Origin: Bradyrhizobium jicamae
GTDB lineage: Bacteria; Pseudomonadota; Alphaproteobacteria; Rhizobiales; Xanthobacteraceae
Assembly: GCF_018130695.1 (NCBI RefSeq)
Contig: NZ_JAFCJX010000014.1
Coordinates: 1 to 64,000 of the forward strand
DNA: 64,000 bases
Direction: 5' to 3'
This document shows positions 1 to 64,000 of the stretch, one piece after another. The notes under the pieces are model-generated. The model was not told where the DNA came from. It made no database searches and was given only the letters and a program-made list of their open reading frames with translations. The position numbers and the translations under genes are program-made. Each line of letters opens with the position of its first letter. The stretch's first letter is position 1.

Positions 1-1
1 A

Positions 2-199
2 TGCCTTGACTTCAAGACCCCGGCAGAGGTCTTTGCTGCTCAAGTGTTGCACTTCGAATGTGAATCCACCTCCTGGCCTTCGCCAGGACGACGGTCGGGT
101 TGGTTCGGGTTCAAGCTGTCAAACAGCGACGCGGATGTGAGTCCGCATTCTCGCGGCGGCAATCGCCCGAGTTTTGCATCTCGTTCCGCCCTCCCTTGA
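2..199 (+). pseudogene. 3' end of IS30-like transposase (partial)
   Basis: An open frame enters from the left edge of the window and stops at 197-199. Its first residues, CLDFKTPAEVFAAQVLHFEC, resemble the C-terminal end of IS30-family transposases, where a K-T-P-A-E-V-F motif closes the catalytic domain. The following ~40 residues are low-complexity and look like read-through into repeat DNA, so the original stop is probably lost. It is either a remnant or the tail of an element lying outside the window; no terminal inverted repeat could be recognised. Confidence 0.5.
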
Positions 200-698
200 A
201 ACTGAGGGCGCAGGGAAAGCCGGGCGCACGCTGCACCCGCGGTCCCGTGCGCAATGGATAGAAGAGTGCGCGCACGAGCATACAAATGCAGCGGAGGCAC
301 GCCGGCCTTCCCTGCGCGATGGGTTACGGCTTATACGTGCTCGCCCTGGTGAGACTCTGCTTTTGTGCCACCATCGTCCGCGATCGGCTTTAGGCCTCTC
401 GCGTGCTTACCACCAACATCGGGGCGGCAGGCCCACACGACTTCACCGTCCGCCTTGGCGCGTTCGTCTCGTGCGCCTCAGCGTCCACCGCATCCCACCC
501 ACGTTCGTGACGACTCGCGAAGCGCCCCTCGACGGGCGGGATGACCAATTGTTAGCATAATCAGAAGTTCGCGTAAAGAGGAATGTTTTTGGATGGCGGG
601 GTTGACAGGTTTTTGGCGGGCCGGCTGATTTGCCCGTCGTGTCGAACGGGCAACAGTCTGGACCACGTGAAGATGTGAGGGACGCACCGGCGGAAGGG
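200..698. repeat. Dispersed repeat relics, no gene
   Basis: No convincing gene lies between the transposase tail and ridA. The stretch from about 199 to 545 has the look of a long non-coding repeat that I recall being scattered through Bradyrhizobium genomes (GC-rich, ending near GACGGGCGGGATG). At about 570-660 there is a further relic containing a TTGCCCGTCGTG / CGAACGGGCAA hairpin. Frames across it have no domain signal. The assignment to a known repeat is from memory and would need a genome self-comparison. Confidence 0.45.
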
Positions 699-699
699 T

Positions 700-866
700 T
701 CCCTCTCCCCTTGCGGGAGAGGGTTAGGGAGAGGGGTCCACTCGGGTAGTCTTTCCGAGAGTGTTGTGACGACGAGTGATCGAAAGATTGCGCGAGTGAT
801 AGCCTCATCAACCATCTCGCCCGGGGCCACCCCTCTCCCCACCCTCTCCCGCAAGGGGAGAGGGAG
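700..866. repeat. Palindromic repeat pair (family A, RPE-like)
   Basis: Two inverted copies of a CCCTCTCCC...GGGAGAGGG unit at 700-737 and 829-866 flank a unique core of about 90 bp. The same unit recurs at eight other intergenic places in this window. It sits in the 3' region of ridA and carries no gene. Confidence 0.7.
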
Positions 867-905
867 CCGAGCAGCATGCTCACCTCACGGCACGTTACGT
901 CGTCC

Positions 906-1289
906 TCACCGCGCCAGCGACGCCACGCCCTCGATCTCGATCAGCATCTTCGGATCGGGCAGCGCCAGCACCACGCAGGTGGTGCGCGCCGGATACGGCG
1001 CCGGCCCGAACGCGCCGGCATAGAGCACGTTCATGGTGGCGACGTCGGAAGCCCGCGTCAGCAGCACGTTGACCTTGACGAGATCGTGGATCGTCGCGCC
1101 CGCTTCATGCAGCACGCGGGTGAAGTTGGTCACGACATTGGCGAACTGCGCCTCGAACGTGTCGGGTAGCGCGCGGTTGGCGTCGAAGCCGGGAATGCCG
1201 GAGATGAAGAGCAAATCGCCGACGCGCGCGCCGAACGACAGCGGCGGCGCCTTGACGCCGGGCGGGGGAGGGAAGTGGGTGATGGGCAT
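906..1289 (-). CDS. RidA family protein (YjgF/YER057c/UK114)
   Basis: A 127-residue protein of the RidA family, whose best known members hydrolyse reactive enamine/imine intermediates released by PLP enzymes, producing ketoacids and ammonia in the cytosol. The whole protein is one RidA domain (usual length about 125-130). The motif ending PYPARTTCVV places the conserved substrate-binding arginine at residue 102, and LLFISGIPGF near residue 27 fits the family's N-terminal strand. It is a single gene between repeat DNA and a divergent DUF4262 gene. Family assignment is firm; the substrate is not determined. Confidence 0.9.
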   Translation of the reverse strand: MPITHFPPPPGVKAPPLSFGARVGDLLFISGIPGFDANRALPDTFEAQFANVVTNFTRVLHEAGATIHDLVKVNVLLTRASDVATMNVLYAGAFGPAPYPARTTCVVLALPDPKMLIEIEGVASLAR

Positions 1290-1398
1290 GGGTGCCTCTT
1301 GGTGCTGGGCTGCGGAGAGCCTAGCCCATTCCTTGCAAATGGCCAGTGCGGAAGGTTACCCTGATTGACCTTTGTTGTGTGCCTGATGTGGGACGTCG

Positions 1399-1884
1399 AT
1401 GCTCGACAATTTCAAATGGCCCGTTCCAGAGGAAGAGGCCGACGAGAAGCTCATCCGCAACGTGCGTGAACACGGTTGTCACATCATGGGGATCGGAGGT
1501 GACGCGAGCACGCCGGATTACGCGTTCTCGATCGGGTTGTTCGTCAACTATGGGCACGCGGAAATCGTCATCTTCGGCCTGAGGCCTGCGACGGCGCAGG
1601 CGATCATCAACGATATCCGCGATCAGGCGGCTTCCGGACGAATGTTCGCCGATGGCGACGTCTGCGACGATATCATCGTCGGCCACAAGGTTTGCTTCGC
1701 AGAGGTGCCGCTGGCGGACTATCAAGCATACCTGGGAACGGCGATCTGGTTCTACGCCAAGCAGTCGCGTCCGTTCCCGTGCCTGCAACTGGTTTGGCCA
1801 GATCGCGAGGGACGCTTTCCGTGGGACGAAGGTTGCGATGCTGGCTTTAGGAAAGATCAGCCGGTGCTGAAGTCGTTGTCGTAG
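1399..1884 (+). CDS. DUF4262 domain-containing protein
   Basis: A 161-residue cytosolic protein matching the DUF4262 family in length and pattern: an N-terminal HGCHIMGI segment, then YAFSIGLFVNYGHAEIVIFGL, then a C-terminal CLQLVWPDREGRFPWDEG block typical of these proteins. Function is unknown; members are widespread, usually single genes, and sometimes lie near toxins. No membrane segment or signal peptide is visible. It is transcribed away from ridA, with about 110 bp between them for both promoters. Confidence 0.85.
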   Translation: MLDNFKWPVPEEEADEKLIRNVREHGCHIMGIGGDASTPDYAFSIGLFVNYGHAEIVIFGLRPATAQAIINDIRDQAASGRMFADGDVCDDIIVGHKVCFAEVPLADYQAYLGTAIWFYAKQSRPFPCLQLVWPDREGRFPWDEGCDAGFRKDQPVLKSLS

Positions 1885-1934
1885 AAAATGGGTATCCCGG
1901 ACTGCGCTTCGCGCAGCCGCAGGGCTAACCCACC

Positions 1935-2447
1935 CTACTTTTCGATCCACTCCGCCAACTCCCGCCACGGCTGCAACGTCCAGCTCCCCGATGCCGCGCC
2001 CGACGGCGAGGACAGCACGAACACATCGGGAAACCCGCTCATCTTCGCTTGCTGCCCCAGCGCGATCGCACTGGTCGGCGTGTCGTAAAACAGGCTCGCA
2101 GCCTTCTTGCTGGTGAAGGCAACGGTCTTCGGCCGATACGTCTCGATCTTGCTCCGGAAGCCGACGACGTCGAAGGTCTCGCGGTCGATCTCGTGATCCA
2201 TCCCGGCGCCGGACTTGGAGAGATCGGTGAAGCCGACGCCAAGATCGAGCAGGGCGGCGAACTCGTCGGGCCGATAGCGCCGCGGCGTGATGCCAGCCTC
2301 ATGCAGCGCGCGCCAGAAGCGGTTGCCGGGATGGGCGTAATAGTGCCCGACGGCCGCCGAGCGTGTGCTTGCCGCGGTGCCGACGAAGACGAGGCGGAGA
2401 CCCGCGCGGAGCTGATCGGGGAGGCGGTAGAGGTCGGGGTCGGTCAT
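1935..2447 (-). CDS. Mismatch-specific DNA glycosylase (Mug/TDG-type)
   Basis: A 170-residue member of the uracil-DNA glycosylase superfamily, Mug/TDG branch, which removes uracil or related lesions from G:U mismatches in base-excision repair. Visible motifs are FVGTAAS (residues 21-27, motif I position), PGNRFWR (40-46), and SSPSGAAS (146-153, the motif II loop). The first motif departs from the GINPG of E. coli Mug, so substrate range may differ. The gene diverges from the HD-domain gene with only about 48 bp between them. Confidence 0.8.
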   Translation of the reverse strand: MTDPDLYRLPDQLRAGLRLVFVGTAASTRSAAVGHYYAHPGNRFWRALHEAGITPRRYRPDEFAALLDLGVGFTDLSKSGAGMDHEIDRETFDVVGFRSKIETYRPKTVAFTSKKAASLFYDTPTSAIALGQQAKMSGFPDVFVLSSPSGAASGSWTLQPWRELAEWIEK

Positions 2448-2495
2448 CCCAGCCGATGGCTACCATCTCCGCGGCTTTGATCCTATACCTCAGCC

Positions 2496-3041
2496 ATGAC
2501 CCGCGAAGAACTGGCAGCCGCCTACACCGCGCCCGGCCGCCACTACCACAACCTCGCGCATATCGAGGATTGCCTCGCCGCGCTCGCGCGCCTGGACGGT
2601 CTCTCCGCGGCCGAGCGCGAGATCCTGACCGAGGCGATCTGGTGGCACGACGTTGTCTACGATCCGACGCGGTCGGACAACGAGGAGCTTAGCGCGCAAC
2701 TCGCCGAGCAGCACGTGCGCGCTGATATCAGAGACGAGGTCGGCCGCCTGATCCGCCTCACCAAGTCGCACGACGTCCAGCCCGACGATCGCCTCGGCGC
2801 GATCCTGATCTCGATCGACCTCAGCATCCTCGGCGCCGAGGGAGCGCGCTACGACGCCTATGCGGCCGCGATCCGGCAGGAGTTCATTCATGTTGGTGAT
2901 GCCGATTATCGCGCCGGCCGTGCCAGTGTGCTGCGGCGGTTTGCGGTGCGGGCGGTGATCTATCCCGATCATGGATTTGCAGCGATGTATGATCGGCGGG
3001 CGCGCGACAATCTCGCGCGGGAGCTGGCGGCGTTGAGCTGA
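2496..3041 (+). CDS. HD-domain phosphohydrolase-like protein
   Basis: A 181-residue soluble protein of the predicted metal-dependent HD superfamily. HYHNLAHIEDC (residues 16-26) supplies metal-ligand histidines and WWHDVVYD (49-56) holds the HD pair; a downstream TKSHD follows the same pattern. Related proteins are annotated as predicted HD phosphohydrolases without a known substrate, and some are oddly labelled as NMDA receptor-like. The start follows the intergenic region shared with the divergent glycosylase gene. Confidence 0.8.
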   Translation: MTREELAAAYTAPGRHYHNLAHIEDCLAALARLDGLSAAEREILTEAIWWHDVVYDPTRSDNEELSAQLAEQHVRADIRDEVGRLIRLTKSHDVQPDDRLGAILISIDLSILGAEGARYDAYAAAIRQEFIHVGDADYRAGRASVLRRFAVRAVIYPDHGFAAMYDRRARDNLARELAALS

Positions 3042-3103
3042 AGCGGCAATGCGGACCGCTAGTCGATCGTGAGATTGGTTCGGCTGGCGCGGCAGCGGGA
3101 GTT

Positions 3104-3229
3104 CACCTCTCCCTTGGGAGAGGTCGGCGCGTAGCGCCGGGTGAGGGGATGCGGTCCCTCGATAGATCTGAAGCCCTCACCCGGATTTCTCGCGACGCTC
3201 GAAATCCGACCTCTCCCTCCGGGAGAGGT
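3104..3229. repeat. Palindromic repeat (family A)
   Basis: Arms CACCTCTCCCTTGGGAGAGGT at the left and ACCTCTCCCTCCGGGAGAGGT at the right enclose GGGTGAGGGG and CCCTCACCC inner arms. It lies between the stop codons of two convergent genes. Confidence 0.75.
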
Positions 3230-3260
3230 GATCGCCGCGGTCGATCCACATGATCCCACG

Positions 3261-3653
3261 CTACCGCACCGGCTCCTTGACCTCGTCCTCCGTCGTCACC
3301 GCTTCCCCCGGCCGAGTCGCGCGGACCATCAGGAACGTCCCCGACAGGCCCGGCAGCCGCCAGCGCCCGTCGATCTCGGTCGCCTCGGCATTGACCGTGC
3401 CTTCGTAAATGACGGTGTCATAGCCATAGCCCGGCGGCTCGTAGCGCTTGACGAACGACACCACGCTGCCGGAGCGCTGGCCGGAGATCGAGGCGTTGTG
3501 GGTGCTGATCGGGCAGCGGGGCATGAGGCAGGGCTCGCTCACGCTCCCGCCAAGCACGCCGCCGGCGTCGATCAGCGTCGCCAGGAATGTGACCATGCCG
3601 ACGCCGGGTTGGATGAAGGTGCCGTCCCAGACGCCAGTGAGGTCGGTGGTCAT
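3261..3653 (-). CDS. Conserved hypothetical protein
   Basis: A 130-residue protein of unknown function. The start at 3653 (MTTDLTGVWDG) is preferred because the upstream in-frame extension to 3734 is encoded by a palindromic repeat. The sequence reads like a small beta-barrel with GVWDG and GRWRLPG strands and a repeated GTF motif, resembling lipocalin-like or avidin-like folds that begin with a T-G-x-W-x-G strand. There is no signal peptide. This fold suggestion is inference only. Confidence 0.65.
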   Translation of the reverse strand: MTTDLTGVWDGTFIQPGVGMVTFLATLIDAGGVLGGSVSEPCLMPRCPISTHNASISGQRSGSVVSFVKRYEPPGYGYDTVIYEGTVNAEATEIDGRWRLPGLSGTFLMVRATRPGEAVTTEDEVKEPVR

Positions 3654-3677
3654 GGTGGTATGGACGAGTGCGAAGAT

Positions 3678-3748
3678 GTAGCCGCATGAGCGTAGCGATA
3701 TGCGGGGTGGATACAACCCCGGATATCGCTGCACTCATCCGGGCTACC
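3678..3748. repeat. Palindromic repeat (GTAGCC...GGGCTAC family)
   Basis: An imperfect hairpin whose arms read GTAGCCGCATGAGCGTAGCG and the complement of CGCTGCACTCATCCGGGCTAC. It lies just upstream of the preceding hypothetical gene and downstream of thiC. Confidence 0.65.
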
Positions 3749-3762
3749 GGCCAAAAGGTGAA

Positions 3763-3782
3763 AGCCGGACACGTGTCCGGCT
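3763..3782 (-). terminator. Probable terminator of the thi operon
   Basis: A perfect 20-bp palindrome (AGCCGGACACGTGTCCGGCT) lies 45 bp beyond the thiC stop codon and is followed on the minus strand by a short T-rich stretch. Confidence 0.6.
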
Positions 3783-3826
3783 CTCGTTGTTGTTATCTTG
3801 GGAATAGCTCGAGATGAAAGCGGTTC

Positions 3827-5743
<1,917 letters not shown>

Positions 5744-5776
5744 TCAGTTGGCGCCGCGGCGCGAGAGACAAATTTC

Positions 5777-5900
5777 GCTGTCGTCCCCGCGAAGGCGGGG
5801 ACCCAGTATTCCAGAGGCTGCGGTGGGATACGGAGAAGCCGCGGCGTACTGGGTCGCCCGGTCCTTGTGCGCAGTGCGCACAGGCCGGGCGATGACAGTG
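5777..5900. repeat. Palindromic repeat (family B) between thiE and thiC
   Basis: Outer arms CTGTCGTCCCCGCGAAGGCG and the complementary CGGGCGATGACAG, with inner CCCAGTATTCCAGAGGC and TACTGGGTCGCCCGG blocks. A second copy with the same layout is at about 50229-50344. Confidence 0.75.
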
Positions 5901-5925
5901 GGGTAAAAGGTGAGAGCCGCTTCCA

Positions 5926-6534
5926 TCACGCAGCCTCCGCGCGGACGCCGAGCCATTGCCGCACCCGTGCATCCGGGTCGGCGTTCTGGGTGACGTCGGA
6001 GACGACGGCGATCGAGTCGGCGCCGGCGGCGAAGATTTCGGCCGCGTGCTCGAACTTGATGCCGCCGATCGCGACAAGGGGAATGTTGCCCACGCGCTTC
6101 TTCCACTCGGTGATCTTCGGAATGCCCTGCGGGGCAAACCGCATCGACTTCAGCGTGGTGAAGAAGATCGGGCCGAGCGCGACGTAGTCGGGTTTTGCAG
6201 CGAGTGCGGTTTCGAGCTCCGTGTCGTCATGGGTGGAGACGCCGAGCGTCAGCTTCGCCTTTCTGATCTCGGCGAGATCGGCATCGGCAAGGTCCTCCTG
6301 GCCGAGATGCAGATGCTCGGCGCCGGCGACGATCGCCGCGCGCCAGTAGTCGTTGACCACGAGCTTCGTCGCCGTGCCCCTGGTGACGGCGAGCGCGTCG
6401 GTGACGATCTGCAGCGCTGCGCCGTCGTCGAGGTCTTTGGCGCGCAGCTGGATGGTGCCGACGCCGAGCCTGGTCAGGCGTTCGACCCATTTGAGGCTGT
6501 CGACGACGGGATAGAAAGGATCAGGATACGGCAT
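5926..6534 (-). CDS. thiE: Thiamine phosphate synthase ThiE
   Basis: A 202-residue TIM-barrel enzyme that joins hydroxymethylpyrimidine diphosphate to the thiazole phosphate carboxylate to give thiamine phosphate. Family motifs seen are IQLRAKD near the N-terminus (substrate loop), [15 protein letters not shown], and [13 protein letters not shown], followed by VAIGGI near the C-terminus. The start at 6534 ([11 protein letters not shown]) is chosen; it overlaps the thiG stop by 14 bp, indicating translational coupling. A start at 6552 is possible in the same frame. Confidence 0.93.
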
Positions 6535-7303
6535 GCCAGAACGGGGTCCCAACGACAGGGGTGGAGGGGGAGGCGAAGTCGCGGGCTTGCATCAGCCCGG
6601 CTTCATAGGCGGTGCGGCCGGCCTCGACGCCGAGGCGGAAGGCGTTGGCCATCGCGACGGGATCGGCGGCTTTTGCCACCGCGGTGTTGAGCAGCACGGC
6701 GTCATAGCCGAGCTCGAGGGCTTCGGCCGCATGCGAGGGCGCGCCGATGCCGGCATCGACCACGAGCGTGATATCCGGCAGGCGGTCGCGCAACAGCTTC
6801 AGCGCGTCGCGGTTGATGATACCCTTGGCGCTGCCGATCGGCGCGGCCCAAGGCATCACCACCTTGCAGCCGGCGTCGACCAGACGTGTCGCGACCGAGA
6901 GATCCTCGGTGCAATAGGGGAACACCTCAAAACCGTCCTTGATCAGGATGCCTGCGGCTTCGACCAGGCCGACCACATCAGGCTGCAGCGTGTCGTTGTC
7001 GGCGATGACCTCGAGCTTGATCCAGGAGGTCGCAAACAATTCGCGCGCGAGCTTGGCCGTGGTCACGGCTTCGCGCACGCTGCGGCAGCCGGCGGTGTTC
7101 GGCAGCACGGTGACGCCGAGCTCGCGGATCAGATTCCAGAAGGCGTCCCCCGTCTTGCCGCCGGCGGCCTCGCGGCGGAGCGAGACGGTGACGATCGAGG
7201 AGCCCGACGCCCGGATCGCCGCCTGCATGATTGCGGGCGAGGGGTAGAGCGCCGTGCCGATCAGCAGGCGCGAGGGGAAGGATTTGCCGTAGAAGGTGAC
7301 CAT
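6521..7303 (-). CDS. thiG: Thiazole synthase ThiG
   Basis: A 260-residue TIM-barrel protein that forms the thiazole phosphate ring from deoxyxylulose phosphate, dehydroglycine and the ThiS thiocarboxylate. The Schiff-base lysine lies in [10 protein letters not shown], and the phosphate-binding [10 protein letters not shown] and [11 protein letters not shown] motifs are intact. Length is typical. It lies between thiS and thiE; a 199-bp gap holding a palindromic repeat separates it from thiS upstream. Confidence 0.95.
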
Positions 7304-7332
7304 GTCGATGGTGGCTCCTCAAATTCGGTGTG

Positions 7333-7478
7333 CCCCCTCGCCCCGCTCTTCGCGGGGAGAGGGTTGGGGTGAGGGGCTGCATCCGCGAGAACGGCGAGAG
7401 TTGGACTCGCGGAGAGTCCCCCTCACCCGGAATTTGCTGTGCAAATTCCGGCCTCTCCCCGCAGGCGGGGAGAGGCGA
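7333..7478. repeat. Palindromic repeat (family A) inside the thi operon
   Basis: GCCCCGCTCTTCGCGGGGAG and CTCTCCCCGCAGGCGGGGAG outer hairpins with GGTGAGGGG / CCCCTCACCC inner arms. It occupies most of the gap between thiS and thiG. Confidence 0.75.
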
Positions 7479-7502
7479 AGAGAAGCGCCAGCTGCGTTCA
7501 TC

Positions 7503-7700
7503 TCACCCTCCCTGCCGCGGCGTGATGATCTCGATCTCGTCGCCGGCTTTCAGCGCGGTCTCGGCCCAGCGGCTTTTCGGCACCACGTCGTAATTCACGG
7601 CAATCGCGAAATGGGTGCCTTCGTAGTCGAGCTCGCTCAGCAGCGCGCCGACGCTCGCCGCAGCGATCTCCCGCTGCTCGCCGTTCACGATCACGCGCAT
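7503..7700 (-). CDS. thiS: Sulfur carrier protein ThiS
   Basis: A 65-residue ubiquitin-like sulfur carrier. The required C-terminal diglycine is present (TPRQGG), the site adenylated and thiocarboxylated to deliver sulfur to ThiG. The N-terminal MRVIVNGEQREI strand is typical. The start codon overlaps the end of thiO by 10 bp, so the two are translationally coupled. No thiF is seen nearby; the adenylation function must come from elsewhere, often MoeB. Confidence 0.93.
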   Translation of the reverse strand: MRVIVNGEQREIAAASVGALLSELDYEGTHFAIAVNYDVVPKSRWAETALKAGDEIEIITPRQGG

Positions 7701-8704
7701 TGCATCACCTCATTGTCGATTTCGCCGCGCGCGACATAGGCGAGCGTCAGCTCGGCCAGTGCCGGCGCGAGCAGGAAGCCGTGACGGTAGAGTCCGTTCA
7801 CGCTGATCCGGTCCTGGTCGATCCTGATCTTCGGCAGATTGTCGGGAAACGCAGGCCGCAAGCCCGAGCCGAACTCGACGATGCGCGCCTCGGCAAAGGC
7901 CGGATGCACGGCGTAGGCGGCGCCCAAGAGCTCCAGCGCCGAGCGCACGCTGACGCCGGTGTCCTCGGCCTCGATCGAGGTCGCGCCCAGCATGAAGCGG
8001 CCGTCGCCGCGCGGGATCACGTAGAGCGGCCAGCGCGGATGGATCAGCCGCACCGGGCGCGCCAGCTCGACCTCCGCCGTTTCGATGATGATCATCTCGC
8101 CCTTGACGCCGCGCAGGGTTGGCTCGGTGTCGCGCGCGGCAAGGCCGCGGCAGTCGATCACGAGGCCGTCGAGGTCGGCGGCATCAGCGTCGCTGTTGAA
8201 GCGGATGGTGCCGCCGGCCTTGGCGATGGCGGCATGCAGCTGCGGCAGCACGCGGCGCGGCTCGACATGGCCTTCCTCGGGATAGAACAATCCGTCGCGG
8301 AAGCGGCCTTCCAGCGAGGGCTCGAGCGCGCTGACCTCGCGGGCGTCGAGCCGGCGATGGCCGGAGGTGAGGCGGGCAAAGCGCTCGAAATCGGCGCGGT
8401 CGCGCGGATGCGCCACCACCAGCGAGCCGTTGAACGGTGTTTTCGGGAAATGATCGCGCCACAGCGCCAGCGAGCGGATGCCGAGCCTGGAGATCACGGG
8501 TTCCGAGGTTTCCGCCTCGCACCACGGCGCCAGCATGCCGCCGGCCCAGTGGCTGGTGGCATCAGTCATCGCAGCGTCACTGCGCTCGTGCAAAGTGACG
8601 GCGTGGCCAGCTTGCGCGAACAGCAGCGCCTGCCAGGCCCCTGCAATGCCCGCTCCGATGATGGAAACGGGGGAATCCCCCCGCGGCTTGGTCGTCTGAT
8701 ACAT
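7691..8704 (-). CDS. thiO: Glycine oxidase ThiO
   Basis: A 337-residue FAD enzyme of the DAO family that oxidises glycine to dehydroglycine (iminoacetate) for thiazole formation. The N-terminal dinucleotide motif is SIIGAGIAGAWQAL (residues 14-27). An SHWAGGMLAPWCE motif and a C-terminal NGLYRHGFLLAPALAEL block fit ThiO. It is the first gene after the TPP riboswitch and is followed directly by thiS. It carries about ten extra N-terminal residues before the beta strand, which is not unusual. Confidence 0.93.
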   Translation of the reverse strand: MYQTTKPRGDSPVSIIGAGIAGAWQALLFAQAGHAVTLHERSDAAMTDATSHWAGGMLAPWCEAETSEPVISRLGIRSLALWRDHFPKTPFNGSLVVAHPRDRADFERFARLTSGHRRLDAREVSALEPSLEGRFRDGLFYPEEGHVEPRRVLPQLHAAIAKAGGTIRFNSDADAADLDGLVIDCRGLAARDTEPTLRGVKGEMIIIETAEVELARPVRLIHPRWPLYVIPRGDGRFMLGATSIEAEDTGVSVRSALELLGAAYAVHPAFAEARIVEFGSGLRPAFPDNLPKIRIDQDRISVNGLYRHGFLLAPALAELTLAYVARGEIDNEVMQCA

Positions 8705-8709
8705 CCCTG

Positions 8710-8826
8710 TCCCTTCGCCGGCATGACCCGGATCAGGTTCAAAGGGTCACCGCGGTCCTGGGCCGGCTTGTGCAGGCTTGCCCATTTAGCGGTATCTCAG
8801 CTCCTCCTTCGGAGCACCCCTCGGAA
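8710..8826 (-). promoter_or_regulatory. TPP riboswitch (THI element)
   Basis: Read on the minus strand, the region contains the conserved THI-box parts in order: GAGGGGTGCTCCGAAGGA, then GCTGAGATACCG, and after a variable arm ACCCTTTGAACCTGATCCGG followed by GTCATGCCGGCGAAGGGA. It ends a few bases before the thiO start codon, so binding of thiamine diphosphate probably hides the ribosome binding site. Motif match is very strong. Confidence 0.95.
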
Positions 8827-8895
8827 CGCCCCTAATGTAAGCCCGTGAGCGGATGTGTCAACGCGTTATGCCAGGACCCCTCTGCGACGCACGCA

Positions 8896-9033
8896 ACGCT
8901 CTCGTGCCCCGGACGCGGCGCAGCGCCCTAGCGTGCGCTGCGGAGCCGGGGCCCATGTGTGTTCGAGGCGGAAATCGGTCCCGGCTCTGCGGAGCAGCGT
9001 TGCACGCTGCACCGCGTCCGGGACACGAGAGCA
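8896..9033. repeat. Long palindromic repeat (family C)
   Basis: Arms GCTCTCGTGCCCCGGACGCG and CGCGTCCGGGACACGAGAGC close a 138-bp hairpin with further internal pairing. It lies between the divergent riboswitch promoter region and the 3' end of the transglycosylase gene; no gene is present in the interval. Confidence 0.75.
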
Positions 9034-9034
9034 G

Positions 9035-9550
9035 CTATTTAGGAGCTTGTTCCGGCGCCGCCTCGGCGGCCGTCGCCTGCTGCTCCTGCTTCAGCAGCTG
9101 CCTCGGCGGCGCGCTTTCGCCGACGTGTTTCGCCTCTTTCAGATGATCGGTCTTCTGGCGCTTGGCGACGTAGTAGTAGCCGCCGGCGAAATAGCGGACG
9201 GCGCGATCGTGGTCGCCATTGGCGGCGCGATAGGCGCCGGCGAGATATTTGATGCCGTATTTGAGATTGGTCTCGGGATCGCGCAGGCCTTCGGCGGTGC
9301 CGGTGTAGCCGAGCCCGCGCGCGGTGCCGAGCTTGATCTGCATCAGCCCGATGGTGCCGCCATGGCCGATCAATTTCGGCTGATACTTGCTCTCACGCAC
9401 GATGACGCGATGCACCAGTTCCTCCGGCACAAGGTTCGCTCGCGCGTGCGTTGCGACCATCGCCTCATACTGTGCACGCTGCTGCGCATGCGCAGCCGGG
9501 CAGAGCAGGAGTGTGGCGATCGAGGCGCCGAGGATGTGCAGGAATTTCAT
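9035..9550 (-). CDS. Lytic transglycosylase, SLT domain, exported
   Basis: A 171-residue peptidoglycan lytic transglycosylase of the SLT type, cleaving the MurNAc-GlcNAc bond in the periplasm. The start at 9550 gives a clear signal peptide (MKFLHILGASIATLLLCPAAHA). The SLT signature follows: the catalytic glutamate in VIVRESKYQP, then GTIGLMQIKLGTARGLG, then NLKYGIKYLAGAY and a YFAGGYYY block. The C-terminal tail is Ala/Gln/Glu-rich. In-frame upstream codons to 9709 were rejected because they precede the signal sequence. Confidence 0.9.
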   Translation of the reverse strand: MKFLHILGASIATLLLCPAAHAQQRAQYEAMVATHARANLVPEELVHRVIVRESKYQPKLIGHGGTIGLMQIKLGTARGLGYTGTAEGLRDPETNLKYGIKYLAGAYRAANGDHDRAVRYFAGGYYYVAKRQKTDHLKEAKHVGESAPPRQLLKQEQQATAAEAAPEQAPK

Positions 9551-9884
9551 GTCAGCCGGAGCAGCGCGGAATGCGCGTGAATATTTTCGCGGGAACTCAA
9601 TGGTCCAGAGAGCGGGCAGGAATGTGGCAAAAACCTGCAACATGCTGTGCCTGCGCCTCCGTAATATTCCTGACATGCACAGCGATCGGTGACAGATGCG
9701 GTGCTGCAAAATCCTAAAAATGTAACGAACGCTTTTGCCGCACGCGGCGCAGCAACGGATTGTCGTGCAAATGAATCAGGAGAGGATTACAGTACACGGC
9801 AGACGATGTTCAGTTTGAGTCAGAGCATCTGTCCATTCAAAAAATACGCGACATCCGTTTCGCGATTCTCGAGGGAGATGCGCC
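9551..9884. other. Intergenic region without a recognised gene
   Basis: Divergent promoter region between the transglycosylase gene and the small zinc-ribbon gene. It is noticeably richer in A/T than its surroundings around 9700-9860. No RNA gene, repeat or conserved motif was recognised. Confidence 0.5.
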
Positions 9885-10073
9885 ATGGCACAGGACGCCA
9901 ACCTGCCACGTGGAAATCCGTGCGCGCAGTGTGGCACGCCGATCCCGCGTCCCGACTGGGTCGAGCACAGCGAAGGCCGCACGTCGTATCTATGGAATTG
10001 CCGCGTCTGCGATTATCGCTTCGAAGCGATCGCGATCTACGATGAAGAGCAGATCCAGCCGCTCGCGGCCTGA
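9885..10073 (+). CDS. Small zinc-ribbon protein
   Basis: A 62-residue soluble protein with two cysteine pairs, CAQC (residues 13-16) and CRVC (39-42), spaced as in a zinc ribbon. The N-terminal strand reads NPCAQCGTPIPRPDW and the second pair sits in WNCRVCDYRFEAIAIYD. A GAGGGAGATG sequence just upstream gives a good ribosome binding site. Likely a small regulatory or structural protein; the function is not known. Confidence 0.75.
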   Translation: MAQDANLPRGNPCAQCGTPIPRPDWVEHSEGRTSYLWNCRVCDYRFEAIAIYDEEQIQPLAA

Positions 10074-10079
10074 ACCAAA

Positions 10080-11423
10080 TTAAGCAGCCGACTTCTGCAG
10101 CTGCTGCCGCGCCGGCAGCTCGATGCGCACGATCAGGCCATGCGGTTGCCGGTCGTGCAGCGACAGCGTGCCGTTGTGCGCGATCACGATGGCGTTGGCG
10201 ATCGACAGCCCGAGGCCAAAGCCTTCCGCCTCGTCCTGGTTGCGCGCGTCGTCGCCGCGCACGAACGGCTCCAGCACATTGGCCTTGTGCAGGTCGGAGA
10301 TGCCGGGACCGTCGTCCTCGATGTCGATGGTGAGGCGCTCGCGCGTCGCGGTGAGACGGACGGTGGCCTCGCCGCCGAACCGCACCGCGTTCTCCAGGAG
10401 GTTGGTGACGCTGCGATGCAGATCGTCGGGCCGCGCGGTCGCCATCGCATGCTCCGGCCCCTCATAGGCGACCTTGTGGCCCATGTCGGCGAACTGGTCG
10501 GTGACGAGCTGCAGCGTGCTCGCGATATCGACCAGCGTCATGGCCTCGAGCCGGCGATCGTTGCGCAGGAACGACAGTACCGACTCCAGCATCGAGCGCA
10601 TCTGGTCGAGATCGCGCAGCATGCGGTGGCGATGGGTCTCGTCCTCGATGAACTCGGCGCGCAGCCGCATCCGCGTGATCGGCGTGCGCAAATCGTGGCT
10701 GATCGCGGCCAGCATCTTGGTGCGATCGTCCATCAGATTGGTGATGCGCTCGCGCATTCGGTTGAGCGCGCGCGCCAGCGAGCGGATCTCCTCCGGCCCG
10801 CGCTCGGGCAGCGGCGCCGCGGCGCCGTTGAGGCTGAAACTTTCGGCGGCCTTGACGAAGGACGACAGCGGCGTGGTCAGCGCCCAGGCCGCCCACAGGC
10901 CGAGCAGGGTCACGCTGATCACCGCGAACATGACCGTCATCATCCACGGCCCGCCCCAGAACGAGCGCGGCGGCCGGTCCGGCATCAGTTTGGCTGAGAC
11001 CATCGCCCCGTCGGGCAGGCGGACCGCGACGCGGCGGATCTCGCCCTCGTTCGGCGCGGTGCCGCCCTGCTGCAGCAGATAGACGTGGTAGCTCGGATCG
11101 AGCCGGCGCAGTGCGTGCAGGCTCTGCGGCTCGAGCTCGATCAGCCCTGTCGGGCTTGCAGAAAGTGCCTCGATCTCGAGCTGCGGGAAGGCGCGCGCGA
11201 AGTCGGCCATCAGGTGCGGCCGCTCGTCGGCCGGTGCGCTGCCGAGCAGTTGGGCTGCGGCGGAGAGCTGGGTGTGCCAGCGGTCCGGCGGCTCGGGCTG
11301 GTCCGGCCGGTGGATCAGGAAGCTGACGGTGAGGATGATGTGCAGCGCGACGATCGAGGCCACGACCAGCGCGGCCATCTGCGCGCCGATTCCCCGCAAG
11401 CTCATGGCGCGCAGCAGATTCAT
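10080..11423 (-). CDS. Sensor histidine kinase (EnvZ-like, HAMP)
   Basis: A 447-residue membrane kinase partner of the response regulator just upstream. Transmembrane helices are at about 16-37 and 160-182, enclosing a periplasmic sensing region of roughly 120 residues. A HAMP segment follows, then the dimerisation/phosphorylation site SHDLRTP with His243, the N box NLLENAVRFGG, and the G boxes DDGPGIS and GFGLGLSIA. The start at 11423 lies two bases beyond the regulator's stop codon, so they form one operon. The signal is unknown; overall layout resembles EnvZ. Confidence 0.9.
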   Translation of the reverse strand: MNLLRAMSLRGIGAQMAALVVASIVALHIILTVSFLIHRPDQPEPPDRWHTQLSAAAQLLGSAPADERPHLMADFARAFPQLEIEALSASPTGLIELEPQSLHALRRLDPSYHVYLLQQGGTAPNEGEIRRVAVRLPDGAMVSAKLMPDRPPRSFWGGPWMMTVMFAVISVTLLGLWAAWALTTPLSSFVKAAESFSLNGAAAPLPERGPEEIRSLARALNRMRERITNLMDDRTKMLAAISHDLRTPITRMRLRAEFIEDETHRHRMLRDLDQMRSMLESVLSFLRNDRRLEAMTLVDIASTLQLVTDQFADMGHKVAYEGPEHAMATARPDDLHRSVTNLLENAVRFGGEATVRLTATRERLTIDIEDDGPGISDLHKANVLEPFVRGDDARNQDEAEGFGLGLSIANAIVIAHNGTLSLHDRQPHGLIVRIELPARQQLQKSAA

Positions 11424-11425
11424 CG

Positions 11426-12163
11426 TTAGTGGGTTGCGGGAGCAACCGCCTCGACACGCGGGGTGAACATGTAGCCGCCAGACCGCACCGTCTTGATCAT
11501 GGTGGCTTCCTGCGGATCGGGCTCGATCTTGCGGCGGATGCGGCTGACCAGCACGTCGATCGAACGCTCGAACGAGCCGGCGCTGCGGCCCTGGGTGAGG
11601 TCGAGCAGGCTGTCGCGCGACAGCACGCGGCCGGGCCGCTCGCAAAAGGTGCGCAGCAGGTCGAACTCGGCGCTGGTCATGGCGACGCGTGCGCCTTCCG
11701 GATTGCGCAGTTCCCGGAGACGAATGTCGATGGTCCAGCCGAGGAAGTTGAGCGTGGTCGCGCCCTCGATCGCGCTGGCGTTGCGCGCGGCGGCCTGCCG
11801 GCGCAGCACGGCGTTGATGCGGGCCAGCAATTCGCGCGGGTTGAACGGTTTTGCCAGATAGTCGTCGGCGCCCATCTCGAGGCCGAGGATGCGGTCGACG
11901 TCCTCGCCGCGCGCGGTCAGCATGATGATCGGCGTCTGCGATTCCTGCCGGACCTTGCGGCACAGGCTGAGGCCGTCCTCGCCGGGCAGCATCACGTCGA
12001 GGATCAGCAGATCGACGCGGTGGTCGGCCATCGCCCGGGCCATCTCGCGGCCGTCGGAGGCGGTGGTGACGTTGCAGGAATTGGTGCGGAGGTACTTTGC
12101 GATGAGCGCCCGCGTCTCGCGGTCGTCCTCAACGACTAGGATGTTCGGTTGTGTCTGGGCCAT
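11426..12163 (-). CDS. OmpR-family response regulator
   Basis: A 245-residue two-domain regulator. The receiver has the acidic pair in VVEDD, the phosphoacceptor Asp56 in LLILDVMLPG, Thr83 in MLTARG and Lys105 in YLAKPFNP. The C-terminal winged-helix domain contains MTSAEFDLLRTFCERPGRVLSRD and a RSIDVLVSRIRRKIE recognition region. The start at 12163 (MAQTQPNILVVEDD) is chosen over upstream in-frame codons because these lack homology. First gene of a two-gene operon with the kinase. Confidence 0.93.
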   Translation of the reverse strand: MAQTQPNILVVEDDRETRALIAKYLRTNSCNVTTASDGREMARAMADHRVDLLILDVMLPGEDGLSLCRKVRQESQTPIIMLTARGEDVDRILGLEMGADDYLAKPFNPRELLARINAVLRRQAAARNASAIEGATTLNFLGWTIDIRLRELRNPEGARVAMTSAEFDLLRTFCERPGRVLSRDSLLDLTQGRSAGSFERSIDVLVSRIRRKIEPDPQEATMIKTVRSGGYMFTPRVEAVAPATH

Positions 12164-12332
12164 GCCGACCTTTTTGTCGGAGATTCGAGCAACACGGTGA
12201 ACAATTTTATTTCGTTTTGTTTCTATAACTACCCGGGAAATGCCGGGCAATAGCTTGGAAAGGGACAAGAAAGCCCCTGTTAAGGCGGTTAACCATACGG
12301 TTTTTGCGTTGCAGCTCAATTTTGGAGGGAGA

Positions 12333-12926
12333 ATGACCTCGATTTCGGCGGCATCCGCGAACGCTCACCAGTCGCCGTTGCAGCGGCTGCAGGATGAGCT
12401 TCAGTCGGAAGTCAGTTCAGGGACCATCAGTTCATCCGATCAGGACGCGCTGTCGTCAGCACTATCGGACATCGATTCCTCGCTACAGGCCAGCCGTTCC
12501 AGCGACGAAGCCAGCGGCACCCGGCCGTCGCACGGTGAGCTCAAGTCGAAGATCGACGACCTGATCAGCGGCGAAGTCGCCTCCGGCAAGCTGACCAGCG
12601 ACCAGGCGACCGAGCTGCAGGGCGTGTTCAAGGCTGCCTTCGCCAATGGCCCCGGCGGGGCCGGTGGTCCAGGTGGCCCTGGCGGTCCTGGCAGTGCCGG
12701 TGGACCTCCGCCCGGCCCGCCGCCCGATGACGCTTCGGCTTCCAGCGACGGCAGCAGCGACAGTTCGGCTACGAGCTCGATCAGCGACGTCTTGCAGCAG
12801 TTCCTGCAGTCGCTGCAGCAATCGCTGTCGGCCTCGTCGAGCACCTACGGTTCGGACGGCAGCTCCTCCTCCTCATCATCGGGCAGCAGCTCGTTCTCGG
12901 CGCTCCTGATCGACTACAAATCCTGA
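12333..12926 (+). CDS. Ser/Gly/Pro-rich protein with duplicated helical motif
   Basis: A 197-residue protein of unknown function, divergent from the response regulator. The N-terminal half holds two related segments: one around residues 20-50 (LQSEVSSGTISSSDQDAL) and one around 75-105 (ISGEVASGKLTSDQATEL), suggesting an internal duplication of an E-V-x-S-G-x-x-x-S-x-x-x-x-x-L unit. These are followed by a Gly/Pro linker and a polyserine tail. There is no signal peptide or membrane helix. A GGAGGGA ribosome binding site precedes the ATG. Confidence 0.75.
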   Translation: MTSISAASANAHQSPLQRLQDELQSEVSSGTISSSDQDALSSALSDIDSSLQASRSSDEASGTRPSHGELKSKIDDLISGEVASGKLTSDQATELQGVFKAAFANGPGGAGGPGGPGGPGSAGGPPPGPPPDDASASSDGSSDSSATSSISDVLQQFLQSLQQSLSASSSTYGSDGSSSSSSSGSSSFSALLIDYKS

Positions 12927-13052
12927 TATCGCTCCGTTCTGAGGTGCAGTCATCCTTCCCGAAAGGGAAGGGTGGCTGTCGCATTTGGCGGCCGAGGAAC
13001 CCGCTGTTGTGCAACGCGTTGGTTTTCTACTCATTTGCGCATGGAGGTTGCG

Positions 13053-13430
13053 ATGGCAGTCGAGGCCGTGACCAGGCCGCATCAATTGATTGCAAGCGAT
13101 CGCGTCGAGGGCACGGCGGTGCGGCGGCCCAGCGGCGACATGATCGGCCACATCGAGCGGCTGATGATCGACAAGATCTCGGGCAAGGTGTCCTACGCCA
13201 TCCTCAGCTTCGGCGGCTTCCTCGGCATCGGCACCAATCTCATTCCGCTGCCCTGGGGCCGGCTGCACTACAATCCGAAATTCGAAGCCTATGAACTCGA
13301 CGTCGACGACGAGGAGTTGAAGCGCGCGCCGTCGTTCCGCGCCGACAAGGATTTCGATTGGGGCGATCGCTCGCAGGAAGCGGAGTTGCATCGCTACTAC
13401 GGCGTTCCGCCCTATTGGGGCGGCTTTTGA
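13053..13430 (+). CDS. PRC-barrel domain protein (cytosolic)
   Basis: A 125-residue protein consisting mainly of one PRC-barrel domain, a small beta fold that binds other macromolecules in RNA processing and photosystem proteins. Visible strands are GDMIGHIERLMIDKISGKVSYAIL and GFLGIGTNLIPLPWGRLHYN. The start at 13053 is preceded by a GGAGG ribosome binding site. It is followed by a second, exported PRC-barrel gene, so the two may share conditions of expression. There is no signal peptide. Confidence 0.88.
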   Translation: MAVEAVTRPHQLIASDRVEGTAVRRPSGDMIGHIERLMIDKISGKVSYAILSFGGFLGIGTNLIPLPWGRLHYNPKFEAYELDVDDEELKRAPSFRADKDFDWGDRSQEAELHRYYGVPPYWGGF

Positions 13431-13444
13431 TCGCATGTTCCTTA

Positions 13445-13469
13445 GGAACGAGTGCTGACGTGACGGGTT
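13445..13469 (+). promoter_or_regulatory. Candidate EcfG-type general stress promoter
   Basis: GGAAC, 16 bp, GGTT, compared with the alphaproteobacterial EcfG consensus GGAAC-N16/17-CGTT. It lies about 40 bp upstream of the exported PRC-barrel gene, a type of gene often in this regulon. One mismatch in the -10 element. Confidence 0.4.
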
Positions 13470-13506
13470 CTCCACCCATGATTTTGTGAACTGAGGAGAG
13501 CCAACA

Positions 13507-14052
13507 ATGTTAGCTAAAACCATCATGGCCGGCGTCGCCGGTTCCGTGTTGCTTGCGAGTGCCGCGTTCGCACAGACGCCGACCGAACCCAAGAAGACCG
13601 AGATGGCGCCGTCGGCAACCACGACGACGACGACCACTGTTTCGCCGACATCGGCCCAGGGTGAGTGGCGCGCGTCGAAGGTCGTCGGTCTCAGCGTTTA
13701 CAACGACAAGAATGAGAGCGTCGGCTCGATCAACGATCTCCTGATGGAGAAGAGCGGTGCCATCAAGATGGTCGTGATCGGCGTCGGCGGCTTCCTCGGC
13801 GTCGGCGAGCATCTGGTCGCTGTGCCGATCGAGAAGGTGAAATTCGCCACCGAGCCGGTCGCCTACACCGGCACGGCCAGCACCACCAACACCGGCCCGT
13901 CGAGCACGAACAAGACCTCGACCACCACCACGGGCGCGGCGCCGGCTGCGACGACCTCGAAGCCCAATCCGTGGTACCCGGACCATGCCGTCTTCAACGC
14001 CACCAAGGATGAGCTGAAGGCGATGCCGGAGTTCAAGTACACCACGCAGTAA
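13507..14052 (+). CDS. Exported PRC-barrel domain protein
   Basis: A 181-residue protein with a signal peptide ending in ASAAFAQ (about residue 21). A Thr-rich stretch follows, then a PRC-barrel domain (about 52-115) with VVGLSVYNDKNESVGSINDLLM and GGFLGVGEHLVAVPIEKV. The C-terminal part is another Thr/Ser-rich linker and a short WYPDHAVFNATKDELKAMPEF block that recurs in rhizobial PRC-barrel proteins. A possible stress promoter and a strong terminator bracket it, so it appears to be transcribed alone. Confidence 0.88.
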   Translation: MLAKTIMAGVAGSVLLASAAFAQTPTEPKKTEMAPSATTTTTTTVSPTSAQGEWRASKVVGLSVYNDKNESVGSINDLLMEKSGAIKMVVIGVGGFLGVGEHLVAVPIEKVKFATEPVAYTGTASTTNTGPSSTNKTSTTTTGAAPAATTSKPNPWYPDHAVFNATKDELKAMPEFKYTTQ

Positions 14053-14107
14053 AGGCTGTGCGTCGGTGCAATAAGAAACGCGCCCGGTGCAGCCGGGCGC
14101 GTTTTCG
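14040..14107 (+). terminator. Rho-independent terminator, first copy of a duplicated segment
   Basis: GC-rich stem AACGCGCCCGG / CCGGGCGCGTT at 14077-14103 followed by T residues. The segment from 14040, starting in the last codons of the PRC-barrel gene, is repeated almost exactly at 14513-14580. Confidence 0.85.
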
Positions 14108-14277
14108 TTGGATCGATCGCGCGCCGGTTGGCTTTGCAGCGACGACTTGTCTCGCCCTGGCGCTCATCTACACGGACGCGATGGTGCAGCGCATCCTATC
14201 AGCCAGGATATCCCGATGTTAGGCTCGGTTGCGGCAGGAGCACCCTGCATCCTGCCTGACAGCAACGGGAGGACGAC

Positions 14278-14493
14278 ATGGCTGAGAGCGTCTACAAGGT
14301 CATCGAGCTGATCGGCACCAGCAAGGAGTCCTGGGAAAAGGCGGCCGCTGCGGCCGTCGCCAGAGCCAGCAAAACCCTCCGGGATCTTCGCGTCGCCGAA
14401 GTCGTCAAGCTCGATCTGCAACTGGACGCCAAGGGCAAGGTCGAAGCCTACCGCGCCAAGCTGAATGTCTCGTTCAAGTTCGAGGGCTCGTAG
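14278..14493 (+). CDS. Dodecin family flavin-binding protein
   Basis: A 71-residue protein matching dodecins, small proteins that assemble into a hollow dodecamer storing or buffering flavins. The pattern VYKVIELIGTSKESWEKAAAAAVARA at the N-terminus and VVKLDLQLDAKGKVEAYRAKLNVSFKFE at the C-terminus is typical, with the expected beta-alpha-beta-beta layout. It stands alone between two copies of a duplicated terminator segment. Confidence 0.9.
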   Translation: MAESVYKVIELIGTSKESWEKAAAAAVARASKTLRDLRVAEVVKLDLQLDAKGKVEAYRAKLNVSFKFEGS

Positions 14494-14512
14494 CGATAGC
14501 GGAATTCAGAGA

Positions 14513-14580
14513 CACCACGCAGTAAGGCTGTGCGTCGGTGAGAAGAGCAACGCGCCCGGTGCCGCCGGGCGCGTTTTTTC
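14513..14580 (+). terminator. Rho-independent terminator, second copy
   Basis: Stem AACGCGCCCGG / CCGGGCGCGTT followed by six T residues. The whole segment copies 14040-14107, including a relic of the end of the PRC-barrel gene (ACCACGCAGTAA). Confidence 0.85.
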
Positions 14581-14582
14581 TT

Positions 14583-14648
14583 ACCTCGCCCCGCTTGCGG
14601 GGAGAGATCGACGCGCTCTTGCGCGGCGGGTGAGGGGGAGTCTCCGCG
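14583..14648. repeat. Half of a family A palindromic repeat
   Basis: CGCCCCGCTTGCGGGGAGAG followed by GGGTGAGGGGGAGTCTCCGC. Its usual mirror half is missing here; a related half lies at 15474-15584, beyond the toxin-antitoxin pair. Confidence 0.65.
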
Positions 14649-14669
14649 CACTGGCTATCACCTGTTTTG

Positions 14670-14978
14670 TCAGACCAGTTCGAGCTTCAATGACCGCCCA
14701 ACCATGCGGGCCGCCCGTTGCAAGGTGTTGAGCGTGACATTGCCGTCTTTGGGATCGAGCAGACGGCCAATCTGGCTGCGGCTGGTCTTCATCCGGGTTG
14801 CCAGGCCATTACGCGAGATATTGTTCGCCTTCATGGCCTCAGCAATTTGCCAGGCCAGAACTTCCTTGATGGCCACGGCCTGAAATTCCTCAAGCTTGCC
14901 GTCTTCCTTCAGAAGATCGTCGAGCGTGCTCAACCGGGCCGCCGAACGGGGCGATTTCTTTTTCCTGGTCTTGGTCAT
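14670..14978 (-). CDS. HTH (XRE) antitoxin, HigA-like
   Basis: A 102-residue DNA-binding protein downstream of the toxin. The helix-turn-helix lies at about residues 52-80 in ISRNGLATRMKTSRSQIGRLL. The basic N-terminus (KTRKKKSPRS) precedes it. The ATG at 14978 is chosen because a GAGGAAG ribosome binding site lies just before it; an in-frame TTG at 14993 overlapping the toxin stop is the alternative. It should neutralise the toxin and repress the operon through the palindrome upstream. Confidence 0.85.
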   Translation of the reverse strand: MTKTRKKKSPRSAARLSTLDDLLKEDGKLEEFQAVAIKEVLAWQIAEAMKANNISRNGLATRMKTSRSQIGRLLDPKDGNVTLNTLQRAARMVGRSLKLELV

Positions 14979-14989
14979 TCGCGGCTTCC

Positions 14990-15343
14990 TCAAGCTTCAA
15001 ATTCCTTCTTGCGCCTGCGCGCCAGCAAGAGTTCGTCATCGGGGGTCTTCTGGGTTTTCTTGATGAAGCCGTGAAGAACCACGATGCGATCCCGCGTTAT
15101 GCAGAACAGCGTCCGGGCGATACGCTGACTCGGAAGGCTGGTCCGGACCTCCCACAAGCCGTCGCCCATGGCCCGGCACAGCGGCATGCCGACCGGCCAA
15201 CGAAACTGGACCCGCATCAGATCGAGCCCGATGGCGTTGCGATCCCTGTCATCGAGAGAGCGAAGCCAGTCGCGAACCACCTCGCTCCCGCCGCGCGTGC
15301 GATAGAACACGACCGGAATCTTGCGAGGCGTCTCACGAGCCAT
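14990..15343 (-). CDS. RelE/HigB-like toxin (phage Gp49-like)
   Basis: A 117-residue protein of the Gp49-like/HigB group of the RelE superfamily, mRNA interferases acting on the ribosome. Typical features are VVFYRTRGGSEVVRDWLRSL at the N-terminus, CRAMGDGLWEVRTSLPSQRIARTLFCI in the centre, and LHGFIKKTQKTPDDELLLARRRKKEF at the C-terminus. Toxin precedes antitoxin, as in higBA loci. The gene pair lies between two repeat halves, consistent with a mobile or recently acquired module. Confidence 0.85.
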   Translation of the reverse strand: MARETPRKIPVVFYRTRGGSEVVRDWLRSLDDRDRNAIGLDLMRVQFRWPVGMPLCRAMGDGLWEVRTSLPSQRIARTLFCITRDRIVVLHGFIKKTQKTPDDELLLARRRKKEFEA

Positions 15344-15353
15344 GCTGTACTAC

Positions 15354-15373
15354 ATATGGTACATGTACCATAT
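15354..15373 (-). promoter_or_regulatory. Probable HigA operator
   Basis: A perfect 20-bp palindrome, ATATGGTACATGTACCATAT, starting 10 bp upstream of the toxin start codon and lying in an A/T-rich promoter region. Its position fits autoregulation by the antitoxin. Confidence 0.7.
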
Positions 15374-15473
15374 AATGGTCATTGGGTGCAAGGGAATGGA
15401 AAAGCATCATAGAGTGTAGGCGATTCACGGCGCGATTGAAGGCGCACGCGGAGGTCGCTCTCAGGTCGACGTG

Positions 15474-15584
15474 CACTTGCGCGGCGGTTGAGAGGGAGTC
15501 TTTCCGAGCATACCCTTTTCGCGGGGCAGCCCCTCATCCCGACCTTCTCCCCGCTAAGAAGAGCGGGGAGAAGGGGAGATCTTA
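15474..15584. repeat. Family A palindromic repeat (partial, degenerate)
   Basis: TTGCGCGGCGGTTGAGAGGG followed by AGCCCCTCATCCCGACCTTC and a CTCCCCGCTaagaAGCGGGGAG hairpin. It lies between the toxin-antitoxin promoter and the end of the binding-protein gene. Confidence 0.65.
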
Positions 15585-16793
15585 ATGCGTCACCAGCGGG
15601 CAGCCGCCCTTGTCGAGCGGGCGGAAGGCTTCGTCGCCGGGCACGGTGGCGATCAGCTTGTAGAGGTCCCACTCGCCCTTGGATTCCGACGGCTTCTTGA
15701 CCTCGAACAGATACATGTCGTGGACCATGCGGCCGTCGATGCGGATCTTGCCGTTCTTGGCGAAGAAGTCGTTGACCGGCGTGGCGCGCATCTGCGCCAT
15801 CACCTTCGGCGCCTCGTCGGTGCCGATCGCCTCGATGGCTTTCAGGTAATGCATGGTCGCCGAATAGAGACCGGCCTGGATCATGGTCGGCATGTGGCCG
15901 ACCTTCTCGTTGAAGCGTTTTGAGAAGGCGCGGGTCTCGTCGTTCATGTCCCAGTAGAAGGCGTCGGTGACGATCAGGCCTTCGGTGGCCTTGATGCCGA
16001 GCGAATGCGTGTCGGTGATCTCCTGCAAGAGCGCGATCATCTTCTGGCCGCCCTGGGTCAGGCCGAATTCGGAGGCCTGCTTCAGCGCGTTGGTGGTGTC
16101 GCCGCCGGCGTTGGCCAGCGCCACGACCTTGGCCTTCGAGGCTTGCGCCTGCAGCAAATAGGACGAGAAGTCGGACGAGTTCAGGGGATGACGGACGTCG
16201 CCCAGAACCTTGCCGCCGCTCTCCTTGACCACGTTCGCCGCGTCGCGCTCCAGCGCCATGCCGAAGGCGTAGTCGGCGGTGACGAAGAACCAGGTGTCCT
16301 CGCCGCGCTTGACCATCGCCTTGCCGGCAACATTCGACAGCGCGTAGGTGTCGTAGGTCCAGTGCACCGTGTTGGGCGAGCAGGCGACGCCGGTGATGTC
16401 GGAGGAGCCGCCGCCGGAATTGATGTTGATCCGGTTCTTCTCGCGCGTCAGCGCCGAGATCGGCAGCGCGACCGACGAGGTCGGCACGTCCATGATCGCG
16501 TCGACCTTCTCGTTGTCGTACCAGTTGCGGGCGATGTTGACGCCGACGTCGGGCTTGTTCTGGTGGTCGGCGGCGATCACTTCGATCGGCTTGCCCTTGA
16601 CCTTGCCGCCATAGTCGGCGACCGCCATCTGCACCGCGGCAAGCGAGCCCTTGCCGGTGGCATCCGCATACAGGCTCGACATGTCCGTGAGCACGCCGAG
16701 CTTGACGACGTCGTCGGAAATCTGCGCGTGCGCCGCACCGCCGGAGGCGGCAAGCGCGAGACCGGCCGCAGCGGCGGCCAAAAGTGATTTCAT
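15582..16793 (-). CDS. Branched-chain amino acid ABC transporter binding protein (orphan)
   Basis: A 403-residue periplasmic type I solute-binding protein of the LivJ/LivK-like group. The signal peptide ends near AHAQ (residue 24). The N-terminal lobe begins ISDDVVKLGVLTDMSSLYAD and contains KGKPIEVIAADHQNKPDVG. The C-terminal lobe has TPVNDFFAKNGKIRIDGRMVHDMYLFEVKKPSESKGEWD, a block common in this group. No permease or ATPase gene is adjacent, so the transport partners are elsewhere. The ligand could be an amino acid, amide or aromatic acid. Confidence 0.88.
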   Translation of the reverse strand: MKSLLAAAAAGLALAASGGAAHAQISDDVVKLGVLTDMSSLYADATGKGSLAAVQMAVADYGGKVKGKPIEVIAADHQNKPDVGVNIARNWYDNEKVDAIMDVPTSSVALPISALTREKNRININSGGGSSDITGVACSPNTVHWTYDTYALSNVAGKAMVKRGEDTWFFVTADYAFGMALERDAANVVKESGGKVLGDVRHPLNSSDFSSYLLQAQASKAKVVALANAGGDTTNALKQASEFGLTQGGQKMIALLQEITDTHSLGIKATEGLIVTDAFYWDMNDETRAFSKRFNEKVGHMPTMIQAGLYSATMHYLKAIEAIGTDEAPKVMAQMRATPVNDFFAKNGKIRIDGRMVHDMYLFEVKKPSESKGEWDLYKLIATVPGDEAFRPLDKGGCPLVTH

Positions 16794-16985
16794 GTTTCTT
16801 CTCCCTGGCTTCTTGTTAAGGGCTTAATTCCACAGGCCTGTCTTAGCCGGCCTCGCGAGATGCCGCAAAGCCGACTTTTGGGCATGGCAACGGTATGGAC
16901 GGAGGGTTGTTGCTGATTGAAATGGAATTGGGCTTCGTGTTCCGCTCTCGCTAATATGAACGGCACTCGGAAGCGAGATCACCTC

Positions 16986-17900
16986 ATGATTGCCTTGAAC
17001 CGTCCGGACCTCAGCGACATTCATGCCGGCGATTGGGTGGACCGGCGCTTGCCGGTCGCGTGGCGGCCGTTTACGCGGCTGGCACGGCTCGATCGCCCGG
17101 TGGGGATATGGCTGACACTGTTGCCGTGCTGGGCGGCGCTGATCCAGGCGTCGCACGGATGGCCGGATATTCGGCTACTGCTCGTCTTCTCGCTCGGCGC
17201 GTTGCTGATGCGAAGCGCCGGCTCCACGATCAACGACATCGCCGATCGAAATTTTGACGGCCATGTCGAGCGGACCCGCTTTCGCCCGCTGGCGAGCGGC
17301 CAGATCGGCGTGCCGCAGGCGTTTGTCTTTCTGGCCGTCGAGCTTGCGCTTGCGGCCATGCTGCTGATCTTTCTCACGCCGTTCACGCGGCTGATCGCCA
17401 TCGGCGTGCTGCCGCTGGTGCTGATCTATCCTTTCTGCAAGCGCTTCACCCATTGGCCGCAGGCGATGCTGGGCGCCGCGTTCAACTGGGGCATGCTGAT
17501 GGCATGGGCCGAGATCGCGGGACATGTCCCGGCTGCGGCTGTGCTGATGTGGATCGGGGCGATCGCTTGGCAGATCGGCTATGACACCGTCTATGCCTAT
17601 GTCGACGTGCGCGACGATACGAGCCTCGGGCTGAAGTCGACCGCCATCCTGTTCGGGCCGCACGGCAAGGCGTGCATCGGCCTGTTCTACGCACTGACGG
17701 TCGGTGCCTGGACGATCGGCGGCTGGCTGTCGGGCATGTCGATCGCTTACGGTGCAGGCATGCTCGTCATCGCCGGCCATCTCGCCTGGCAGACCTGGCG
17801 GCTCGACCTTGCGCGACCGGAGCTGAGCTACCGGCTGTTCCTGTCGAATATTCTCACCGGCGCGTTGCTCGCGATCACCACGTTGATCGGAACGTGGTGA
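16986..17900 (+). CDS. ubiA: 4-hydroxybenzoate polyprenyltransferase UbiA
   Basis: A 304-residue integral membrane prenyltransferase attaching the polyprenyl chain to 4-hydroxybenzoate in ubiquinone synthesis. The first Asp-rich motif is NDIADRNFDGHVERT and the second is DVRDDTSLGLKS; both bind Mg-diphosphate. LARLDRPVGIWLTLLPCWA and about eight hydrophobic helices fit the family. The start at 16986 removes a short unsupported N-terminal extension; an ATG at 16956 in the same frame is possible. It stands alone between a divergent binding protein and a repeat. Confidence 0.93.
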   Translation: MIALNRPDLSDIHAGDWVDRRLPVAWRPFTRLARLDRPVGIWLTLLPCWAALIQASHGWPDIRLLLVFSLGALLMRSAGSTINDIADRNFDGHVERTRFRPLASGQIGVPQAFVFLAVELALAAMLLIFLTPFTRLIAIGVLPLVLIYPFCKRFTHWPQAMLGAAFNWGMLMAWAEIAGHVPAAAVLMWIGAIAWQIGYDTVYAYVDVRDDTSLGLKSTAILFGPHGKACIGLFYALTVGAWTIGGWLSGMSIAYGAGMLVIAGHLAWQTWRLDLARPELSYRLFLSNILTGALLAITTLIGTW

Positions 17901-17932
17901 GCTAATCTCTCCAAGCTGAACGTTGGATGGGC

Positions 17933-18065
17933 TCCCTCTCCCGCTTGCGGGGGAGGGCGGGGTGGGGGTGTCTCCGCACCAGGATTCCCTGCGTGGAGAG
18001 AGCCCCCACCCGCCGCGCTCTTTGAGCGCGTCGGCCTCCCCCGCACGCGGGAGAGGCGAAGGGAG
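17933..18065. repeat. Palindromic repeat (family A)
   Basis: Outer arms GCTCCCTCTCCCGCTTGCGG and CCGCACGCGGGAGAGGCG, inner arms GTGGGGGTGTCTCC and GGAGAGAGCCCCCAC. It lies between the stop codons of the convergent ubiA and DUF4403 genes. Confidence 0.8.
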
Positions 18066-18075
18066 CGCGCGAGTT

Positions 18076-19653
18076 TTACAGCGCCGGCAGCGCGCTGACG
18101 GCGGCGTTGATGGTGCCGTCGGTTTCCACGATCACCCGCAACGTCCTCGAGTCGAAGGCGATGTCGGCGAGGCGGATGCTGGAGATCTCGGCGTTGACGC
18201 GGACGCCGTCCTCGCTCTTCTGCAACTCGGCGATGGCGTCGGCGATCTTCTTCTGCGCATTGCTGGCGAACGGCTTCAGGTCGACCATCAGCTTGTCGGC
18301 CAGCACCTGCTGCAGCCGCGGCACCGCAGCGCGTGCGGCGGCCCCGAGCAGGCCGAAGGCGGCTTCCGACTCGACTGCGAGCTCCACATCGGTCAGCCGC
18401 AGCGTCTGCTGTGCCTGATCGAGCCGCGGCCGGCCCCAGATGTGGACGGTGGCTTCCGCGCCGAAGCCGAACCAGCTCGTCTTCTCCTTGGCGTGGACCA
18501 GCAGCGAGATCAGCAGCCGGTCGCCTGAGGCCGCGACGCTGGCATTCTTGACGGTGACGTCGACCGAGCCGGAACCATCTTCCGGAAAGGTCTTGCCCTT
18601 GAGCTGGGCTTCGATCAGCTGGGTCAGCGTGGTGAAGGAGATGTCGACCGGCAGGCCGATCGCCACCCGGCTCGGCATCGGCGGCACGATCGAGAGCTTT
18701 TCGGGGAACGGGCAGGTCGGATTGGTCGGCGTCTCCGTGATGCGGGTCTCGGCCTCGATCCCCATGGTGAGGATCATCGATGACGCATCGACCTTCGGCT
18801 GCGCGGCAATCGCACGGGTCGGCCGCAGCTCGAGCCACAGCGCCGGCATCGAAGCGGTCGCGCCCGTGCCCTGCAGCGGGATCGAGCGGCAGGCCTTGGC
18901 CCATTGCGCGCGCGCATTGTTCTCGAAGGCGGGATCGTTGCGCAGCCTGGCCTGCACCGCCGCCATCTGGTCGGCGACCTGCTTGTCGATGACAGGCTTG
19001 ACCTGCGCGGGCACGCTGACCTTGACGCCCGCCGCCTGCAGGCTGGTGTCGCCGAGATTGACCTGCGCCTGCAGGTTCGGCTCGATGCGCCATGACGCGC
19101 CGAGCTTCGGGCGCGAGACGATGGTGACGTTGCCCTTGATCTCGGCGTTGGCGTTGAGGTTCTTGATGTTCACGCTGCCGATCTGCTTGGCGACGTTGCC
19201 GCCGAGCAGGCTGCCGAGCGCATCGCCGACCGCGCCGGTCGCCTTGGCCGACAGCGAGCCGGTCACGTTGAGCGTGCCGTTGATCGGCGTCGCCAGGGTC
19301 AGCGCGTCCTGCGCGCCGCCGACCGAGATCGGCCCGCGCGAGGCGGTCCAGCCGATGTCGGCGTTCTGCAGGATCTCCGACACCGGATTGTCAGCCTTGC
19401 CGCCGAACGTCTTCGGCGCACCGCGCTCGGCGGCGTCGCGGATCGCCGACAGCGCGACCGTGACCTGCGCCACCACGGTCGACGAGCGCGGCGCGGTCGG
19501 CAGCGGCGGCAATTGCGCAAGCGGCGGCGTCTGCACGGCACCACGCGGCGACAGCCAGTCCATTGCCTTCAGGCTGACCAGGAACGAGGCGCCAACCACG
19601 AGCAGGGCGCTCAAAACCAGTCCAATCGTCTTTGGATGCATCGGCAGACGCAT
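18076..19653 (-). CDS. DUF4403 family protein, membrane-anchored
   Basis: A 525-residue protein with one N-terminal hydrophobic segment (about residues 8-29) and a long exported region matching DUF4403, a family related to lipid-binding SMP/TULIP-like or YceI-like beta folds but with no established role. Features are the N-terminal STVVAQVTVALSAIRDAAE, the central WRIEPNLQAQVNLGDTSL and the repeated VTVK/LLISLLVHAKE strands. Length fits full-length members. A palindromic repeat lies just upstream. Family call is fairly sure, function unknown. Confidence 0.8.
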   Translation of the reverse strand: MRLPMHPKTIGLVLSALLVVGASFLVSLKAMDWLSPRGAVQTPPLAQLPPLPTAPRSSTVVAQVTVALSAIRDAAERGAPKTFGGKADNPVSEILQNADIGWTASRGPISVGGAQDALTLATPINGTLNVTGSLSAKATGAVGDALGSLLGGNVAKQIGSVNIKNLNANAEIKGNVTIVSRPKLGASWRIEPNLQAQVNLGDTSLQAAGVKVSVPAQVKPVIDKQVADQMAAVQARLRNDPAFENNARAQWAKACRSIPLQGTGATASMPALWLELRPTRAIAAQPKVDASSMILTMGIEAETRITETPTNPTCPFPEKLSIVPPMPSRVAIGLPVDISFTTLTQLIEAQLKGKTFPEDGSGSVDVTVKNASVAASGDRLLISLLVHAKEKTSWFGFGAEATVHIWGRPRLDQAQQTLRLTDVELAVESEAAFGLLGAAARAAVPRLQQVLADKLMVDLKPFASNAQKKIADAIAELQKSEDGVRVNAEISSIRLADIAFDSRTLRVIVETDGTINAAVSALPAL

Positions 19654-19674
19654 CGTCCCCCCAGGTCCTTAGTT

Positions 19675-19725
19675 CGAGCATGATCTTTCGGAAAACCGCT
19701 TCACACTTTTCCGGATCATGCTCGA
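19675..19725. repeat. Palindromic repeat (family E)
   Basis: CGAGCATGATCTTTCGGAAA pairs with TTTTCCGGATCATGCTCG. A copy in the opposite orientation is at 45985-46031. Confidence 0.75.
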
Positions 19726-19851
19726 GTGATCCCAAACGGCCTTGTACAGGCGCGCCGACGGCGGCGCCAGTGTGGCGGGAACCGGCTGGTTCGGAGGCGG
19801 AGCTTTGCACTTCGTGGCCGAGTGGGTTGGCTCGCGCTGCAAACGTGACAA

Positions 19852-19876
19852 CGGCCCCGGTGGGGGGCCGGGGCCG
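19852..19876 (-). terminator. Terminator of the L,D-transpeptidase gene
   Basis: Arms CGGCCCCGG and CCGGGGCCG with a short loop, 41 bp beyond the stop codon of the transpeptidase gene. Confidence 0.55.
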
Positions 19877-19916
19877 CTGTCTTGGGTGGTACTCGGGGAA
19901 GTACCTTGGGGATGGC

Positions 19917-20618
19917 TTAGCGGACGGTCGTGCCGAGGTCGGCGCGGCGGTCGGCCATCGGCAGCACGATCACCTTGGTGCCGACGTTGACGCGGGAATA
20001 GAGGTCGATGACGTCTTCATTGGTGAGGCGCAGGCAGCCGGAGGAGACGCGGGTGCCGATGGTCTCCGGCGCGTTGGTGCCGTGGATGCGATAGATGGTG
20101 CCGCCGAGATACATGGCGCGGGCGCCGAGCGGGTTGCCGGGGCCGCCGGCCATGTGGCGCGGCAGATAGGGCTGACGAGCGATCATTTCCGCGGGCGGGG
20201 TCCAATCCGGCCACTCGGCCTTCTTGGTGATCGACTGGGTGCCCGACCAGGTGAAGCCGTCGCGGCCTATACCGATGCCGTAGCGCATCGCCTGGCCGTT
20301 GCCGAGCACGTAATAGAGATAGGTGTTCGGGGTATCGATGATGATGGTGCCGGGGGCTTCGCGGGTCGCGTAGTTGACGACCTGGCGCTTCAGGCGGGAC
20401 GGCTGGACATAGGTGCGGTCCTCGTCCTGCGGCTGCGGCATCGCCTGCACCGGAGGAACGTATTCCTGCTGCGGCGGCAGGATGAAGGGGAAGATCGGTA
20501 GCGGCGCGGCCGCGGCGGAGGTGGAGAAAGCTGCGGCGCCAATGGCCAGCGCACCGAAGGCGGCAGCGGCGAGACGCGACGAAATCTTGGCTGAAATGAA
20601 CAGCTTGGAATTGAACAT
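19917..20618 (-). CDS. L,D-transpeptidase (YkuD domain), exported
   Basis: A 233-residue periplasmic L,D-transpeptidase that makes 3-3 cross-links in peptidoglycan or attaches outer-membrane proteins to it. The N-terminus is a signal sequence with a hydrophobic stretch (about 15-35). The YkuD catalytic signature is intact: HGTNAPETIG followed by SSGCLRLTNEDVIDLY, with the nucleophile in SGC. A Pro/Gln-rich linker (about 38-65) precedes the domain. The promoter region carries several GTTTCGT repeats. Confidence 0.93.
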   Translation of the reverse strand: MFNSKLFISAKISSRLAAAAFGALAIGAAAFSTSAAAAPLPIFPFILPPQQEYVPPVQAMPQPQDEDRTYVQPSRLKRQVVNYATREAPGTIIIDTPNTYLYYVLGNGQAMRYGIGIGRDGFTWSGTQSITKKAEWPDWTPPAEMIARQPYLPRHMAGGPGNPLGARAMYLGGTIYRIHGTNAPETIGTRVSSGCLRLTNEDVIDLYSRVNVGTKVIVLPMADRRADLGTTVR

Positions 20619-20725
20619 GGTCGACCCCTGTTATTTTGCGCCCTGCGCGCCAGTTTCGGCGCGTCGTTGAGGCAAATACCTACAGGTCAAGCGTTTCAGG
20701 ACGTTTGCACGAAATCGCCAAAATG

Positions 20726-20790
20726 GTTTCGTGGCTTTAAGGAATTGTTTCGTGCGTGTTTCGTGGGGTGGTTAAGGCGGGGTTTTCGTG
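20726..20790 (-). promoter_or_regulatory. Array of GTTTCGT(G) repeats upstream of L,D-transpeptidase
   Basis: Four near-identical units on the + strand begin at 20726, 20747, 20758 and about 20783 (the last has an extra T). The first two are 21 bp apart and the next is 11 bp on, i.e. whole helical turns. A similar pair 21 bp apart lies upstream of the gene at 33004-33324. Likely a regulator-binding array; the protein is unknown. Confidence 0.4.
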
Positions 20791-20820
20791 GGGCTCCACC
20801 CATCCTGCCAGTGACGGCTT

Positions 20821-22218
20821 CTACCCCACCCGCATCCGCGGCATCTCGGGCGCGCCACCGCCACCCAGCGTGGCGCGACGATCGGCGATGGCGTGGTGGA
20901 ATTGCTCGAGCGTCAGCCCGATCACAGAGAGATCGTCTTCCTCGATCGCGCCGTCGTCGAAGCAGTCGAGCGCCTCACGCAGGAGATCGTCGGCCTGCTG
21001 CTGCATCGCCGCCAGCTCGTCCGTGGTCTCGGCCTGCCGCGCCTTGGAGATCAGGTCGAGCAGATTGTCGCGATGGGTGAGATATTGCTCGCGCTGGTCG
21101 CGGCGCCAGTAGTGACGCAGCCACGCGCCGGCCGAGCCGAGACCTGAGAGGATCAGGATCGCGCCCCAGATGTAGTCGGTGTATTTCTCGAGGAAGGTGC
21201 GCTCGTTGCCGTCGATATAGGCGGCGGCGCCCTGATGCGCGGGGAGCGAGGCGTCCTTGTCGGTGTCGGGCTTCTCCATCTTGCCGGCACTCGGCACGTC
21301 GCGCGCTACCAGATAACGCTGGGTGAACAGCTGCCGCGTCAGCGCGGCCGCGGTCGTCTCCGCCATGCTGTGCGGGGCGACGATCAGGTGATTGACGCTG
21401 ACGGTCTCGACCTTGTCCTCGGGGCGCGCCGGCGAGGACGAGAAGATGCTGCCGGCGATCTCCTCGGACTCGTAGATCGGATGCTTCTGCGCGATGGCTT
21501 CCGAGACTTCGATCGGCAGGAACTTTGGCTCGCCGCGCGCGGTCGCGGTCGCCGCGATCGCATCCGCGGTGATCTTGCTCTCGAGCGGGCCGACCGTCAT
21601 GTAGGCGTCGAGCGTCGTGTCGCGCGCGAGATCGGCGATCTGGTTGGTGCCGTACTGGACGATCGTGACCTTGTCGGCATTGAGGCCCGATTCCGTGAGG
21701 ATCACCTTCAGCAGCGTGACGTTGGCTTGCGTCCGGCCGATCACGCCGATCTTGTGGCCGGCGAGATCGTCGATGCCCTTGATCTTCGCCGTCGGCTGCT
21801 TCTTCGATCCCTTCGGCGGCAGGCCGGACGGCGCCCACAGCACCACGACGTTCTTGCGCAGGATCGCGATCGCCTCGGCATTCGGCGGTAGATTGAGATC
21901 GCCGCGCGCCACCGCAAGGTCGGCCTTGTGCGCGGTGAAGGCGGCGATGCTTTCGGTCGCGCCCTCGGTGACGACGGGTGTGAGGCGGATCGAACCGTTC
22001 TCGCGCGAGAACGTCTGGGCGAACGCCTGGATCAGCTTGACGTCGTCGCTGCCGGCGGGGCCGACCGCGATCTTCAGCGTGATCGGACGCAGCACATAGA
22101 CCAGTGCGCCGGCGGCGGCGCCGAACGCCAGAATGCCGGCGACGAGGATCAGCAGCGAATAGTTCTTTCGCTTCCGCCTTGGCCGGTGAGGTGCCGTATC
22201 GTCTGATGGCTCTGACAT
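20821..22218 (-). CDS. Membrane-tethered TAXI-family solute-binding protein
   Basis: A 465-residue protein of the TAXI (TRAP-associated extracytoplasmic immunogenic) family. Residues 21-46 form a transmembrane helix, followed by a periplasmic binding domain starting TLKIAVGPAGSDDVKLIQAFAQTF and containing IDDLAGHKIGVIGRTQANVTLLK. A second transmembrane helix (YIWGAILILSGLGSAGAW, about 345-370) is followed by a cytoplasmic helical tail rich in Q, E and D. No TRAP permease gene is nearby. The two-helix layout differs from free periplasmic TAXI proteins and suggests a sensor or anchored receptor. Confidence 0.85.
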   Translation of the reverse strand: MSEPSDDTAPHRPRRKRKNYSLLILVAGILAFGAAAGALVYVLRPITLKIAVGPAGSDDVKLIQAFAQTFSRENGSIRLTPVVTEGATESIAAFTAHKADLAVARGDLNLPPNAEAIAILRKNVVVLWAPSGLPPKGSKKQPTAKIKGIDDLAGHKIGVIGRTQANVTLLKVILTESGLNADKVTIVQYGTNQIADLARDTTLDAYMTVGPLESKITADAIAATATARGEPKFLPIEVSEAIAQKHPIYESEEIAGSIFSSSPARPEDKVETVSVNHLIVAPHSMAETTAAALTRQLFTQRYLVARDVPSAGKMEKPDTDKDASLPAHQGAAAYIDGNERTFLEKYTDYIWGAILILSGLGSAGAWLRHYWRRDQREQYLTHRDNLLDLISKARQAETTDELAAMQQQADDLLREALDCFDDGAIEEDDLSVIGLTLEQFHHAIADRRATLGGGGAPEMPRMRVG

Positions 22219-22229
22219 CTAACTGTCAC
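22212..22229 (+). promoter_or_regulatory. Candidate Pho box
   Basis: CTGACAT, four bases, CTGTCAC: the 7-4-7 layout of the rhizobial PhoB box (consensus CTGTCAT-N4-CTGTCAC) with one mismatch. It lies 127 bp upstream of the glycosyltransferase start and overlaps the start codon of the divergent TAXI gene. Confidence 0.5.
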
Positions 22230-22355
22230 GTTACACGAAATGCACGAAGGATGGTTGAAAAAGAACCTTACATTTCGATGACGTCATACGCCTGAAACAT
22301 CGATGTCAGAACGTCGTGCGAGCAGAATCAAAATTAACGATTTGGATCTCCTGCA

Positions 22356-23411
22356 ATGCGCATCCTCGTTGCAACCGATGCCTGGCACCCGCAAGTCAAC
22401 GGCGTGGTCCGGACCCTGACATCCCTGGCGCGGAGCGCGGAAGCGCTCGGCGTCGACATTAACTTTCTGACGCCCGAGGGCTTCGCCTCCGTCGGCGTGC
22501 CGACCTATCCGGGGCTGCGCGTGGCGCTGCCGAACCGGCGCGAGATCGCGCGGCGGATCGAGGCGGTCGCGCCCGAAGCGATCCACATCGCAACCGAAGG
22601 GCCGATCGGCTGGATGGTGCGCGCCTATTGCCGCCGCCACAAGCTCGCATTCACCACGTCCTACACCACGCGTTTTCCGGAATACGTCTCGGTGCGCACG
22701 GGCATTCCGGACAGCGTCGGCTACGCCGTGCTGCGCCACTTCCACGCCGCCGCGTCGATGACGATGGTCGCGACCGACTCGCTGCGCCACGAGCTCGCCG
22801 GGCGCGGCTTCCGCAAGCTCGGCTTCTGGACCCGCGGCGTCGATACGAAGCTGTTCAATCCGGATGCGCCGGTAGCTCTCGACCTGCCGCGGCCGATCTT
22901 CATGACCATGGGCCGCGTGGCGGTGGAGAAGAATCTCGACGCGTTCCTGTCGCTCGATCTGCCCGGCACCAAGGTCGTGGTCGGCGACGGCCCGCAGAGG
23001 GCGGCGCTGCAACACAAATATCCGACCGCGGTGTTCCTCGGCGAGAAGAAGGGCGCGGACCTCACCGCGCATCTCGCCGCCGCCGACGTCTTCGTGTTCC
23101 CGAGTCTCACCGACACGTTCGGCGTCGTGCAGCTCGAGGCGCTGGCCTGCGGCACGCCGGTCGCGGCATTCCCGGTGACGGGACCGAAGGACGTGATCGC
23201 CGATCATCCGATCGGTGCGATCGACCACGACCTGCGCAAGGCCTGCTTGCGCGCGCTGACGATGTCGCGCGAGGCCTGCCGCAACTTCGCGCTGGAGCGT
23301 TCCTGGGAAAACAGTGCGCGTCAGTTCATCGGCAATCTGGCGGCGTTGCAGCCGAGCCGTGTGCTGCGGCCGACCCCGCGCGTCGCGGGCCGGACTGCGG
23401 TTCCAAACTAA
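22356..23411 (+). CDS. Glycosyltransferase family 4, Agt-like glycolipid synthase
   Basis: A 351-residue GT-B glycosyltransferase with the N-terminal motif DAWHPQVNGVVRTL, the central TSYTTRFPEYVSVR and RGVDTKLFNPD, and the nucleotide-sugar site VFPSLTDTFGVVQLEALACGTPVAAF. These match my recollection of the Agrobacterium Agt-type enzymes that transfer glucose or glucuronate to diacylglycerol when phosphate is short. It precedes pmtA by 42 bp and follows a candidate Pho box, supporting a role in replacing phospholipids. The exact acceptor and sugar are inferred. Confidence 0.82.
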   Translation: MRILVATDAWHPQVNGVVRTLTSLARSAEALGVDINFLTPEGFASVGVPTYPGLRVALPNRREIARRIEAVAPEAIHIATEGPIGWMVRAYCRRHKLAFTTSYTTRFPEYVSVRTGIPDSVGYAVLRHFHAAASMTMVATDSLRHELAGRGFRKLGFWTRGVDTKLFNPDAPVALDLPRPIFMTMGRVAVEKNLDAFLSLDLPGTKVVVGDGPQRAALQHKYPTAVFLGEKKGADLTAHLAAADVFVFPSLTDTFGVVQLEALACGTPVAAFPVTGPKDVIADHPIGAIDHDLRKACLRALTMSREACRNFALERSWENSARQFIGNLAALQPSRVLRPTPRVAGRTAVPN

Positions 23412-23453
23412 GGCTTCAAACAAACTTCGAACGAGAGAGACGAGAGACCATCC

Positions 23454-24143
23454 ATGGCAGATATCATCAAGCTCGACGCCAACCGTCCGCTGGACTTCGA
23501 TCGCGAAACGGTCGAGCAGGCCTATGACCGCTGGGCGCCGGTCTATGACCTCGTGTTCGGTGGCGTGTTCAAGAAGGGGCGCAATGCGGCGATCGAGGCC
23601 ACCAACAAGCTCGGCGGCCGCGTGCTCGAGGTCGGCGTCGGCACCGGCATCTCGCTGCCGCTGTATGCGCCGCATGTCCGCATCTTCGGCACCGACATCT
23701 CCGAGGCGATGCTGGACAAGGCGAGGAAGCGCGTCAGCGAGTTCGGGCTGAAGAATGTCGAGGGGCTTGCGGTGATGGACGCCGAGAAGCTCGAATTCCC
23801 CGACAATTCCTTCGACGTCGTGATGGCGCAGTATGTCGTCACCGCGGTGCCGAATCCGGAGGTCGCGCTCGACGAATTCGCCCGCGTGCTGCGTCCCGGC
23901 GGCGAGCTGATCATCCTGACCCGGGTCAGCGCCGACGAAGGCATCCGCCGCTTCATCGAGCAGAAGCTGCAGCCGGTGGTGCGGCCCCTTGGTTTCAGGA
24001 CGGCCGAGTTCGCCTGGTCGCGCTATGCCAAATGGCTTTCCGGCGCGCGCGGCATGGAGCTCGCCGAGCGCCGCCTGATCCCGCCGCTCGGTCACTTCTC
24101 GCTGGTGCGATTCCGTAAGGTCGACGTCGCGAAGGCGGCCTGA
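23454..24143 (+). CDS. pmtA: Phosphatidylethanolamine N-methyltransferase PmtA
   Basis: A 229-residue SAM-dependent methyltransferase. Motif I is VLEVGVGTGISLPLYAP; GTDISEAMLDKARKR and VVMAQYVVTAVPNPEVALDEFARVLRPGGELIIL follow in the usual order. Length and the N-terminal VEQAYDRWAPVYDLVFGGVFKKGR match Rhodobacter-type PmtA enzymes that convert phosphatidylethanolamine to phosphatidylcholine in three steps. It lies directly after the glycosyltransferase gene, probably in one transcript. A different lipid or quinone substrate cannot be excluded from sequence alone. Confidence 0.85.
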   Translation: MADIIKLDANRPLDFDRETVEQAYDRWAPVYDLVFGGVFKKGRNAAIEATNKLGGRVLEVGVGTGISLPLYAPHVRIFGTDISEAMLDKARKRVSEFGLKNVEGLAVMDAEKLEFPDNSFDVVMAQYVVTAVPNPEVALDEFARVLRPGGELIILTRVSADEGIRRFIEQKLQPVVRPLGFRTAEFAWSRYAKWLSGARGMELAERRLIPPLGHFSLVRFRKVDVAKAA

Positions 24144-24264
24144 GGCGCGCGAAAGCCAATTGCGTCAACGCGCCGCTCCACGCTGTCATATGTCATTATG
24201 ATGATGTCACAGCGACGACATCGAATCCCTGTAAACCTATTCCCGAAAGATGTTGGGGGAACCA

Positions 24265-24882
24265 ATGATCCAGAACTTCCTGCAAGAGCTGCGTACCCAG
24301 CGTTGGGACGACCATCGCTATTATCACCACAGCCGCATCAATCAGAGCCTGCACTTCGTCAGCGCGCTGAGCTTCCTGTTCGCCTATGTGATGCTGTTCT
24401 TCGATCCCGTGATCTCGGCGCTGGTCGGCTGGCTGGTCTCGATGACCTCGCGCCAGGCCGGTCACTTCTTCTTCGAGCCGAAGGGCTACGACCACGTCAA
24501 CCAGGCGACCCACGAGCACAAGGAAGACATCAAGGTCGGCTATAATTTGCAGCGCAAGGTCGTGCTGATGGCGATCTGGGCGCTCTCGCCCGTCGTGCTG
24601 TACTTCGATCCGACCCTGTTCGGCCTGTTCAAGCCGTGGGTGACCTTTGCTGACTTCGCCCGTCAGGTCGCGAAGATCTGGCTCGTGGTCGGCATCGGCG
24701 GCCTGCTGTTCCGCACCGTGCACCTGTTTTTCATCCGCGACGTCGAGACCGGCCTCGTCTGGATGACCAAGATCATCACCGACCCCTTCAACGATTTGAA
24801 GCTCTATCACAAGGCGCCGCTGTTCCTGATGAAGGGCGAGCTGATCGATCCCGGCCTCGAGAAGCACGTCAAGCACGCCTGA
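24265..24882 (+). CDS. Histidine-rich membrane protein, possibly Mpo1/DUF962-like
   Basis: A 205-residue protein with four or so hydrophobic helices. The N-terminal block DDHRYYHHSRINQSLH is followed by a helix, and a second block QAGHFFFEPKGYDHVNQATH follows the next helices. The H-x-N-x-x-x-H and GHFFFE arrangement resembles Mpo1/DUF962 proteins, Fe(II) dioxygenases that shorten 2-hydroxy fatty acids, and more loosely fatty acid hydroxylases. The start at 24265 has a GGGGGA ribosome binding site. It follows pmtA by 121 bp, consistent with a lipid role; the family call is tentative. Confidence 0.7.
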   Translation: MIQNFLQELRTQRWDDHRYYHHSRINQSLHFVSALSFLFAYVMLFFDPVISALVGWLVSMTSRQAGHFFFEPKGYDHVNQATHEHKEDIKVGYNLQRKVVLMAIWALSPVVLYFDPTLFGLFKPWVTFADFARQVAKIWLVVGIGGLLFRTVHLFFIRDVETGLVWMTKIITDPFNDLKLYHKAPLFLMKGELIDPGLEKHVKHA

Positions 24883-24909
24883 TCGATCGCGCTGTATCGT
24901 CGAAACGAA

Positions 24910-24945
24910 CGTCATGCCCGGGCTTGTCCCGGGCATCCACGTCTT
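24910..24945. repeat. Palindromic repeat (family G)
   Basis: CGTCATGCCCGGGCTTGTCC with GGGCATCCACG: an ATGCCCGGG / CCCGGGCAT hairpin that could also end transcription from the gene upstream. A related copy is at 45616-45656. Confidence 0.7.
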
Positions 24946-24995
24946 GGGACCTAAGTGAAGAGATTGAAGCTAGCTGCGAGCCGCGCGCTTTCTTC

Positions 24996-25137
24996 GCCTC
25001 TCCCCGCTTGCGGGGAGAGGCCGGATCGCATCGGAGATGCGATCCGGGTGAGGGGGACTCTCCGCGAGTCCAACTCTGACTGCGTATGCGGAGACTCCCC
25101 CTCACCCCGACCCTCTCCCCGCAAGCGGGGAGAGGGG
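24996..25137. repeat. Palindromic repeat (family A)
   Basis: Outer hairpins CCTCTCCCCGCTTGCGGGG and CTCTCCCCGCAAGCGGGGAG, inner arms GTGAGGGGGACTCTCCGC and GCGGAGACTCCCCCTCAC. It lies between convergent genes. Confidence 0.8.
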
Positions 25138-25158
25138 ATGAGGCAGCGGCGCCGGACT

Positions 25159-26823
25159 TCAGCGCCCGAACTTCACCGCCAGCATCTCCTTCAGGATCTG
25201 CCGCTTGATGGTCTTGTTGGTCTGGCCCGGCTTCTGCCACCACCAGCCGTCGCGCTTCATCTTGTCGCTAGCCGTGACGAAGCGCTCGGTGACTTCCGCG
25301 AAATCGGCGTCGGTGAAGTTCAGCGTGAAGATCAGGCGTCCCGTGCCGACCCAGCTCAGCGCCAGCCCCTCGGCGCGCAGATAGTATTGCAGCATCCAGT
25401 TGTAACGGGACGGCTCGGTGTAATGCACCGTCCAGATCGAGGACAGGTTGCCGACGCGGACCGGCAGGCCCTGTGCGGCGAGCCGATCGTTGAGCGCCTG
25501 GGCGCGGCCGTTCCAGGTCTCGTCGAGGCCGTTGTAGACGGCGCGGAAGTTCGGGCTGGCGAGGCGGCTGAGGAATTCGTCCATCGCCGTCATCACATAG
25601 GGATGCGAATTGAAGGTGCCGCGGGCAAAGCAGATGTCGGCGGGACGATCGTCGCGGAAGCGGCGCATCAGCTCCTTGCGGCCGCAGACCGCGCCGACCG
25701 GCAGCCCGCCGGCGAGGCTCTTGCCGTAGGTGACCATGTCGGCCTTGATGCCGAAATAGTCCTGTGCGCCACCGGCGGCAATGCGGAAGCCGACGAAGAC
25801 TTCGTCGAGGATCAGCACGATGCCGCGCTCGCTGCAGACCTCGCGCAGCTGCTTCAGCCATGCGGTGTAGGCGGCGCGGTCGTAGCGGCTGCCGCGGGAC
25901 GAGTCGACCAGCGCGGAATCGCCGGGCGCATTGGAATTCGGATGCAGCGCCTGCAGCGGATTGACCAGCACGCAGGCGATGTCGTTCCGGGTGCGCAGCA
26001 CGTGCAGTGTCTTCTCGGACATGTCGGCGAGGGTGTAGGTCTCGTGCGGCGAGACCGGATTGCCGACGCCGGGCTGCACGTCGCCCCACCAGCCGTGATA
26101 GGCGCCGGCGAAGCGAACCAGATGCGTGCGTTTGGTGTGGTAGCGCGCCAGCCGCACCGCCTGCATCACGGCCTCGGTGCCGGACATGTGGAACGAGACC
26201 TCGTCGAGACCGGAGATCTCGCAGAGCTGCTTGACGTTTTCGGCAATCACGGGGTGGTAGGGACCGAGCACGGGACCGAGCGCATGCGCGCGCTTCTCGG
26301 AGGCCGCGATGCACTCCTTGTAGAAGTCGTTGCCGAAGATGTTGACGCCGTAGGAGCCGGTCAGGTCGTAGAAGGTGTTGCCGTCGAGATCGGTGACGGT
26401 GACGCCGCTGGACGCCTCCATGAAGGCGCTGGTCGCAAGATGCTCGCGCACCAGGCGGCTGTACTGGAACGGCACGCGGTAGGATTCGGTGAACTGCAGG
26501 TCGGAGATGCGCTGCGACACTTCGCCGGTCAGCGCGCGCCCCTTCGGGTAGCGCTCGGCGTAGAGGCGGGCCAGCCGAAAGAACGCGTCCTGCCGCTGCA
26601 CCGCGATCTCGGGCGGCGCGCCGTCCGAGCGGAAGAACTCGTCGATGTCGAATTCGTAGTGCGGCACCAGCCGCGCCACCATCTTCGACATCTTGGAATG
26701 CCCGGTCAGCGAGCGGTGCTTGGCCCGCGACAGCGCGAGACGGGCTTTGACCTTGGGGAAGGCTGCGGCGGCGCCGGCAAGCGCGGCGGCGGACAGCGAG
26801 AGAATCGGAAGGGATGAATCCAT
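25159..26823 (-). CDS. Class III aminotransferase (GSAM-like) with N-terminal membrane anchor
   Basis: A 554-residue PLP enzyme related to glutamate-1-semialdehyde aminomutase. The core is intact: GNTFYDLTGSYGVNIFGN, SFHMSGTEAVMQAVRLAR, ILDEVFVGFR and the PLP-lysine motif VTYGKSLAGGLPVGAV. Standard GSAM is about 430 residues; this one has about 100 extra at the N-terminus, including a hydrophobic stretch (residues 7-22) that may anchor it. The start at 26823 shares bases with the psd start on the other strand. Its place among lipid genes suggests a lipid amine or aldehyde substrate; heme synthesis is unlikely to be its role. Confidence 0.8.
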   Translation of the reverse strand: MDSSLPILSLSAAALAGAAAAFPKVKARLALSRAKHRSLTGHSKMSKMVARLVPHYEFDIDEFFRSDGAPPEIAVQRQDAFFRLARLYAERYPKGRALTGEVSQRISDLQFTESYRVPFQYSRLVREHLATSAFMEASSGVTVTDLDGNTFYDLTGSYGVNIFGNDFYKECIAASEKRAHALGPVLGPYHPVIAENVKQLCEISGLDEVSFHMSGTEAVMQAVRLARYHTKRTHLVRFAGAYHGWWGDVQPGVGNPVSPHETYTLADMSEKTLHVLRTRNDIACVLVNPLQALHPNSNAPGDSALVDSSRGSRYDRAAYTAWLKQLREVCSERGIVLILDEVFVGFRIAAGGAQDYFGIKADMVTYGKSLAGGLPVGAVCGRKELMRRFRDDRPADICFARGTFNSHPYVMTAMDEFLSRLASPNFRAVYNGLDETWNGRAQALNDRLAAQGLPVRVGNLSSIWTVHYTEPSRYNWMLQYYLRAEGLALSWVGTGRLIFTLNFTDADFAEVTERFVTASDKMKRDGWWWQKPGQTNKTIKRQILKEMLAVKFGR

Positions 26824-27724
26824 GACAGAAGCGCTAGCGTCACAGGCTAACAGATTCATGACAGTCAAGGGCCTGATCTCGGCTTTCACCCAGCAGGAGG
26901 ACCTCAATTTCCTGCTCACCAACCGGATTCCGCGGGCCGCGATCACCCGTTTCATGGGCTGGTTCTCCAGGATCGAGAACCCGCTCGTGCGCGATGCCTC
27001 GATTGCCTTCTGGCGGTTGTTCTCCGACCTCGACGTGTCCGAGGCGAAGAAGACCGAGTTCAAAAGTCTTCACGATTGCTTCACCCGCGAGCTGAAGCCC
27101 GGCCTGCGCCCGGTCGATCCTGATCCGTCCGTGATCGCGAGCCCCTCGGATGCGATCATCGGCGCGCATGGCCAGATCGAGGACACCAAACTGTTCCAGA
27201 TCAAGGGCGCACCGTATTCGCTGCTCGATCTGCTCGGCGATCCCGCCCTCGTCGAGCAGCACCGCAACGGCCGGTTCGTCACGCTGCGGCTGACCTCGAG
27301 CATGTATCACCGCTTCCACGCGCCCTATGACATGGCGATCGACAAGGTCACGTTCATCCATGGCGACGTCTGGAACGTCAATCCGATCGCGCTGAAGCGG
27401 GTCGAGCGCCTGTTCTGCAAGAACGAGCGCGCCGTGCTGCGCGCAAAGCTCTCCACGGGCGAAGCGCTGACGCTGGTGCCGGTCGCCGCCATCCTCGTCG
27501 CCAGCCTCCGCCTGCATTTCCTCGACCGCACCCTGAACGCGCAAACGCGCGGCCCGGTCGACTTCACCTGCGATGCGCGAGCGAAGAAGGGCGACGAGCT
27601 CGGCTGGTTCGAGCACGGCTCGACCATCATCGTGCTGGCGCCTGATCATTTCGAGTTCGCGGACAGTGTCGCCGAGGGAGCGCGGATCAAATGCGGCGAG
27701 GCGCTGCTGCGGAAGCCGTCATAG
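26822..27724 (+). CDS. psd: Phosphatidylserine decarboxylase proenzyme
   Basis: A 300-residue Psd of the bacterial type I group, making phosphatidylethanolamine from phosphatidylserine. Cleavage between Gly and Ser in WFEHGSTIIV near the C-terminus forms the pyruvoyl cofactor. SSMYHRFHAPYDMAIDKVTFIHGDVWNVNP supplies the conserved His region. The ATG at 26822 has a GGAAGGGA ribosome binding site seven bases upstream; an internal ATG at 26858 is the alternative. Its product is the substrate of PmtA encoded 2.7 kb upstream. Confidence 0.92.
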   Translation: MTEALASQANRFMTVKGLISAFTQQEDLNFLLTNRIPRAAITRFMGWFSRIENPLVRDASIAFWRLFSDLDVSEAKKTEFKSLHDCFTRELKPGLRPVDPDPSVIASPSDAIIGAHGQIEDTKLFQIKGAPYSLLDLLGDPALVEQHRNGRFVTLRLTSSMYHRFHAPYDMAIDKVTFIHGDVWNVNPIALKRVERLFCKNERAVLRAKLSTGEALTLVPVAAILVASLRLHFLDRTLNAQTRGPVDFTCDARAKKGDELGWFEHGSTIIVLAPDHFEFADSVAEGARIKCGEALLRKPS

Positions 27725-27848
27725 TGTTTTGGAGTGAATGGGTTCGTGACGAAAATGCGTGAAACAAGGCGCTCAGAAATTCGTCACGTCCGCCTTTGCT
27801 TCGGAAGCTGAGGCGGAGCCGGATGTTTGATCCGGCCCCGCAAGCCTG

Positions 27849-28049
27849 TCACCGATGGTCGCGGACCACGACGGTGCTTGTGCGATGGTCGCGAACGATT
27901 GGCCCAGTGCGATGATCACGCACCACCGGCTGGGTCCGATGGTCGCGCACCACCGGGGGTGTACGATGATCCCTGACGATCACCTCGGCGTTCGCGGAGG
28001 TCATCGAAACAAAGCCAATCGTGAGAGCAACGAGGAAACGCGTGCGCAT
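27849..28049 (-). CDS. Exported peptide with VRDHRT tandem repeats
   Basis: A 66-residue protein. Residues 1-21 form a signal peptide ending SANAE. The mature part is five copies of a nine-residue unit, VRDHRTxPV, starting at residue 25; the last copy ends at the C-terminus with VRDHR. At DNA level these are 27-bp tandem repeats. The alternation of charged Arg/Asp/His residues suggests metal, nucleic-acid or polyanion binding but no family is known to me. The start at 28049 is chosen for the signal peptide and upstream GGGA. Confidence 0.75.
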   Translation of the reverse strand: MRTRFLVALTIGFVSMTSANAEVIVRDHRTPPVVRDHRTQPVVRDHRTGPIVRDHRTSTVVVRDHR

Positions 28050-28182
28050 GTTTTCGGTCCCTTTGTCATGGTTCACCAGCGAACCACCTGACTGCGACCC
28101 TAGGAGAACGCATCGCGCGGCGGCGTGTCCAACGTCACACATGAAGAGCGGCGAGGCGTTGCAGCGGAGGCGCGCTGAACGA

Positions 28183-29130
28183 TCAGCGCTCGCGGCGTAT
28201 CCATTGCAACGGCACGGTTACGGCGATCACGCCCACGATGATCAGCGCCATGCCGGCGATTGTCGACCAGTTGAAGGCTTCGCCGAGGAAGAGAATGCCG
28301 AGCGAGACAGCGAAGCCGGCGCGCAGATAGCTGCCGCTGGTGGTTCCGAGCGGCCCAAGCGTATGCACGAGGCGGAAGTAGATGGTCATCGCGACGGCCG
28401 TGCACAGGACTGCGAGCACGATGACGGCGAGGATCGCGTTCAAGGTCAGGGCGGAGGCGTTCGGGCGTTCGACGATCAAGGCCGCCGGCAACATCAACGC
28501 TGCGGCGGCGCTCATCGCGCCGGCTGCGGTGACGATCGGCGGCAGGCTCGAAAAGCGCTGTCCCCAGATCGGCGCCAGCGCATAGCAGAGGCTGGCGCCG
28601 AGCACCGCGATCTGCGCCAAGGGTGCCGCCATCCGGACGTCCCCGAGTGAGTGGAAGCCGATCGTGACCAACACGCCGGCGAGGCCGATCACCGCGCCTA
28701 AAGCCTTCTGCAACGTGATACGCTGCCGACCATGCGATGTTGCCGCTGCGATCAACAGCACGAAGATCGGAGGCGTCGCGTTCAGCACGCCGGCGAGGCC
28801 GCTCGTGATGTGCCGTTCGCCCCAGTTGATCAGCGTGAACGGCAGGGCGCTCTGCAGCAGTCCCTGCACCAGGAATGCACCCCAGGTGCTGCGCTCGCGG
28901 GGCAGGGAGAATCCATTGAATTTCGTGATCGCGATCAGAAGAAGTGCTGCGATGGTGACGCGCACGGCGGTGATGGTCAGCGGCGGGATTGCTTCCAGCG
29001 CGAGCTTGATCAAGGTGAAGGAGCTCCCCCAGATCAGCGCCAGCGCCATCAGCAAGCCAATCTCGAATGCGAGTTTTGACTGACGTCGATCTGCGGTCTG
29101 GAACCGCGCGTCGGATACTTGCTGACTCAT
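28183..29130 (-). CDS. EamA/DMT-family membrane transporter
   Basis: A 315-residue inner-membrane protein with about ten hydrophobic helices in two EamA repeats (RhaT/YdcZ superfamily). LMALALIWGSSFTLIKLALEAIPPLTITAVRV starts the first repeat and LGPLGTTSGSYLRAGFAVSLGILFLGEAFNWSTIAG lies in the second. The start at 29130 (MSQQVSD) is chosen over an upstream codon. It diverges from the Ada-like regulator gene 111 bp away. Metabolite export is likely; the substrate is unknown. Confidence 0.88.
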   Translation of the reverse strand: MSQQVSDARFQTADRRQSKLAFEIGLLMALALIWGSSFTLIKLALEAIPPLTITAVRVTIAALLLIAITKFNGFSLPRERSTWGAFLVQGLLQSALPFTLINWGERHITSGLAGVLNATPPIFVLLIAAATSHGRQRITLQKALGAVIGLAGVLVTIGFHSLGDVRMAAPLAQIAVLGASLCYALAPIWGQRFSSLPPIVTAAGAMSAAAALMLPAALIVERPNASALTLNAILAVIVLAVLCTAVAMTIYFRLVHTLGPLGTTSGSYLRAGFAVSLGILFLGEAFNWSTIAGMALIIVGVIAVTVPLQWIRRER

Positions 29131-29241
29131 GGTGACTCCTGTCGGGCGCCCCACAGGATCGCTCGAGCCAGTTGATCGTGCTGGCTGGAATCGGACTTCG
29201 TCCCCCGATCCGGTCCGATTCCGGCTACTCCGCGAGCGACG

Positions 29242-29880
29242 ATGCAGCTAGGTTTCGGCATGGCCGTGATCCCCGCGCATCAGATCGCACTTCCGCCGCA
29301 CCTCGATTGGGCGACATGCGACCGCGCGCGGCTGGCGCGTGATCGCAGTTTTGACGGCATGTTCTTCTCGGGCGTGCGCTCGACGCGGATCTATTGCCGC
29401 CCGGTTTGCCCGGTGCGTCCCGCGCGCTCGGAGAATGTCACCTTCTACGCAACGGCGGCCGCGGCGGAGCGTGCTGGGTTTCGCCCGTGCCTGCGTTGTC
29501 GGCCGGAAGCGGCGCCGGGATCGCCGGCCTGGATGGGGACGGCAACGACGGTGGCGCGCGGCGTCCGCATGATCGATGCCGGCTATCTGGATCGGGAGTC
29601 GGTCGCTGACCTTGCGACCGCGCTCGGCGTCGGGCCGCGTCATCTGCTGCGCCTGTTCATGCGTCATGTCGGCGCAAGTCCGAGCGAACTCGCCGCGACG
29701 CGGCGCGTGCAGCGGGCGAAGCGTTTGATCGATGAGACCGACATGCCGTTGGCCGAGATCGCGTTCTCGGCCGGCTTCGGCAGTGTGCGGCGCTTCAATG
29801 ACGAGTTTCGGGCGATCTACCGGCGTCCGCCATCGTCATTCTGCAGATCAGTTGCGAGCAGGCGGTCGCGGAGTTCCTAA
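29242..29880 (+). CDS. Ada-type zinc domain plus AraC HTH protein (no glycosylase domain)
   Basis: A 212-residue protein with the N-terminal Ada methyl-phosphotriester domain: FFSGVRSTRIYCRPVCPVRPA and FRPCLRCRPEA give the four zinc cysteines, the first also being the methyl acceptor. An AraC-type helix-turn-helix (about 110-200) follows with PLAEIAFSAGFGSVRRFNDEFRAIY. In many relatives these two domains are fused to an AlkA glycosylase or a methyltransferase; here the protein stops soon after the HTH. It may be an AdaA-like activator or a truncated AlkA. A start at 29260 is also possible. Confidence 0.85.
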   Translation: MQLGFGMAVIPAHQIALPPHLDWATCDRARLARDRSFDGMFFSGVRSTRIYCRPVCPVRPARSENVTFYATAAAAERAGFRPCLRCRPEAAPGSPAWMGTATTVARGVRMIDAGYLDRESVADLATALGVGPRHLLRLFMRHVGASPSELAATRRVQRAKRLIDETDMPLAEIAFSAGFGSVRRFNDEFRAIYRRPPSSFCRSVASRRSRSS

Positions 29881-29948
29881 TGGAGCGATGAACTTTCCAA
29901 ATGGACAACGCCACTAAGCTCATGATGAGGACAGGAGCTTAGTTCGAA

Positions 29949-30305
29949 ATGAAGGCCGTCGCTTTAGCAATATCAATCATGATTGCCTTGCTGGTGCAGT
30001 CCTTCGCTCAGCCAATCGTGAGCGGCAAAGACATCAAAGCAAGCTGCCAGTCTGCGGTTGATGGGCCAAAAACAGAATACGAGTCCGCAATGGCGTTACA
30101 TTGTATGGGGGTCGTGAGAGCAATTCTTCTACTCGGCCGAAGACTGGAGGAACGAGACGCGTTCTGTCCTCCGGACGGCACGCATGTCACTCAGGCAACA
30201 AACATTTTTGTCAAATATCTCAATGATAATCCGGACAAGACTCAACTGGATATAGAGGACCTGGCGATACAGGCATTTCGGAAAGCTTGGCCCTGCAAAC
30301 AGTGA
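29949..30305 (+). CDS. Rap1a/Tai-like small exported protein
   Basis: A 118-residue protein with a signal peptide (residues 1-20, ending SFAQ). The rest matches the Rap1a/Tai immunity family in outline: a G-x-x-x-x-x-x-C start (KDIKASCQSA), a central CMGVVRAILLL, a C-P-P-D-G-T-H-V-T-Q segment and a closing F-R-K-A-W-P-C. In type VI secretion these proteins protect against amidase effectors. No effector gene is adjacent. Base composition is visibly more A/T-rich than neighbours, suggesting recent transfer. Confidence 0.75.
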   Translation: MKAVALAISIMIALLVQSFAQPIVSGKDIKASCQSAVDGPKTEYESAMALHCMGVVRAILLLGRRLEERDAFCPPDGTHVTQATNIFVKYLNDNPDKTQLDIEDLAIQAFRKAWPCKQ

Positions 30306-30513
30306 CCGGGTTTGCCAAGTGAAGCGCCGCTTGTCCGTTGCGGGGCATGCCGGCGATGACGACCGAACCGGGCAACTTCCGCTGCATTGCTGGAAGCCGA
30401 CGTTCATGAGTACCACGCCTTTAATGCGCTCCGCCTGACCTCGCTTTTCGCGTCGTCTCTCTTTATATGGGGCGGTCGTCATGTGACGATCGCAAATCCA
30501 TTTGGAGACAGAG

Positions 30514-31047
30514 ATGGCGCGGGCGCCGGTGTTGGCGGCGGGAGGCATTGTGCTGCGGCGTGAGAGTGCGCCGCTGTTTGCCGTCGTGCGCCTGCGCAAG
30601 CGCAATGAATGGGTGCTGCCGAAGGGCAAGCTCGACGACGGCGAGACGCCGCGCGCCGCGGCCGAACGCGAGGTGCTGGAAGAGACCGGCCACGCGGTGG
30701 CGGTGCATGAATTCCTGGGCACGCTGGCCTACGACGCCGGCGGGCGCACCAAGGTGGTGCATTACTGGCGGATGGAGGCGCGGGGCGAACCGGTGCGCAA
30801 GCTGATGAGCGACGTGCGCGCGGTGGAGTGGCTGCCGCTCGAGCGCGCGGTGAAGCGGCTGTCGCGCGATCACGAGCGGGCGTTCCTGGAAAATGTCGGG
30901 CCGATCGCGCTGCAGGCGGCGTCGGTCGACGCGCCGAGCGCGGCGCCGGCCAAGCAGGTCGCGATCGAAGCCGCGATTGCGGTGAAAGCTCCGCGCCGCA
31001 GCTTCGTCCAGCGCGTCAGAGATTGGCTGAGCCGCGCGCCACACTAA
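30514..31047 (+). CDS. NUDIX hydrolase
   Basis: A 177-residue hydrolase with a complete Nudix box, GKLDDGETPRAAAEREVLEE followed by TG, which fits G-x5-E-x7-R-E-U-x-E-E-x-G-U. The N-terminal AAGGIVLRRESAPLFAVVRLRKRNEWVLPKG block resembles Ap4A or 8-oxo-dGTP type enzymes. The ATG at 30514 has a TTGGAG ribosome binding site; a TTG four codons earlier is less likely. The C-terminal ~50 residues are Ala-rich with a basic end. The stop codon lies inside a palindromic repeat. Confidence 0.9.
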   Translation: MARAPVLAAGGIVLRRESAPLFAVVRLRKRNEWVLPKGKLDDGETPRAAAEREVLEETGHAVAVHEFLGTLAYDAGGRTKVVHYWRMEARGEPVRKLMSDVRAVEWLPLERAVKRLSRDHERAFLENVGPIALQAASVDAPSAAPAKQVAIEAAIAVKAPRRSFVQRVRDWLSRAPH

Positions 31048-31177
31048 CCCCTCATGGTGAGGAGCGCGAAGCGCGTCTCCGGACGATGCTTCGCATCGCC
31101 GGGCGAACCCATGAGGCCCGACCGTGGCCTCGTCCTTCGAGACGCCCGCTTCGCGGGCTCCTCAGTATGAGGGGTTA
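31045..31177. repeat. Palindromic repeat (family D)
   Basis: Arms TAACCCCTCATGGTGAGGAG and CTCCTCAGTATGAGGGGTTA with an internal GGACGATGCTTCGCATCGCC hairpin. It overlaps the NUDIX stop codon. A second copy is at 42661-42763. Confidence 0.78.
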
Positions 31178-31191
31178 GACCGTTGTGCGCC

Positions 31192-32847
31192 TCAGTAGCG
31201 CTTCTTTTCGTCCTTCGGCTTGGCTGCGCGCGGAGCCGGTGGTGGTGCGCGTCGCTGCAGCACGCCCGGACGATTCTGCAGTCCCGGTCGCTGCAAGCCA
31301 GGCGGCATCGTAGCCGGTGCGACCTGCTGAAGACCTTGACGCGGTTGTGCCGGCGGAGTCGCGGCTGGCGGCACAACGCCACCCTGCTGCGGAGCGCCTG
31401 ATGGCCGTGCGCCGGTCGGCGGCTGCGGCGTACCTGATGGCAATGCACCGCCTTGCCGCGCGGCGGGGAGCTGTCCGCCCTGTTGCGGCGTGCCGCCCTG
31501 ACCTTGACCTTGGCCTTGGCGCGTCCCGGGTAGCTGTCCGCCTTGTTGTGGCGTGCCGCCCTGACGGGTTGTGGGCTGCTGCCCGGCCGGCGTCTGGCCC
31601 GTGCGAGTCTGTCCAGCGGGCGTCTGTCCACCCTGTTGGCCGGTCTGCGTGTGAACGCCCGGCGCGTTCGGCAGCGCGGCACCGCCGGGTTGGCCGGGCA
31701 GGCTGTGTGAATCGCCGCGCTGTGGCGTGCCCGGCTGCTGCTGGCCTTGCCGGCCCGGCGCGCCCGGTTGGTTCGGCTGCCCCGGACGGTTTGGCTGGCC
31801 GGGCTGTTGCTGCTGTTGACCCGGGCGGTTCGGTTGACCCGGTGCTTGCGGACCGGTGCGGTTCTGGCCGGGCAGGGCGTTCGGCTGCTGCTGACGGTTC
31901 GGCTGCGCCGGCTGGCCGCGGTTCGGATAGGGTGCGGCCGGGTTGCCGCGACGGAAATCCGGATTGGTGCGGCGGAAGTCGCGCTGCTCGGTCACGACCT
32001 GGCGGCCGAGATTCTGCGCGGTGTGCACCATCCGCACAAAACCCTGGTCGCGCGCGACCTGTTGCGGCGAGATCGTCAGTGGCACGGCCGCGAAGCGCGC
32101 GCCGCCGACGCCGCCGGGACGGATCGTAAAACCGCTGGCGCCGCGCGACAGCACGCCGAGCGATGCGCCGCTGCGGTCGTTGACCTCGATGCGGCCGACC
32201 TTGCCGTCGGCGTCGGGATAGAGCTTGATGCCGACATTGTTGCTGGTCGCGGTCGCGCCCTCGGGCACGTCGATCAGGCCGGTGGTGCCGCGAATGCCAA
32301 GCGTAGCCGTCGGCGTCGAGATCCGCATGTCGCCGGTCTTGGCAACCGCGGCCGCGACGAACGCCACGGTGCCCTTGGCGACATCGAACAGCGCGCCATT
32401 CTGCTTGCCGCCGTCCTCATAGATGTAGTGGTCGATCTTGATCCTGGCGTTGGCCTTCAGGTTGAAGGTCGTGGAATCGTTGAAGGTGATGCCGAGTGTC
32501 GAGCTCGCCGCGGTCGCGACCTCGTCGTCGGCGAAGATGTCGTCACGGATCTGCAGCGGCGTGGTGGTCTTGTTGCGGGTGACGGTGGCGCTGCCGGTCA
32601 GCGTTGCGACGTTGCCGATCGGCTCGGGCGCCGCGGGTTGCGCGTCGGCGGCAGGTGCAGGCGTTGCTGCGGGTGCGGGTGTTGCAGAAGGTGCTGGCGT
32701 TGCGGCCGGAGCCGGAGTGGCGGTTGGCGCCGGTTGCGCTTGTGCGAACAGTGTCAGCTCCGGTGCGGCAAAAAGATTGGAGACGCCCGCGAGCGCGAGG
32801 CCCGCTCCAAGCAGAAGCGCCAATGACAACCTGCGCCGCATCACCAT
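31192..32847 (-). CDS. FecR-domain protein with long Pro/Gln-rich tail
   Basis: A 551-residue exported protein. A signal peptide (about 1-28) is followed by an Ala/Pro/Thr repeat region, then a FecR domain (about 78-200) with GNVATLTGSATVTR, ADDEVATAASSTLGITFNDSTTFNL and STPTATLGIRGTTGLIDV, the last being the family's most conserved block. The C-terminal ~270 residues are low complexity (Pro, Gln, Gly, Arg). Unlike sigma-factor regulators FecR, it has no cytoplasmic N-domain and no sigma gene nearby, so a structural or adhesive role is likelier. Confidence 0.85.
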   Translation of the reverse strand: MVMRRRLSLALLLGAGLALAGVSNLFAAPELTLFAQAQPAPTATPAPAATPAPSATPAPAATPAPAADAQPAAPEPIGNVATLTGSATVTRNKTTTPLQIRDDIFADDEVATAASSTLGITFNDSTTFNLKANARIKIDHYIYEDGGKQNGALFDVAKGTVAFVAAAVAKTGDMRISTPTATLGIRGTTGLIDVPEGATATSNNVGIKLYPDADGKVGRIEVNDRSGASLGVLSRGASGFTIRPGGVGGARFAAVPLTISPQQVARDQGFVRMVHTAQNLGRQVVTEQRDFRRTNPDFRRGNPAAPYPNRGQPAQPNRQQQPNALPGQNRTGPQAPGQPNRPGQQQQQPGQPNRPGQPNQPGAPGRQGQQQPGTPQRGDSHSLPGQPGGAALPNAPGVHTQTGQQGGQTPAGQTRTGQTPAGQQPTTRQGGTPQQGGQLPGTRQGQGQGQGGTPQQGGQLPAARQGGALPSGTPQPPTGARPSGAPQQGGVVPPAATPPAQPRQGLQQVAPATMPPGLQRPGLQNRPGVLQRRAPPPAPRAAKPKDEKKRY

Positions 32848-32950
32848 GACGTCCCGGGAAGAGCAAAGGATGGGATCGGCACTTGAGCCATCTCAGGCTG
32901 AATGCCGAATGAATGAATTTGCCTTGTTGTCATGGCAGACGAAAACGATC

Positions 32951-32981
32951 AAGCGCCGCGTCTCTGAAGAGCGCGGCGCTT
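32951..32981 (-). terminator. Terminator of the cysteine-containing exported protein gene
   Basis: Arms AAGCGCCGCG and CGCGGCGCTT with an 11-nt loop, 23 bp beyond the stop codon at 33004. Confidence 0.65.
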
Positions 32982-33003
32982 GCGTTGTGGTATAAGGAAT
33001 TCT

Positions 33004-33324
33004 TTAGCCGCGCTTGTGCGGCGTGATGTTGAGCGGCTTGGTGGCCTTCGCCGGCGAGTAATTCGCGGGCTGTGCCGCGGCCGGCGGCTCGTAGCGGAAC
33101 ACGGCCTTGCAGCCGTCGCTGAGGAGTGCGCGCTGGCGGATCATGCAGGCGGTGACGCGGTCGACGTCGGGAATGGCGTCGCCGCACAGCCGCATCGCGT
33201 CGCCCGTGCACATCTGCTGCTGCTCCTGCGTGTAGGCATGGGACACCGTGGTCAGCAGGCCGAATGCAAAGGCGGTCGCGACCAGCAGTTTGCCATGACG
33301 AAGTGCGGAAGCAGTGAAAGCCAT
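33004..33324 (-). CDS. Small exported protein, cysteine-containing
   Basis: A 106-residue protein with a signal sequence (about 1-31, ending VSHA) and a mature part with four cysteines: MCTGDAMRLC, then ACMIRQRALLSDGC. The spacing resembles the small rhizobial 'Cys-rich repeat' type exported proteins; two disulfides are plausible. The C-terminal 35 residues are Pro/Ala/Lys-rich. The start at 33324 is chosen because it opens the signal peptide. Function is unknown. The promoter region has two GTTTCGTCG repeats 21 bp apart. Confidence 0.78.
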   Translation of the reverse strand: MAFTASALRHGKLLVATAFAFGLLTTVSHAYTQEQQQMCTGDAMRLCGDAIPDVDRVTACMIRQRALLSDGCKAVFRYEPPAAAQPANYSPAKATKPLNITPHKRG

Positions 33325-33426
33325 CGTGTGTCCCCTTAGAGTTGGTCGCGTCAACGCGGCGCGTCGTCAGGGCAGATCACTAGGGGCGTTCGGTTTCCGC
33401 AATTCTTCGTCCGGTCCGCAAAACGG

Positions 33427-33456
33427 TTTCGTCGCGAGCGGGTTTTGTTTCGTCGC
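33427..33456 (-). promoter_or_regulatory. GTTTCGTCG repeat pair upstream of exported protein gene
   Basis: Two identical GTTTCGTCG units begin at 33427 and 33448, 21 bp apart, about 100 bp upstream of the start codon. The same spacing is seen in the L,D-transpeptidase promoter. Confidence 0.35.
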
Positions 33457-33521
33457 CGTCGTTAACCATCAGGACATGCGCTGTTACCGCAATCGTCCTT
33501 GGCTCAAAGCAACTGATCTGA

Positions 33522-33550
33522 ACAAGGGCGGGCCTATGTCGCGCCCTTGT
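33522..33550 (-). terminator. Probable bidirectional terminator
   Basis: Arms ACAAGGGCG and CGCCCTTGT with an 11-nt loop, 12 bp after the stop codon of the dioxygenase gene. The T-run (CCTTTT) is stronger on the + strand. Confidence 0.5.
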
Positions 33551-33562
33551 CCTTTTCGATCG

Positions 33563-34312
33563 TCACCGTGCGCGGTCGAGAGCGATCCGTGCAGGCTCAA
33601 ATTCCAGCAACGGATCCTGGACGCAGGCTTGCCATCGCTTCCGATGGTCCTCCGCCCGAAGGCGGAAATAGACGACGCGCCGGATCACCGCAGACATGTT
33701 CCCACCCATGTTGTGACCAAGCAAGTAGTGTCCAAGGAAGAGGTCGCCGGCCCGCCCCAGGACCTGTTCGGGTGAGGCCATCGGGTAGGTCGGGTGTACG
33801 ATATCGAACAGCGCATCAGGCCCGTGCTCGCGCAGATAGGCCGCCGCGATGTGGTGCGAGCCGGGCCAGACCCACAGATTGCCCATATCGGTCGCCGTCT
33901 GGTCGGTCAGGAATATCCCGGCCAGCACGGTGAACGTTCCAGGACGCCCACTTGGTTCAGGAATCGTGAGTCCGTCGATATGCGGCCCGCCCGGGCGGTG
34001 ATTCCAGACCGGAATATTCAGCGAGACCTGGACTTGCTCCGGCTCGGCCAGAACGAGGGGCGCGATCAGGCTCTTGATGGTCTCCCATGCCGGGCTGTCT
34101 TGCAGCAGCGCCACCAACGGATCGGGATCGGCCTCAATCGCCTCCCAATAGAAATGAAATCCGTGACGGTCGGCGGGCGGTGGACTTCGTTCAATCAACT
34201 GGTCGATCCGCTGCATCGCCGCCTTGATCAGCGGTTGCGGAATGACATCTGGAATAACCACTGAGCCGCGCTCTGCGAATGTGCGCAGCTGGTCATCGGA
34301 TAAAAGGGGCAT
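33563..34312 (-). CDS. Phytanoyl-CoA dioxygenase-like protein
   Basis: A 249-residue Fe(II)/2-oxoglutarate-dependent oxygenase. The metal ligands are visible as GPHIDG (H-x-D) and the downstream histidine region around YLLGHNMGGN, with VRY-like R in VIRRVVYFRL to bind 2-oxoglutarate. NLWVWPGSHHIAAAYL is typical of the PhyH family. Members hydroxylate varied small molecules; this substrate is unknown. The start at 34312 (MPLLSDDQLRTFAERG) is chosen; 30 upstream in-frame residues show no homology. Confidence 0.85.
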   Translation of the reverse strand: MPLLSDDQLRTFAERGSVVIPDVIPQPLIKAAMQRIDQLIERSPPPADRHGFHFYWEAIEADPDPLVALLQDSPAWETIKSLIAPLVLAEPEQVQVSLNIPVWNHRPGGPHIDGLTIPEPSGRPGTFTVLAGIFLTDQTATDMGNLWVWPGSHHIAAAYLREHGPDALFDIVHPTYPMASPEQVLGRAGDLFLGHYLLGHNMGGNMSAVIRRVVYFRLRAEDHRKRWQACVQDPLLEFEPARIALDRAR

Positions 34313-34629
34313 GACAGGGCTTTCTCTACATGACAGCGCCTGCAGGGCTCGTCGCACGATCTGCCAGGCCTGGCGCATTCGATGACAAGACGTCGCCCGC
34401 AAGCACTTGTTGCGCGGGGACGATCTCTACTTCCTGCCCGCAAAGGCGCGAGCGAGCCGTTAGCGGCTCAGCAGGAAGAAAACCGAAGCGATGTCGAGTG
34501 TGCTGATCATCATGGCGTGCGCACGCTATCCAAAGTTGTGCGCCGACGCAAGGAGCCCCACAATGTCTTGATCAGTTGCGGGTTCTGCAACGGGAATTCT
34601 CGAGCAGGACGTCTCTATCGCAGCAGTCC
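34313..34629. other. Intergenic region, nothing recognised
   Basis: The two flanking genes both read leftward; this 317-bp stretch shows frames without ribosome binding sites or domain signal. No repeat family, RNA or clear terminator was recognised. It may hold the promoter of the dioxygenase gene. Confidence 0.5.
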
Positions 34630-35241
34630 TCATGTCGTCGCCACCTTCCGCCCGGCGGCGATCAGGAGCGCGTCGCGCTCACCCTCCGGCATGGCGCGGA
34701 TGCGGCGGCCGGCGATGATGCGGAGAATCGCGAAACCGGCCCCGAACACCACGACCTTGCTGACGATGCCGTAGATCGGCATCGCGATGGCCCAGGTCTC
34801 GAGGGGACAGGTCACGGCGACGATCGCGTTCACGGCTGCCGAGACGAACATCAGGCCGGCCCACAGGAAGCCGACCTTGATCGCGATGTCAGGCACCACC
34901 TTCTGCGCGATGGCGGGCAGGTAGCGGTTCAGCCAGCCGGGCTTGCACATCACGGCGCCGACGATCGCGTAGATCACGCTCGGTTTCAGCAGCACGAAGC
35001 GCGGATCGTGCGTCAGCAGCGTCGCGCTACCTGCCGTGACGATCAGGAACAGGCTCAGCCACTCCATGCTGTGGATGGTCCGGCCGCGGACGATCTGGCT
35101 GCCGATCTGGACGAGGCCGAGCGCGATGCCGAGGCCAACCGCGAGCAGCGTGTTGTGGGTCAGGAGATAGACCAGCAGGAAGAACAGCGTCGACGCCAGG
35201 TCGAGCAGCAGCAGCTTTGCGGCGTTGAGGAAGTCTTTCAT
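34630..35241 (-). CDS. yciB: Inner-membrane septation protein YciB/IspA
   Basis: A 203-residue protein with five to six membrane helices matching the YciB (intracellular septation protein A) family, which supports cell-envelope and division integrity. Typical blocks are LLLLDLASTLFFLLVYLLTHN, GSQIVRGRTIHSMEWLSLFLIVTAGSATLLTHDPRFVLLKPS and WAGLMFVSAAVNAIVAV. The C-terminal part is shortened or divergent relative to the usual ending with KWVDF-like motifs. Gene stands alone. Confidence 0.85.
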   Translation of the reverse strand: MKDFLNAAKLLLLDLASTLFFLLVYLLTHNTLLAVGLGIALGLVQIGSQIVRGRTIHSMEWLSLFLIVTAGSATLLTHDPRFVLLKPSVIYAIVGAVMCKPGWLNRYLPAIAQKVVPDIAIKVGFLWAGLMFVSAAVNAIVAVTCPLETWAIAMPIYGIVSKVVVFGAGFAILRIIAGRRIRAMPEGERDALLIAAGRKVATT

Positions 35242-35465
35242 TCCGGTCGTACCAGCGATGGCCTGTGACGGAACTGTCTATACCCCCTCACGGGCGTCGC
35301 TTGAAGCGAGGGAATCGGCTAGGGTCGTTTCCGGCGCGGTCCACGCCTCCTCCCTCCAATGGGAAAGCATTTTTCATGCGGGACCATCTCACACAGCGAA
35401 CCAACTGTTCGGGCACGAGCATAAGGAGGGGTTGCGATCATTGCTCGCGATAGGAGGTTCTTGTC

Positions 35466-36179
35466 ATGAAGCTGTCTGCGCCCCTTTATGCCTTGAAGCG
35501 CAAAGCCAGGCTGCTCTCCCGTTCCGACCACATCCCGCTGCATGAGGCGCTCGATCGTCTTGCCCGGCTTGAAGGCTTAGCCAGCTGGAGCCTGCTGGCG
35601 GCCAAGGCGGCGGCGACGTCACCCGCCGAAAAGCTGTTCGCCCATCTTGCGCCCGGCGATCTCGTATTGCTCGGCGCGCGGCCCGGGCAGGGCAAGACGC
35701 TGATGAGCCTGGAGCTTGCGGTGCAGGCGATGAAGGCTGGCAGTCCCGGTGTGTTCTTCACGCTGGAATATACCGAGCGGGACATGCTGGATCGCTTCCG
35801 CGACATCGGCGTGGCGCGCGAGGCGTTTGCCGGTCTGTTCGCGTTCGACAATTCGGATGCGATCAGTGCGGACTACATCGTCAGGCAACTGGTGGACGCG
35901 CCGCGCGGCACGCTGGTGGTCGTGGATTATCTGCAGCTGCTCGACCAGCGGCGCGAGAATCCGGATTTGATGGTTCAGGTCCGCGCGCTGCGGGCGTTCG
36001 CGCGGGATCGCGGATTGATCTTCGTCTTCATCTCCCAGATCGATCGCGCCTACGATCCGGCGAAGAAGCCGTGTCCCGATCTCGGCGACGTCCGATTGCC
36101 GAACCCGCTGGACCTCAGCCTGTTCAGCAAGACGTGCTTCCTGAACAATGGCGAGGTGCGGTTCGCTGAAGCGAGCTGA
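35466..36179 (+). CDS. Short DnaB-like ATPase with N-terminal helical segment
   Basis: A 237-residue RecA-fold ATPase like the C-terminal domain of replicative helicase DnaB. Walker A is GARPGQGKT (70-78), Walker B LVVVDYLQLL (150-159), and FVFISQIDR is the sensor strand. The DnaB N-terminal primase-binding domain is absent. Instead residues 1-48 read LKRKARLLSRSDHIPLHEALDRLARLEGLASWSLL, a segment I associate with PF20066 proteins. The arginine finger and hexamer linker are not clear. It could be a small DNA-dependent ATPase or loader; role unknown. Confidence 0.8.
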   Translation: MKLSAPLYALKRKARLLSRSDHIPLHEALDRLARLEGLASWSLLAAKAAATSPAEKLFAHLAPGDLVLLGARPGQGKTLMSLELAVQAMKAGSPGVFFTLEYTERDMLDRFRDIGVAREAFAGLFAFDNSDAISADYIVRQLVDAPRGTLVVVDYLQLLDQRRENPDLMVQVRALRAFARDRGLIFVFISQIDRAYDPAKKPCPDLGDVRLPNPLDLSLFSKTCFLNNGEVRFAEAS

Positions 36180-36200
36180 AGCCTCTCGCGTCAAAACGAA

Positions 36201-36230
36201 GAAGGCCCTGTGGCGAACCACAGGGCCTTC
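36201..36230 (+). terminator. Bidirectional terminator
   Basis: Perfect stem GAAGGCCCTGTGG / CCACAGGGCCTTC with a CGAA tetraloop between the stop codons of the convergent ATPase and DUF2147 genes. Confidence 0.85.
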
Positions 36231-36255
36231 GCGTGTTGCAGTCAAAGAGTGTTGA

Positions 36256-37020
36256 TCAGCTGACGCGCTTCCAGGTCTGGCCGCCGCAGAACATGCCGCC
36301 GAAGGCGCAGCCCTGCACGCGCATCGCATTCGGGCCCTTCATCACGATCGTCGAGTCGTAGTTGCGGCCGGAGTCGGGATCGCGAATGCGGCCGCTCCAC
36401 TTGTTGCCGTCCGCCTTCATGTTGATCAGGATGCGCTCGTTGGTCTTCTCGGAGTAGCCGCAGAGATTGGCGCCGCACTGCTCGACGCGGACATTGCCCT
36501 TGTTCTCTTCGGTGGCCCAGACGCCGATCGGGCCGGTGGCCGGAACTGCCGCGACCTGCGCGGGCGCCGGCTGCGGCGCGGGCTGGGCGACGACGGGGGC
36601 AGGCACCGGAGCGGCTGCGGGCGCTGCCTCGACCGGCGCAGGCGCTGCGGCTGCAACCGGGGCAGGGGCGGGCGCGGCATAGGTCGTGGCAGGAGCCGGT
36701 GCAGCATAGGTGGTGGCCGGCTGCGGCGCGGTGGTCTGAACCGGAGCCGGGGCCGGCGCGGGAGCGGGCGGCGGGGGCGGCGGCGTGTAGGCGACGTCGT
36801 CGTCATCGTTCTTCTTGGAGCCGATGCCCTTCATGTCGATGTCGCCGATCCGGCCGTTGTAGCCGGGCGCCTGGATGCGGATGCAGGACAGCGCATTGCA
36901 GCCGCGCGGCGCCTCGATGCGGACGCGCTGGCCGTCGATCTCAAAGGAGATGCCGCCGCCGGCGTGGGCAGAGGTCGCGGTGGCCATCAGCAGCGCGGCG
37001 ATCGTGACGAGCTTTTTCAT
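36256..37020 (-). CDS. DUF2147-like exported protein, Pro/Ala-rich linker (copy 1)
   Basis: A 254-residue exported protein. The signal peptide ends SAHAGG (about residue 20). An N-terminal block GGGISFEIDGQRVRIEAPRGC with a cysteine pair is followed by a long Pro/Ala-rich linker (about 80-165), and then a DUF2147-type C-terminal domain: GPIGVWATEENKGNVRVEQCGANLCGY and LINMKADGNKWSGRIRDPDSGRNYDSTI. It is divergent from a paralogue with the same three-part layout, sharing a 182-bp promoter region. Confidence 0.85.
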   Translation of the reverse strand: MKKLVTIAALLMATATSAHAGGGISFEIDGQRVRIEAPRGCNALSCIRIQAPGYNGRIGDIDMKGIGSKKNDDDDVAYTPPPPPPAPAPAPAPVQTTAPQPATTYAAPAPATTYAAPAPAPVAAAAPAPVEAAPAAAPVPAPVVAQPAPQPAPAQVAAVPATGPIGVWATEENKGNVRVEQCGANLCGYSEKTNERILINMKADGNKWSGRIRDPDSGRNYDSTIVMKGPNAMRVQGCAFGGMFCGGQTWKRVS

Positions 37021-37202
37021 GGGTGCCTCCTGATGAAACGGCGCGGGCGCCGGTTGCGTCGAACTTGGCCCGGAAGCTAGGCGAGGCCGGTCGTCCCTTC
37101 CGTGACCCATGTCACGCTGCCGAGGGAGCACGGCACGGTGACGCGCATCACATCGGCGCGAGCGCGCGCGCATTAGTCTCCCTGCGATCCCGGGAGGCCT
37201 CG

Positions 37203-38015
37203 ATGAACCGCTACACTGCTCTGGTCGCGCTGCTGCTGGTCGGCGCGCCCGCTTATGCCGGCAACGGCATCTCGTTCTCGGTCGGCGGGCATCGCATTCA
37301 CGTCGATTCGCTGCGCTGCCGCTCGAGTTCCTGCGTGTCCGTCTCCGACACCTCGCGGCGGGATGACGACGATGCTTCGCGTTCGCTGAGGACCGCGGCA
37401 CCCGTGCCCGCGGCAACGGCATCCACGCCGGTTGCTATCGCTCCACCGCCTGTTGCGGCGTTGCCGCCGGCGCCGGTCTATCAGCCCATCGCTGTCGCGC
37501 CGCAGGTCGTGGCTGCACCACCTGCACCGCCACCTCCGCCTCCGACGCGCGTGCTCGCCGCACCACCTCCGCCGCCGGATGTCACACCCATCGAGCCCGT
37601 TCGTCCTGCACCTCCCGCCGCGCCACCCGTCTCGCGCGTCACGCAGGAGATCGAGGAGGCGCCGGCCGACGGCCCGATCGGCGACTGGCAGAGCGGACCA
37701 AAGGGATTTGTCCGCATCGCCGCATGCGGCCGCGCGCTGTGCGGCTATCGGCTCGATGCGGAGTCGAATGCGACGGGCGAGGCGGTGCTGATCAACATGA
37801 AGCCGAAGCGTGATGCGCAGTGGAGCGGCGGCGTCTACAGCCACGACAGCGGCGATACGTATTATGGCACGATGGAGATCAAGGGCACCGAGCGGCTGCG
37901 CGTCGAAGCCTGCGCGCTCGGCCGCTTCTATTGCACCGGCACCGACTGGACGCGCGTTGCGCGCAAACCGCAGCGGGTGATCACGCAGCGGCAGTCGATG
38001 GAACCGCGATCGTAG
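37203..38015 (+). CDS. DUF2147-like exported protein, Pro-rich linker (copy 2)
   Basis: A 270-residue exported protein, paralogue of the divergent neighbour. The signal peptide ends PAYAGN (about 19). GNGISFSVGGHRIHVDSLRC matches the N-terminal block of copy 1; a Pro-rich linker (about 65-150) and the DUF2147 domain follow (GPIGDWQSGPKGFVRIAACGRALCGY, LINMKPKRDAQWSGGVYSHDSGDTYYGTM). A GGGAGG ribosome binding site supports the ATG at 37203. The C-terminus adds a short basic tail. Confidence 0.85.
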   Translation: MNRYTALVALLLVGAPAYAGNGISFSVGGHRIHVDSLRCRSSSCVSVSDTSRRDDDDASRSLRTAAPVPAATASTPVAIAPPPVAALPPAPVYQPIAVAPQVVAAPPAPPPPPPTRVLAAPPPPPDVTPIEPVRPAPPAAPPVSRVTQEIEEAPADGPIGDWQSGPKGFVRIAACGRALCGYRLDAESNATGEAVLINMKPKRDAQWSGGVYSHDSGDTYYGTMEIKGTERLRVEACALGRFYCTGTDWTRVARKPQRVITQRQSMEPRS

Positions 38016-38166
38016 CCTCGCGACAATTTCCGGATGAATTGCGCACAGCTGGTAACTGGCTGGTTACGACGAAATCCACACGTCATCCCCAAGCGAGGTT
38101 CCTGCGGTCTTGTTAAGGTCTGGCCGTGATAACGCAACGGGAGATTGTGCTCCCTCGGGTGTGGTC

Positions 38167-38763
38167 ATGAGCAATTTGCGGTTCGGTCTGCTCGCTTTCG
38201 GTCTTTTCGCGCTGATCTTCGTCGGCGGCTCATGGGCCAGAAAGGGCTTTCCGGTGATGACCGTCGGCGTCGTGCCGCTGAAGCCCGATTCCCGCATCCC
38301 GACGTTCGAAGAAACGACCAAGCAGGCCATGCGCCGCGACTGGGTCAACTCCAAGACCAATCAAAGCGACGGCAACGCGGCACGCGACAAGGTCCGCAGG
38401 GAGCTGCTGCAGGCGTCGACCGCCTACAGTATGTCGCCCTGCGACGATACGATCAGGAAGAACCTGATCGAGGCGCTGACGAACTACACTCAGGCGTGGC
38501 ACGACATCGCGTATTGCAGGCCCGGGGTCGACGGCTGTCCGACCCGCGACGACCTGAGAATGGACGCCGGTGCCGCAGCGTTCACGACGCCAGCCGACGT
38601 CAATGTGCGTAAGGCCGCCCGCGCAGCAATGGATCAGGGCGGGATCTCACTCGACGATTTTCCGCGAGCGCTCCGCAACTTCGTCTTCGTGTGGACCGAT
38701 GGCCCGCCCAGCGAACCCAAGGAGGCCTGCCTGATCGCGCGCCAGACCGCGAGCCGGCGATGA
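38167..38763 (+). CDS. Membrane-anchored protein of unknown function
   Basis: A 198-residue protein with one N-terminal helix (about 5-22, LLAFGLFALIFVGGSWA) and a soluble exported domain with several cysteines (PCDDTI, YCRPGVDGCP, EACLIARQ). No family recognised. Its stop codon overlaps the start of the next gene (ATGA), so the two are coupled and probably act together. A GTG at 38161 is an alternative start. A TonB or TPR-type partner was considered, but nothing supports it. Confidence 0.72.
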   Translation: MSNLRFGLLAFGLFALIFVGGSWARKGFPVMTVGVVPLKPDSRIPTFEETTKQAMRRDWVNSKTNQSDGNAARDKVRRELLQASTAYSMSPCDDTIRKNLIEALTNYTQAWHDIAYCRPGVDGCPTRDDLRMDAGAAAFTTPADVNVRKAARAAMDQGGISLDDFPRALRNFVFVWTDGPPSEPKEACLIARQTASRR

Positions 38764-39272
38764 AGCTGATCCTGTACGTGATCGGCGGCTGCTTCCTCGC
38801 CAACATCGTCGCGGCCACCTTCATCTGGCCTCCATCACCCGATGCGTCGGGCCCGACCGCGCCGGTCGTCAACTCGGCGACCCGGCAAGGCCAGGACCCA
38901 TGGATGGTCAACGAGCGCTACAACGCGCCGGCCCGTGACATGCTGCGCAAGGGCACGCTGGAGACGCTCGACGAGCCATGGTCAAATTACTGCACGGCCG
39001 AAGGGCATGAGATGCTGATCCGCACCGTCAGCAATTACTATTATCAGCGTGACGCGCAGGTCAGCTCCTACAAGCAGGCCTATGGCGAAGACGCCAGGCG
39101 CTATGCGATCAAGGCCTGGACCACCACCGACGACAATCGCATCGTGCGTCTGATGAGCGAGACCTACGGCCGCGGCTATTTTGCCCTCGACGAATTGCAA
39201 TCCGATGCCCGCAGGGAGTTGGCCGTGGTGGTGAAAGGCGTGCGCGTCGCCGCGAGGCCTTGCGCGAGCTGA
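38760..39272 (+). CDS. Membrane-anchored protein of unknown function
   Basis: A 170-residue protein starting [23 protein letters not shown], a likely signal anchor, with a short Pro-rich linker and an exported helical domain ([29 protein letters not shown]...). It has two cysteines, YCTAEG and the C-terminal RPCAS. The start overlaps the preceding stop by 4 bp. Tyr/Gln-rich helical content is notable. No family recognised; probable partner of the preceding product. Confidence 0.72.
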
Positions 39273-39393
39273 CGGAGGACAGCGCGAACCCTGGCGGTTC
39301 GCGCAAACTGTCCAATTTGTAATCGAGCCCGATCGAACCGTGCTCGCCTTCGCTTGCGACCGACAGAGGTCCACGCAAGCGAAGGAGGCAAAC

Positions 39394-39729
39394 ATGAAGC
39401 GCTTGAGTCTGGTCGCATTGCTGCTGCTCGGCAGCGCGTTTGCGGCCCATGCCGACAACGACATCTACGACAACACGCTGAAGCAGAAGCGCGGCGACGA
39501 CGCGCTGCATGCCGACGGCGCGGTCTGCGACATGCAGTTCGGCGCGCCGCAGAACGGCGAGCCGACGTCGCGCCAGTACAAGGATTGCATGCGCGCCCGC
39601 GGCTGGCGCTTCCGCCGCACCGTCCGCGTCAAGCGCGACGGCTATCCCGACCCCGACAATCCCGGCATGTGGTGCCACGACTTCAAGCTCGGCGGCATCA
39701 CCGGCTCGAGCTGCTCGAATTTCGAGTGA
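39394..39729 (+). CDS. Small exported protein of unknown function
   Basis: A 111-residue protein with a clear signal peptide ([20 protein letters not shown]). The mature part has four cysteines ([34 protein letters not shown]), likely two disulfides, and a basic centre. The C-M-R-A-R-G-W motif resembles small envelope proteins common in Rhizobiales. A terminator follows. The start at 39394 opens the signal peptide and has AAGGAGG upstream. Confidence 0.78.
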
Positions 39730-39741
39730 TGGTCGGACAGC

Positions 39742-39773
39742 AAAGCGCCCGGCGGGGCTGCCACCGGGCGCTT
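39742..39773 (+). terminator. Terminator after small exported protein gene
   Basis: Arms AAGCGCCCGG and CCGGGCGCTT with an 11-nt loop, 13 bp after the stop codon. Confidence 0.65.
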
Positions 39774-39796
39774 GCTATCCTGATCTGAACGGGAAG

Positions 39797-39892
39797 CTAG
39801 ATGACGCCGAGGACGATGGCGCCGACAAAGGCCAGGGCAACGTACGCGGCTACAACGCTCAGTCTGCTCATGAGAGGAGACGCGAAGTCCAT
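39797..39892 (-). CDS. 31-residue single-helix membrane peptide
   Basis: MDFASPLMSRLSVVAAYVAL is followed by AFVGAIVLGVI: a basic-flanked hydrophobic helix covering almost the whole peptide. A GGGAGC ribosome binding site lies six bases before the ATG at 39892; a second ATG seven codons on would leave 24 residues. Small one-helix proteins ending in GAIVLG are common in rhizobia, in my recollection, but this gene rests on the ribosome binding site and composition only. Confidence 0.5.
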   Translation of the reverse strand: MDFASPLMSRLSVVAAYVALAFVGAIVLGVI

Positions 39893-40081
39893 TGAGAAGC
39901 TCCCTTGGTTCACAACGGTGCCCGCATTAACGCCGAACCTAGCAGAACGTTCCCCGCCTAAAAAGCCAGTGTTCCTGTCCGTCTCGCATCTCGACGCCTC
40001 TCCGGGTTCCGCCGCATGGTTAAAGAGATGTGAAATCAATGCGTTGACAAGTCTTTAAATAAATTCGCCGAACCTGCGCGG

Positions 40082-41272
40082 ATGGCGCGTGGAGTTCGTT
40101 TGTATCTCGTCGGCTCCTTCGTCCTTGTTTCGCTGGCTGGTTGTGGGCGCGGACTGTTTCAGTCTGCCGAGCGCGAGCCGTGGCGGGCCGAGGCCGAAGT
40201 CGCTTGTCTGAAATCCGGTGCGGTGAAGGAGGGGCCGGACCTGGTCCGGATCGACCCCATCACCGGCCCCGGCGCCTGTGGGGCTGAATTCCCGCTCAAG
40301 GTCGCAGCCCTCGGTGAGGGCAATTCGGCGTTCGGCTTTGCCGACGACTTGCGTCCGCCGGCTGCGATCGGCAACCAGCCGAATTGGCCGATCAACCGGC
40401 AGCCGAGCCGGCCGCAGCCTTATTCCAACTCCGCGCAGCAGCCGAGCTATGGCGCGCCGTCGAGCGGACCGGTCTCGCTGACCGCCCCCGGCGTCGCGCC
40501 GCAGGACGATGAGATCGACCTGCCGGCCGAAGGCGCGCCCGAGCCGCAGGGCCGTCCTTACTATCCGGGCCTGCCGTCGAGCCAGCCGCGCGAGCGCGCT
40601 GCGGCGCCTTACTCGCCGGCGCCCTACGCCCAGCCGCAGGGCGCGCCGCCACGACTCGGGCCCTCCAGCGGCTCGCCGGTGGCGGCGGTCGGTCCCGTCG
40701 CGGTGAAGCCGACGGCGACGCTGGCATGCCCGATCGTCTCCGCGCTCGACCGCTGGCTCGGTGAATCCGTGCAGCCGGCAGCGCAGCGCTGGTTCGGCAC
40801 CCGCGTCGCCGAGATCAAGCAGATCTCGGCCTATTCCTGCCGCGGCATGAACGGCAATCCGCATGCCCATATCTCCGAGCATGCCTTCGGCAATGCGCTG
40901 GACATCGCCGCCTTCACGCTGGCCGACGGCCGCCGCATCTCGGTCAAGGACGGCTGGAAGGGCCTGCCCGAGGAGCAGGGCTTTCTGCGCGATATCCAGG
41001 CTGCGGCCTGCCAGCAGTTCAACACCGTGCTGGCACCGGGCTCCAACGTCTACCACTACGACCACATCCATGTGGACCTGATGCGCCGCGCCAGTCGCCG
41101 CTCGATCTGCCAGCCGGCCGCCGTCTCCGGCGAGGAGGTCGCCGCCCGCGCTGCCGGCCGCAACCCCTATGCGGGCTCCCGCGAGCCCTATGTGACGGGC
41201 TCGCTTGGTGGTCGGAAGCCCGTAAATCCCCGGTACAAGGCCAAGGACGACGACGAGTTCGAGGACGAATAG
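40082..41272 (+). CDS. Extensin-like C-terminal domain lipoprotein, LAS-peptidase-like
   Basis: A 396-residue protein with a lipobox (VSLAGC, Cys21) and a Pro/Gln-rich middle (about 95-205). The C-terminal 190 residues match the extensin-like family. ISEHAFGNALDI (around 264-275) and YHYDHIHVDL (around 323-332) carry the His/Asp ligand arrangement of LAS-type zinc peptidases such as VanY and MepA, suggesting cleavage of peptidoglycan cross-links. That catalytic role is inference; the family is usually left without function. Confidence 0.85.
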   Translation: MARGVRLYLVGSFVLVSLAGCGRGLFQSAEREPWRAEAEVACLKSGAVKEGPDLVRIDPITGPGACGAEFPLKVAALGEGNSAFGFADDLRPPAAIGNQPNWPINRQPSRPQPYSNSAQQPSYGAPSSGPVSLTAPGVAPQDDEIDLPAEGAPEPQGRPYYPGLPSSQPRERAAAPYSPAPYAQPQGAPPRLGPSSGSPVAAVGPVAVKPTATLACPIVSALDRWLGESVQPAAQRWFGTRVAEIKQISAYSCRGMNGNPHAHISEHAFGNALDIAAFTLADGRRISVKDGWKGLPEEQGFLRDIQAAACQQFNTVLAPGSNVYHYDHIHVDLMRRASRRSICQPAAVSGEEVAARAAGRNPYAGSREPYVTGSLGGRKPVNPRYKAKDDDEFEDE

Positions 41273-41273
41273 G

Positions 41274-41334
41274 AGAGCGTTTTCAAGCGAAGCGGGCACT
41301 GGTTCGCGTGAAGAAAACGCGTCAAAACAAGAAT
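41274..41334. repeat. Dispersed repeat (family I)
   Basis: GAGCGTTTTCAAGCGAAGCG ... GGTTCGCGTGAAGAAAACGC then GTCAAAACAAG; a shorter, diverged relative is at about 27746-27775. I recall this element downstream of many Bradyrhizobium genes. Confidence 0.5.
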
Positions 41335-41502
41335 CCGCCCTCCGTACAAACCCGCATTAGCGCAAAGTGGGGGCTGGTTTTTCCGCGGCTTTGTGCTTGA
41401 TCAGGCCGCGGCCCGCTTTTTGCCTGAGGTCGTACCACTTGCGCCATTATTTCTTGCCCATTTTGTCTGAGATATTCGAGTCGCGTGTTTGAGGGGGAAG
41501 CT

Positions 41503-41880
41503 TTGCAGGATCGGCCGATCATTCTCGTCATCGAAGACGACCGGCAACTCCAGTCGATCGTGGAGGACGCGCTGACGGATGGCGGCTATGAGCCCGCGAT
41601 CGCCGGCTCCGGCGAGGAGGCGCTGACGCTGCTCAAGGCGTTCACCACCAAATATCGCGCATTGGTTGTCGACATCCGCCTGCTCGGCCGGCTCGACGGC
41701 TGGCGGGTGGCGCGCGGCGCCCGCGAGATCGATGCGTCCTTTCCGGTGATCTACATCACCGGCGGCGGCGGCGACGAATGGCCGACCAAGGGCGTGCCCG
41801 GCAGCATCCTGCTGCAAAAGCCGTTCTCGCCGGACGAGCTGGTTGCGGCGGTGACCAGGGCGGTCGCGGCCAAAGCCTGA
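41503..41880 (+). CDS. Single-domain response regulator
   Basis: A 125-residue receiver domain without an output domain. The acidic pair lies in LVIEDD, the phosphoacceptor in LVVDIRLLG, the conserved Thr in YITGG and the Lys in LLQKPFSPDE. The TTG at 41503 is preferred because a GAGGGGGA ribosome binding site lies four bases before it; a GTG at 41485 in the same frame is the alternative. No kinase is adjacent, so it receives phosphate from elsewhere. Confidence 0.88.
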   Translation: MQDRPIILVIEDDRQLQSIVEDALTDGGYEPAIAGSGEEALTLLKAFTTKYRALVVDIRLLGRLDGWRVARGAREIDASFPVIYITGGGGDEWPTKGVPGSILLQKPFSPDELVAAVTRAVAAKA

Positions 41881-41951
41881 CTGCCGTAAAGGCTTGACGG
41901 CCGGCGTTGGGGTCGGTCAAACCCGCCGTCCTCACAACGGGATGTTTGATC

Positions 41952-42656
41952 ATGGCAGCAGGCAAGGTTGCGCTCGTCACCGCGGGCGGCAGTGGCATGG
42001 GAGCGGCCGCAGCGCGGCGGCTCGCGGCGGATGGTTTCCACGTCGCGATCCTGTCGTCGTCGGGCAAGGGCGAGGCGCTGGCGAAAGAACTCGGCGGCAT
42101 CGGCTTCACCGGATCGAACCGTTCCAACGATGATCTCAAGCGCGCGGTCGACGGCGTCATCGCGCAATGGGGGCGCATCGACGTGCTCGTCAACAGCGCC
42201 GGCCACGGGCCGCGCGCGCCGGTGCTGGAGCTGACGGACGAGCAGTGGCACACCGGGCTCGATGTTTATCTCTTGAATGTGATCCGCCCGACGCGGTTGG
42301 TCGCACCTGTCATGCAGGCGCAGAAGTCCGGCGCCGTGATCAACATCTCCACCGCCTGGGCGTTCGAGCCGAGCGCGCAGTTCCCGACGTCCGCGGTGTT
42401 TCGCGCCGGCCTCGCCGCGTTCACGAAATTGTTCACCGATGCCTACGCTGCGCACAACATGCGCATGAACAATGTGCTGCCGGGTTGGATCGACAGCCTG
42501 CCCGCCACCGAAGAGCGCCGCGCCAGCGTGCCGATGCAGCGTTATGGCAAGATGGAGGAGATCGCGGCAACGATCGCGTTCCTCGCGAGCGAGGGTGCCG
42601 CCTACATCACCGGCCAGAACATCCGCGTCGACGGCGGATTGATGCGGTCGATCTAG
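41952..42656 (+). CDS. Short-chain dehydrogenase/reductase with degenerate active site
   Basis: A 234-residue Rossmann protein of the classical SDR type. The cofactor motif TAGGSGMG (10-17) and the NSAG loop (81-84) are present, and VINISTAW holds Ser133. The usual Y-x-x-x-K is replaced by SAVFR (Ser147, Arg151), so classical catalysis is doubtful. C-terminal LPGWIDSLP and GQNIRVDGGLMRSI are standard. It may be a binding or regulatory SDR, or use other residues. Gene is followed by a palindromic repeat and the monooxygenase-esterase fusion gene. Confidence 0.85.
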   Translation: MAAGKVALVTAGGSGMGAAAARRLAADGFHVAILSSSGKGEALAKELGGIGFTGSNRSNDDLKRAVDGVIAQWGRIDVLVNSAGHGPRAPVLELTDEQWHTGLDVYLLNVIRPTRLVAPVMQAQKSGAVINISTAWAFEPSAQFPTSAVFRAGLAAFTKLFTDAYAAHNMRMNNVLPGWIDSLPATEERRASVPMQRYGKMEEIAATIAFLASEGAAYITGQNIRVDGGLMRSI

Positions 42657-42660
42657 TTTG

Positions 42661-42763
42661 CCCTCATGGTGAGGAGCGCGGAACGCGCGTCTCGAACCAT
42701 GAGGCCACACCTCGGGCCTGCATCCTTCGAGACGCCCGCTTTGCGGGCTCCTCAGGATGAGGG
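42661..42763. repeat. Palindromic repeat (family D)
   Basis: Arms CCCTCATGGTGAGGAGCGCG and GCGGGCTCCTCAGGATGAGG, matching the copy at 31045-31177 but with a shorter centre. Confidence 0.78.
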
Positions 42764-42915
42764 GCGGAATTCGTGATGCGATCCACTTGGATCCACTTGC
42801 GTCCACACGCTACGCACATCGTGCCAGAGCGACCTCCGATTGAATTTGTCCTGATGACAAACTTCGATCGCAGGACTAGCCTTCCGCAATAATCAAAACC
42901 CGCGGGAGGAATCGC

Positions 42916-45588
42916 ATGGTGGACGCAGCAGTCGCAGCGCGCACGGCTTCGGACGCGAACAAGGATGCAACGCAACGAACCGTCGACGTTGCAGTGGTCG
43001 GCGCCGGTTTCGCTGGCCTCTATCTTCTGCACCGGCTGCGCAAGACCGGCTTCTCGGCCGTGGTGCTGGAGGAGGCCGGCGATGTCGGGGGCACCTGGTA
43101 CTGGAACCGCTATCCCGGCGCGCGCTGCGACATCCAGACCATCGACTACAGCTACACATTCGATCCCGAGCTCGACAAGGCCTGGACCTGGTCCGAGAAG
43201 TACGCCACGCAACCGGAGATCCTGCGCTATCTCGGCTTCGTCGCCGATCGCTACGATCTGCGGCGCGACATCCGCTTCGGCACCAAGGTCAAGCAGGCGA
43301 CATGGGATGACGCCCATGCGCACTGGAAGCTGTCGACCGATCACGGCGACATCTCCTGCCGCTACTACATCATGGCAACGGGCTGCCTCTCCGCGCCAAA
43401 ACCGCCGGAGATCGACGGCGTCAAGGATTTCAAGGGCCCCGTTTACTTCACCGGACGCTGGCCGCATGAGGGCGTCGATCTCAAGGGCAAGCGCGTCGCC
43501 GTGATCGGCACGGGATCGTCGGGTATCCAGTCGATTCCTGTTATCGCCGAGCAGGCCGCGCATCTCACCGTGTTCCAGCGCACGCCGAACTTCGCGCTGC
43601 CCGCGGGCAACGGCCCGTCGCCGGAGGATCGCAGAACCTATTTCGAAACCGACCGCGCCGCCTATCGCGAGCAGGCGCGCTGGTCGATGGCGGGCGTGCC
43701 CTATCCGCAGCAGATGGAGGTGAGCTGGCAGCTCAGCGATGCCGAGCGCCGCGCGCGGTTCGAGAAGGCGTGGGCGGCCGGCGATCTCGTCCACATCCTG
43801 ACCCAGCTCTGGGCCGACCAGGCCGTCGACGTCGACGGCAACAAGATCGTGGCGGATCTGATCCGCGAGAAGATCCACGAGGTGGTCAAGGATCCCGAGA
43901 TCGCGGCGGCGCTGACACCGCACGATCATCCCTTCGGTGCCAAGCGGCCCTGCCTCGATACCAATTACTATGCGACCTATAATCGTCCGAACGTGACGCT
44001 GGTGAATCTGCGGCAGGAGCCGATCAAGGCGATCACCGCATCGGGCATCACCACCGACAAGCGCAGCATCGATGTCGACGCCATCGTGTTCGCGACCGGC
44101 TTCGATGCGATGACCGGCGCGATCATGGCGGTGCATCCGATCACCGGCCGCGCCGGCCGCTCGCTGTCGAAGGAGTGGGCGCACGGGCCGCAGAGCTATC
44201 TTGGCCTCACTGTCGCGGGCTTCCCGAACCTGTTCATGATCACCGGTCCCGGCAGCCCGTCGGTGCTGTCGAACATGGCCGTGTCGATCGAGCAGCATGT
44301 CGAGTGGGTGGTCGATCGCCTCGCGGCAACACGTGACGCCGGCTTCACCACCCTCGAAGCGACCGAGACGGCGCAAGCCGGCTGGGAGCGGCACATGGCC
44401 GACTGCGCCACGCTGACGCTGCATCGACTCGCCAACACCTGGTACACCGGCGCCAACGTGCCGGGCAAACCGCAGGGCGTGATGCCTTATACGGGCGGCG
44501 TCGGTCCGTATCGCAGCATCTGCAACGAGGTCGTCAGCCGCGGCATGCTCGGCTTCAAGCTGACCGGGCCTGATGTCGAAGCGCAATGCAATGACGGCGA
44601 GGTGGTGCGGCTGCAGCCCGACGTGCGCCTTGTGCTCAACATGCTCGGCGAGATGAACCTGCCGCCGATCGAGACCATGGGCGCGCAGGGCGCCCGCGAC
44701 TTCCTCAACGCGTTCAACCAGGGCCGCCCCGCGGGACGCCCGGTCGGCGAAGTCGGTTCTGGTCTGTTGCAGGGCGCCGAGGGGCCGCTGCCCTACAAGC
44801 TCTATCGTCCGGCGACGCCGGGACCGCATCCGATCCTGGTTTATTTCCACGGCGGCGGCTGGGTGCTCGGTGACGAGCAATCGGACGATCCGTTCTGCCG
44901 CGACATCTGCCGGCGCACCGGCATGATCGTGGTCAGCGTCGGCTATCGCCACGCGCCGGAGCATCGCTTCCCGGCGGCGGCCGAAGACGGCTACGCCGCG
45001 ATGAAATGGATCGCCGAGCATACCAACGAGCTCGGCGGCCGGCCCGGTCCGGTGCTGGTCGCGGGCTGGAGCGCCGGCGGCAACATCGCGGCCGTTACCT
45101 GCCAGCTCGCGCGCGATCGCGGCGGGCCGCAGATCGCGGGCCAGTTGCTGGTGTGCCCGGTCACCGACTGCAGCTTCGATCGTCAATCCTATGTCGACAA
45201 CGCTGCCGGCTATTTCCTGACGCGCGGACTGATGTACTGGTTCTGGGACATCTACTGCTCGCCGGCCGACCGCACCGATCCCAGGGTGTCGCCGCTGCGC
45301 GGCAAGCTCGAGGGCTTGCCGCCGGCCTATATCGTCACCTGCGAGTTCGATCCGCTGCGCGACGAAGGCATTGCCTATGGCGAGGCGCTGGCGAAGGCCG
45401 GCGTGCCGGTCGAGCAGTTGAAGGCGTCCGGCCAGTTCCACTCGTCCTTCACCATGGTCGACGTCATCATCACCGGCGTTGCCGGCCGCGTGAAGATGGC
45501 GCAGGCGCTGCGTCGCTTCGCCGGGCTGCCCGAGGAGATCGCGCAAAACGACCGCGACGCGCCGCGGGTCAACGCGGCGGCGTCGTAG
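42916..45588 (+). CDS. Fusion: Baeyer-Villiger-type monooxygenase and HSL-family esterase
   Basis: An 890-residue protein. Residues about 24-590 form a flavin monooxygenase with the FAD motif VVGAGFAGL (28-36), the NADPH motif [10 protein letters not shown], and a Baeyer-Villiger fingerprint FxGxxxHxxxWP in which the His is Phe (F172-K-G174 ... F178 ... W182-P183). Residues about 625-880 form an HSL/GDXG esterase: HGGGW oxyanion motif (645-649), GWSAG with Ser719, Asp812 and His842. A GGGAGGA ribosome binding site precedes the ATG. Such a fusion would insert oxygen beside a ketone and then hydrolyse the ester. Confidence 0.88.
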
Positions 45589-45615
45589 CGCGTCATTGAG
45601 CGGCTATCTCACAAA

Positions 45616-45656
45616 CGCGTCATGCCCGGCCTTGCGCCGGGCATGCGATTGACGTG
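45616..45656. repeat. Palindromic repeat (family G)
   Basis: CGTCATGCCCGGCCTTGCGC with GGGCATGCGATTGACG; an ATGCCCGGC / GCCGGGCAT hairpin after the fusion gene. Confidence 0.65.
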
Positions 45657-45712
45657 AGGCGTCTTCGACGGCAGAGATCGCACCGAACTGAGACAGTGCG
45701 GAGCGCGTCGGG

Positions 45713-45976
45713 ATGCGGATGACATTGGCGGTGATGATCGGCGCGGGCGCGGCGCTTTTGGCTGCTCCCGCACAGGCCCAGACCTATGACCCGCGCTATC
45801 CCGTGTGCATGGACCTCGTCGTGATGGATGGCGGGCAGTACATCGATTGCAGCTTCACATCGAAGGCGCAGTGCGACGCGGCGGCCTCCGGGCGTCCCGC
45901 CAAGTGCTTCGCCAATCCCTATTTCGCGGCTGCGCCGAACGTTGCTCCAAGCGCGACCTCGCGTCCGCGGCAATAG
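45713..45976 (+). CDS. DUF3551 family small exported protein
   Basis: An 87-residue protein typical of DUF3551, a family abundant in Bradyrhizobium. The signal peptide ends APAQAQTY (about 22) and the mature part has PVCMDLVVMDGGQYIDCSFTSKAQCDAAASGRPAKCFANPYF, four conserved cysteines. The family has no known function; it is assumed to be periplasmic or secreted. Confidence 0.88.
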   Translation: MRMTLAVMIGAGAALLAAPAQAQTYDPRYPVCMDLVVMDGGQYIDCSFTSKAQCDAAASGRPAKCFANPYFAAAPNVAPSATSRPRQ

Positions 45977-45984
45977 AGACTTAA

Positions 45985-46031
45985 AGCATGATCCGGAAAA
46001 GTGTGCAGCGGTTTTCCGAAAAGATCATGCT
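45985..46031. repeat. Palindromic repeat (family E)
   Basis: AGCATGATCCGGAAAAGTGT pairs with GGTTTTCCGAAAAGATCATGCT partner; inverted relative to 19675-19725. Confidence 0.72.
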
Positions 46032-46043
46032 CAAACAAGGAGC

Positions 46044-46085
46044 TAAAGCGCGATGACGATTCAACCTAATCTCATCGCGCTTTAG
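46044..46085. repeat. Palindromic repeat (family F)
   Basis: Arms AAAGCGCGATGA and TCATCGCGCTTT with a loop of about 17 bases; the stop codon of the adjacent GNAT gene lies inside it. Confidence 0.7.
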
Positions 46086-46933
46086 CCAAGCTCGAATGTC
46101 GTGACGCCGAATACGCGTCCGATCTGCAGGGCTGCGATTGCGCCGGTGTACATCCGCGCGGTCTCGAACACCGGCAACAGGCCAAGGTCCTGCGCCAGCG
46201 CCACCGCGTCGCGGTTGATCGCGGGGACGTCGAGAAAGATCTCGCCGCCGCCGCTCCTGGCCAGCAACGCCGACAACACTGCTTCGGCGCTCGCGCGATC
46301 ATCCGCCACCAGCGGGCCGATCTTGCGGCCCTGGCGACAGGGCCGGATCACGCCCCAGGCTTTGAGCCGGCCGTCGCGCATCAGCGCGCAGCCGATGTGG
46401 CCGGGCGCATCGATCCAGGCGCGCAAGAAATGGGGCCGCGGCGCCGGAAACACCGTCGCATCGTCGGCTTCGATGGCCGCGAACGGCACGTCGCGGAGCG
46501 CGATGATGCCGGCCTTCGGCGCAGGCGGTGGGGTGACCGTGCCGCCGTAGCGGACATTGGCATAGGCGAGCTTGAACCCTGACTTCTGGTAATTCGCCTG
46601 CTGCGCCACCACGCCGTCGAGCCCGATCACGCGGCCGGCCGCATGTGCGATCGCCGCGCGCCAGATCTTCACGCCATAGCCGCGGCCGCGCAGATCGGCG
46701 CGCACGATGTAGAAGCCGAGGAAGGAAAAGCCCGAGCCGTAATTGACGGTCGAGATGGTCGCGACCGGTGCGCCATCCAGCTCGGCGATGAAGAAGCCGG
46801 CCGGGTCCTGCGCGGCAAAGCAGGCGGCATCGCCAAGCCCGGGATTCCAGCCCTCGGCCGCCGCCCAATCGACCGCGATCGCGATCTCCTGGGCCTGCAT
46901 CGGGCGGATGATGAGATCGGTCATGGGCGTCAC
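46082..46933 (-). CDS. GNAT family N-acetyltransferase, two-domain
   Basis: A 283-residue protein with an N-terminal GNAT fold (about 6-130): FIAELDGAPVATISTVNYGSGFSFLGFYIV and the acetyl-CoA loop RADLRGRGYGVKIW. The C-terminal domain (about 140-283) matches the second domain of YitH/HolE-type GNATs (Acetyltransf_18), with RPHFLRAWIDAPGHIGCALMRDGRLKAWGVIRPC and a closing GPLVADD. The substrate is unknown; relatives acetylate sugars, amines or proteins. The second methionine, three codons in, is an alternative start. Confidence 0.88.
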   Translation of the reverse strand: MTPMTDLIIRPMQAQEIAIAVDWAAAEGWNPGLGDAACFAAQDPAGFFIAELDGAPVATISTVNYGSGFSFLGFYIVRADLRGRGYGVKIWRAAIAHAAGRVIGLDGVVAQQANYQKSGFKLAYANVRYGGTVTPPPAPKAGIIALRDVPFAAIEADDATVFPAPRPHFLRAWIDAPGHIGCALMRDGRLKAWGVIRPCRQGRKIGPLVADDRASAEAVLSALLARSGGGEIFLDVPAINRDAVALAQDLGLLPVFETARMYTGAIAALQIGRVFGVTTFELG

Positions 46934-46987
46934 GCTGATTGCGATTTGCAGCGAGCGTAACGCGTCACGACGTCCGAGAGAAGACGC

Positions 46988-48085
46988 TCAGGCGATCTGC
47001 AGGACGAGGCCGACCAATTCAGGCTGCCGGTGGGTTCCAGTCTTGGCAAACACCGACTTCAGCTGGTTGCGCGCGGTGTCGCGCACGATCCCGAGCCGGT
47101 CGGCGGCATCGGTGATGGAGAGGCCGCCGGCGAGCAGCGCGACCAGGCGCGCCTCGGCCGGCGTCAGGCCGAACGCCTGCGCGATCAGGGCGGGCTCGGG
47201 CAGGGCGCGCGGCGTCAAATTCGACAGCACCAGCATCGCGCGGGCGCCGAGGAAGACGTTGCGCGCCGCACCGTCAATCGGCAGCACGCGCATCACGACC
47301 GGTCCCTTGGTGGCGCGGCGGATCAGGATCGGTTCGACCGGCAGCGCAGCATGTTCCGGCGCGTTGCGGATCCGGTCGATCACGGCATCGAACCGTGCCA
47401 TCGCGGCCTTGTCGCGCAGCACGAGGCGGCGATCCCGGACGCGGATGTCCTCATCGAAGCCGGCATCGGCCGCGGTGTTGCGGTCGATGGCGAGCCCTGC
47501 GCGATCGAGCACGATCGCCGGCTGCTGCACGCGGTCGAGGATGCCGGTCATGGAGGTCAGCGCGACGCGGCCGACCACGGTCGACAGCGTCGCAGTCTCG
47601 GTCAGCCGCGGCGCGAGTTGCGCCAATAGCCGCGTCTCACGCGTCTCGAACAGGCCCTCTTGCCCGGTCCGCTGCAATGTCAGCACCCACGGCGCGGTGT
47701 CGGCCCAGAAGCCGATGCCCGCAAACCATTTGAAGCCGTAGCGATACAGCACCTCATTGTACATCGGGTCGGAGCGGAGCTCTTCCGGCGTCAGCAATTG
47801 CTGATCGGTGATGATCTCGCCCGACATCGCCCGCGGAACGCCGCGCGCGCGGGGGTCCTGCAAGTGCCAGTTCTGCGCGAAGTAGAGCTGCACAGCCTCG
47901 TCGATCGCGGCGGTGCGCGGCACGTCGGGCGTTCGCACGTCGGCCTGCAGCAGCACCGCGGCGGTAGCGCCGACCGCCTCGCAGATCGACGTCATGATGT
48001 CGGTCCACGCCGCCGGGTCGACCACGGCCTCACCCAGCCGCGTCATCACGTCAGACAATTGATCGACGTCGATGTCCCCACTCAT
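46988..48085 (-). CDS. LuxR-type transcriptional regulator
   Basis: A 365-residue regulator. The C-terminal LuxR helix-turn-helix is clear: FGLTPAEARLVALLAGGLSI followed by TDAADRLGIVRDTARNQLKSVFAKTGTHRQPELV. The long N-terminal part holds a PAS/GAF-like segment starting MTRLGEAVVDPAAWTDIMTSICEAVGATAAVLLQ, which does not match autoinducer-binding domains and has no receiver. The start at 48085 gives MSGDIDVDQL; 97 upstream in-frame codons are rejected. Its target is unknown; the neighbours are a divergent-type GNAT gene and the ars operon, read in the same direction. Confidence 0.87.
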   Translation of the reverse strand: MSGDIDVDQLSDVMTRLGEAVVDPAAWTDIMTSICEAVGATAAVLLQADVRTPDVPRTAAIDEAVQLYFAQNWHLQDPRARGVPRAMSGEIITDQQLLTPEELRSDPMYNEVLYRYGFKWFAGIGFWADTAPWVLTLQRTGQEGLFETRETRLLAQLAPRLTETATLSTVVGRVALTSMTGILDRVQQPAIVLDRAGLAIDRNTAADAGFDEDIRVRDRRLVLRDKAAMARFDAVIDRIRNAPEHAALPVEPILIRRATKGPVVMRVLPIDGAARNVFLGARAMLVLSNLTPRALPEPALIAQAFGLTPAEARLVALLAGGLSITDAADRLGIVRDTARNQLKSVFAKTGTHRQPELVGLVLQIA

Positions 48086-48183
48086 TCCGGGAATTTTGTG
48101 CAATCCGTCCCGGCGCGACAAGTGGCAAGTCGCGGTTCCCCAGGGGACCTTAGTCGAATGGCAAGCAGCCGGCGCAACTGACC

Positions 48184-48864
48184 TTACCTCGGGGTCTGCA
48201 CCGTGCCGGCCGGATTCCACATCCAGCCGGACAGCACGGTCGCGATGATCGCGCCGAGCAATTGAGCCGCGATGAATGCGGCCACGCCGCCGGGCGCAAT
48301 GCCGGCGAAGGTGTCGGACAGCGACCGCGCGATCGTCACGGCGGGGTTGGCGAACGAGGTCGAGGCGGTGAACCAATAGGCTGACGTGATGTAGAGCCCG
48401 ACGGCATATGGGGTCGCGGCCGCGTTACGTGCGATGCATCCGAAAATGGTCAGCAGCAGGCCCATCGTGGCGACGCATTCGGCGAGCCATTGACCGCTGC
48501 CGGTGCGCTGCGTCAGCGAGATCTGCCACGCCGGCAGCTCAAACATCAGATGCGCAAGCCAGACACCGGCGATACCGCCGACGATCTGCGTGACGATGTA
48601 GAGGCACGCCACGGACCATTGCTGTTCGCCGCCGTAGGCGAAGGCGAGCGTGACCGCCGGATTGAAATGTGCGCCGGAGACGGGCCCGAAGATCAGGATC
48701 AGCACGACGAGGATGGCACCGGTCGGGATCGTGTTGCAGAGCAGGGCAAGCGCGACGTTTCCGCCCGAGAGCTTTTGCGCCATGATGCCGGAGCCGACGA
48801 CGGCGGTGAGCAGCAGGGCCGTGCCGAGCCACTCCGCGACGATCCGGCGCCCGAGCGACGGCAT
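48184..48864 (-). CDS. aqpS: Aquaglyceroporin AqpS-like, arsenic-associated
   Basis: A 226-residue MIP-family channel with six helices. Both NPA motifs are intact: HFNPAVTL (NPA at 68-70) and FANPAVTIARSL (173-175), with the pore Arg at 180. As last gene of an ars operon it matches AqpS, which in Sinorhizobium lets arsenite made by ArsC leave the cell down its gradient. The start overlaps the arsC stop by one base (TGATG). No ArsB or ACR3 pump is in the operon, as in the Sinorhizobium system. Confidence 0.88.
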   Translation of the reverse strand: MPSLGRRIVAEWLGTALLLTAVVGSGIMAQKLSGGNVALALLCNTIPTGAILVVLILIFGPVSGAHFNPAVTLAFAYGGEQQWSVACLYIVTQIVGGIAGVWLAHLMFELPAWQISLTQRTGSGQWLAECVATMGLLLTIFGCIARNAAATPYAVGLYITSAYWFTASTSFANPAVTIARSLSDTFAGIAPGGVAAFIAAQLLGAIIATVLSGWMWNPAGTVQTPR

Positions 48865-49280
48865 CAGGTCGACCGGGATGTTGCAGCGGAGACGCGTTCG
48901 CCATCTTCCTTGACGAAGTCGGCCTGCTGCGGCGGCAGCAACTCGACGACTTGCTCGGATGGCCGGCACAGCCGCACGCCGCGCGGCGTCACCACGATCG
49001 GGCGCTCGATCAGGATCGGATGCGCCATCATGGCGTCGAGCAGCTGGTCGTCGGTCAGGTCGGGATTGTCGAGCCGCAATTCCTGATACGGTGCGGCCTT
49101 CTGCCGGAGCAGGCCGCGTACCGAAATTCCCATCCGCGCGATCAATTGCTGCAGCAGGGCGCGTGACGGCGGTGTCTTCAGATACTCGACGACATGCGGC
49201 TCGATGCCGGCGTTGCGGATCATGCCGAGCGTGTTGCGCGAGGTGCCGCATTCCGGATTATGGTAGATGATGACGTCCAT
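48864..49280 (-). CDS. arsC: Arsenate reductase ArsC (glutaredoxin-coupled)
   Basis: A 138-residue ArsC/Spx-fold reductase turning arsenate into arsenite. The catalytic cysteine is Cys11 in HNPECGTSRNT, the family's canonical loop, and RLDNPDLTDDQLLDAMMAHPILIERPIVVTPRGVRLCRPSE is typical. It follows arsI by 12 bp and overlaps aqpS by one base, so the three are coupled. Confidence 0.95.
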   Translation of the reverse strand: MDVIIYHNPECGTSRNTLGMIRNAGIEPHVVEYLKTPPSRALLQQLIARMGISVRGLLRQKAAPYQELRLDNPDLTDDQLLDAMMAHPILIERPIVVTPRGVRLCRPSEQVVELLPPQQADFVKEDGERVSAATSRST

Positions 49281-49292
49281 CGTCTTCTTCCG

Positions 49293-49781
49293 TCAGCAGC
49301 AGGCCGAGGTCTTGGATGCAGGCTTGGCGTCGGCCTTGTCAGCCTTGGGCGCGCAGCAGGCACTTTGCTTCTCATGCGCGACGCGCGCGCGGTTCTCGCC
49401 TGAGCCGTCGCCATAGGTCGTGCTTTCGCCCGTGGTGTGGAACGTCTCCCAGGCGATCCCGGCGGGATCGTCGATCCAGGATTTCTCCGACTTGGCATAG
49501 CAGCAGGCGGTCTCGCCCTGCTCGATGATCTCGCCGCCGGCCTCGCGCAGGCGCGCATAGACCTCGTGCAGCTCCTCGGTGTTCTCGACCTGGATGCCGA
49601 GATGATCGAGCCCGGGCTCGCGGCCGCGGGTCGAGATCGCGAAATTCACCCGCGGATCCTCCAGCATCCATTTCGCATAGTCGCTCTTCAGCACGCTTGG
49701 CTTCGCCGCGAACAGCGCCGAGTAGAAGCCGACCGATTTCGTGATGTCCTCGACCGAGACGTGAACATGGAGGCGCTTCAT
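49293..49781 (-). CDS. arsI: ArsI/CadI-like metalloenzyme (C-As lyase family)
   Basis: A 162-residue vicinal-oxygen-chelate protein. ArsI cleaves the C-As bond of methylated trivalent arsenicals; CadI relatives bind cadmium. The metal ligands fit His7, His60 (LDHLG) and Glu112 (WETF), and the As-binding pair is Cys93-Cys94 in TACCYAKSEKSWIDDPAG. A C-terminal tail of about 40 residues adds two further Cys pairs (SACCAPK, 142-143, and the final CC, 161-162), not part of the fold and perhaps an extra metalloid trap. It lies 11 bp after arsR. Confidence 0.88.
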   Translation of the reverse strand: MKRLHVHVSVEDITKSVGFYSALFAAKPSVLKSDYAKWMLEDPRVNFAISTRGREPGLDHLGIQVENTEELHEVYARLREAGGEIIEQGETACCYAKSEKSWIDDPAGIAWETFHTTGESTTYGDGSGENRARVAHEKQSACCAPKADKADAKPASKTSACC

Positions 49782-49792
49782 GGCGTGTCCTT

Positions 49793-50137
49793 TCAGGCTG
49801 GTACCTTGGCGCGCTTGCGCGCGGGCTTGCATATGGCCGCTGGCGTGCACGGCGTTCCGCCACAGCAATTCTCGGTCAGGAAGCTGAGCAGCGCATTCAT
49901 GGTGTCGAACTGCGCCGCGTAGATCATCGAGCGCCCGTCGCGCCGGACAGTGACGAGACCGGCGGTCCGCAACCGGTCGAAATGGAAAGTCAATGTGTTG
50001 GGCGCGACGTCGAGTGCCTCCGCAATGGCGCCTGCGGGCATTCCGTTGGGGCCGGCCTGCACCAGCAGGCGGAACACATCGAGCCGATTGTCCTGAGCGA
50101 GCGCGGCCAGCGCCGCGATGGCGTCTGTCTTTTCCAT
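49793..50137 (-). CDS. arsR: ArsR-family metalloregulator
   Basis: A 114-residue winged-helix repressor at the head of the ars operon. The helix-turn-helix is in AGAIAEALDVAPNTLTFHFDRLRTAGLVTV. The usual metal-binding pair in the DNA-recognition helix (ELCVCDL type) is missing. Cysteines are instead in the C-terminal part: Cys91, Cys92, Cys97 and Cys103, so As(III) is probably sensed there. An inverted repeat lies directly upstream of the start codon. Confidence 0.92.
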   Translation of the reverse strand: MEKTDAIAALAALAQDNRLDVFRLLVQAGPNGMPAGAIAEALDVAPNTLTFHFDRLRTAGLVTVRRDGRSMIYAAQFDTMNALLSFLTENCCGGTPCTPAAICKPARKRAKVPA

Positions 50138-50157
50138 ATTTCAACGATTATTGAAAT
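50138..50157 (-). promoter_or_regulatory. Probable ArsR operator
   Basis: ATTTCAA, six bases, TTGAAAT: 7-bp inverted arms, immediately adjoining the arsR start codon. No ribosome binding site can fit between, so arsR may be leaderless or translated poorly. Confidence 0.7.
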
Positions 50158-50228
50158 GTCGAAGGCGAGTCAAGCTAGCTATCGATAGCTCGGACAAATC
50201 ATGTCGCGAGAACGCAGCTATCCTCACA

Positions 50229-50344
50229 CCCAACTCTCATCGCCCGCGAAAGCGGGCGACCCAGTATTCCAGAGGCGCCAGTGATTGATCCGATAGGCCG
50301 CGGCATACTGGATCCCCCGCATGCGCGGGGGATGACAACTGGGT
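50229..50344. repeat. Palindromic repeat (family B)
   Basis: CCCAACTCTCATCGCCCGCG ... CCCAGTATTCCAGAGGC ... GCATACTGGATCCCCCGC ... GGGGGATGACAACTGGG. Same layout as 5777-5900. Confidence 0.75.
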
Positions 50345-50364
50345 AAGTCGTCGATGTCGTGAAC

Positions 50365-51006
50365 TCAGTCCGCCTGCTTCCGATACGCCGCGAAGAACAC
50401 GCGCGTCGCGCTGTCGACCACCGCGGCGATCCGTTCGGGCGAGGGCGAGGGGGCGGCCTGGAAGATGAAGGCCTGGAACAGCGTCGCCTGGCACATCTGC
50501 ATGAACTGCCAGGCAGCGAGCTGCGTGTCATCAATCACGAGTCCGTCCAGCTCGACGCGCGCGTCGAGATAGGCGGCGAAGCGGTCGACGGTGGCGACGA
50601 TGACGTGCTGGTAGAAGCGGGTGCCGACATCCGGCATCCGCTCGGCGATCGCCATCACGGTGCGGATCGCCGAGCCTCCGCCGGGGCGGCAGAGCAGGGT
50701 GATGTAGGCCCGGCCGAATTCGGGGAGGGTGGTGTCGACATCGCGCCCCGGATCGAAATTGAAGGCGGTCTTGCCCTGCTCGATCTTCTCGGCCTCGACG
50801 ATCGCCTCGAACAGCCGGCTCTTGTCGGCGAAATAGACGTAGAGCGTGCCCTTGGAGACCCCGGCCGAGCGGGCGATCTCGCCCATGCTGGCGCCGTCAA
50901 AACCCAGGTCCATGAAGACCTTACGGGCGCCGTCGAGGATCTGGCGGCGCTTCGAGGAGTCCTCGTCGCCGACGATATGGAGCGGGTTTTGCTGGATTGC
51001 AACCAT
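50365..51006 (-). CDS. TetR-family repressor of the adjacent pump
   Basis: A 213-residue TetR regulator. The DNA-binding domain is residues about 18-65 (RRQILDGARKVFMDLGFDGASMGEIARSAGVSKGTLYVYFADKSRLFEAIV). The C-terminal part resembles the AefR-like group. It is divergent from an EmrAB-type pump, and a long perfect palindrome lies between them, so it most likely represses both. The ligand is unknown. A TetR-like autoregulated efflux module is inferred. Confidence 0.9.
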   Translation of the reverse strand: MVAIQQNPLHIVGDEDSSKRRQILDGARKVFMDLGFDGASMGEIARSAGVSKGTLYVYFADKSRLFEAIVEAEKIEQGKTAFNFDPGRDVDTTLPEFGRAYITLLCRPGGGSAIRTVMAIAERMPDVGTRFYQHVIVATVDRFAAYLDARVELDGLVIDDTQLAAWQFMQMCQATLFQAFIFQAAPSPSPERIAAVVDSATRVFFAAYRKQAD

Positions 51007-51092
51007 TGGTTTAGGCTCTCGGGAAAGAAATCAACCCACAATAGGAAAGGGCAGGAATCGAACGGTTATAATCCATCCAATGGGAATATACG

Positions 51093-51113
51093 TTGACCGA
51101 ACCGTTCGGTCAA
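51093..51113 (+). promoter_or_regulatory. TetR operator
   Basis: Arms TTGACCGAAC and GTTCGGTCAA around one central C: a perfect inverted repeat 80-100 bp upstream of both the tetR gene and emrA, in the A/T-rich divergent promoter. Confidence 0.8.
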
Positions 51114-51192
51114 TGGTAGATATGTGGTACGATGCTCCTCGGAGGCCAATTCCGGCTGTCGGCGTGCATCGGGTTTTTGTGAGGAAGCCGTA

Positions 51193-52494
51193 ATGGCCGC
51201 AGCGAGAGACCAGGCCGCGCGTATCGTTCGTTCCGAAGCGGACGACGGCGCGCAGGAAACGCCCGCCAACCTCGGCGAGCAGCTGCGGAGCCATGCGACC
51301 GAGGAGGCCAAGCGCCGCCCCGAAGACAAGCCGGCCGAGCAGCCAGCTGCACCCGCGGCACCTGCGGCTCCCGCAGCATCGGCGCCTGCGGCCGCCGCGC
51401 CAAAATCCGGCAAGCGCAAATTCATCATGATGGGCGTGCTCGGCCTGCTCGCGCTCGCCGCCGCCGGCTATGCGACCTACTACGTCATGATCGGGCGCTT
51501 CTACGTCTCGACCGACGACGCCTATGTCCGCGCCAACAACACCATGCTCGGCGCGCGCGTCTCCGGCCACATCGCCAAGATCTTGCCCGGCGACAATTCG
51601 CTGGTGCGTGCCGGCGACGTCGTCTTCAAGATCGATGACGGCGACTATCGCATCGCGGTCGAGGCCGCGCGCACCAAGATCGGCACCCAGCAGGCGACCA
51701 TCGACCGCATCGGCCGCCAGGTGACGGCGCTGGAGAGCGCGGTCGAGCAGGCCAAGGCGCAGCTCGTCTCCGCCGAAGCCGGCCTGAAGCGCGCCGGTCT
51801 CGATTTCGACCGCCAGCAGGCGCTGAGCACCAAGGGCTTTGCCTCGCGCGCCACCTTCGAAGTGTCGGAAGCCAGCCGCGACCAGGGCGTCGCCGCGGTG
51901 AAGTCGGCGCAGGCGGCCTATGACGCCGCCAAGGACAATGTCGACGTCACCCGCGCGCAGCAGGCCGAGGCCCGCGCCGCGCTTGCGGAGCTGCAGACCT
52001 CGCTCGCCAAGGCCGAGCGCGACCTCGAATTCACCAGCGTGCGCGCGCCGGTCGACGGCACCTTCTCCAACCGCCTGGTCAATCTCGGCGATTTCATCGC
52101 GGTCGGCCAGCGGCTCGGCAATGTGGTGCCGCTCGATGACGTCTTCATCGACGCCAACTACAAGGAGACGCAGCTGAAGCGCATCCGCACCGGCCAGCCG
52201 GTGAAGATCATGGTCGACGCCTACGGCATGCGGAAATTCACCGGCATCGTCGACAGCATCTCGCCGGCCTCGGGCTCGGTGTTCACCCTGCTGCCGCCCG
52301 ACAATGCGACCGGCAACTTCACCAAGATCGTGCAGCGCGTGCCGGTGCGGATCCGCGTGCCGCGCAGCGTCGCGAAGCAGGGCCTGCTGCGCGCGGGCAT
52401 GTCGGTCTACACCACCGTCGACACCCGCGAGGGCGCCGCCGATGCCGACAACGACACCGACCTCGACTCGCCGCTGATGATCCATCCGCAGTAG
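51193..52494 (+). CDS. EmrA/HlyD-type membrane fusion protein
   Basis: A 433-residue periplasmic adaptor of a tripartite efflux pump. A short Ala/Pro-rich cytoplasmic N-terminus (about 1-72) precedes one transmembrane helix (about 76-98). A biotinyl-lipoyl half (STDDAYVRANNTMLGARVSGHIAKILPGDNSLVRAGD), a coiled-coil hairpin rich in Gln/Ala/Glu, the second lipoyl half (FTSVRAPVDGTFSNRLVNLGDFIAVGQ) and a beta barrel follow, as in EmrA. GAGGAAG precedes the ATG. It pairs with the downstream MFS pump. Confidence 0.92.
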   Translation: MAAARDQAARIVRSEADDGAQETPANLGEQLRSHATEEAKRRPEDKPAEQPAAPAAPAAPAASAPAAAAPKSGKRKFIMMGVLGLLALAAAGYATYYVMIGRFYVSTDDAYVRANNTMLGARVSGHIAKILPGDNSLVRAGDVVFKIDDGDYRIAVEAARTKIGTQQATIDRIGRQVTALESAVEQAKAQLVSAEAGLKRAGLDFDRQQALSTKGFASRATFEVSEASRDQGVAAVKSAQAAYDAAKDNVDVTRAQQAEARAALAELQTSLAKAERDLEFTSVRAPVDGTFSNRLVNLGDFIAVGQRLGNVVPLDDVFIDANYKETQLKRIRTGQPVKIMVDAYGMRKFTGIVDSISPASGSVFTLLPPDNATGNFTKIVQRVPVRIRVPRSVAKQGLLRAGMSVYTTVDTREGAADADNDTDLDSPLMIHPQ

Positions 52495-52542
52495 GACCTG
52501 CTGCAATGATGTTCGGCACACCGCCAGCCCGCGCGACACTGC

Positions 52543-52720
52543 GCCCCCTCTCCCGCTTGCGGGGGAGGGTTGGGGTGGGGGTGTCTCCACAATCGATTCT
52601 CCCAATGCGGAGTGAGCCCCCACCCGCCGCGCTCTTCGAGCGCCATAGCCGAAGCTTCGCTTCGGCGTTCTTTAGAGACGGCCGCCAAAGGCGGCCTACG
52701 CTCCCCCGCACGCGGGAGAG
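52543..52720. repeat. Palindromic repeat (family A) with nested insertion
   Basis: Outer arms CTCTCCCGCTTGCGGGGGAG and CTCCCCCGCACGCGGGAGAG. Compared with 17933-18065 it has about 50 extra bases at roughly 52643-52699 that themselves hold hairpins GCCGAAGCTTCGCTTCGGC and GGCCGCCAAAGGCGGCC. Confidence 0.75.
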
Positions 52721-52749
52721 GTGCAGCGAACTCGTGGCTCGATAATTCC

Positions 52750-54342
52750 ATGGCTGACGCGACCACAGCTTCGCCCTCGACGATGAGCGCCGTGCCGCCG
52801 GCCTCCGAGCGCATCCAGCCGAGGCGGCTGTTTGCGTTCATCATCATGGTGTTCGGGATGTTCATGTCGATCCTGGACATCCAGATCGTCTCGGCATCGC
52901 TCTCCGACATCCAGGCCGGCTTGTCGGCGAGCTCATCCGAAATCTCCTGGGTACAGACCGCCTACCTGATCGCCGAGGTGATCGCGATCCCGCTCTCCGG
53001 CTTCCTGTCGCGCGCGCTCGGCACGCGGATGCTGTTCGCGATCTCCGCTTTCGGCTTCACCGTCTCGAGCCTGCTCTGCGGCTTCGCCACCTCGATCGAG
53101 CAGATGATCCTGTGGCGCGCGCTGCAGGGTTTCCTCGGCGCCGGCATGATTCCGACGGTGTTCGCGTCCGCCTATCTGATCTTCCCGCGCACCAAATTCC
53201 ACATCGTCGCGCCGATCATCGGCCTCGTTGCTACACTCGCGCCGACTGTCGGCCCGACCGTCGGCGGCTACATCACCGACCTGATGTCGTGGCACTGGCT
53301 GTTCTTCATCAACATCGTACCCGGCATCGGCATCACCGTCGGCGTGCTGGCACTGGTCGATTTCGACCAGCCGAACCTCGCGCTGCTCGATCGCTTCGAC
53401 TGGTGGGGCCTGTTGTTCATGGCCGGCTTCCTCGGCTCGCTCGAATATGTGCTCGAGGAGGGCCCGCAATATGAATGGCTGCAGGACACCTCGGTGGCGG
53501 TCTGCGCCGCGGTCTGCTTCGTCGCGGCGATCGCCTTCTTCTGGCGGGTGCTGACGGCGGAAGAGCCGATCGTCGATCTCTACGCCTTCTCCAACCGCAA
53601 CTTCGCGGTCGGCTCCACGCTGCAGTTCTGCATCGGCATCGGGCTCTACGGCCTGACCTACATCTATCCGCGCTATCTCGCCGAGGTGCGCGGCTACAGC
53701 GCGCTGATGATCGGCGAAACCGTGTTCGTCTCCGGCGCGACCATGTTCCTGGTCGCGCCGCTGATCGGCCGCCTGATGCAGAAGGTCGATCTGCGCTACA
53801 TGATTTGCTTCGGCCTCGTCGTGTTCGCGCTCGGCTCCTGGCAGATGACCTGGATCACCCGCGACTACGATTTCTACGAGCTGCTGGTGCCACAGATCCT
53901 GCGCGGCATCGGCATGATGTGCGCGATGGTGCCGACCAACAACATCGCGCTGGCGACGCTGGCGCCCGAGCGGGTGAAGAATGCCTCGGGCCTGTACAAT
54001 CTGATGCGCAACCTCGGCGGCGCGGTCGGCCTCGCCGTGATCAACCAGGTGCTCAACGAGCGCACCGATCTGCACATCTCGCGGCTGCAGGACCGTGTCG
54101 GTTGGGGCAACACGACGGCGGTCGAGACGCTCAACAATTTCACCCAGCGCCTGCAGGGCATGGGCGACGCCACGCTGATGGCGATGAAGCAGCTGTCGCA
54201 GCTCGTGCACCGCCAGGCCGTGGTGATGGGCTATGGCGACGCCTTTTTCCTGCTGGCGCTGTTCTACCTCGCGCTGAGCGTGCTGATCCTGTTCGTCAAC
54301 AAGCCGCCGTCGTTGCAGGGCGGTGGCGGCGACGCGCACTGA
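52750..54342 (+). CDS. DHA2-family MFS drug efflux pump (EmrB-like)
   Basis: A 530-residue 14-helix major facilitator of the EmrB/QacA group. Typical segments are FMSILDIQIVSASLSDIQAGLSASSSEISWVQTAYLIAEVIAIPLSGFLSRALGTR and the motif C-like GLVATLAPTVGPTVGGYITD. The start at 52750 skips a repeat-derived upstream extension. It works with the membrane fusion protein encoded upstream; an outer-membrane TolC-type partner must come from elsewhere. Regulated by the divergent TetR. Confidence 0.92.
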   Translation: MADATTASPSTMSAVPPASERIQPRRLFAFIIMVFGMFMSILDIQIVSASLSDIQAGLSASSSEISWVQTAYLIAEVIAIPLSGFLSRALGTRMLFAISAFGFTVSSLLCGFATSIEQMILWRALQGFLGAGMIPTVFASAYLIFPRTKFHIVAPIIGLVATLAPTVGPTVGGYITDLMSWHWLFFINIVPGIGITVGVLALVDFDQPNLALLDRFDWWGLLFMAGFLGSLEYVLEEGPQYEWLQDTSVAVCAAVCFVAAIAFFWRVLTAEEPIVDLYAFSNRNFAVGSTLQFCIGIGLYGLTYIYPRYLAEVRGYSALMIGETVFVSGATMFLVAPLIGRLMQKVDLRYMICFGLVVFALGSWQMTWITRDYDFYELLVPQILRGIGMMCAMVPTNNIALATLAPERVKNASGLYNLMRNLGGAVGLAVINQVLNERTDLHISRLQDRVGWGNTTAVETLNNFTQRLQGMGDATLMAMKQLSQLVHRQAVVMGYGDAFFLLALFYLALSVLILFVNKPPSLQGGGGDAH

Positions 54343-54469
54343 GTCATTGCGGCCACACTGCTGCGGTTTGATGCGCTGCGCGCAGCGCTCACGGGCTTGT
54401 CATCTTGCAATTTGCGCGTGATGGATTTATAAGCACGCGCATTGTTCAACTCGAACCCGGGAGATTTGC

Positions 54470-54535
54470 ATGATTTCGATGCTTTCGCAGATCGCGCGCC
54501 CGCGTTCGATGTGGCTCGTTGCCGTCGCGCACTGA
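54470..54535 (+). CDS. 21-residue peptide, possible leader peptide
   Basis: MISMLSQIARPRSMWLVAVA then H and a TGA stop. A CCGGGAGA ribosome binding site lies just before the ATG. It precedes the ABC exporter by about 150 bp and is followed by a hairpin with stem TGATCGGG / CCCGATCA (54547-54569). It could be a regulatory leader that stalls ribosomes under drug stress, or chance. Confidence 0.4.
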   Translation: MISMLSQIARPRSMWLVAVAH

Positions 54536-54546
54536 GCCTTAAGCTC

Positions 54547-54569
54547 TGATCGGGATTGATCCCCGATCA
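54547..54569 (+). promoter_or_regulatory. Hairpin upstream of ABC exporter
   Basis: Stem TGATCGGG / CCCGATCA with a 7-base loop. No T-run follows, so it may be an attenuator part rather than a terminator. The rest of 54343-54687 shows no other gene. Confidence 0.35.
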
Positions 54570-54687
54570 CCCAAGCTTCCCAACACGTTACCGAATTTTT
54601 TCAACGACGCTTGCGGCGGGATTCCGTGCTCCGCTCGCGTCATTTCAGATGGAGCCGGCTGGCGCTTTCGCGTCGCCGGAACGCGCC

Positions 54688-56490
54688 ATGACCGCACAAG
54701 CTCGTAACCGTCCCGCCGCGATCCGGATCGTGATCCCGTTCGTGGTTCGCCATTGGCTGGAGCAGCCCTGGCGGACCGCCGCCGTGATCGCAGGCTTCCT
54801 CGGCGCAACGCTTTCCGACCTGTTCATGCCAGTCTATTCCGGCCGGCTGATCGACGCGCTCACCTCGGGCGCCTCGGATGATGCTGCGCATCGCGCGGCG
54901 ATCAGGGCGTTCGGCGCGATCGTCGCGCTCGGCGCGCTGTCGATCACGCTCCGCATGGGCGGGTTGCAGGCGCTGGTGCCGTTCACGCTGAGGACGATGT
55001 CCGACGTGGCGCGGAACGCGTTCGCGCGGGTGCAGCGCTTCTCGACCGACTGGCACGCCAATTCCTTTGCCGGCTCGACCGTGCGCAAGATCACGCGCGG
55101 CATGTGGGCGCTCGACCTGTTGAACGACACCGTCCTGATGGCGTTGTTGCCGTCGCTGGTGGTGCTGTTCGGCTCGATGATCCTGCTCGGCCTGCACTGG
55201 CCGGTGCTGGGTGTCGTGATCGCGATCGGCTCGGTGATCTATGTGGCGATGACGGTGCTGTTCTCGGTGCGCTACATCGCGCCGGCCGCGCGCGTCTCCA
55301 ACGCATGGGACACCAAGGTCGGCGGCACGCTGGCGGATGCCATGACCTGCAACGCGGTCGTCAAGTCGTTCGGCGCGGAACTGCGCGAGGACTCGCGGCT
55401 CGATGGCGTCATCAGCCGCTGGGGCCGCCGCGTGCGGCGGACCTGGCTGCGTTACAATGCCACCGGGGCGGCGCAACTCGTCGTGCTGCTGTGCTTCCGC
55501 ACCTCGGTGATCGGCGGTGCGATCCTGCTGTGGGCGGCCGGCCGCGCCACGCCGGGCGACGTCACCTATGTGCTGACCAGCTACTACGTGATCCACGCTT
55601 ACTTGCGGGACGTCGGCATGCACATCAACAACCTGCAGCGTTCGGTGAACGACATGGAGGAGCTGGTTCAAATCCATGACGAGCCGCTCGGCATCGTTGA
55701 TGCCGTCGATGCACGCGAGATCGTCATCGAGGGTGGCCGCATCGTGTTCGACGACGTCACGTTCCACTACGGCGGTCATCGTCGGCCGCTCTATGACGGG
55801 CTGTCGATCGAGATCCGCGCGGGCGAGCGGGTCGGCCTGGTCGGGCGCTCCGGCTCCGGCAAGACGACTTTCGTCAAGCTGGTGCAGCGGCTCTACGACG
55901 TCTCCGGCGGACAGATCCTGATCGACGGTCAGGATATCGCTCACGCGACGCAGCAATCGCTGCGCAGCCAGATCGCGATCGTGCAGCAGGACCCGATCCT
56001 GTTTCACCGCACGCTGGCGGAGAACATCGCCTATGGCCGGCCGGGCGCGAGCATGGCGGCGATCGAGCAGGCGGCGCGGCTTGCCAATGCGCACGACTTC
56101 ATCATGCGGCTGCCGAAGGCTTACGGCACGCTGGTGGGCGAGCGCGGAGTCAAGCTGTCGGGCGGCGAGCGGCAGCGCGTGGCGCTGGCGCGCGCCTTCC
56201 TGGCGGATGCGCCGGTGCTGATCCTGGACGAGGCGACCTCGAGCCTCGATTCGGAATCGGAGGCGCTGATCCAGCAGGCGATGGAGCGGCTGATGAAGGG
56301 CCGGACCTCGATCGTGATCGCGCATCGTCTGTCGACGGTGCGCAGCATGGATCGGATCCTGGTGTTTGATCACGGCGAGATCGTCGAGCAGGGCACGCAC
56401 GCGGCCCTGACCGCGCGGCCGGGCGGCATCTATCGCAGCCTGTTCGAGCGTCAGGTCACCGAGTTCGGGCAGAACGCGGCGGCCGGATAA
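54688..56490 (+). CDS. ABC exporter, fused membrane and ATPase domains
   Basis: A 600-residue half-transporter of the multidrug/lipid exporter type. Residues about 20-330 hold six transmembrane helices. The nucleotide-binding domain (about 350-590) has Walker A LVGRSGSGKTTFVKL, Q-loop IVQQDPILF, signature LSGGERQRVALARA, Walker B VLILDEATSSLDSES and the H-loop VIAHRLSTV. It should work as a homodimer. The ATG at 54688 is chosen; one at 54649 is possible. Followed by a MATE pump gene, together an efflux unit. Confidence 0.92.
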   Translation: MTAQARNRPAAIRIVIPFVVRHWLEQPWRTAAVIAGFLGATLSDLFMPVYSGRLIDALTSGASDDAAHRAAIRAFGAIVALGALSITLRMGGLQALVPFTLRTMSDVARNAFARVQRFSTDWHANSFAGSTVRKITRGMWALDLLNDTVLMALLPSLVVLFGSMILLGLHWPVLGVVIAIGSVIYVAMTVLFSVRYIAPAARVSNAWDTKVGGTLADAMTCNAVVKSFGAELREDSRLDGVISRWGRRVRRTWLRYNATGAAQLVVLLCFRTSVIGGAILLWAAGRATPGDVTYVLTSYYVIHAYLRDVGMHINNLQRSVNDMEELVQIHDEPLGIVDAVDAREIVIEGGRIVFDDVTFHYGGHRRPLYDGLSIEIRAGERVGLVGRSGSGKTTFVKLVQRLYDVSGGQILIDGQDIAHATQQSLRSQIAIVQQDPILFHRTLAENIAYGRPGASMAAIEQAARLANAHDFIMRLPKAYGTLVGERGVKLSGGERQRVALARAFLADAPVLILDEATSSLDSESEALIQQAMERLMKGRTSIVIAHRLSTVRSMDRILVFDHGEIVEQGTHAALTARPGGIYRSLFERQVTEFGQNAAAG

Positions 56491-56553
56491 ACCGATGGCA
56501 AGTGGCTGGCGGGGCTTGTGTTCCGTCAGTCACGTCGCCGAGGATGGAATGAG

Positions 56554-57951
56554 ATGAAAGACTTAACGCAAGGCTCGATCACGGGCCACATCCTGATCAT
56601 GGCACCGCCGATCGTCGTCGGCATGGTGACGATCATGGTCTGCCAGCTGATCGACCTGTACTTCGTCGCCGATCTCGGCGAGGCGGCGGTTGCGGGCGTG
56701 GCTGCGGCCGGCAACGCCGGATTCCTGATCAATGGGCTGATGCAGGTGCTCGGCGTCGGCACGGTCGCGCTGGTCTCGCATGCCGTGGGCCGCAAGGACA
56801 AGCGCGACGCCAACCGGATCTTCAACCAGGGAATCGTGCTGGCGGTGCTGTGCGGGCTGCTGACGCTCGTCGCCGGTGCCGTGCTGTCGCGCCCCTACAT
56901 GCGTGCGGTCGCGGCCGATCGCGCCACCATCGAGGCCGGCACGACGTATCTGCTGTGGTTCATGCCGGCGCTGGCGCTGCAATTCGCCGCGCAGGTGATG
57001 GGGGCCGCATTGCGGGCGACCGGCATCGTGCGGCCGGGCATGCTGGTGCAGGTGCTGGCGGTGTTCATCAACATTGCACTGGCGCCGGTGTTGATCGCGG
57101 GCTGGGGCACCGGATATGCGCTTGGTGTTGCCGGTGCAGGCCTGGCAAGCTCGATTGCCGTTGGCATCGGCGTGCTGATGCTGCTGGGGTATTTCCTCAA
57201 GGTAGAGCGCTATGTCAGCTTCGATCCCGCGCAATGGCGCCCGGAGCTGACGCAATGGCGACGCATCCTCAATGTCGGCCTGCCCGCCGGCGGCGAGTTT
57301 GCGATGATCTTCATCTTCATGGCGGTGGTCTATTATGTGCTGCGCGATTTCGGCGCCGCGGCGCAGGCCGGCTTCGGCATCGGCACGCGCGTGCTCGGGC
57401 TGATCCAGATGCCGGCGCTGGCGGTCGCGCTCGCGGCGGGGCCGATCGCCGGCCAGAACTTTGGCGCGGGCAATGCCGCACGCGTGCGCGAGACGTTTGT
57501 GAAGGCGGCGCTGATCGGCACGGCCGTGATGCTGGTGTTCATGGCGCTGGCGCAGTTCGCGCCCGGGCTCCTGCTGGGCGGCTTCTCCAACGATCGCGAG
57601 ACCATGGCGGTGGCCGGCCAGTTTCTGCACTTCGTGTCGTTCAACCTCGTTGCGCAGGGATTTGTCTTCGTCTGCTCCAGCATGTTCCAGGGGCTCGGCA
57701 ACACCAAGCCGGTGCTCTTGAGCTCGGCGTCGCGGGTGCTGACCTATTCGCTGCCGGCGGTCTGGCTGTCGACGCGGCCGGGCTTTGCGATCGAGCAGGT
57801 CTGGTACCTGTCGATCGCGACGACGACGCTGCAGGCGGCGCTGAGCGTGTGGCTGCTGCGGCGCGAGCTCAACAAGCGGCTCGCGCCGCTCACTCCGCCG
57901 CGAGCTGCGCCTCGCGAGGAGGCGGTGTCTTCTGCGCCCGCGTCCGCGTAG
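56554..57951 (+). CDS. MATE-family efflux transporter
   Basis: A 465-residue MATE protein with twelve helices, exporting cationic drugs or metabolites in exchange for H+ or Na+. APPIVVGMVTIMVCQLIDLYFVADLGEAAVAGVAAAGNAGFLINGL in the first bundle and AGPIAGQNFGAGNAARVRE at the start of the second are diagnostic. It lies 63 bp after the ABC exporter. Its last 62 bases overlap the end of the convergent EamA gene. Confidence 0.93.
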   Translation: MKDLTQGSITGHILIMAPPIVVGMVTIMVCQLIDLYFVADLGEAAVAGVAAAGNAGFLINGLMQVLGVGTVALVSHAVGRKDKRDANRIFNQGIVLAVLCGLLTLVAGAVLSRPYMRAVAADRATIEAGTTYLLWFMPALALQFAAQVMGAALRATGIVRPGMLVQVLAVFINIALAPVLIAGWGTGYALGVAGAGLASSIAVGIGVLMLLGYFLKVERYVSFDPAQWRPELTQWRRILNVGLPAGGEFAMIFIFMAVVYYVLRDFGAAAQAGFGIGTRVLGLIQMPALAVALAAGPIAGQNFGAGNAARVRETFVKAALIGTAVMLVFMALAQFAPGLLLGGFSNDRETMAVAGQFLHFVSFNLVAQGFVFVCSSMFQGLGNTKPVLLSSASRVLTYSLPAVWLSTRPGFAIEQVWYLSIATTTLQAALSVWLLRRELNKRLAPLTPPRAAPREEAVSSAPASA

Positions 57952-58807
57952 AGACGGCGACGGTCGCGACCACGGCGGCGGCGAAGGCCACCACCTGCCA
58001 GGTGATGGTCTCGCCGTTGAACAGGGCGGCCAGCGCAAAGGTGACGAAGGGCTGCAGCAGTTGCACCTGCGACACCCGCGCGATGCCGCCCATCGCCAGC
58101 CCCGCATTCCAGGCGAAGAAGCCGATCCACTGCGAGAACAGCGCGACATAGAGCAGGCCGAGCCACGGCTTCAGCGGGATGTGCGCGGGGGCGGCCGGCA
58201 TCGTCAGCGCGGCCAGCGGCAGCGACAGGGGCAGGGCGAGCACCAGCACCCAGCTGATCACCTCCCAGCCCGGCATCGACGCGGTCAGCTTACCTGACAA
58301 TGCGTAGCCGAGCGCTGCGACCGCGACGGCTGCGAACAGGAACAGGTCGCCGCTCGACAGCGTGCCGCCGCCTTGCCGCAGCGCGAACGCAACCACCAGC
58401 GCCGCGCCGGCGAGCGAGGCGATCCAGAACAGCGGCCGCGGCCGCTCATGGGTGATGGCGACTGCGACCAGCGCCGTGCCGATCGGCATGCCGCCGAACA
58501 CCACGCCGCCATGCGAGGCATCGACGCGCTGCATGCCCATCGCCATCAGAATCGGAAACAGGAAGGCGACGCAGAGCATCGTCAGAAAAAGCTGAAGCCA
58601 CAGCGCGCGGGGCGGTAGCTTGCGGCGCAGCACGACCAGCAGCACCAGCGAGCAGATGCCGGCAATCGCGGTGCGGATCGCGGTCAGTGCGAACGGATCG
58701 AAGTCCGCCACGGCAAGCCGCGTCGCCGGCAGCGTGCCGCCGAAGATCACCATGCCGATGAAGCCGAGCAGGAGACCGAGACGTTCGCGCGATGAGTGAA
58801 CAGACAT
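57890..58807 (-). CDS. EamA/DMT-family membrane transporter
   Basis: A 305-residue ten-helix transporter of the drug/metabolite superfamily, second such protein in the window. LGLLLGFIGMVIFGGTLPATRLAVADFDPFALTAIRTAIAG starts the first EamA repeat; QWIGFFAWNAGLAMGGIARVSQVQLLQPFVTFALAALFNGE lies in the second. The start at 58807 (MSVHSS) is chosen. Its C-terminal codons lie antisense within the end of the MATE gene. Confidence 0.9.
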   Translation of the reverse strand: MSVHSSRERLGLLLGFIGMVIFGGTLPATRLAVADFDPFALTAIRTAIAGICSLVLLVVLRRKLPPRALWLQLFLTMLCVAFLFPILMAMGMQRVDASHGGVVFGGMPIGTALVAVAITHERPRPLFWIASLAGAALVVAFALRQGGGTLSSGDLFLFAAVAVAALGYALSGKLTASMPGWEVISWVLVLALPLSLPLAALTMPAAPAHIPLKPWLGLLYVALFSQWIGFFAWNAGLAMGGIARVSQVQLLQPFVTFALAALFNGETITWQVVAFAAAVVATVAVSTRTRAQKTPPPREAQLAAE

Positions 58808-58882
58808 GATGTGAGTGGTTAGCGGTTTGGGCGGCGCAACAACAAGCAATCCGTTCGGTGCACATAGCCGCTATGCGTAGCC

Positions 58883-59626
58883 CTACCTCGGAGCAATTCC
58901 GCTCCACAACAATCCTAGTCCGGACAGCACGAGCAGCGCCAGCACGACGTCGGAGAAGTTGCGGTCGCTCATCGCGTGATAGACCCGGGAGCCGAGCCAG
59001 GCGCCGATCAGCGTGCCCGGAAAGGCGAACAGCACCAGCCAGACGATATCGAGCTTCACCAGCCCGCTTGCGACCTGCACGCACAGCGCGGTGAACAGGA
59101 TCGTGAAATTGAAGGTCTGGAAAATGCCGCGCCGCTCCTCCTTGCCCCAGCCACGGATGCTGGCCCACAGGATCGGCAGCGGGCCGGAGAGGCCGGCGAG
59201 GCCGCCCAGAATGCCGCCGGCGAAGCCGATCGCCATGTCCGCCCATTTGCCGCCGATCCGGACCGCCATCGGCGCGCGCTGGAAATACAGCAGCACCGGG
59301 AACACCACCAGGAACACGCCGATGGTGCGCTTGAACACGACCGGATCGGCATGGGCGATCAGCATGATGCCGATGGGCACGCCGGCGAGGCCGCCGATGA
59401 TGAAGGGCCAGACCAGGCGGAAATCGATCGTCTTCCAGATCGAGGGCAGGGTCGAAACCTGCGCGATCACCGAGCAGATCAGCACCAGCGGCACCGCGAG
59501 CGTCGGCGGCAGCACATACAACCAGATGCCGAGCGCCATCAGCGCGGTGCCGAATCCGGCCAGCCCCGACACGAAACCGCCGGCGAGCGCGCCGGCGAAC
59601 AGGAGCGCGTAAGAGGCCGCGGTCAT
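58883..59626 (-). CDS. TauE/SafE-family sulfite exporter-like protein
   Basis: A 247-residue eight-helix membrane protein of the TauE/SafE family, which exports sulfite, sulfoacetate or other organosulfur anions. ALAGGFVSGLAGFGTALMALGIW in the first repeat and FAGGILGGLAGLSGPLPILWASIRGW in the second are the two diagnostic G-rich motifs. The start at 59626 was chosen over a much longer upstream frame that lies antisense to the hydrolase gene. Divergent from the hydrolase gene. Confidence 0.9.
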   Translation of the reverse strand: MTAASYALLFAGALAGGFVSGLAGFGTALMALGIWLYVLPPTLAVPLVLICSVIAQVSTLPSIWKTIDFRLVWPFIIGGLAGVPIGIMLIAHADPVVFKRTIGVFLVVFPVLLYFQRAPMAVRIGGKWADMAIGFAGGILGGLAGLSGPLPILWASIRGWGKEERRGIFQTFNFTILFTALCVQVASGLVKLDIVWLVLFAFPGTLIGAWLGSRVYHAMSDRNFSDVVLALLVLSGLGLLWSGIAPR

Positions 59627-59728
59627 CGGTTCGTCTTCTTGGTCATTGCCGCGACGTTTACACGACGTGGCGAGCGGGTACACTCCGAAATCGCGGCCTT
59701 CAACGACAATCATGACGGAAACGCACCC

Positions 59729-60445
59729 ATGCCCCAGAATGCCTCCAAAACCTTCCTGGTCTGTCACGGCGCCTGGTCGGCGGGCTGGGCGTGGAAGAAG
59801 ATACATCCGCTGATGCAGGCCGCCGGCCACCGGCTGGTGACGCCGAGCTACACCGGCCTCGGCGAGCGCTCGCATCTCGCCCATCCCGCGATCGACCTGG
59901 AAGCGCATATCCAGGACATGCTCAACGTCATCAAATACGAGGATCTGCGCGACATCGTGCTGATCGGCCACAGCTACGGCGGCATGGTTGCGACCGGCGT
60001 CGCCGATCGTATCCGCGACCGCGTCACGCAGCTGATCTATCTCGACGCCTTCGTGCCGCGCGACGGCCAGTCGCTGTTCGATCTCAATGAGGTTGCGATC
60101 GCCAAGATGCGCGAGGCCGCGCACGATGCCGATGGTTGGCGCATCCCGCCGATGCCGACGCCGCCGGATACGTCGGCCGCCGATGTCGAATGGCTGATGG
60201 AGCGCCGCGTCAACATGCCGATCAAATGCTTCGAGCAGAAACTCAGGCTGCACAATGGCGAGCTGACCCTGCCGCGCAGCTACATCTACGCCACCCGCAT
60301 CACGCCGGCCGACACCTTCGGCCAGTTCACCGCGCGAGCAAAGAGCGAAGCCGGCTGGCGCTATTTCGAGATCGACGCCAGCCACGCGCCGAACGTCACC
60401 GCGCCGGAGGCGCTGATGACGCTGCTGGAGAAGATTGTCGGTTGA
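59729..60445 (+). CDS. Alpha/beta hydrolase (EstC/salicylate esterase-like)
   Basis: A 238-residue cytosolic hydrolase. The oxyanion motif CHGAWSAGWAWK, nucleophile elbow LIGHSYGGMV (Ser84 approx.), the acid in ISDA-like RSYIYATRITPADTF and the His in DASHAPNVTAPE are visible. This type includes pyrethroid and salicylic-acid-binding esterases. The start at 59729 gives the standard N-terminus; a long upstream extension of the frame lies antisense to the TauE gene and is rejected. Confidence 0.88.
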   Translation: MPQNASKTFLVCHGAWSAGWAWKKIHPLMQAAGHRLVTPSYTGLGERSHLAHPAIDLEAHIQDMLNVIKYEDLRDIVLIGHSYGGMVATGVADRIRDRVTQLIYLDAFVPRDGQSLFDLNEVAIAKMREAAHDADGWRIPPMPTPPDTSAADVEWLMERRVNMPIKCFEQKLRLHNGELTLPRSYIYATRITPADTFGQFTARAKSEAGWRYFEIDASHAPNVTAPEALMTLLEKIVG

Positions 60446-60471
60446 CCTTACAGTGCCACCGCAGAGGGGCT

Positions 60472-60608
60472 GCGCTCCCTCTCCCGCTTGCGGGGGAGGG
60501 TTGGGGTGGGGGCTCTCTCCACGAGTCGTGTTGTGGAAAGAGCCCCCACCCGTATCGCATCTTCGATGCGATACGACCTCCCCCGCAAGCGGGAGAGGTG
60601 GAGCGCGG
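60472..60608. repeat. Palindromic repeat (family A)
   Basis: Outer arms GCGCTCCCTCTCCCGCTTGC and GCAAGCGGGAGAGGTGGAGC with inner GTGGGGGCTCTC / GAGCCCCCAC and a CGTATCGCATCTTCGATGCG hairpin. Very complete copy. Confidence 0.82.
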
Positions 60609-60631
60609 CGCCGCGTAGAGGGGAAAGCCGG

Positions 60632-61570
60632 ATGCAAGTTGCGAGCTTCGTCCTGCCCGTGTTTGCGATCATCGTCACCGGCTGGCTGGCGGGATGGCTC
60701 GGCTACATCTCGCGCTCACTGGCCGGCGAACTCGTGCATTTCGCCTACAATGTCGCGATGCCTGCGCTGCTGTTCGTCACCATCGCGCAGGAGCCGGCGC
60801 GCAACCTCTTGGAATGGCGTTTCCTGTTCGCGTTCGGCGGCGGCTCGATGATCTGTTTCGCCATGGTGTTCCTGCCGGTGCGCGCCGGCGGACGCGATCT
60901 CGCCAGCAGCACGATCCATGGCATGACCGCGGCGATGACCAACACCGGCTTCGTGGCGCTGCCGGTGCTGCATGCGATCTACGGCCAGCCGGCCGTGCTG
61001 CCCGCGGCGGTCGCGACGGTGTTCGTGGCGGCCGTGATGTTTCCGATCACGGTGGTCCTGCTGGAAAGTGGCAAGGGCGGCGAAGGCGGGCCATCGGCGG
61101 CTGTCCTCGCCAAGCAGATCCTGCTCAACCCGATGGTGCTGTCGACGCTGATTGGCCTCGCCTGGGCGATCGCGGGCTTGCCGATTCCGGCTCCCGTGGC
61201 GGCCTATCTCAACATCCTTGCCGCGGCGCTGACGCCGTGCGCGCTGTTTGCGATCGGGCTCGGCCTGTCGATCGACGGACTGCGCGCCAATCTGAAAGCA
61301 TCAGGCGTGCTCGCCGTCATCAAACTCGTGATCATGCCGCTGATCGTCTATGGCCTCTGCGTCGTCTCCGGCCTCAATCCGCTCTACACCATCGCAGCCG
61401 TGGTCTGCGCCGCGGTGCCGACCGCCAAGACCGTCTATGTGCTGGCGCATGAGAACAAGGTCGAGGAGCCGCTGGTCGCCGCCACGATCTCGATCACGAC
61501 GGTATTGTCCGTCGTGACCTTGATCGGCTGGCTGTACCTGCTGTCCGGGTTGCCGGCGAAGGTCAGTTAA
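60632..61570 (+). CDS. AEC-family transporter (auxin efflux carrier type)
   Basis: A 312-residue ten-helix transporter of the AEC family, which in bacteria moves malate, malonate or other carboxylates. VLPVFAIIVTGWLAGWLGYIS and MTNTGFVALPVLHAIYGQPAVLPAAVA mark the first half; VVCAAVPTAKTVYVLAHENKVEEPLVAATISITTVLS ends it. The start at 60632 has GAGGGGAAA upstream. Its stop codon overlaps that of the convergent TPR gene. Confidence 0.92.
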   Translation: MQVASFVLPVFAIIVTGWLAGWLGYISRSLAGELVHFAYNVAMPALLFVTIAQEPARNLLEWRFLFAFGGGSMICFAMVFLPVRAGGRDLASSTIHGMTAAMTNTGFVALPVLHAIYGQPAVLPAAVATVFVAAVMFPITVVLLESGKGGEGGPSAAVLAKQILLNPMVLSTLIGLAWAIAGLPIPAPVAAYLNILAAALTPCALFAIGLGLSIDGLRANLKASGVLAVIKLVIMPLIVYGLCVVSGLNPLYTIAAVVCAAVPTAKTVYVLAHENKVEEPLVAATISITTVLSVVTLIGWLYLLSGLPAKVS

Positions 61571-63222
61571 GCCGCGAGCTCCGTCCGCCGGCAGAAGCAC
61601 GACGCCTTGATGTGCACCTCCGCGCGCGCTTGCGCCAGATCGAGCCGTTGCCGGATCAGTGGGCGCTCGACGGTTTCGCCGCGGCGGACCAGGCATTCGT
61701 GCAGGCCGTGCAGCGACCACAGATTGTCCGGATGCTGGCAGGCGCGGCTGAGCTTGCCGTCGAGGCCGAGATCGGAGCGGTAGACCGCCTCGGCTTCCTC
61801 GATCCGTCCCTGCTCGAGCAGTAGCGCGCCGAGCGCGTGGCGCGGCGGCTGCATCCAGCCCCAGGGCTCGTCATAGGGCAGGTCATCGGACAGCGCGACC
61901 GATTTGCGCAAGTGCGCGAAGGCGATGTCGTAATGGCCCTTGCGATATTCCAGCTCGCCGTCGAGCATGGCCTCGGCGACGCCAAGCAAATTCACCACTT
62001 TGTTGTTATGGACGAGCCGGCTCTCCGGCACGCGGGTCTTGGCCGCGGCGAACCGCGCCTTCTCGGCTTCGGCGTCCGCGACATTGCCGAGCGCCGAATG
62101 TGCCACCGCCTTGGCGTAATGGATCATCGCAGTGACGGAGCAGTAGAGCTCGCGATCCTCGGGCAGCTCCTGCGCGATGATGTCGTGCCATTTGCCGAAG
62201 CGCACCAGCACGTGCTGCTTCATCGTCAGGTATCCCTCGAGGAAATCCGCCATCGGCGGCGAGGGGATGCGTAGCACGGCCTCCGGCACGGTTGCGATCA
62301 ATTCCTCGGCGGCCGCGATCGCCGGCGTGTATTGCCCGAGGAACATCGCGCCGTAGATCGCGAAATGGAAATTGTGGATGACGTAGACGAGGTAGACGCC
62401 GGGATCGGCCGTCGAGGCGAGGAATTTGCGATCGACCGCCAGCGCTTTCTGATTGTAGACCAGCACGTCGTTATACAGGCCGCACAGCACGTCGAGATGC
62501 GTCGGCATGTGCATCAAATGCCCGCCATCCGGGACGATGGTGCGCAGCCGGTCGCCGGCGCGCATCGCGCGTTCAGGGAATGGCGACATCTCCATCAGGT
62601 GGACGTAGAGATGCAGCAGGCCCGGATGATCCCAGGCGCGCGGGATTTTTGCGAAGGCGTGTTCGAGCAAGGCCTGACATTCCTCGGTACCGGCGCCCTC
62701 GGCCGGCTTGCCTGACGGCAGATCCCACATCTGCCACGGCGTCTCGTTCATGATCGCTTCGGCGAACACCGCGCGCACCTCGAGATCATCCGGATACGTC
62801 GCAAAAATCTTGCGCATTTCCCTGGTGTACGCCTTGTCCCACGGCGACATGTCCTCGATCGCCGCGGCTTGCGGATAGCGCGCCGGCAGCGCCTTGATCA
62901 ATGCCTGTTCGACCGGACTTGCCTTTGCAGCATGCGCCAACGCCTGCTGCATGGCGTCGTAGGAGGCGGCAAGTGCCATCTGCCGTCCCTGCGGGTCGTA
63001 GCGGACCCAGGGCAGATTGTAGTTCGGTCCGGCTGCGTAGCTGGTGCCCCAATGCGCCATCGCGCAGGTCGCGTCATGCTCCAGCGCCTTCTGGAAGCAT
63101 TTGATGGCTTCGCCATGGTTGAAGTTGAATACCCAGTTCAGCCCGCGGTCGAACCAGGCTTGAGTATCCGGCGATGATGTCGTGATTTTGCGGCTGTACG
63201 GCCCGAGATCAAAATAGGTCAT
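61567..63222 (-). CDS. Tetratricopeptide repeat protein
   Basis: A 551-residue cytosolic protein with several TPR-like helix pairs, for example WFDRGLNWVFNFNHGEAIKCFQKALEHDATCAMAHWG near the N-terminus and ALLLEQGRIEEAEAVYRSDLGLDG near the C-terminus. The block DHPGLLHLYVHLMEMSPFPERAMRAGDRLRTIVPDGGHLMHMPTHLDVLCG in the middle is highly conserved in this uncharacterised family. No export signal. It might be a scaffold or a cryptic enzyme; the conserved His/Met run suggests metal binding. Confidence 0.85.
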   Translation of the reverse strand: MTYFDLGPYSRKITTSSPDTQAWFDRGLNWVFNFNHGEAIKCFQKALEHDATCAMAHWGTSYAAGPNYNLPWVRYDPQGRQMALAASYDAMQQALAHAAKASPVEQALIKALPARYPQAAAIEDMSPWDKAYTREMRKIFATYPDDLEVRAVFAEAIMNETPWQMWDLPSGKPAEGAGTEECQALLEHAFAKIPRAWDHPGLLHLYVHLMEMSPFPERAMRAGDRLRTIVPDGGHLMHMPTHLDVLCGLYNDVLVYNQKALAVDRKFLASTADPGVYLVYVIHNFHFAIYGAMFLGQYTPAIAAAEELIATVPEAVLRIPSPPMADFLEGYLTMKQHVLVRFGKWHDIIAQELPEDRELYCSVTAMIHYAKAVAHSALGNVADAEAEKARFAAAKTRVPESRLVHNNKVVNLLGVAEAMLDGELEYRKGHYDIAFAHLRKSVALSDDLPYDEPWGWMQPPRHALGALLLEQGRIEEAEAVYRSDLGLDGKLSRACQHPDNLWSLHGLHECLVRRGETVERPLIRQRLDLAQARAEVHIKASCFCRRTELAA

Positions 63223-63255
63223 GACCCTTGTCCTCTCTGCGCAACGCCGAGCGGG

Positions 63256-63340
63256 AACTTAGCAAAAAGGCGAGCGACGGCACAGCGTTTCCGGAACCCT
63301 CAAAACTTAGCAAAAGCCGAGCGAAATCGAAAAGATTTCG
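63256..63340. repeat. Direct repeat and small palindrome in promoter region
   Basis: AACTTAGCAAAAAGGCGAGCG (from 63256) recurs, one base shorter, from 63304. It is followed by CGAAATC-GAAAA-GATTTCG (63322-63340). The region holds promoters of the TPR gene and the next small gene. Confidence 0.5.
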
Positions 63341-63413
63341 CGCCCCATATCGCTTTAGCCGCCGTCAAGGATCGGTTGGTTAGGCTTTGGACATCCATCG
63401 AGGGAGCCAAACC

Positions 63414-63764
63414 ATGCCGAACCGAGCGAAGCGAGCTGTTCCTGCCGGCGTTCACATGCAGGAACGCGAGGATATCCTCAACCCCAGCGCGATCGAGCAT
63501 TTGAGCGCGGGCGCCGTCAGCGCCATGAGCGCGGTCGGTGCCGCCGTCATCAAGATGCACAAGCAGACCGCCGACAGGAAGGCGGAATGGTTCTGGCACA
63601 TGTTCGCCAAATGCGAGGCCAAGGCCGTGCGCCTCGCCGAGCAGGCCGCAGAGGCGCCCGACACCTGCGGCGATGCGACCTTCATCGAGGTCTACGCGAA
63701 GAACCTGCCGAAGCTGATGGCGGACGCGCTCAGGAAGCACGAGCAGGCGCTCGCGAAACGCTAG
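63414..63764 (+). CDS. Conserved hypothetical protein
   Basis: A 116-residue soluble, mostly helical protein without a signal peptide. Notable parts are the N-terminal RAKRAVPAGVHMQER, AIEHLSAGAVSAMSAVGAAVIKMHKQTADRKAEWFWHMFAKCEAKA and a C-terminal AKNLPKLMADALRKHEQALAKR. No family recognised. The ATG at 63414 is chosen over an earlier in-frame codon. Confidence 0.7.
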   Translation: MPNRAKRAVPAGVHMQEREDILNPSAIEHLSAGAVSAMSAVGAAVIKMHKQTADRKAEWFWHMFAKCEAKAVRLAEQAAEAPDTCGDATFIEVYAKNLPKLMADALRKHEQALAKR

Positions 63765-63917
63765 GAGGCCCTCGGCCCTCCACTCCTGGCGCAGATGTGA
63801 CTCAGGGCACATCGCCTTCGTGGACCTGTGACGCCGCGCACAGTCGCTGGGAACGAAAGGCCATACACCACACGCGTGGTTGAGCAATCGTGCTCGCCAC
63901 AACGAGGGGGTATGGAC

Positions 63918-64000
63918 ATGACTCATCAGGACATCAAAGAGCTCGGCGAACGCGAGCTGGATCACGCTGCCGGCGGCGAGACAGCGCCGGTCGGCAATGC
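63918..64000 (+). CDS. Small protein with double-glycine leader motif (partial)
   Basis: The gene runs off the right edge of the window. It starts MTHQDIKELGERELDHAAGG and continues ETAPVGNA. The E-L-x-x-A-A-G-G pattern is typical of double-glycine leader peptides cleaved by C39-peptidase ABC exporters, as in class II bacteriocins and related secreted peptides. The ATG at 63918 has a GAGGGGG ribosome binding site seven bases upstream; an ATG at 63912 is too close to it. What follows the GG cannot be seen. Confidence 0.6.
   Translation, partial: MTHQDIKELGERELDHAAGGETAPVGN

Follow-up and report, generated by a model that had tools for sequence, protein, structure and literature searches.

Here we show the anatomy, the conservation and the repeated origin of a natural fusion between a type I Baeyer-Villiger monooxygenase (BVMO) and an esterase, whose BVMO half carries a phenylalanine at the position of the fingerprint histidine. 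The gene lies in a stretch of 64,000 nucleotides from Bradyrhizobium jicamae (hereafter the window), and consists of a single intact frame that opens with ATG, has zero internal stops and encodes 890 amino acids (Table 1). Judging from the sequences compared below, BVMO-esterase fusion arose several times and in both domain orders, with three fused groups lacking the fingerprint His and two bearing it. The original prediction had described the gene as a fusion of the two enzymes in one polypeptide, and this description held up against the frame itself, Pfam, the closest PDB match and a structure model.

Table 1. Features of the BVMO-esterase fusion gene and its upstream neighbour, in window coordinates
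Feature	Coordinates	Strand	Basis
Short-chain dehydrogenase (SDR), 260 bp upstream of the fusion, possible ketone-forming partner	41907..42656	+	domain search
Whole gene, BVMO-esterase fusion, 890 aa	42916..45588	+	ORF list; full-length relatives
BVMO domain, PAMO-like, residues 20-553	42973..44574	+	1w4x, E 1.5e-171; Foldseek TM 0.94 by target length to 2ylw (PAMO structure)
First Rossmann motif GAGFAG, residues 29-34, FAD	43000..43017	+	sequence; conserved columns 29, 31, 34
First BVMO motif, including catalytic Asp72 (PAMO Asp66)	43087..43131	+	alignment to 1w4x
Lys162 (aligned to PAMO Gln157), covaries with fingerprint His loss	43399..43401	+	column screen, alignment
BVMO fingerprint, residues 172-183	43429..43464	+	sequence
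Phe178, codon TTC, at the fingerprint His position (PAMO His173)	43447..43449	+	F in 48/48 close relatives
Second Rossmann motif GTGSSG, residues 198-203, NADPH	43507..43524	+	sequence; conserved columns 198, 200
Catalytic Arg344 (PAMO Arg337)	43945..43947	+	alignment; R in 48/48 close relatives
Connecting and cap region, residues 554-640, helices and two strands	44575..44835	+	model, ten-residue pLDDT means 82-96
Esterase domain, HSL family, Abhydrolase_3, residues 641-843	44836..45444	+	Pfam E 1.1e-75
Ser719, nucleophile in GWSAGG	45070..45072	+	invariant in 25/25 aligned fused proteins
Triad Asp812	45349..45351	+	sequence; alignment of 25 fused proteins
Triad His842	45439..45441	+	sequence; alignment of 25 fused proteins

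Sequence comparison and modelling both lend good support to the two-domain reading. Pfam assigns Rossmann domains of flavoproteins to the N-terminal half and Abhydrolase_3 to the C-terminal half, and the closest PDB sequence matches to residues 1-562 are phenylacetone monooxygenase (PAMO, 1w4x) and then steroid monooxygenase. A model built from 25 aligned fused proteins (mean pLDDT 84.8, pTM 0.81) matches PAMO structures with its BVMO half over ~530 columns, at a TM of up to 0.94-0.95 by target length in Foldseek, and has pLDDT below 50 at residues 158-161, 396-400 and 511-521, which partly adjoin residues of interest. The protein conforms to the type I BVMO motif [A/G]GxWxxxx[F/Y]P[G/M]xxxD, has the catalytic Asp and Arg of this class as D72 and R344, and matches every fixed position of the fingerprint FxGxxxHxxxW[P/D] except the His. 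It shares with PAMO the fold, ~50% sequence identity, both Rossmann motifs, the first BVMO motif and the catalytic pair, and differs from it in having Phe178 for His173 and Lys162 for Gln157. Furthermore, the PAMO chain of 542 residues ends with the BVMO domain, whereas the window protein continues into an esterase.

In that esterase, HGGG (645-648) and GWSAGG are present along with the Asp and the His of the triad, and the prediction of a complete Ser719-Asp812-His842 triad is borne out residue by residue. We take HGGG, GxSxGG and the Asp and His of the triad to be the hallmarks of HSL-family esterases (bacterial lipase family IV). Over residues 568-854 the domain aligns with LipP1-type hormone-sensitive lipases (NCBIfam NF058653) at 332.7 bits, but unlike these it stays under the curated cut-off of 350 and is joined to a BVMO; the Bacillota fusion at locus L080 exceeds this cut-off with 460.8 bits. 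On the opposite strand, an open frame of 960 aa (42664..45546, minus strand), longer than the gene itself, covers most of the fusion gene; it is probably the mirror frame of a high-GC coding sequence and does not in itself argue for a gene.

Searching the genome collection with an alignment built from four fused proteins yielded 80 loci, the best 80 of 583 confirmed relatives, comprising 27 fused (23 without and 4 with His) and 53 unfused BVMOs (7 without and 46 with His); this sample is non-random, as sequences resembling the first row rank higher and the search patterns require TW[WY]WNRY or W[TQE]WSE[RK][FY]A. With all loci pooled and identical BVMO domains counted once, we arrived at 197 sequences, 84 fused and 113 unfused. 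The fingerprint His is missing from 77 of the 84 distinct fused sequences, against 11 of the 113 unfused ones (H in 102, another residue in 11). A separate same-strand esterase gene lies within 1.5 kb of 41 of the 113 distinct unfused BVMO sequences, and so the pairing of BVMO and esterase looks selected.

The fused sequences form five groups. Group I, to which the window protein belongs, has 65 members from Bradyrhizobium, Vineibacter, Gammaproteobacteria, Chromatiales, Mycobacterium, Pseudonocardia and others (Pseudomonadota and Actinomycetota), 26 of which were placed in the tree, where they form one clade; the remainder are close Bradyrhizobium copies. The replacement of the fingerprint His by Phe178, as originally predicted, was confirmed, and the alignment of fused homologues at this residue that the prediction had called for gives F in 58, S, Y and V in two each and L in one, with His in 0/65. 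Group II (n = 6), in which the esterase precedes the BVMO, has I in three and V in three members, and group III (n = 6) has T in two and R, F, S and L in one each. Groups IV (Bacillota) and V (Amycolatopsis) retain His, in 6/6 and 1/1 sequences, respectively. One group III fusion, with Arg at the fingerprint position (L074, 3848-6484), resides on a plasmid of Bradyrhizobium sp. CB82 that was typed as conjugative; its start as annotated falls within the domain, and the frame lacks the first Rossmann motif. In the family of Neobacillus (L208-L229), BVMO and esterase genes occur adjacent to each other in both orders and also as fusions that start with the BVMO; those sequences that were read carry His. 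These loci form a natural series for studying how BVMO-esterase fusions originate.

How much of a regular BVMO is left when the His is absent? As a reference we used the 90 columns that are at least 95% conserved in 92 unfused His-bearing rows, in which column 178 scores 100% by construction because the rows were picked for having His. Clade I (26 rows) keeps 89 of these 90 columns by majority and loses 178 alone, as do the 11 unfused His-free rows. Group II (6 rows) loses 178 and 220, group III (6 rows) 178 and 464, and the seven fused His-bearing rows lose 414. None of the compared groups varies at catalytic Asp72 or Arg344, and the Gly columns of both Rossmann motifs (29-34 and 198-203) are likewise kept across them.

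When His-bearing rows were screened against all four His-free groups, columns 163 and 162 ranked first. Lys162 is present in 44 of 49 His-free rows versus 5 of 99 His-bearing rows, and four of these five (L119, L139, L143 and L169) rank with the closest relatives of clades I and II; the other is L200. On the tree, Lys162 needs three changes and His loss seven (eight on the tree of 92 domains). The small number of Lys162 changes, together with its presence in His-bearing near relatives, suggests that Lys162 came first and made His loss tolerable. A pair test of His against Lys162 had too few independent contrasts for significance and was far underpowered, and Lys162 is a candidate permissive change for His loss, a lead and no more. 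A wider reading, which we hold tentatively and lean somewhat against, is that Lys162, in the context LSxxKxP, marks a second natural form of the fingerprint. It would have arisen a few times and replaced the function of His or made it needless, after which His was lost repeatedly. The His-free form would then be fully active and normal in several BVMO lineages, mostly joined to an esterase in either order, and would have been overlooked by surveys filtered on FxGxxxHxxxW.

We consider it probable that the window protein is a working bifunctional enzyme that takes a ketone through an ester to an acid plus an alcohol, with both activities and their action in series inferred. A ketone would enter the BVMO half, where NADPH reduces the flavin, and a peroxyflavin held by Arg344 would insert oxygen from O2 to yield an ester, which the HSL half would cleave through Ser719-Asp812-His842 into acid plus alcohol; in net terms, one polypeptide would cut a C-C bond. 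The chemical steps within each domain are established for PAMO and for HSL esterases. Its clade of fused proteins is widespread and has given up the fingerprint His, mostly for Phe, but retains the catalytic Asp and Arg together with both nucleotide-binding motifs, and Lys162, sixteen residues upstream of Phe178, may be what made this loss tolerable. In favor of a working enzyme, both domains are complete, their catalytic residues are kept and dN/dS is low in both. That the two would act in series on one substrate is suggested by their repeated pairing and fusion, and by BpfC and BpfD of Sphingobium yanoikuyae, a BVMO and an alpha/beta hydrolase biochemically reported to act in series on a ketone; unlike the window protein, these are two separate proteins, and BpfC is reported to carry a full fingerprint (PMC12724174). 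Weighing against this reading, Phe is incapable of acid-base or hydrogen-bond work, and the esterase could serve esters other than the product of the BVMO. In the open-licence PMC literature, we found no measured activity of a fused member.

The original prediction raised the concern that studied enzymes suffer from loss of the His. The mutants summarized in PMC3762062 are in line with it: mutation of this residue lowered the efficiency of CHMO and inactivated HAPMO. The same source describes BVMOAf1 from Aspergillus fumigatus, a 905-aa two-domain protein whose fingerprint naturally carries H173Q. As a truncated enzyme linked to phosphite dehydrogenase, it showed stereoselective activity (kcat ~0.5 per second) and converted 4 of the 46 compounds screened. 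The concern thus holds for mutants, while a natural enzyme has been published that escapes it. This exception carries Gln and not Phe, however, and its second domain is named a putative polynucleotide synthase in that paper.

It is conceivable, though we regard it as unlikely, that the flavoprotein monooxygenase in the N-terminal half has shifted to other chemistry, such as heteroatom oxidation or poorly coupled NADPH oxidation, and that the esterase serves another step or substrate. Phe178, or another non-His residue, stands at a position needed in the studied mutants (PMC3762062), the residue varies both between and within clades, and positions 162 (Lys) and 163, which lie sixteen and fifteen residues before it, vary together with it. 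Yet the invariance of Asp72 and Arg344 in every compared group argues against such a change, and the repeated adjacency and fusion to esterases fits ester-forming chemistry. Of the two options initially offered for Phe178, namely that the fingerprint varies in this clade or that the N-terminal part does something else, it is the former that finds support, in the 65/65 clade I sequences without His, in the retention of the other columns and in the natural active His-to-Gln BVMO of PMC3762062. Taken as a whole, the original interpretation is supported in part.

The trees point to separate origins of the fused groups. In the tree of 92 BVMO domains, computed with column 178 excluded, clades I (support 100/100) and II (100/99) are recovered, the nearest relative of clade II being L119, which has His and a separate upstream esterase gene; group III lies inside a nine-row group with zero His (100/91). 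In the esterase tree, groups I, II and III each form one clade (100/99, 100/93 and 99/95), with II among genes found upstream of BVMO genes, III beside the downstream gene of L103, and V with downstream genes. A single clade of I, II and III is rejected by the BVMO domain (p-AU 7e-61) and has a p-AU of 3.6e-67 for the esterase domain; I and II as one clade are compatible with the BVMO data (p-AU 0.243), but one fused ancestor for the two is rejected by the esterase domain (p-AU 0.0015), and a single origin of all His-free rows is rejected as well (p-AU 0.015), all of these tests being weakened by the fact that the groups were named after the trees had been seen. The fused proteins thus drew on at least three esterase lineages. 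In groups II, III, IV and V, the fused order equals the gene order in the nearest unfused relatives with a neighbouring esterase, which, combined with several origins, is the pattern expected from repeated fusion of neighbouring genes. For group I, the nearest BVMO with a neighbouring esterase is L088, where the esterase lies downstream and is of another lineage.

Does fusion then cause, or even require, the loss of His, for instance through an esterase domain that restrains domain movements served by this residue? The skewed counts given above and the absence of His from groups I, II and III alike would seem to tie the two together. Nevertheless, we find this quite unlikely: the counts overstate the association, since the sequences are related and were sampled with fused queries, groups IV and V are fused with His kept, and the 11 unfused sequences that also lack His include the nearest relatives of group III. 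Moreover, independent-pairs tests were non-significant (median p 0.5; p 1), with too few independent contrasts. The notion that fusion always goes with His loss is weakened by the His-bearing fusions of Bacillota and Amycolatopsis and by these pair tests. Fusion is therefore not a proven cause of His loss, which also occurs in unfused proteins.

Of 195 genomes in the genus of the window, counting the one it comes from, 192 have a match at E <= 1e-170, and in 167 of these 195 the best E is printed as 0, which we took as fusion level because all such hits among the matches listed are full-length and unfused BVMOs reach only ~1e-190. Among the matches listed, identity to the full-length relatives within the genus ranges from 89 to 81%, and Bradyrhizobium acaciae (L090), the nearest named relative, is 88% identical and has the gene order around the locus in common. 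The family search (198 genomes) added one further genus with the fusion (G304, 81% identical), and the order search (297 genomes) returned no match better than E 1e-193 outside the genus. Fusions of some kind were found in 8 of 240 genomes of the class, including the window's (threshold E 1e-255), in 5 of 296 genomes of the phylum of the Pseudonocardia genome, including the centre genome (beyond E 1e-275), in the centre genome only for the class of the Chromatiales genome (229 genomes), and, as a single frame, in 5 of 101 genomes of the family of the Neobacillus genome, one of them incomplete; as these searches used differing thresholds, their counts are not comparable as rates.

Both domains are under purifying selection: compared with 47 relatives, the median dN/dS (Nei-Gojobori) is 0.156 in the BVMO part and 0.205 in the esterase part. 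This set of 48 sequences comprises fused proteins scoring >1000 bits to the BVMO part of the window protein, that is, Bradyrhizobium-type sequences plus L054, from another genus of the same family, and L158, from a Vineibacter genome. D72, R344 and F178 (codon TTC) are found in 48/48, and the esterase triad residues in 47/48. The exception, L104 (from 5953, Bradyrhizobium sp. AT1), has an esterase part that leaves the frame after ~140 residues within an open frame of 1685 aa in total, and is possibly a pseudogene or a sequencing error. Although the loss of a hallmark residue might suggest that the BVMO half survives only as an inactive or structural remnant beside an esterase that works alone, its median dN/dS is no higher than that of the esterase part and the other 89 of the 90 strongly conserved columns are kept, which makes such a remnant very improbable. 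An artefact of assembly, annotation or frameshift joining two genes, for which the separate neighbouring genes common in other lineages might be held up, can be dismissed as next to impossible, since the fused frame recurs across many independent genomes, within the genus as well as in other phyla. The outcome named beforehand as speaking against the fusion was a locus with two separate genes, and the genus instead shows matches at fusion level in 167 of 195 genomes.

Around the window gene, the upstream SDR could form the ketone from an alcohol; it adjoins the fusion in 4 of the 21 loci examined, some of the close relatives only and with many flanks of only ~1.5 kb, and its neighbourhood with the fusion is not general. 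Flanks of one to three genes each were sampled at L082, L085, L086, L089, L090, L091, L096, L098, L100, L101 and L109; across about nine clade I loci beyond the window, the flanking genes vary between genomes, and no conserved operon that would name a substrate was found. Further downstream in the window, 50365-57951 holds an exporter cluster in which a TetR-family regulator adjoins genes for an HlyD-type membrane fusion protein and for MFS, ABC and MatE transporters. The same genome also carries an unfused BVMO with Arg at the fingerprint His position (YAGELLRAGRWPH; L004, contig 1, 428613-430217, minus strand).

BVMO-esterase pairs are already known as separate proteins. For the natural fusion and the His-free fused clades, we found no description in the titles and abstract openings of the open-licence PMC literature. 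The survey in PMC4498894 discarded sequences that lacked either fingerprint, PMC9044951 describes the fingerprint as a super-hallmark and remarks on its possible degeneracy, and PMC7570161 searched for BVMOs with FxGxxxHxxxW fixed, whereas PMC3762062 allowed His or Gln at this position. Since the filters of the first three require His, groups I to III fall outside them.

These findings indicate that searches which demand the His miss entire clades, from at least two phyla, whose BVMOs are otherwise regular. The His-free clades make the role of the fingerprint His directly testable, as it was lost more than once and with a candidate partner change at 162. Furthermore, the fusions, available in both domain orders, would be ready-made single-protein biocatalysts for ketone cleavage if their predicted activity holds. 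For the bacteria themselves, they point to a likely catabolic function shared by most of the species sampled in one soil genus.
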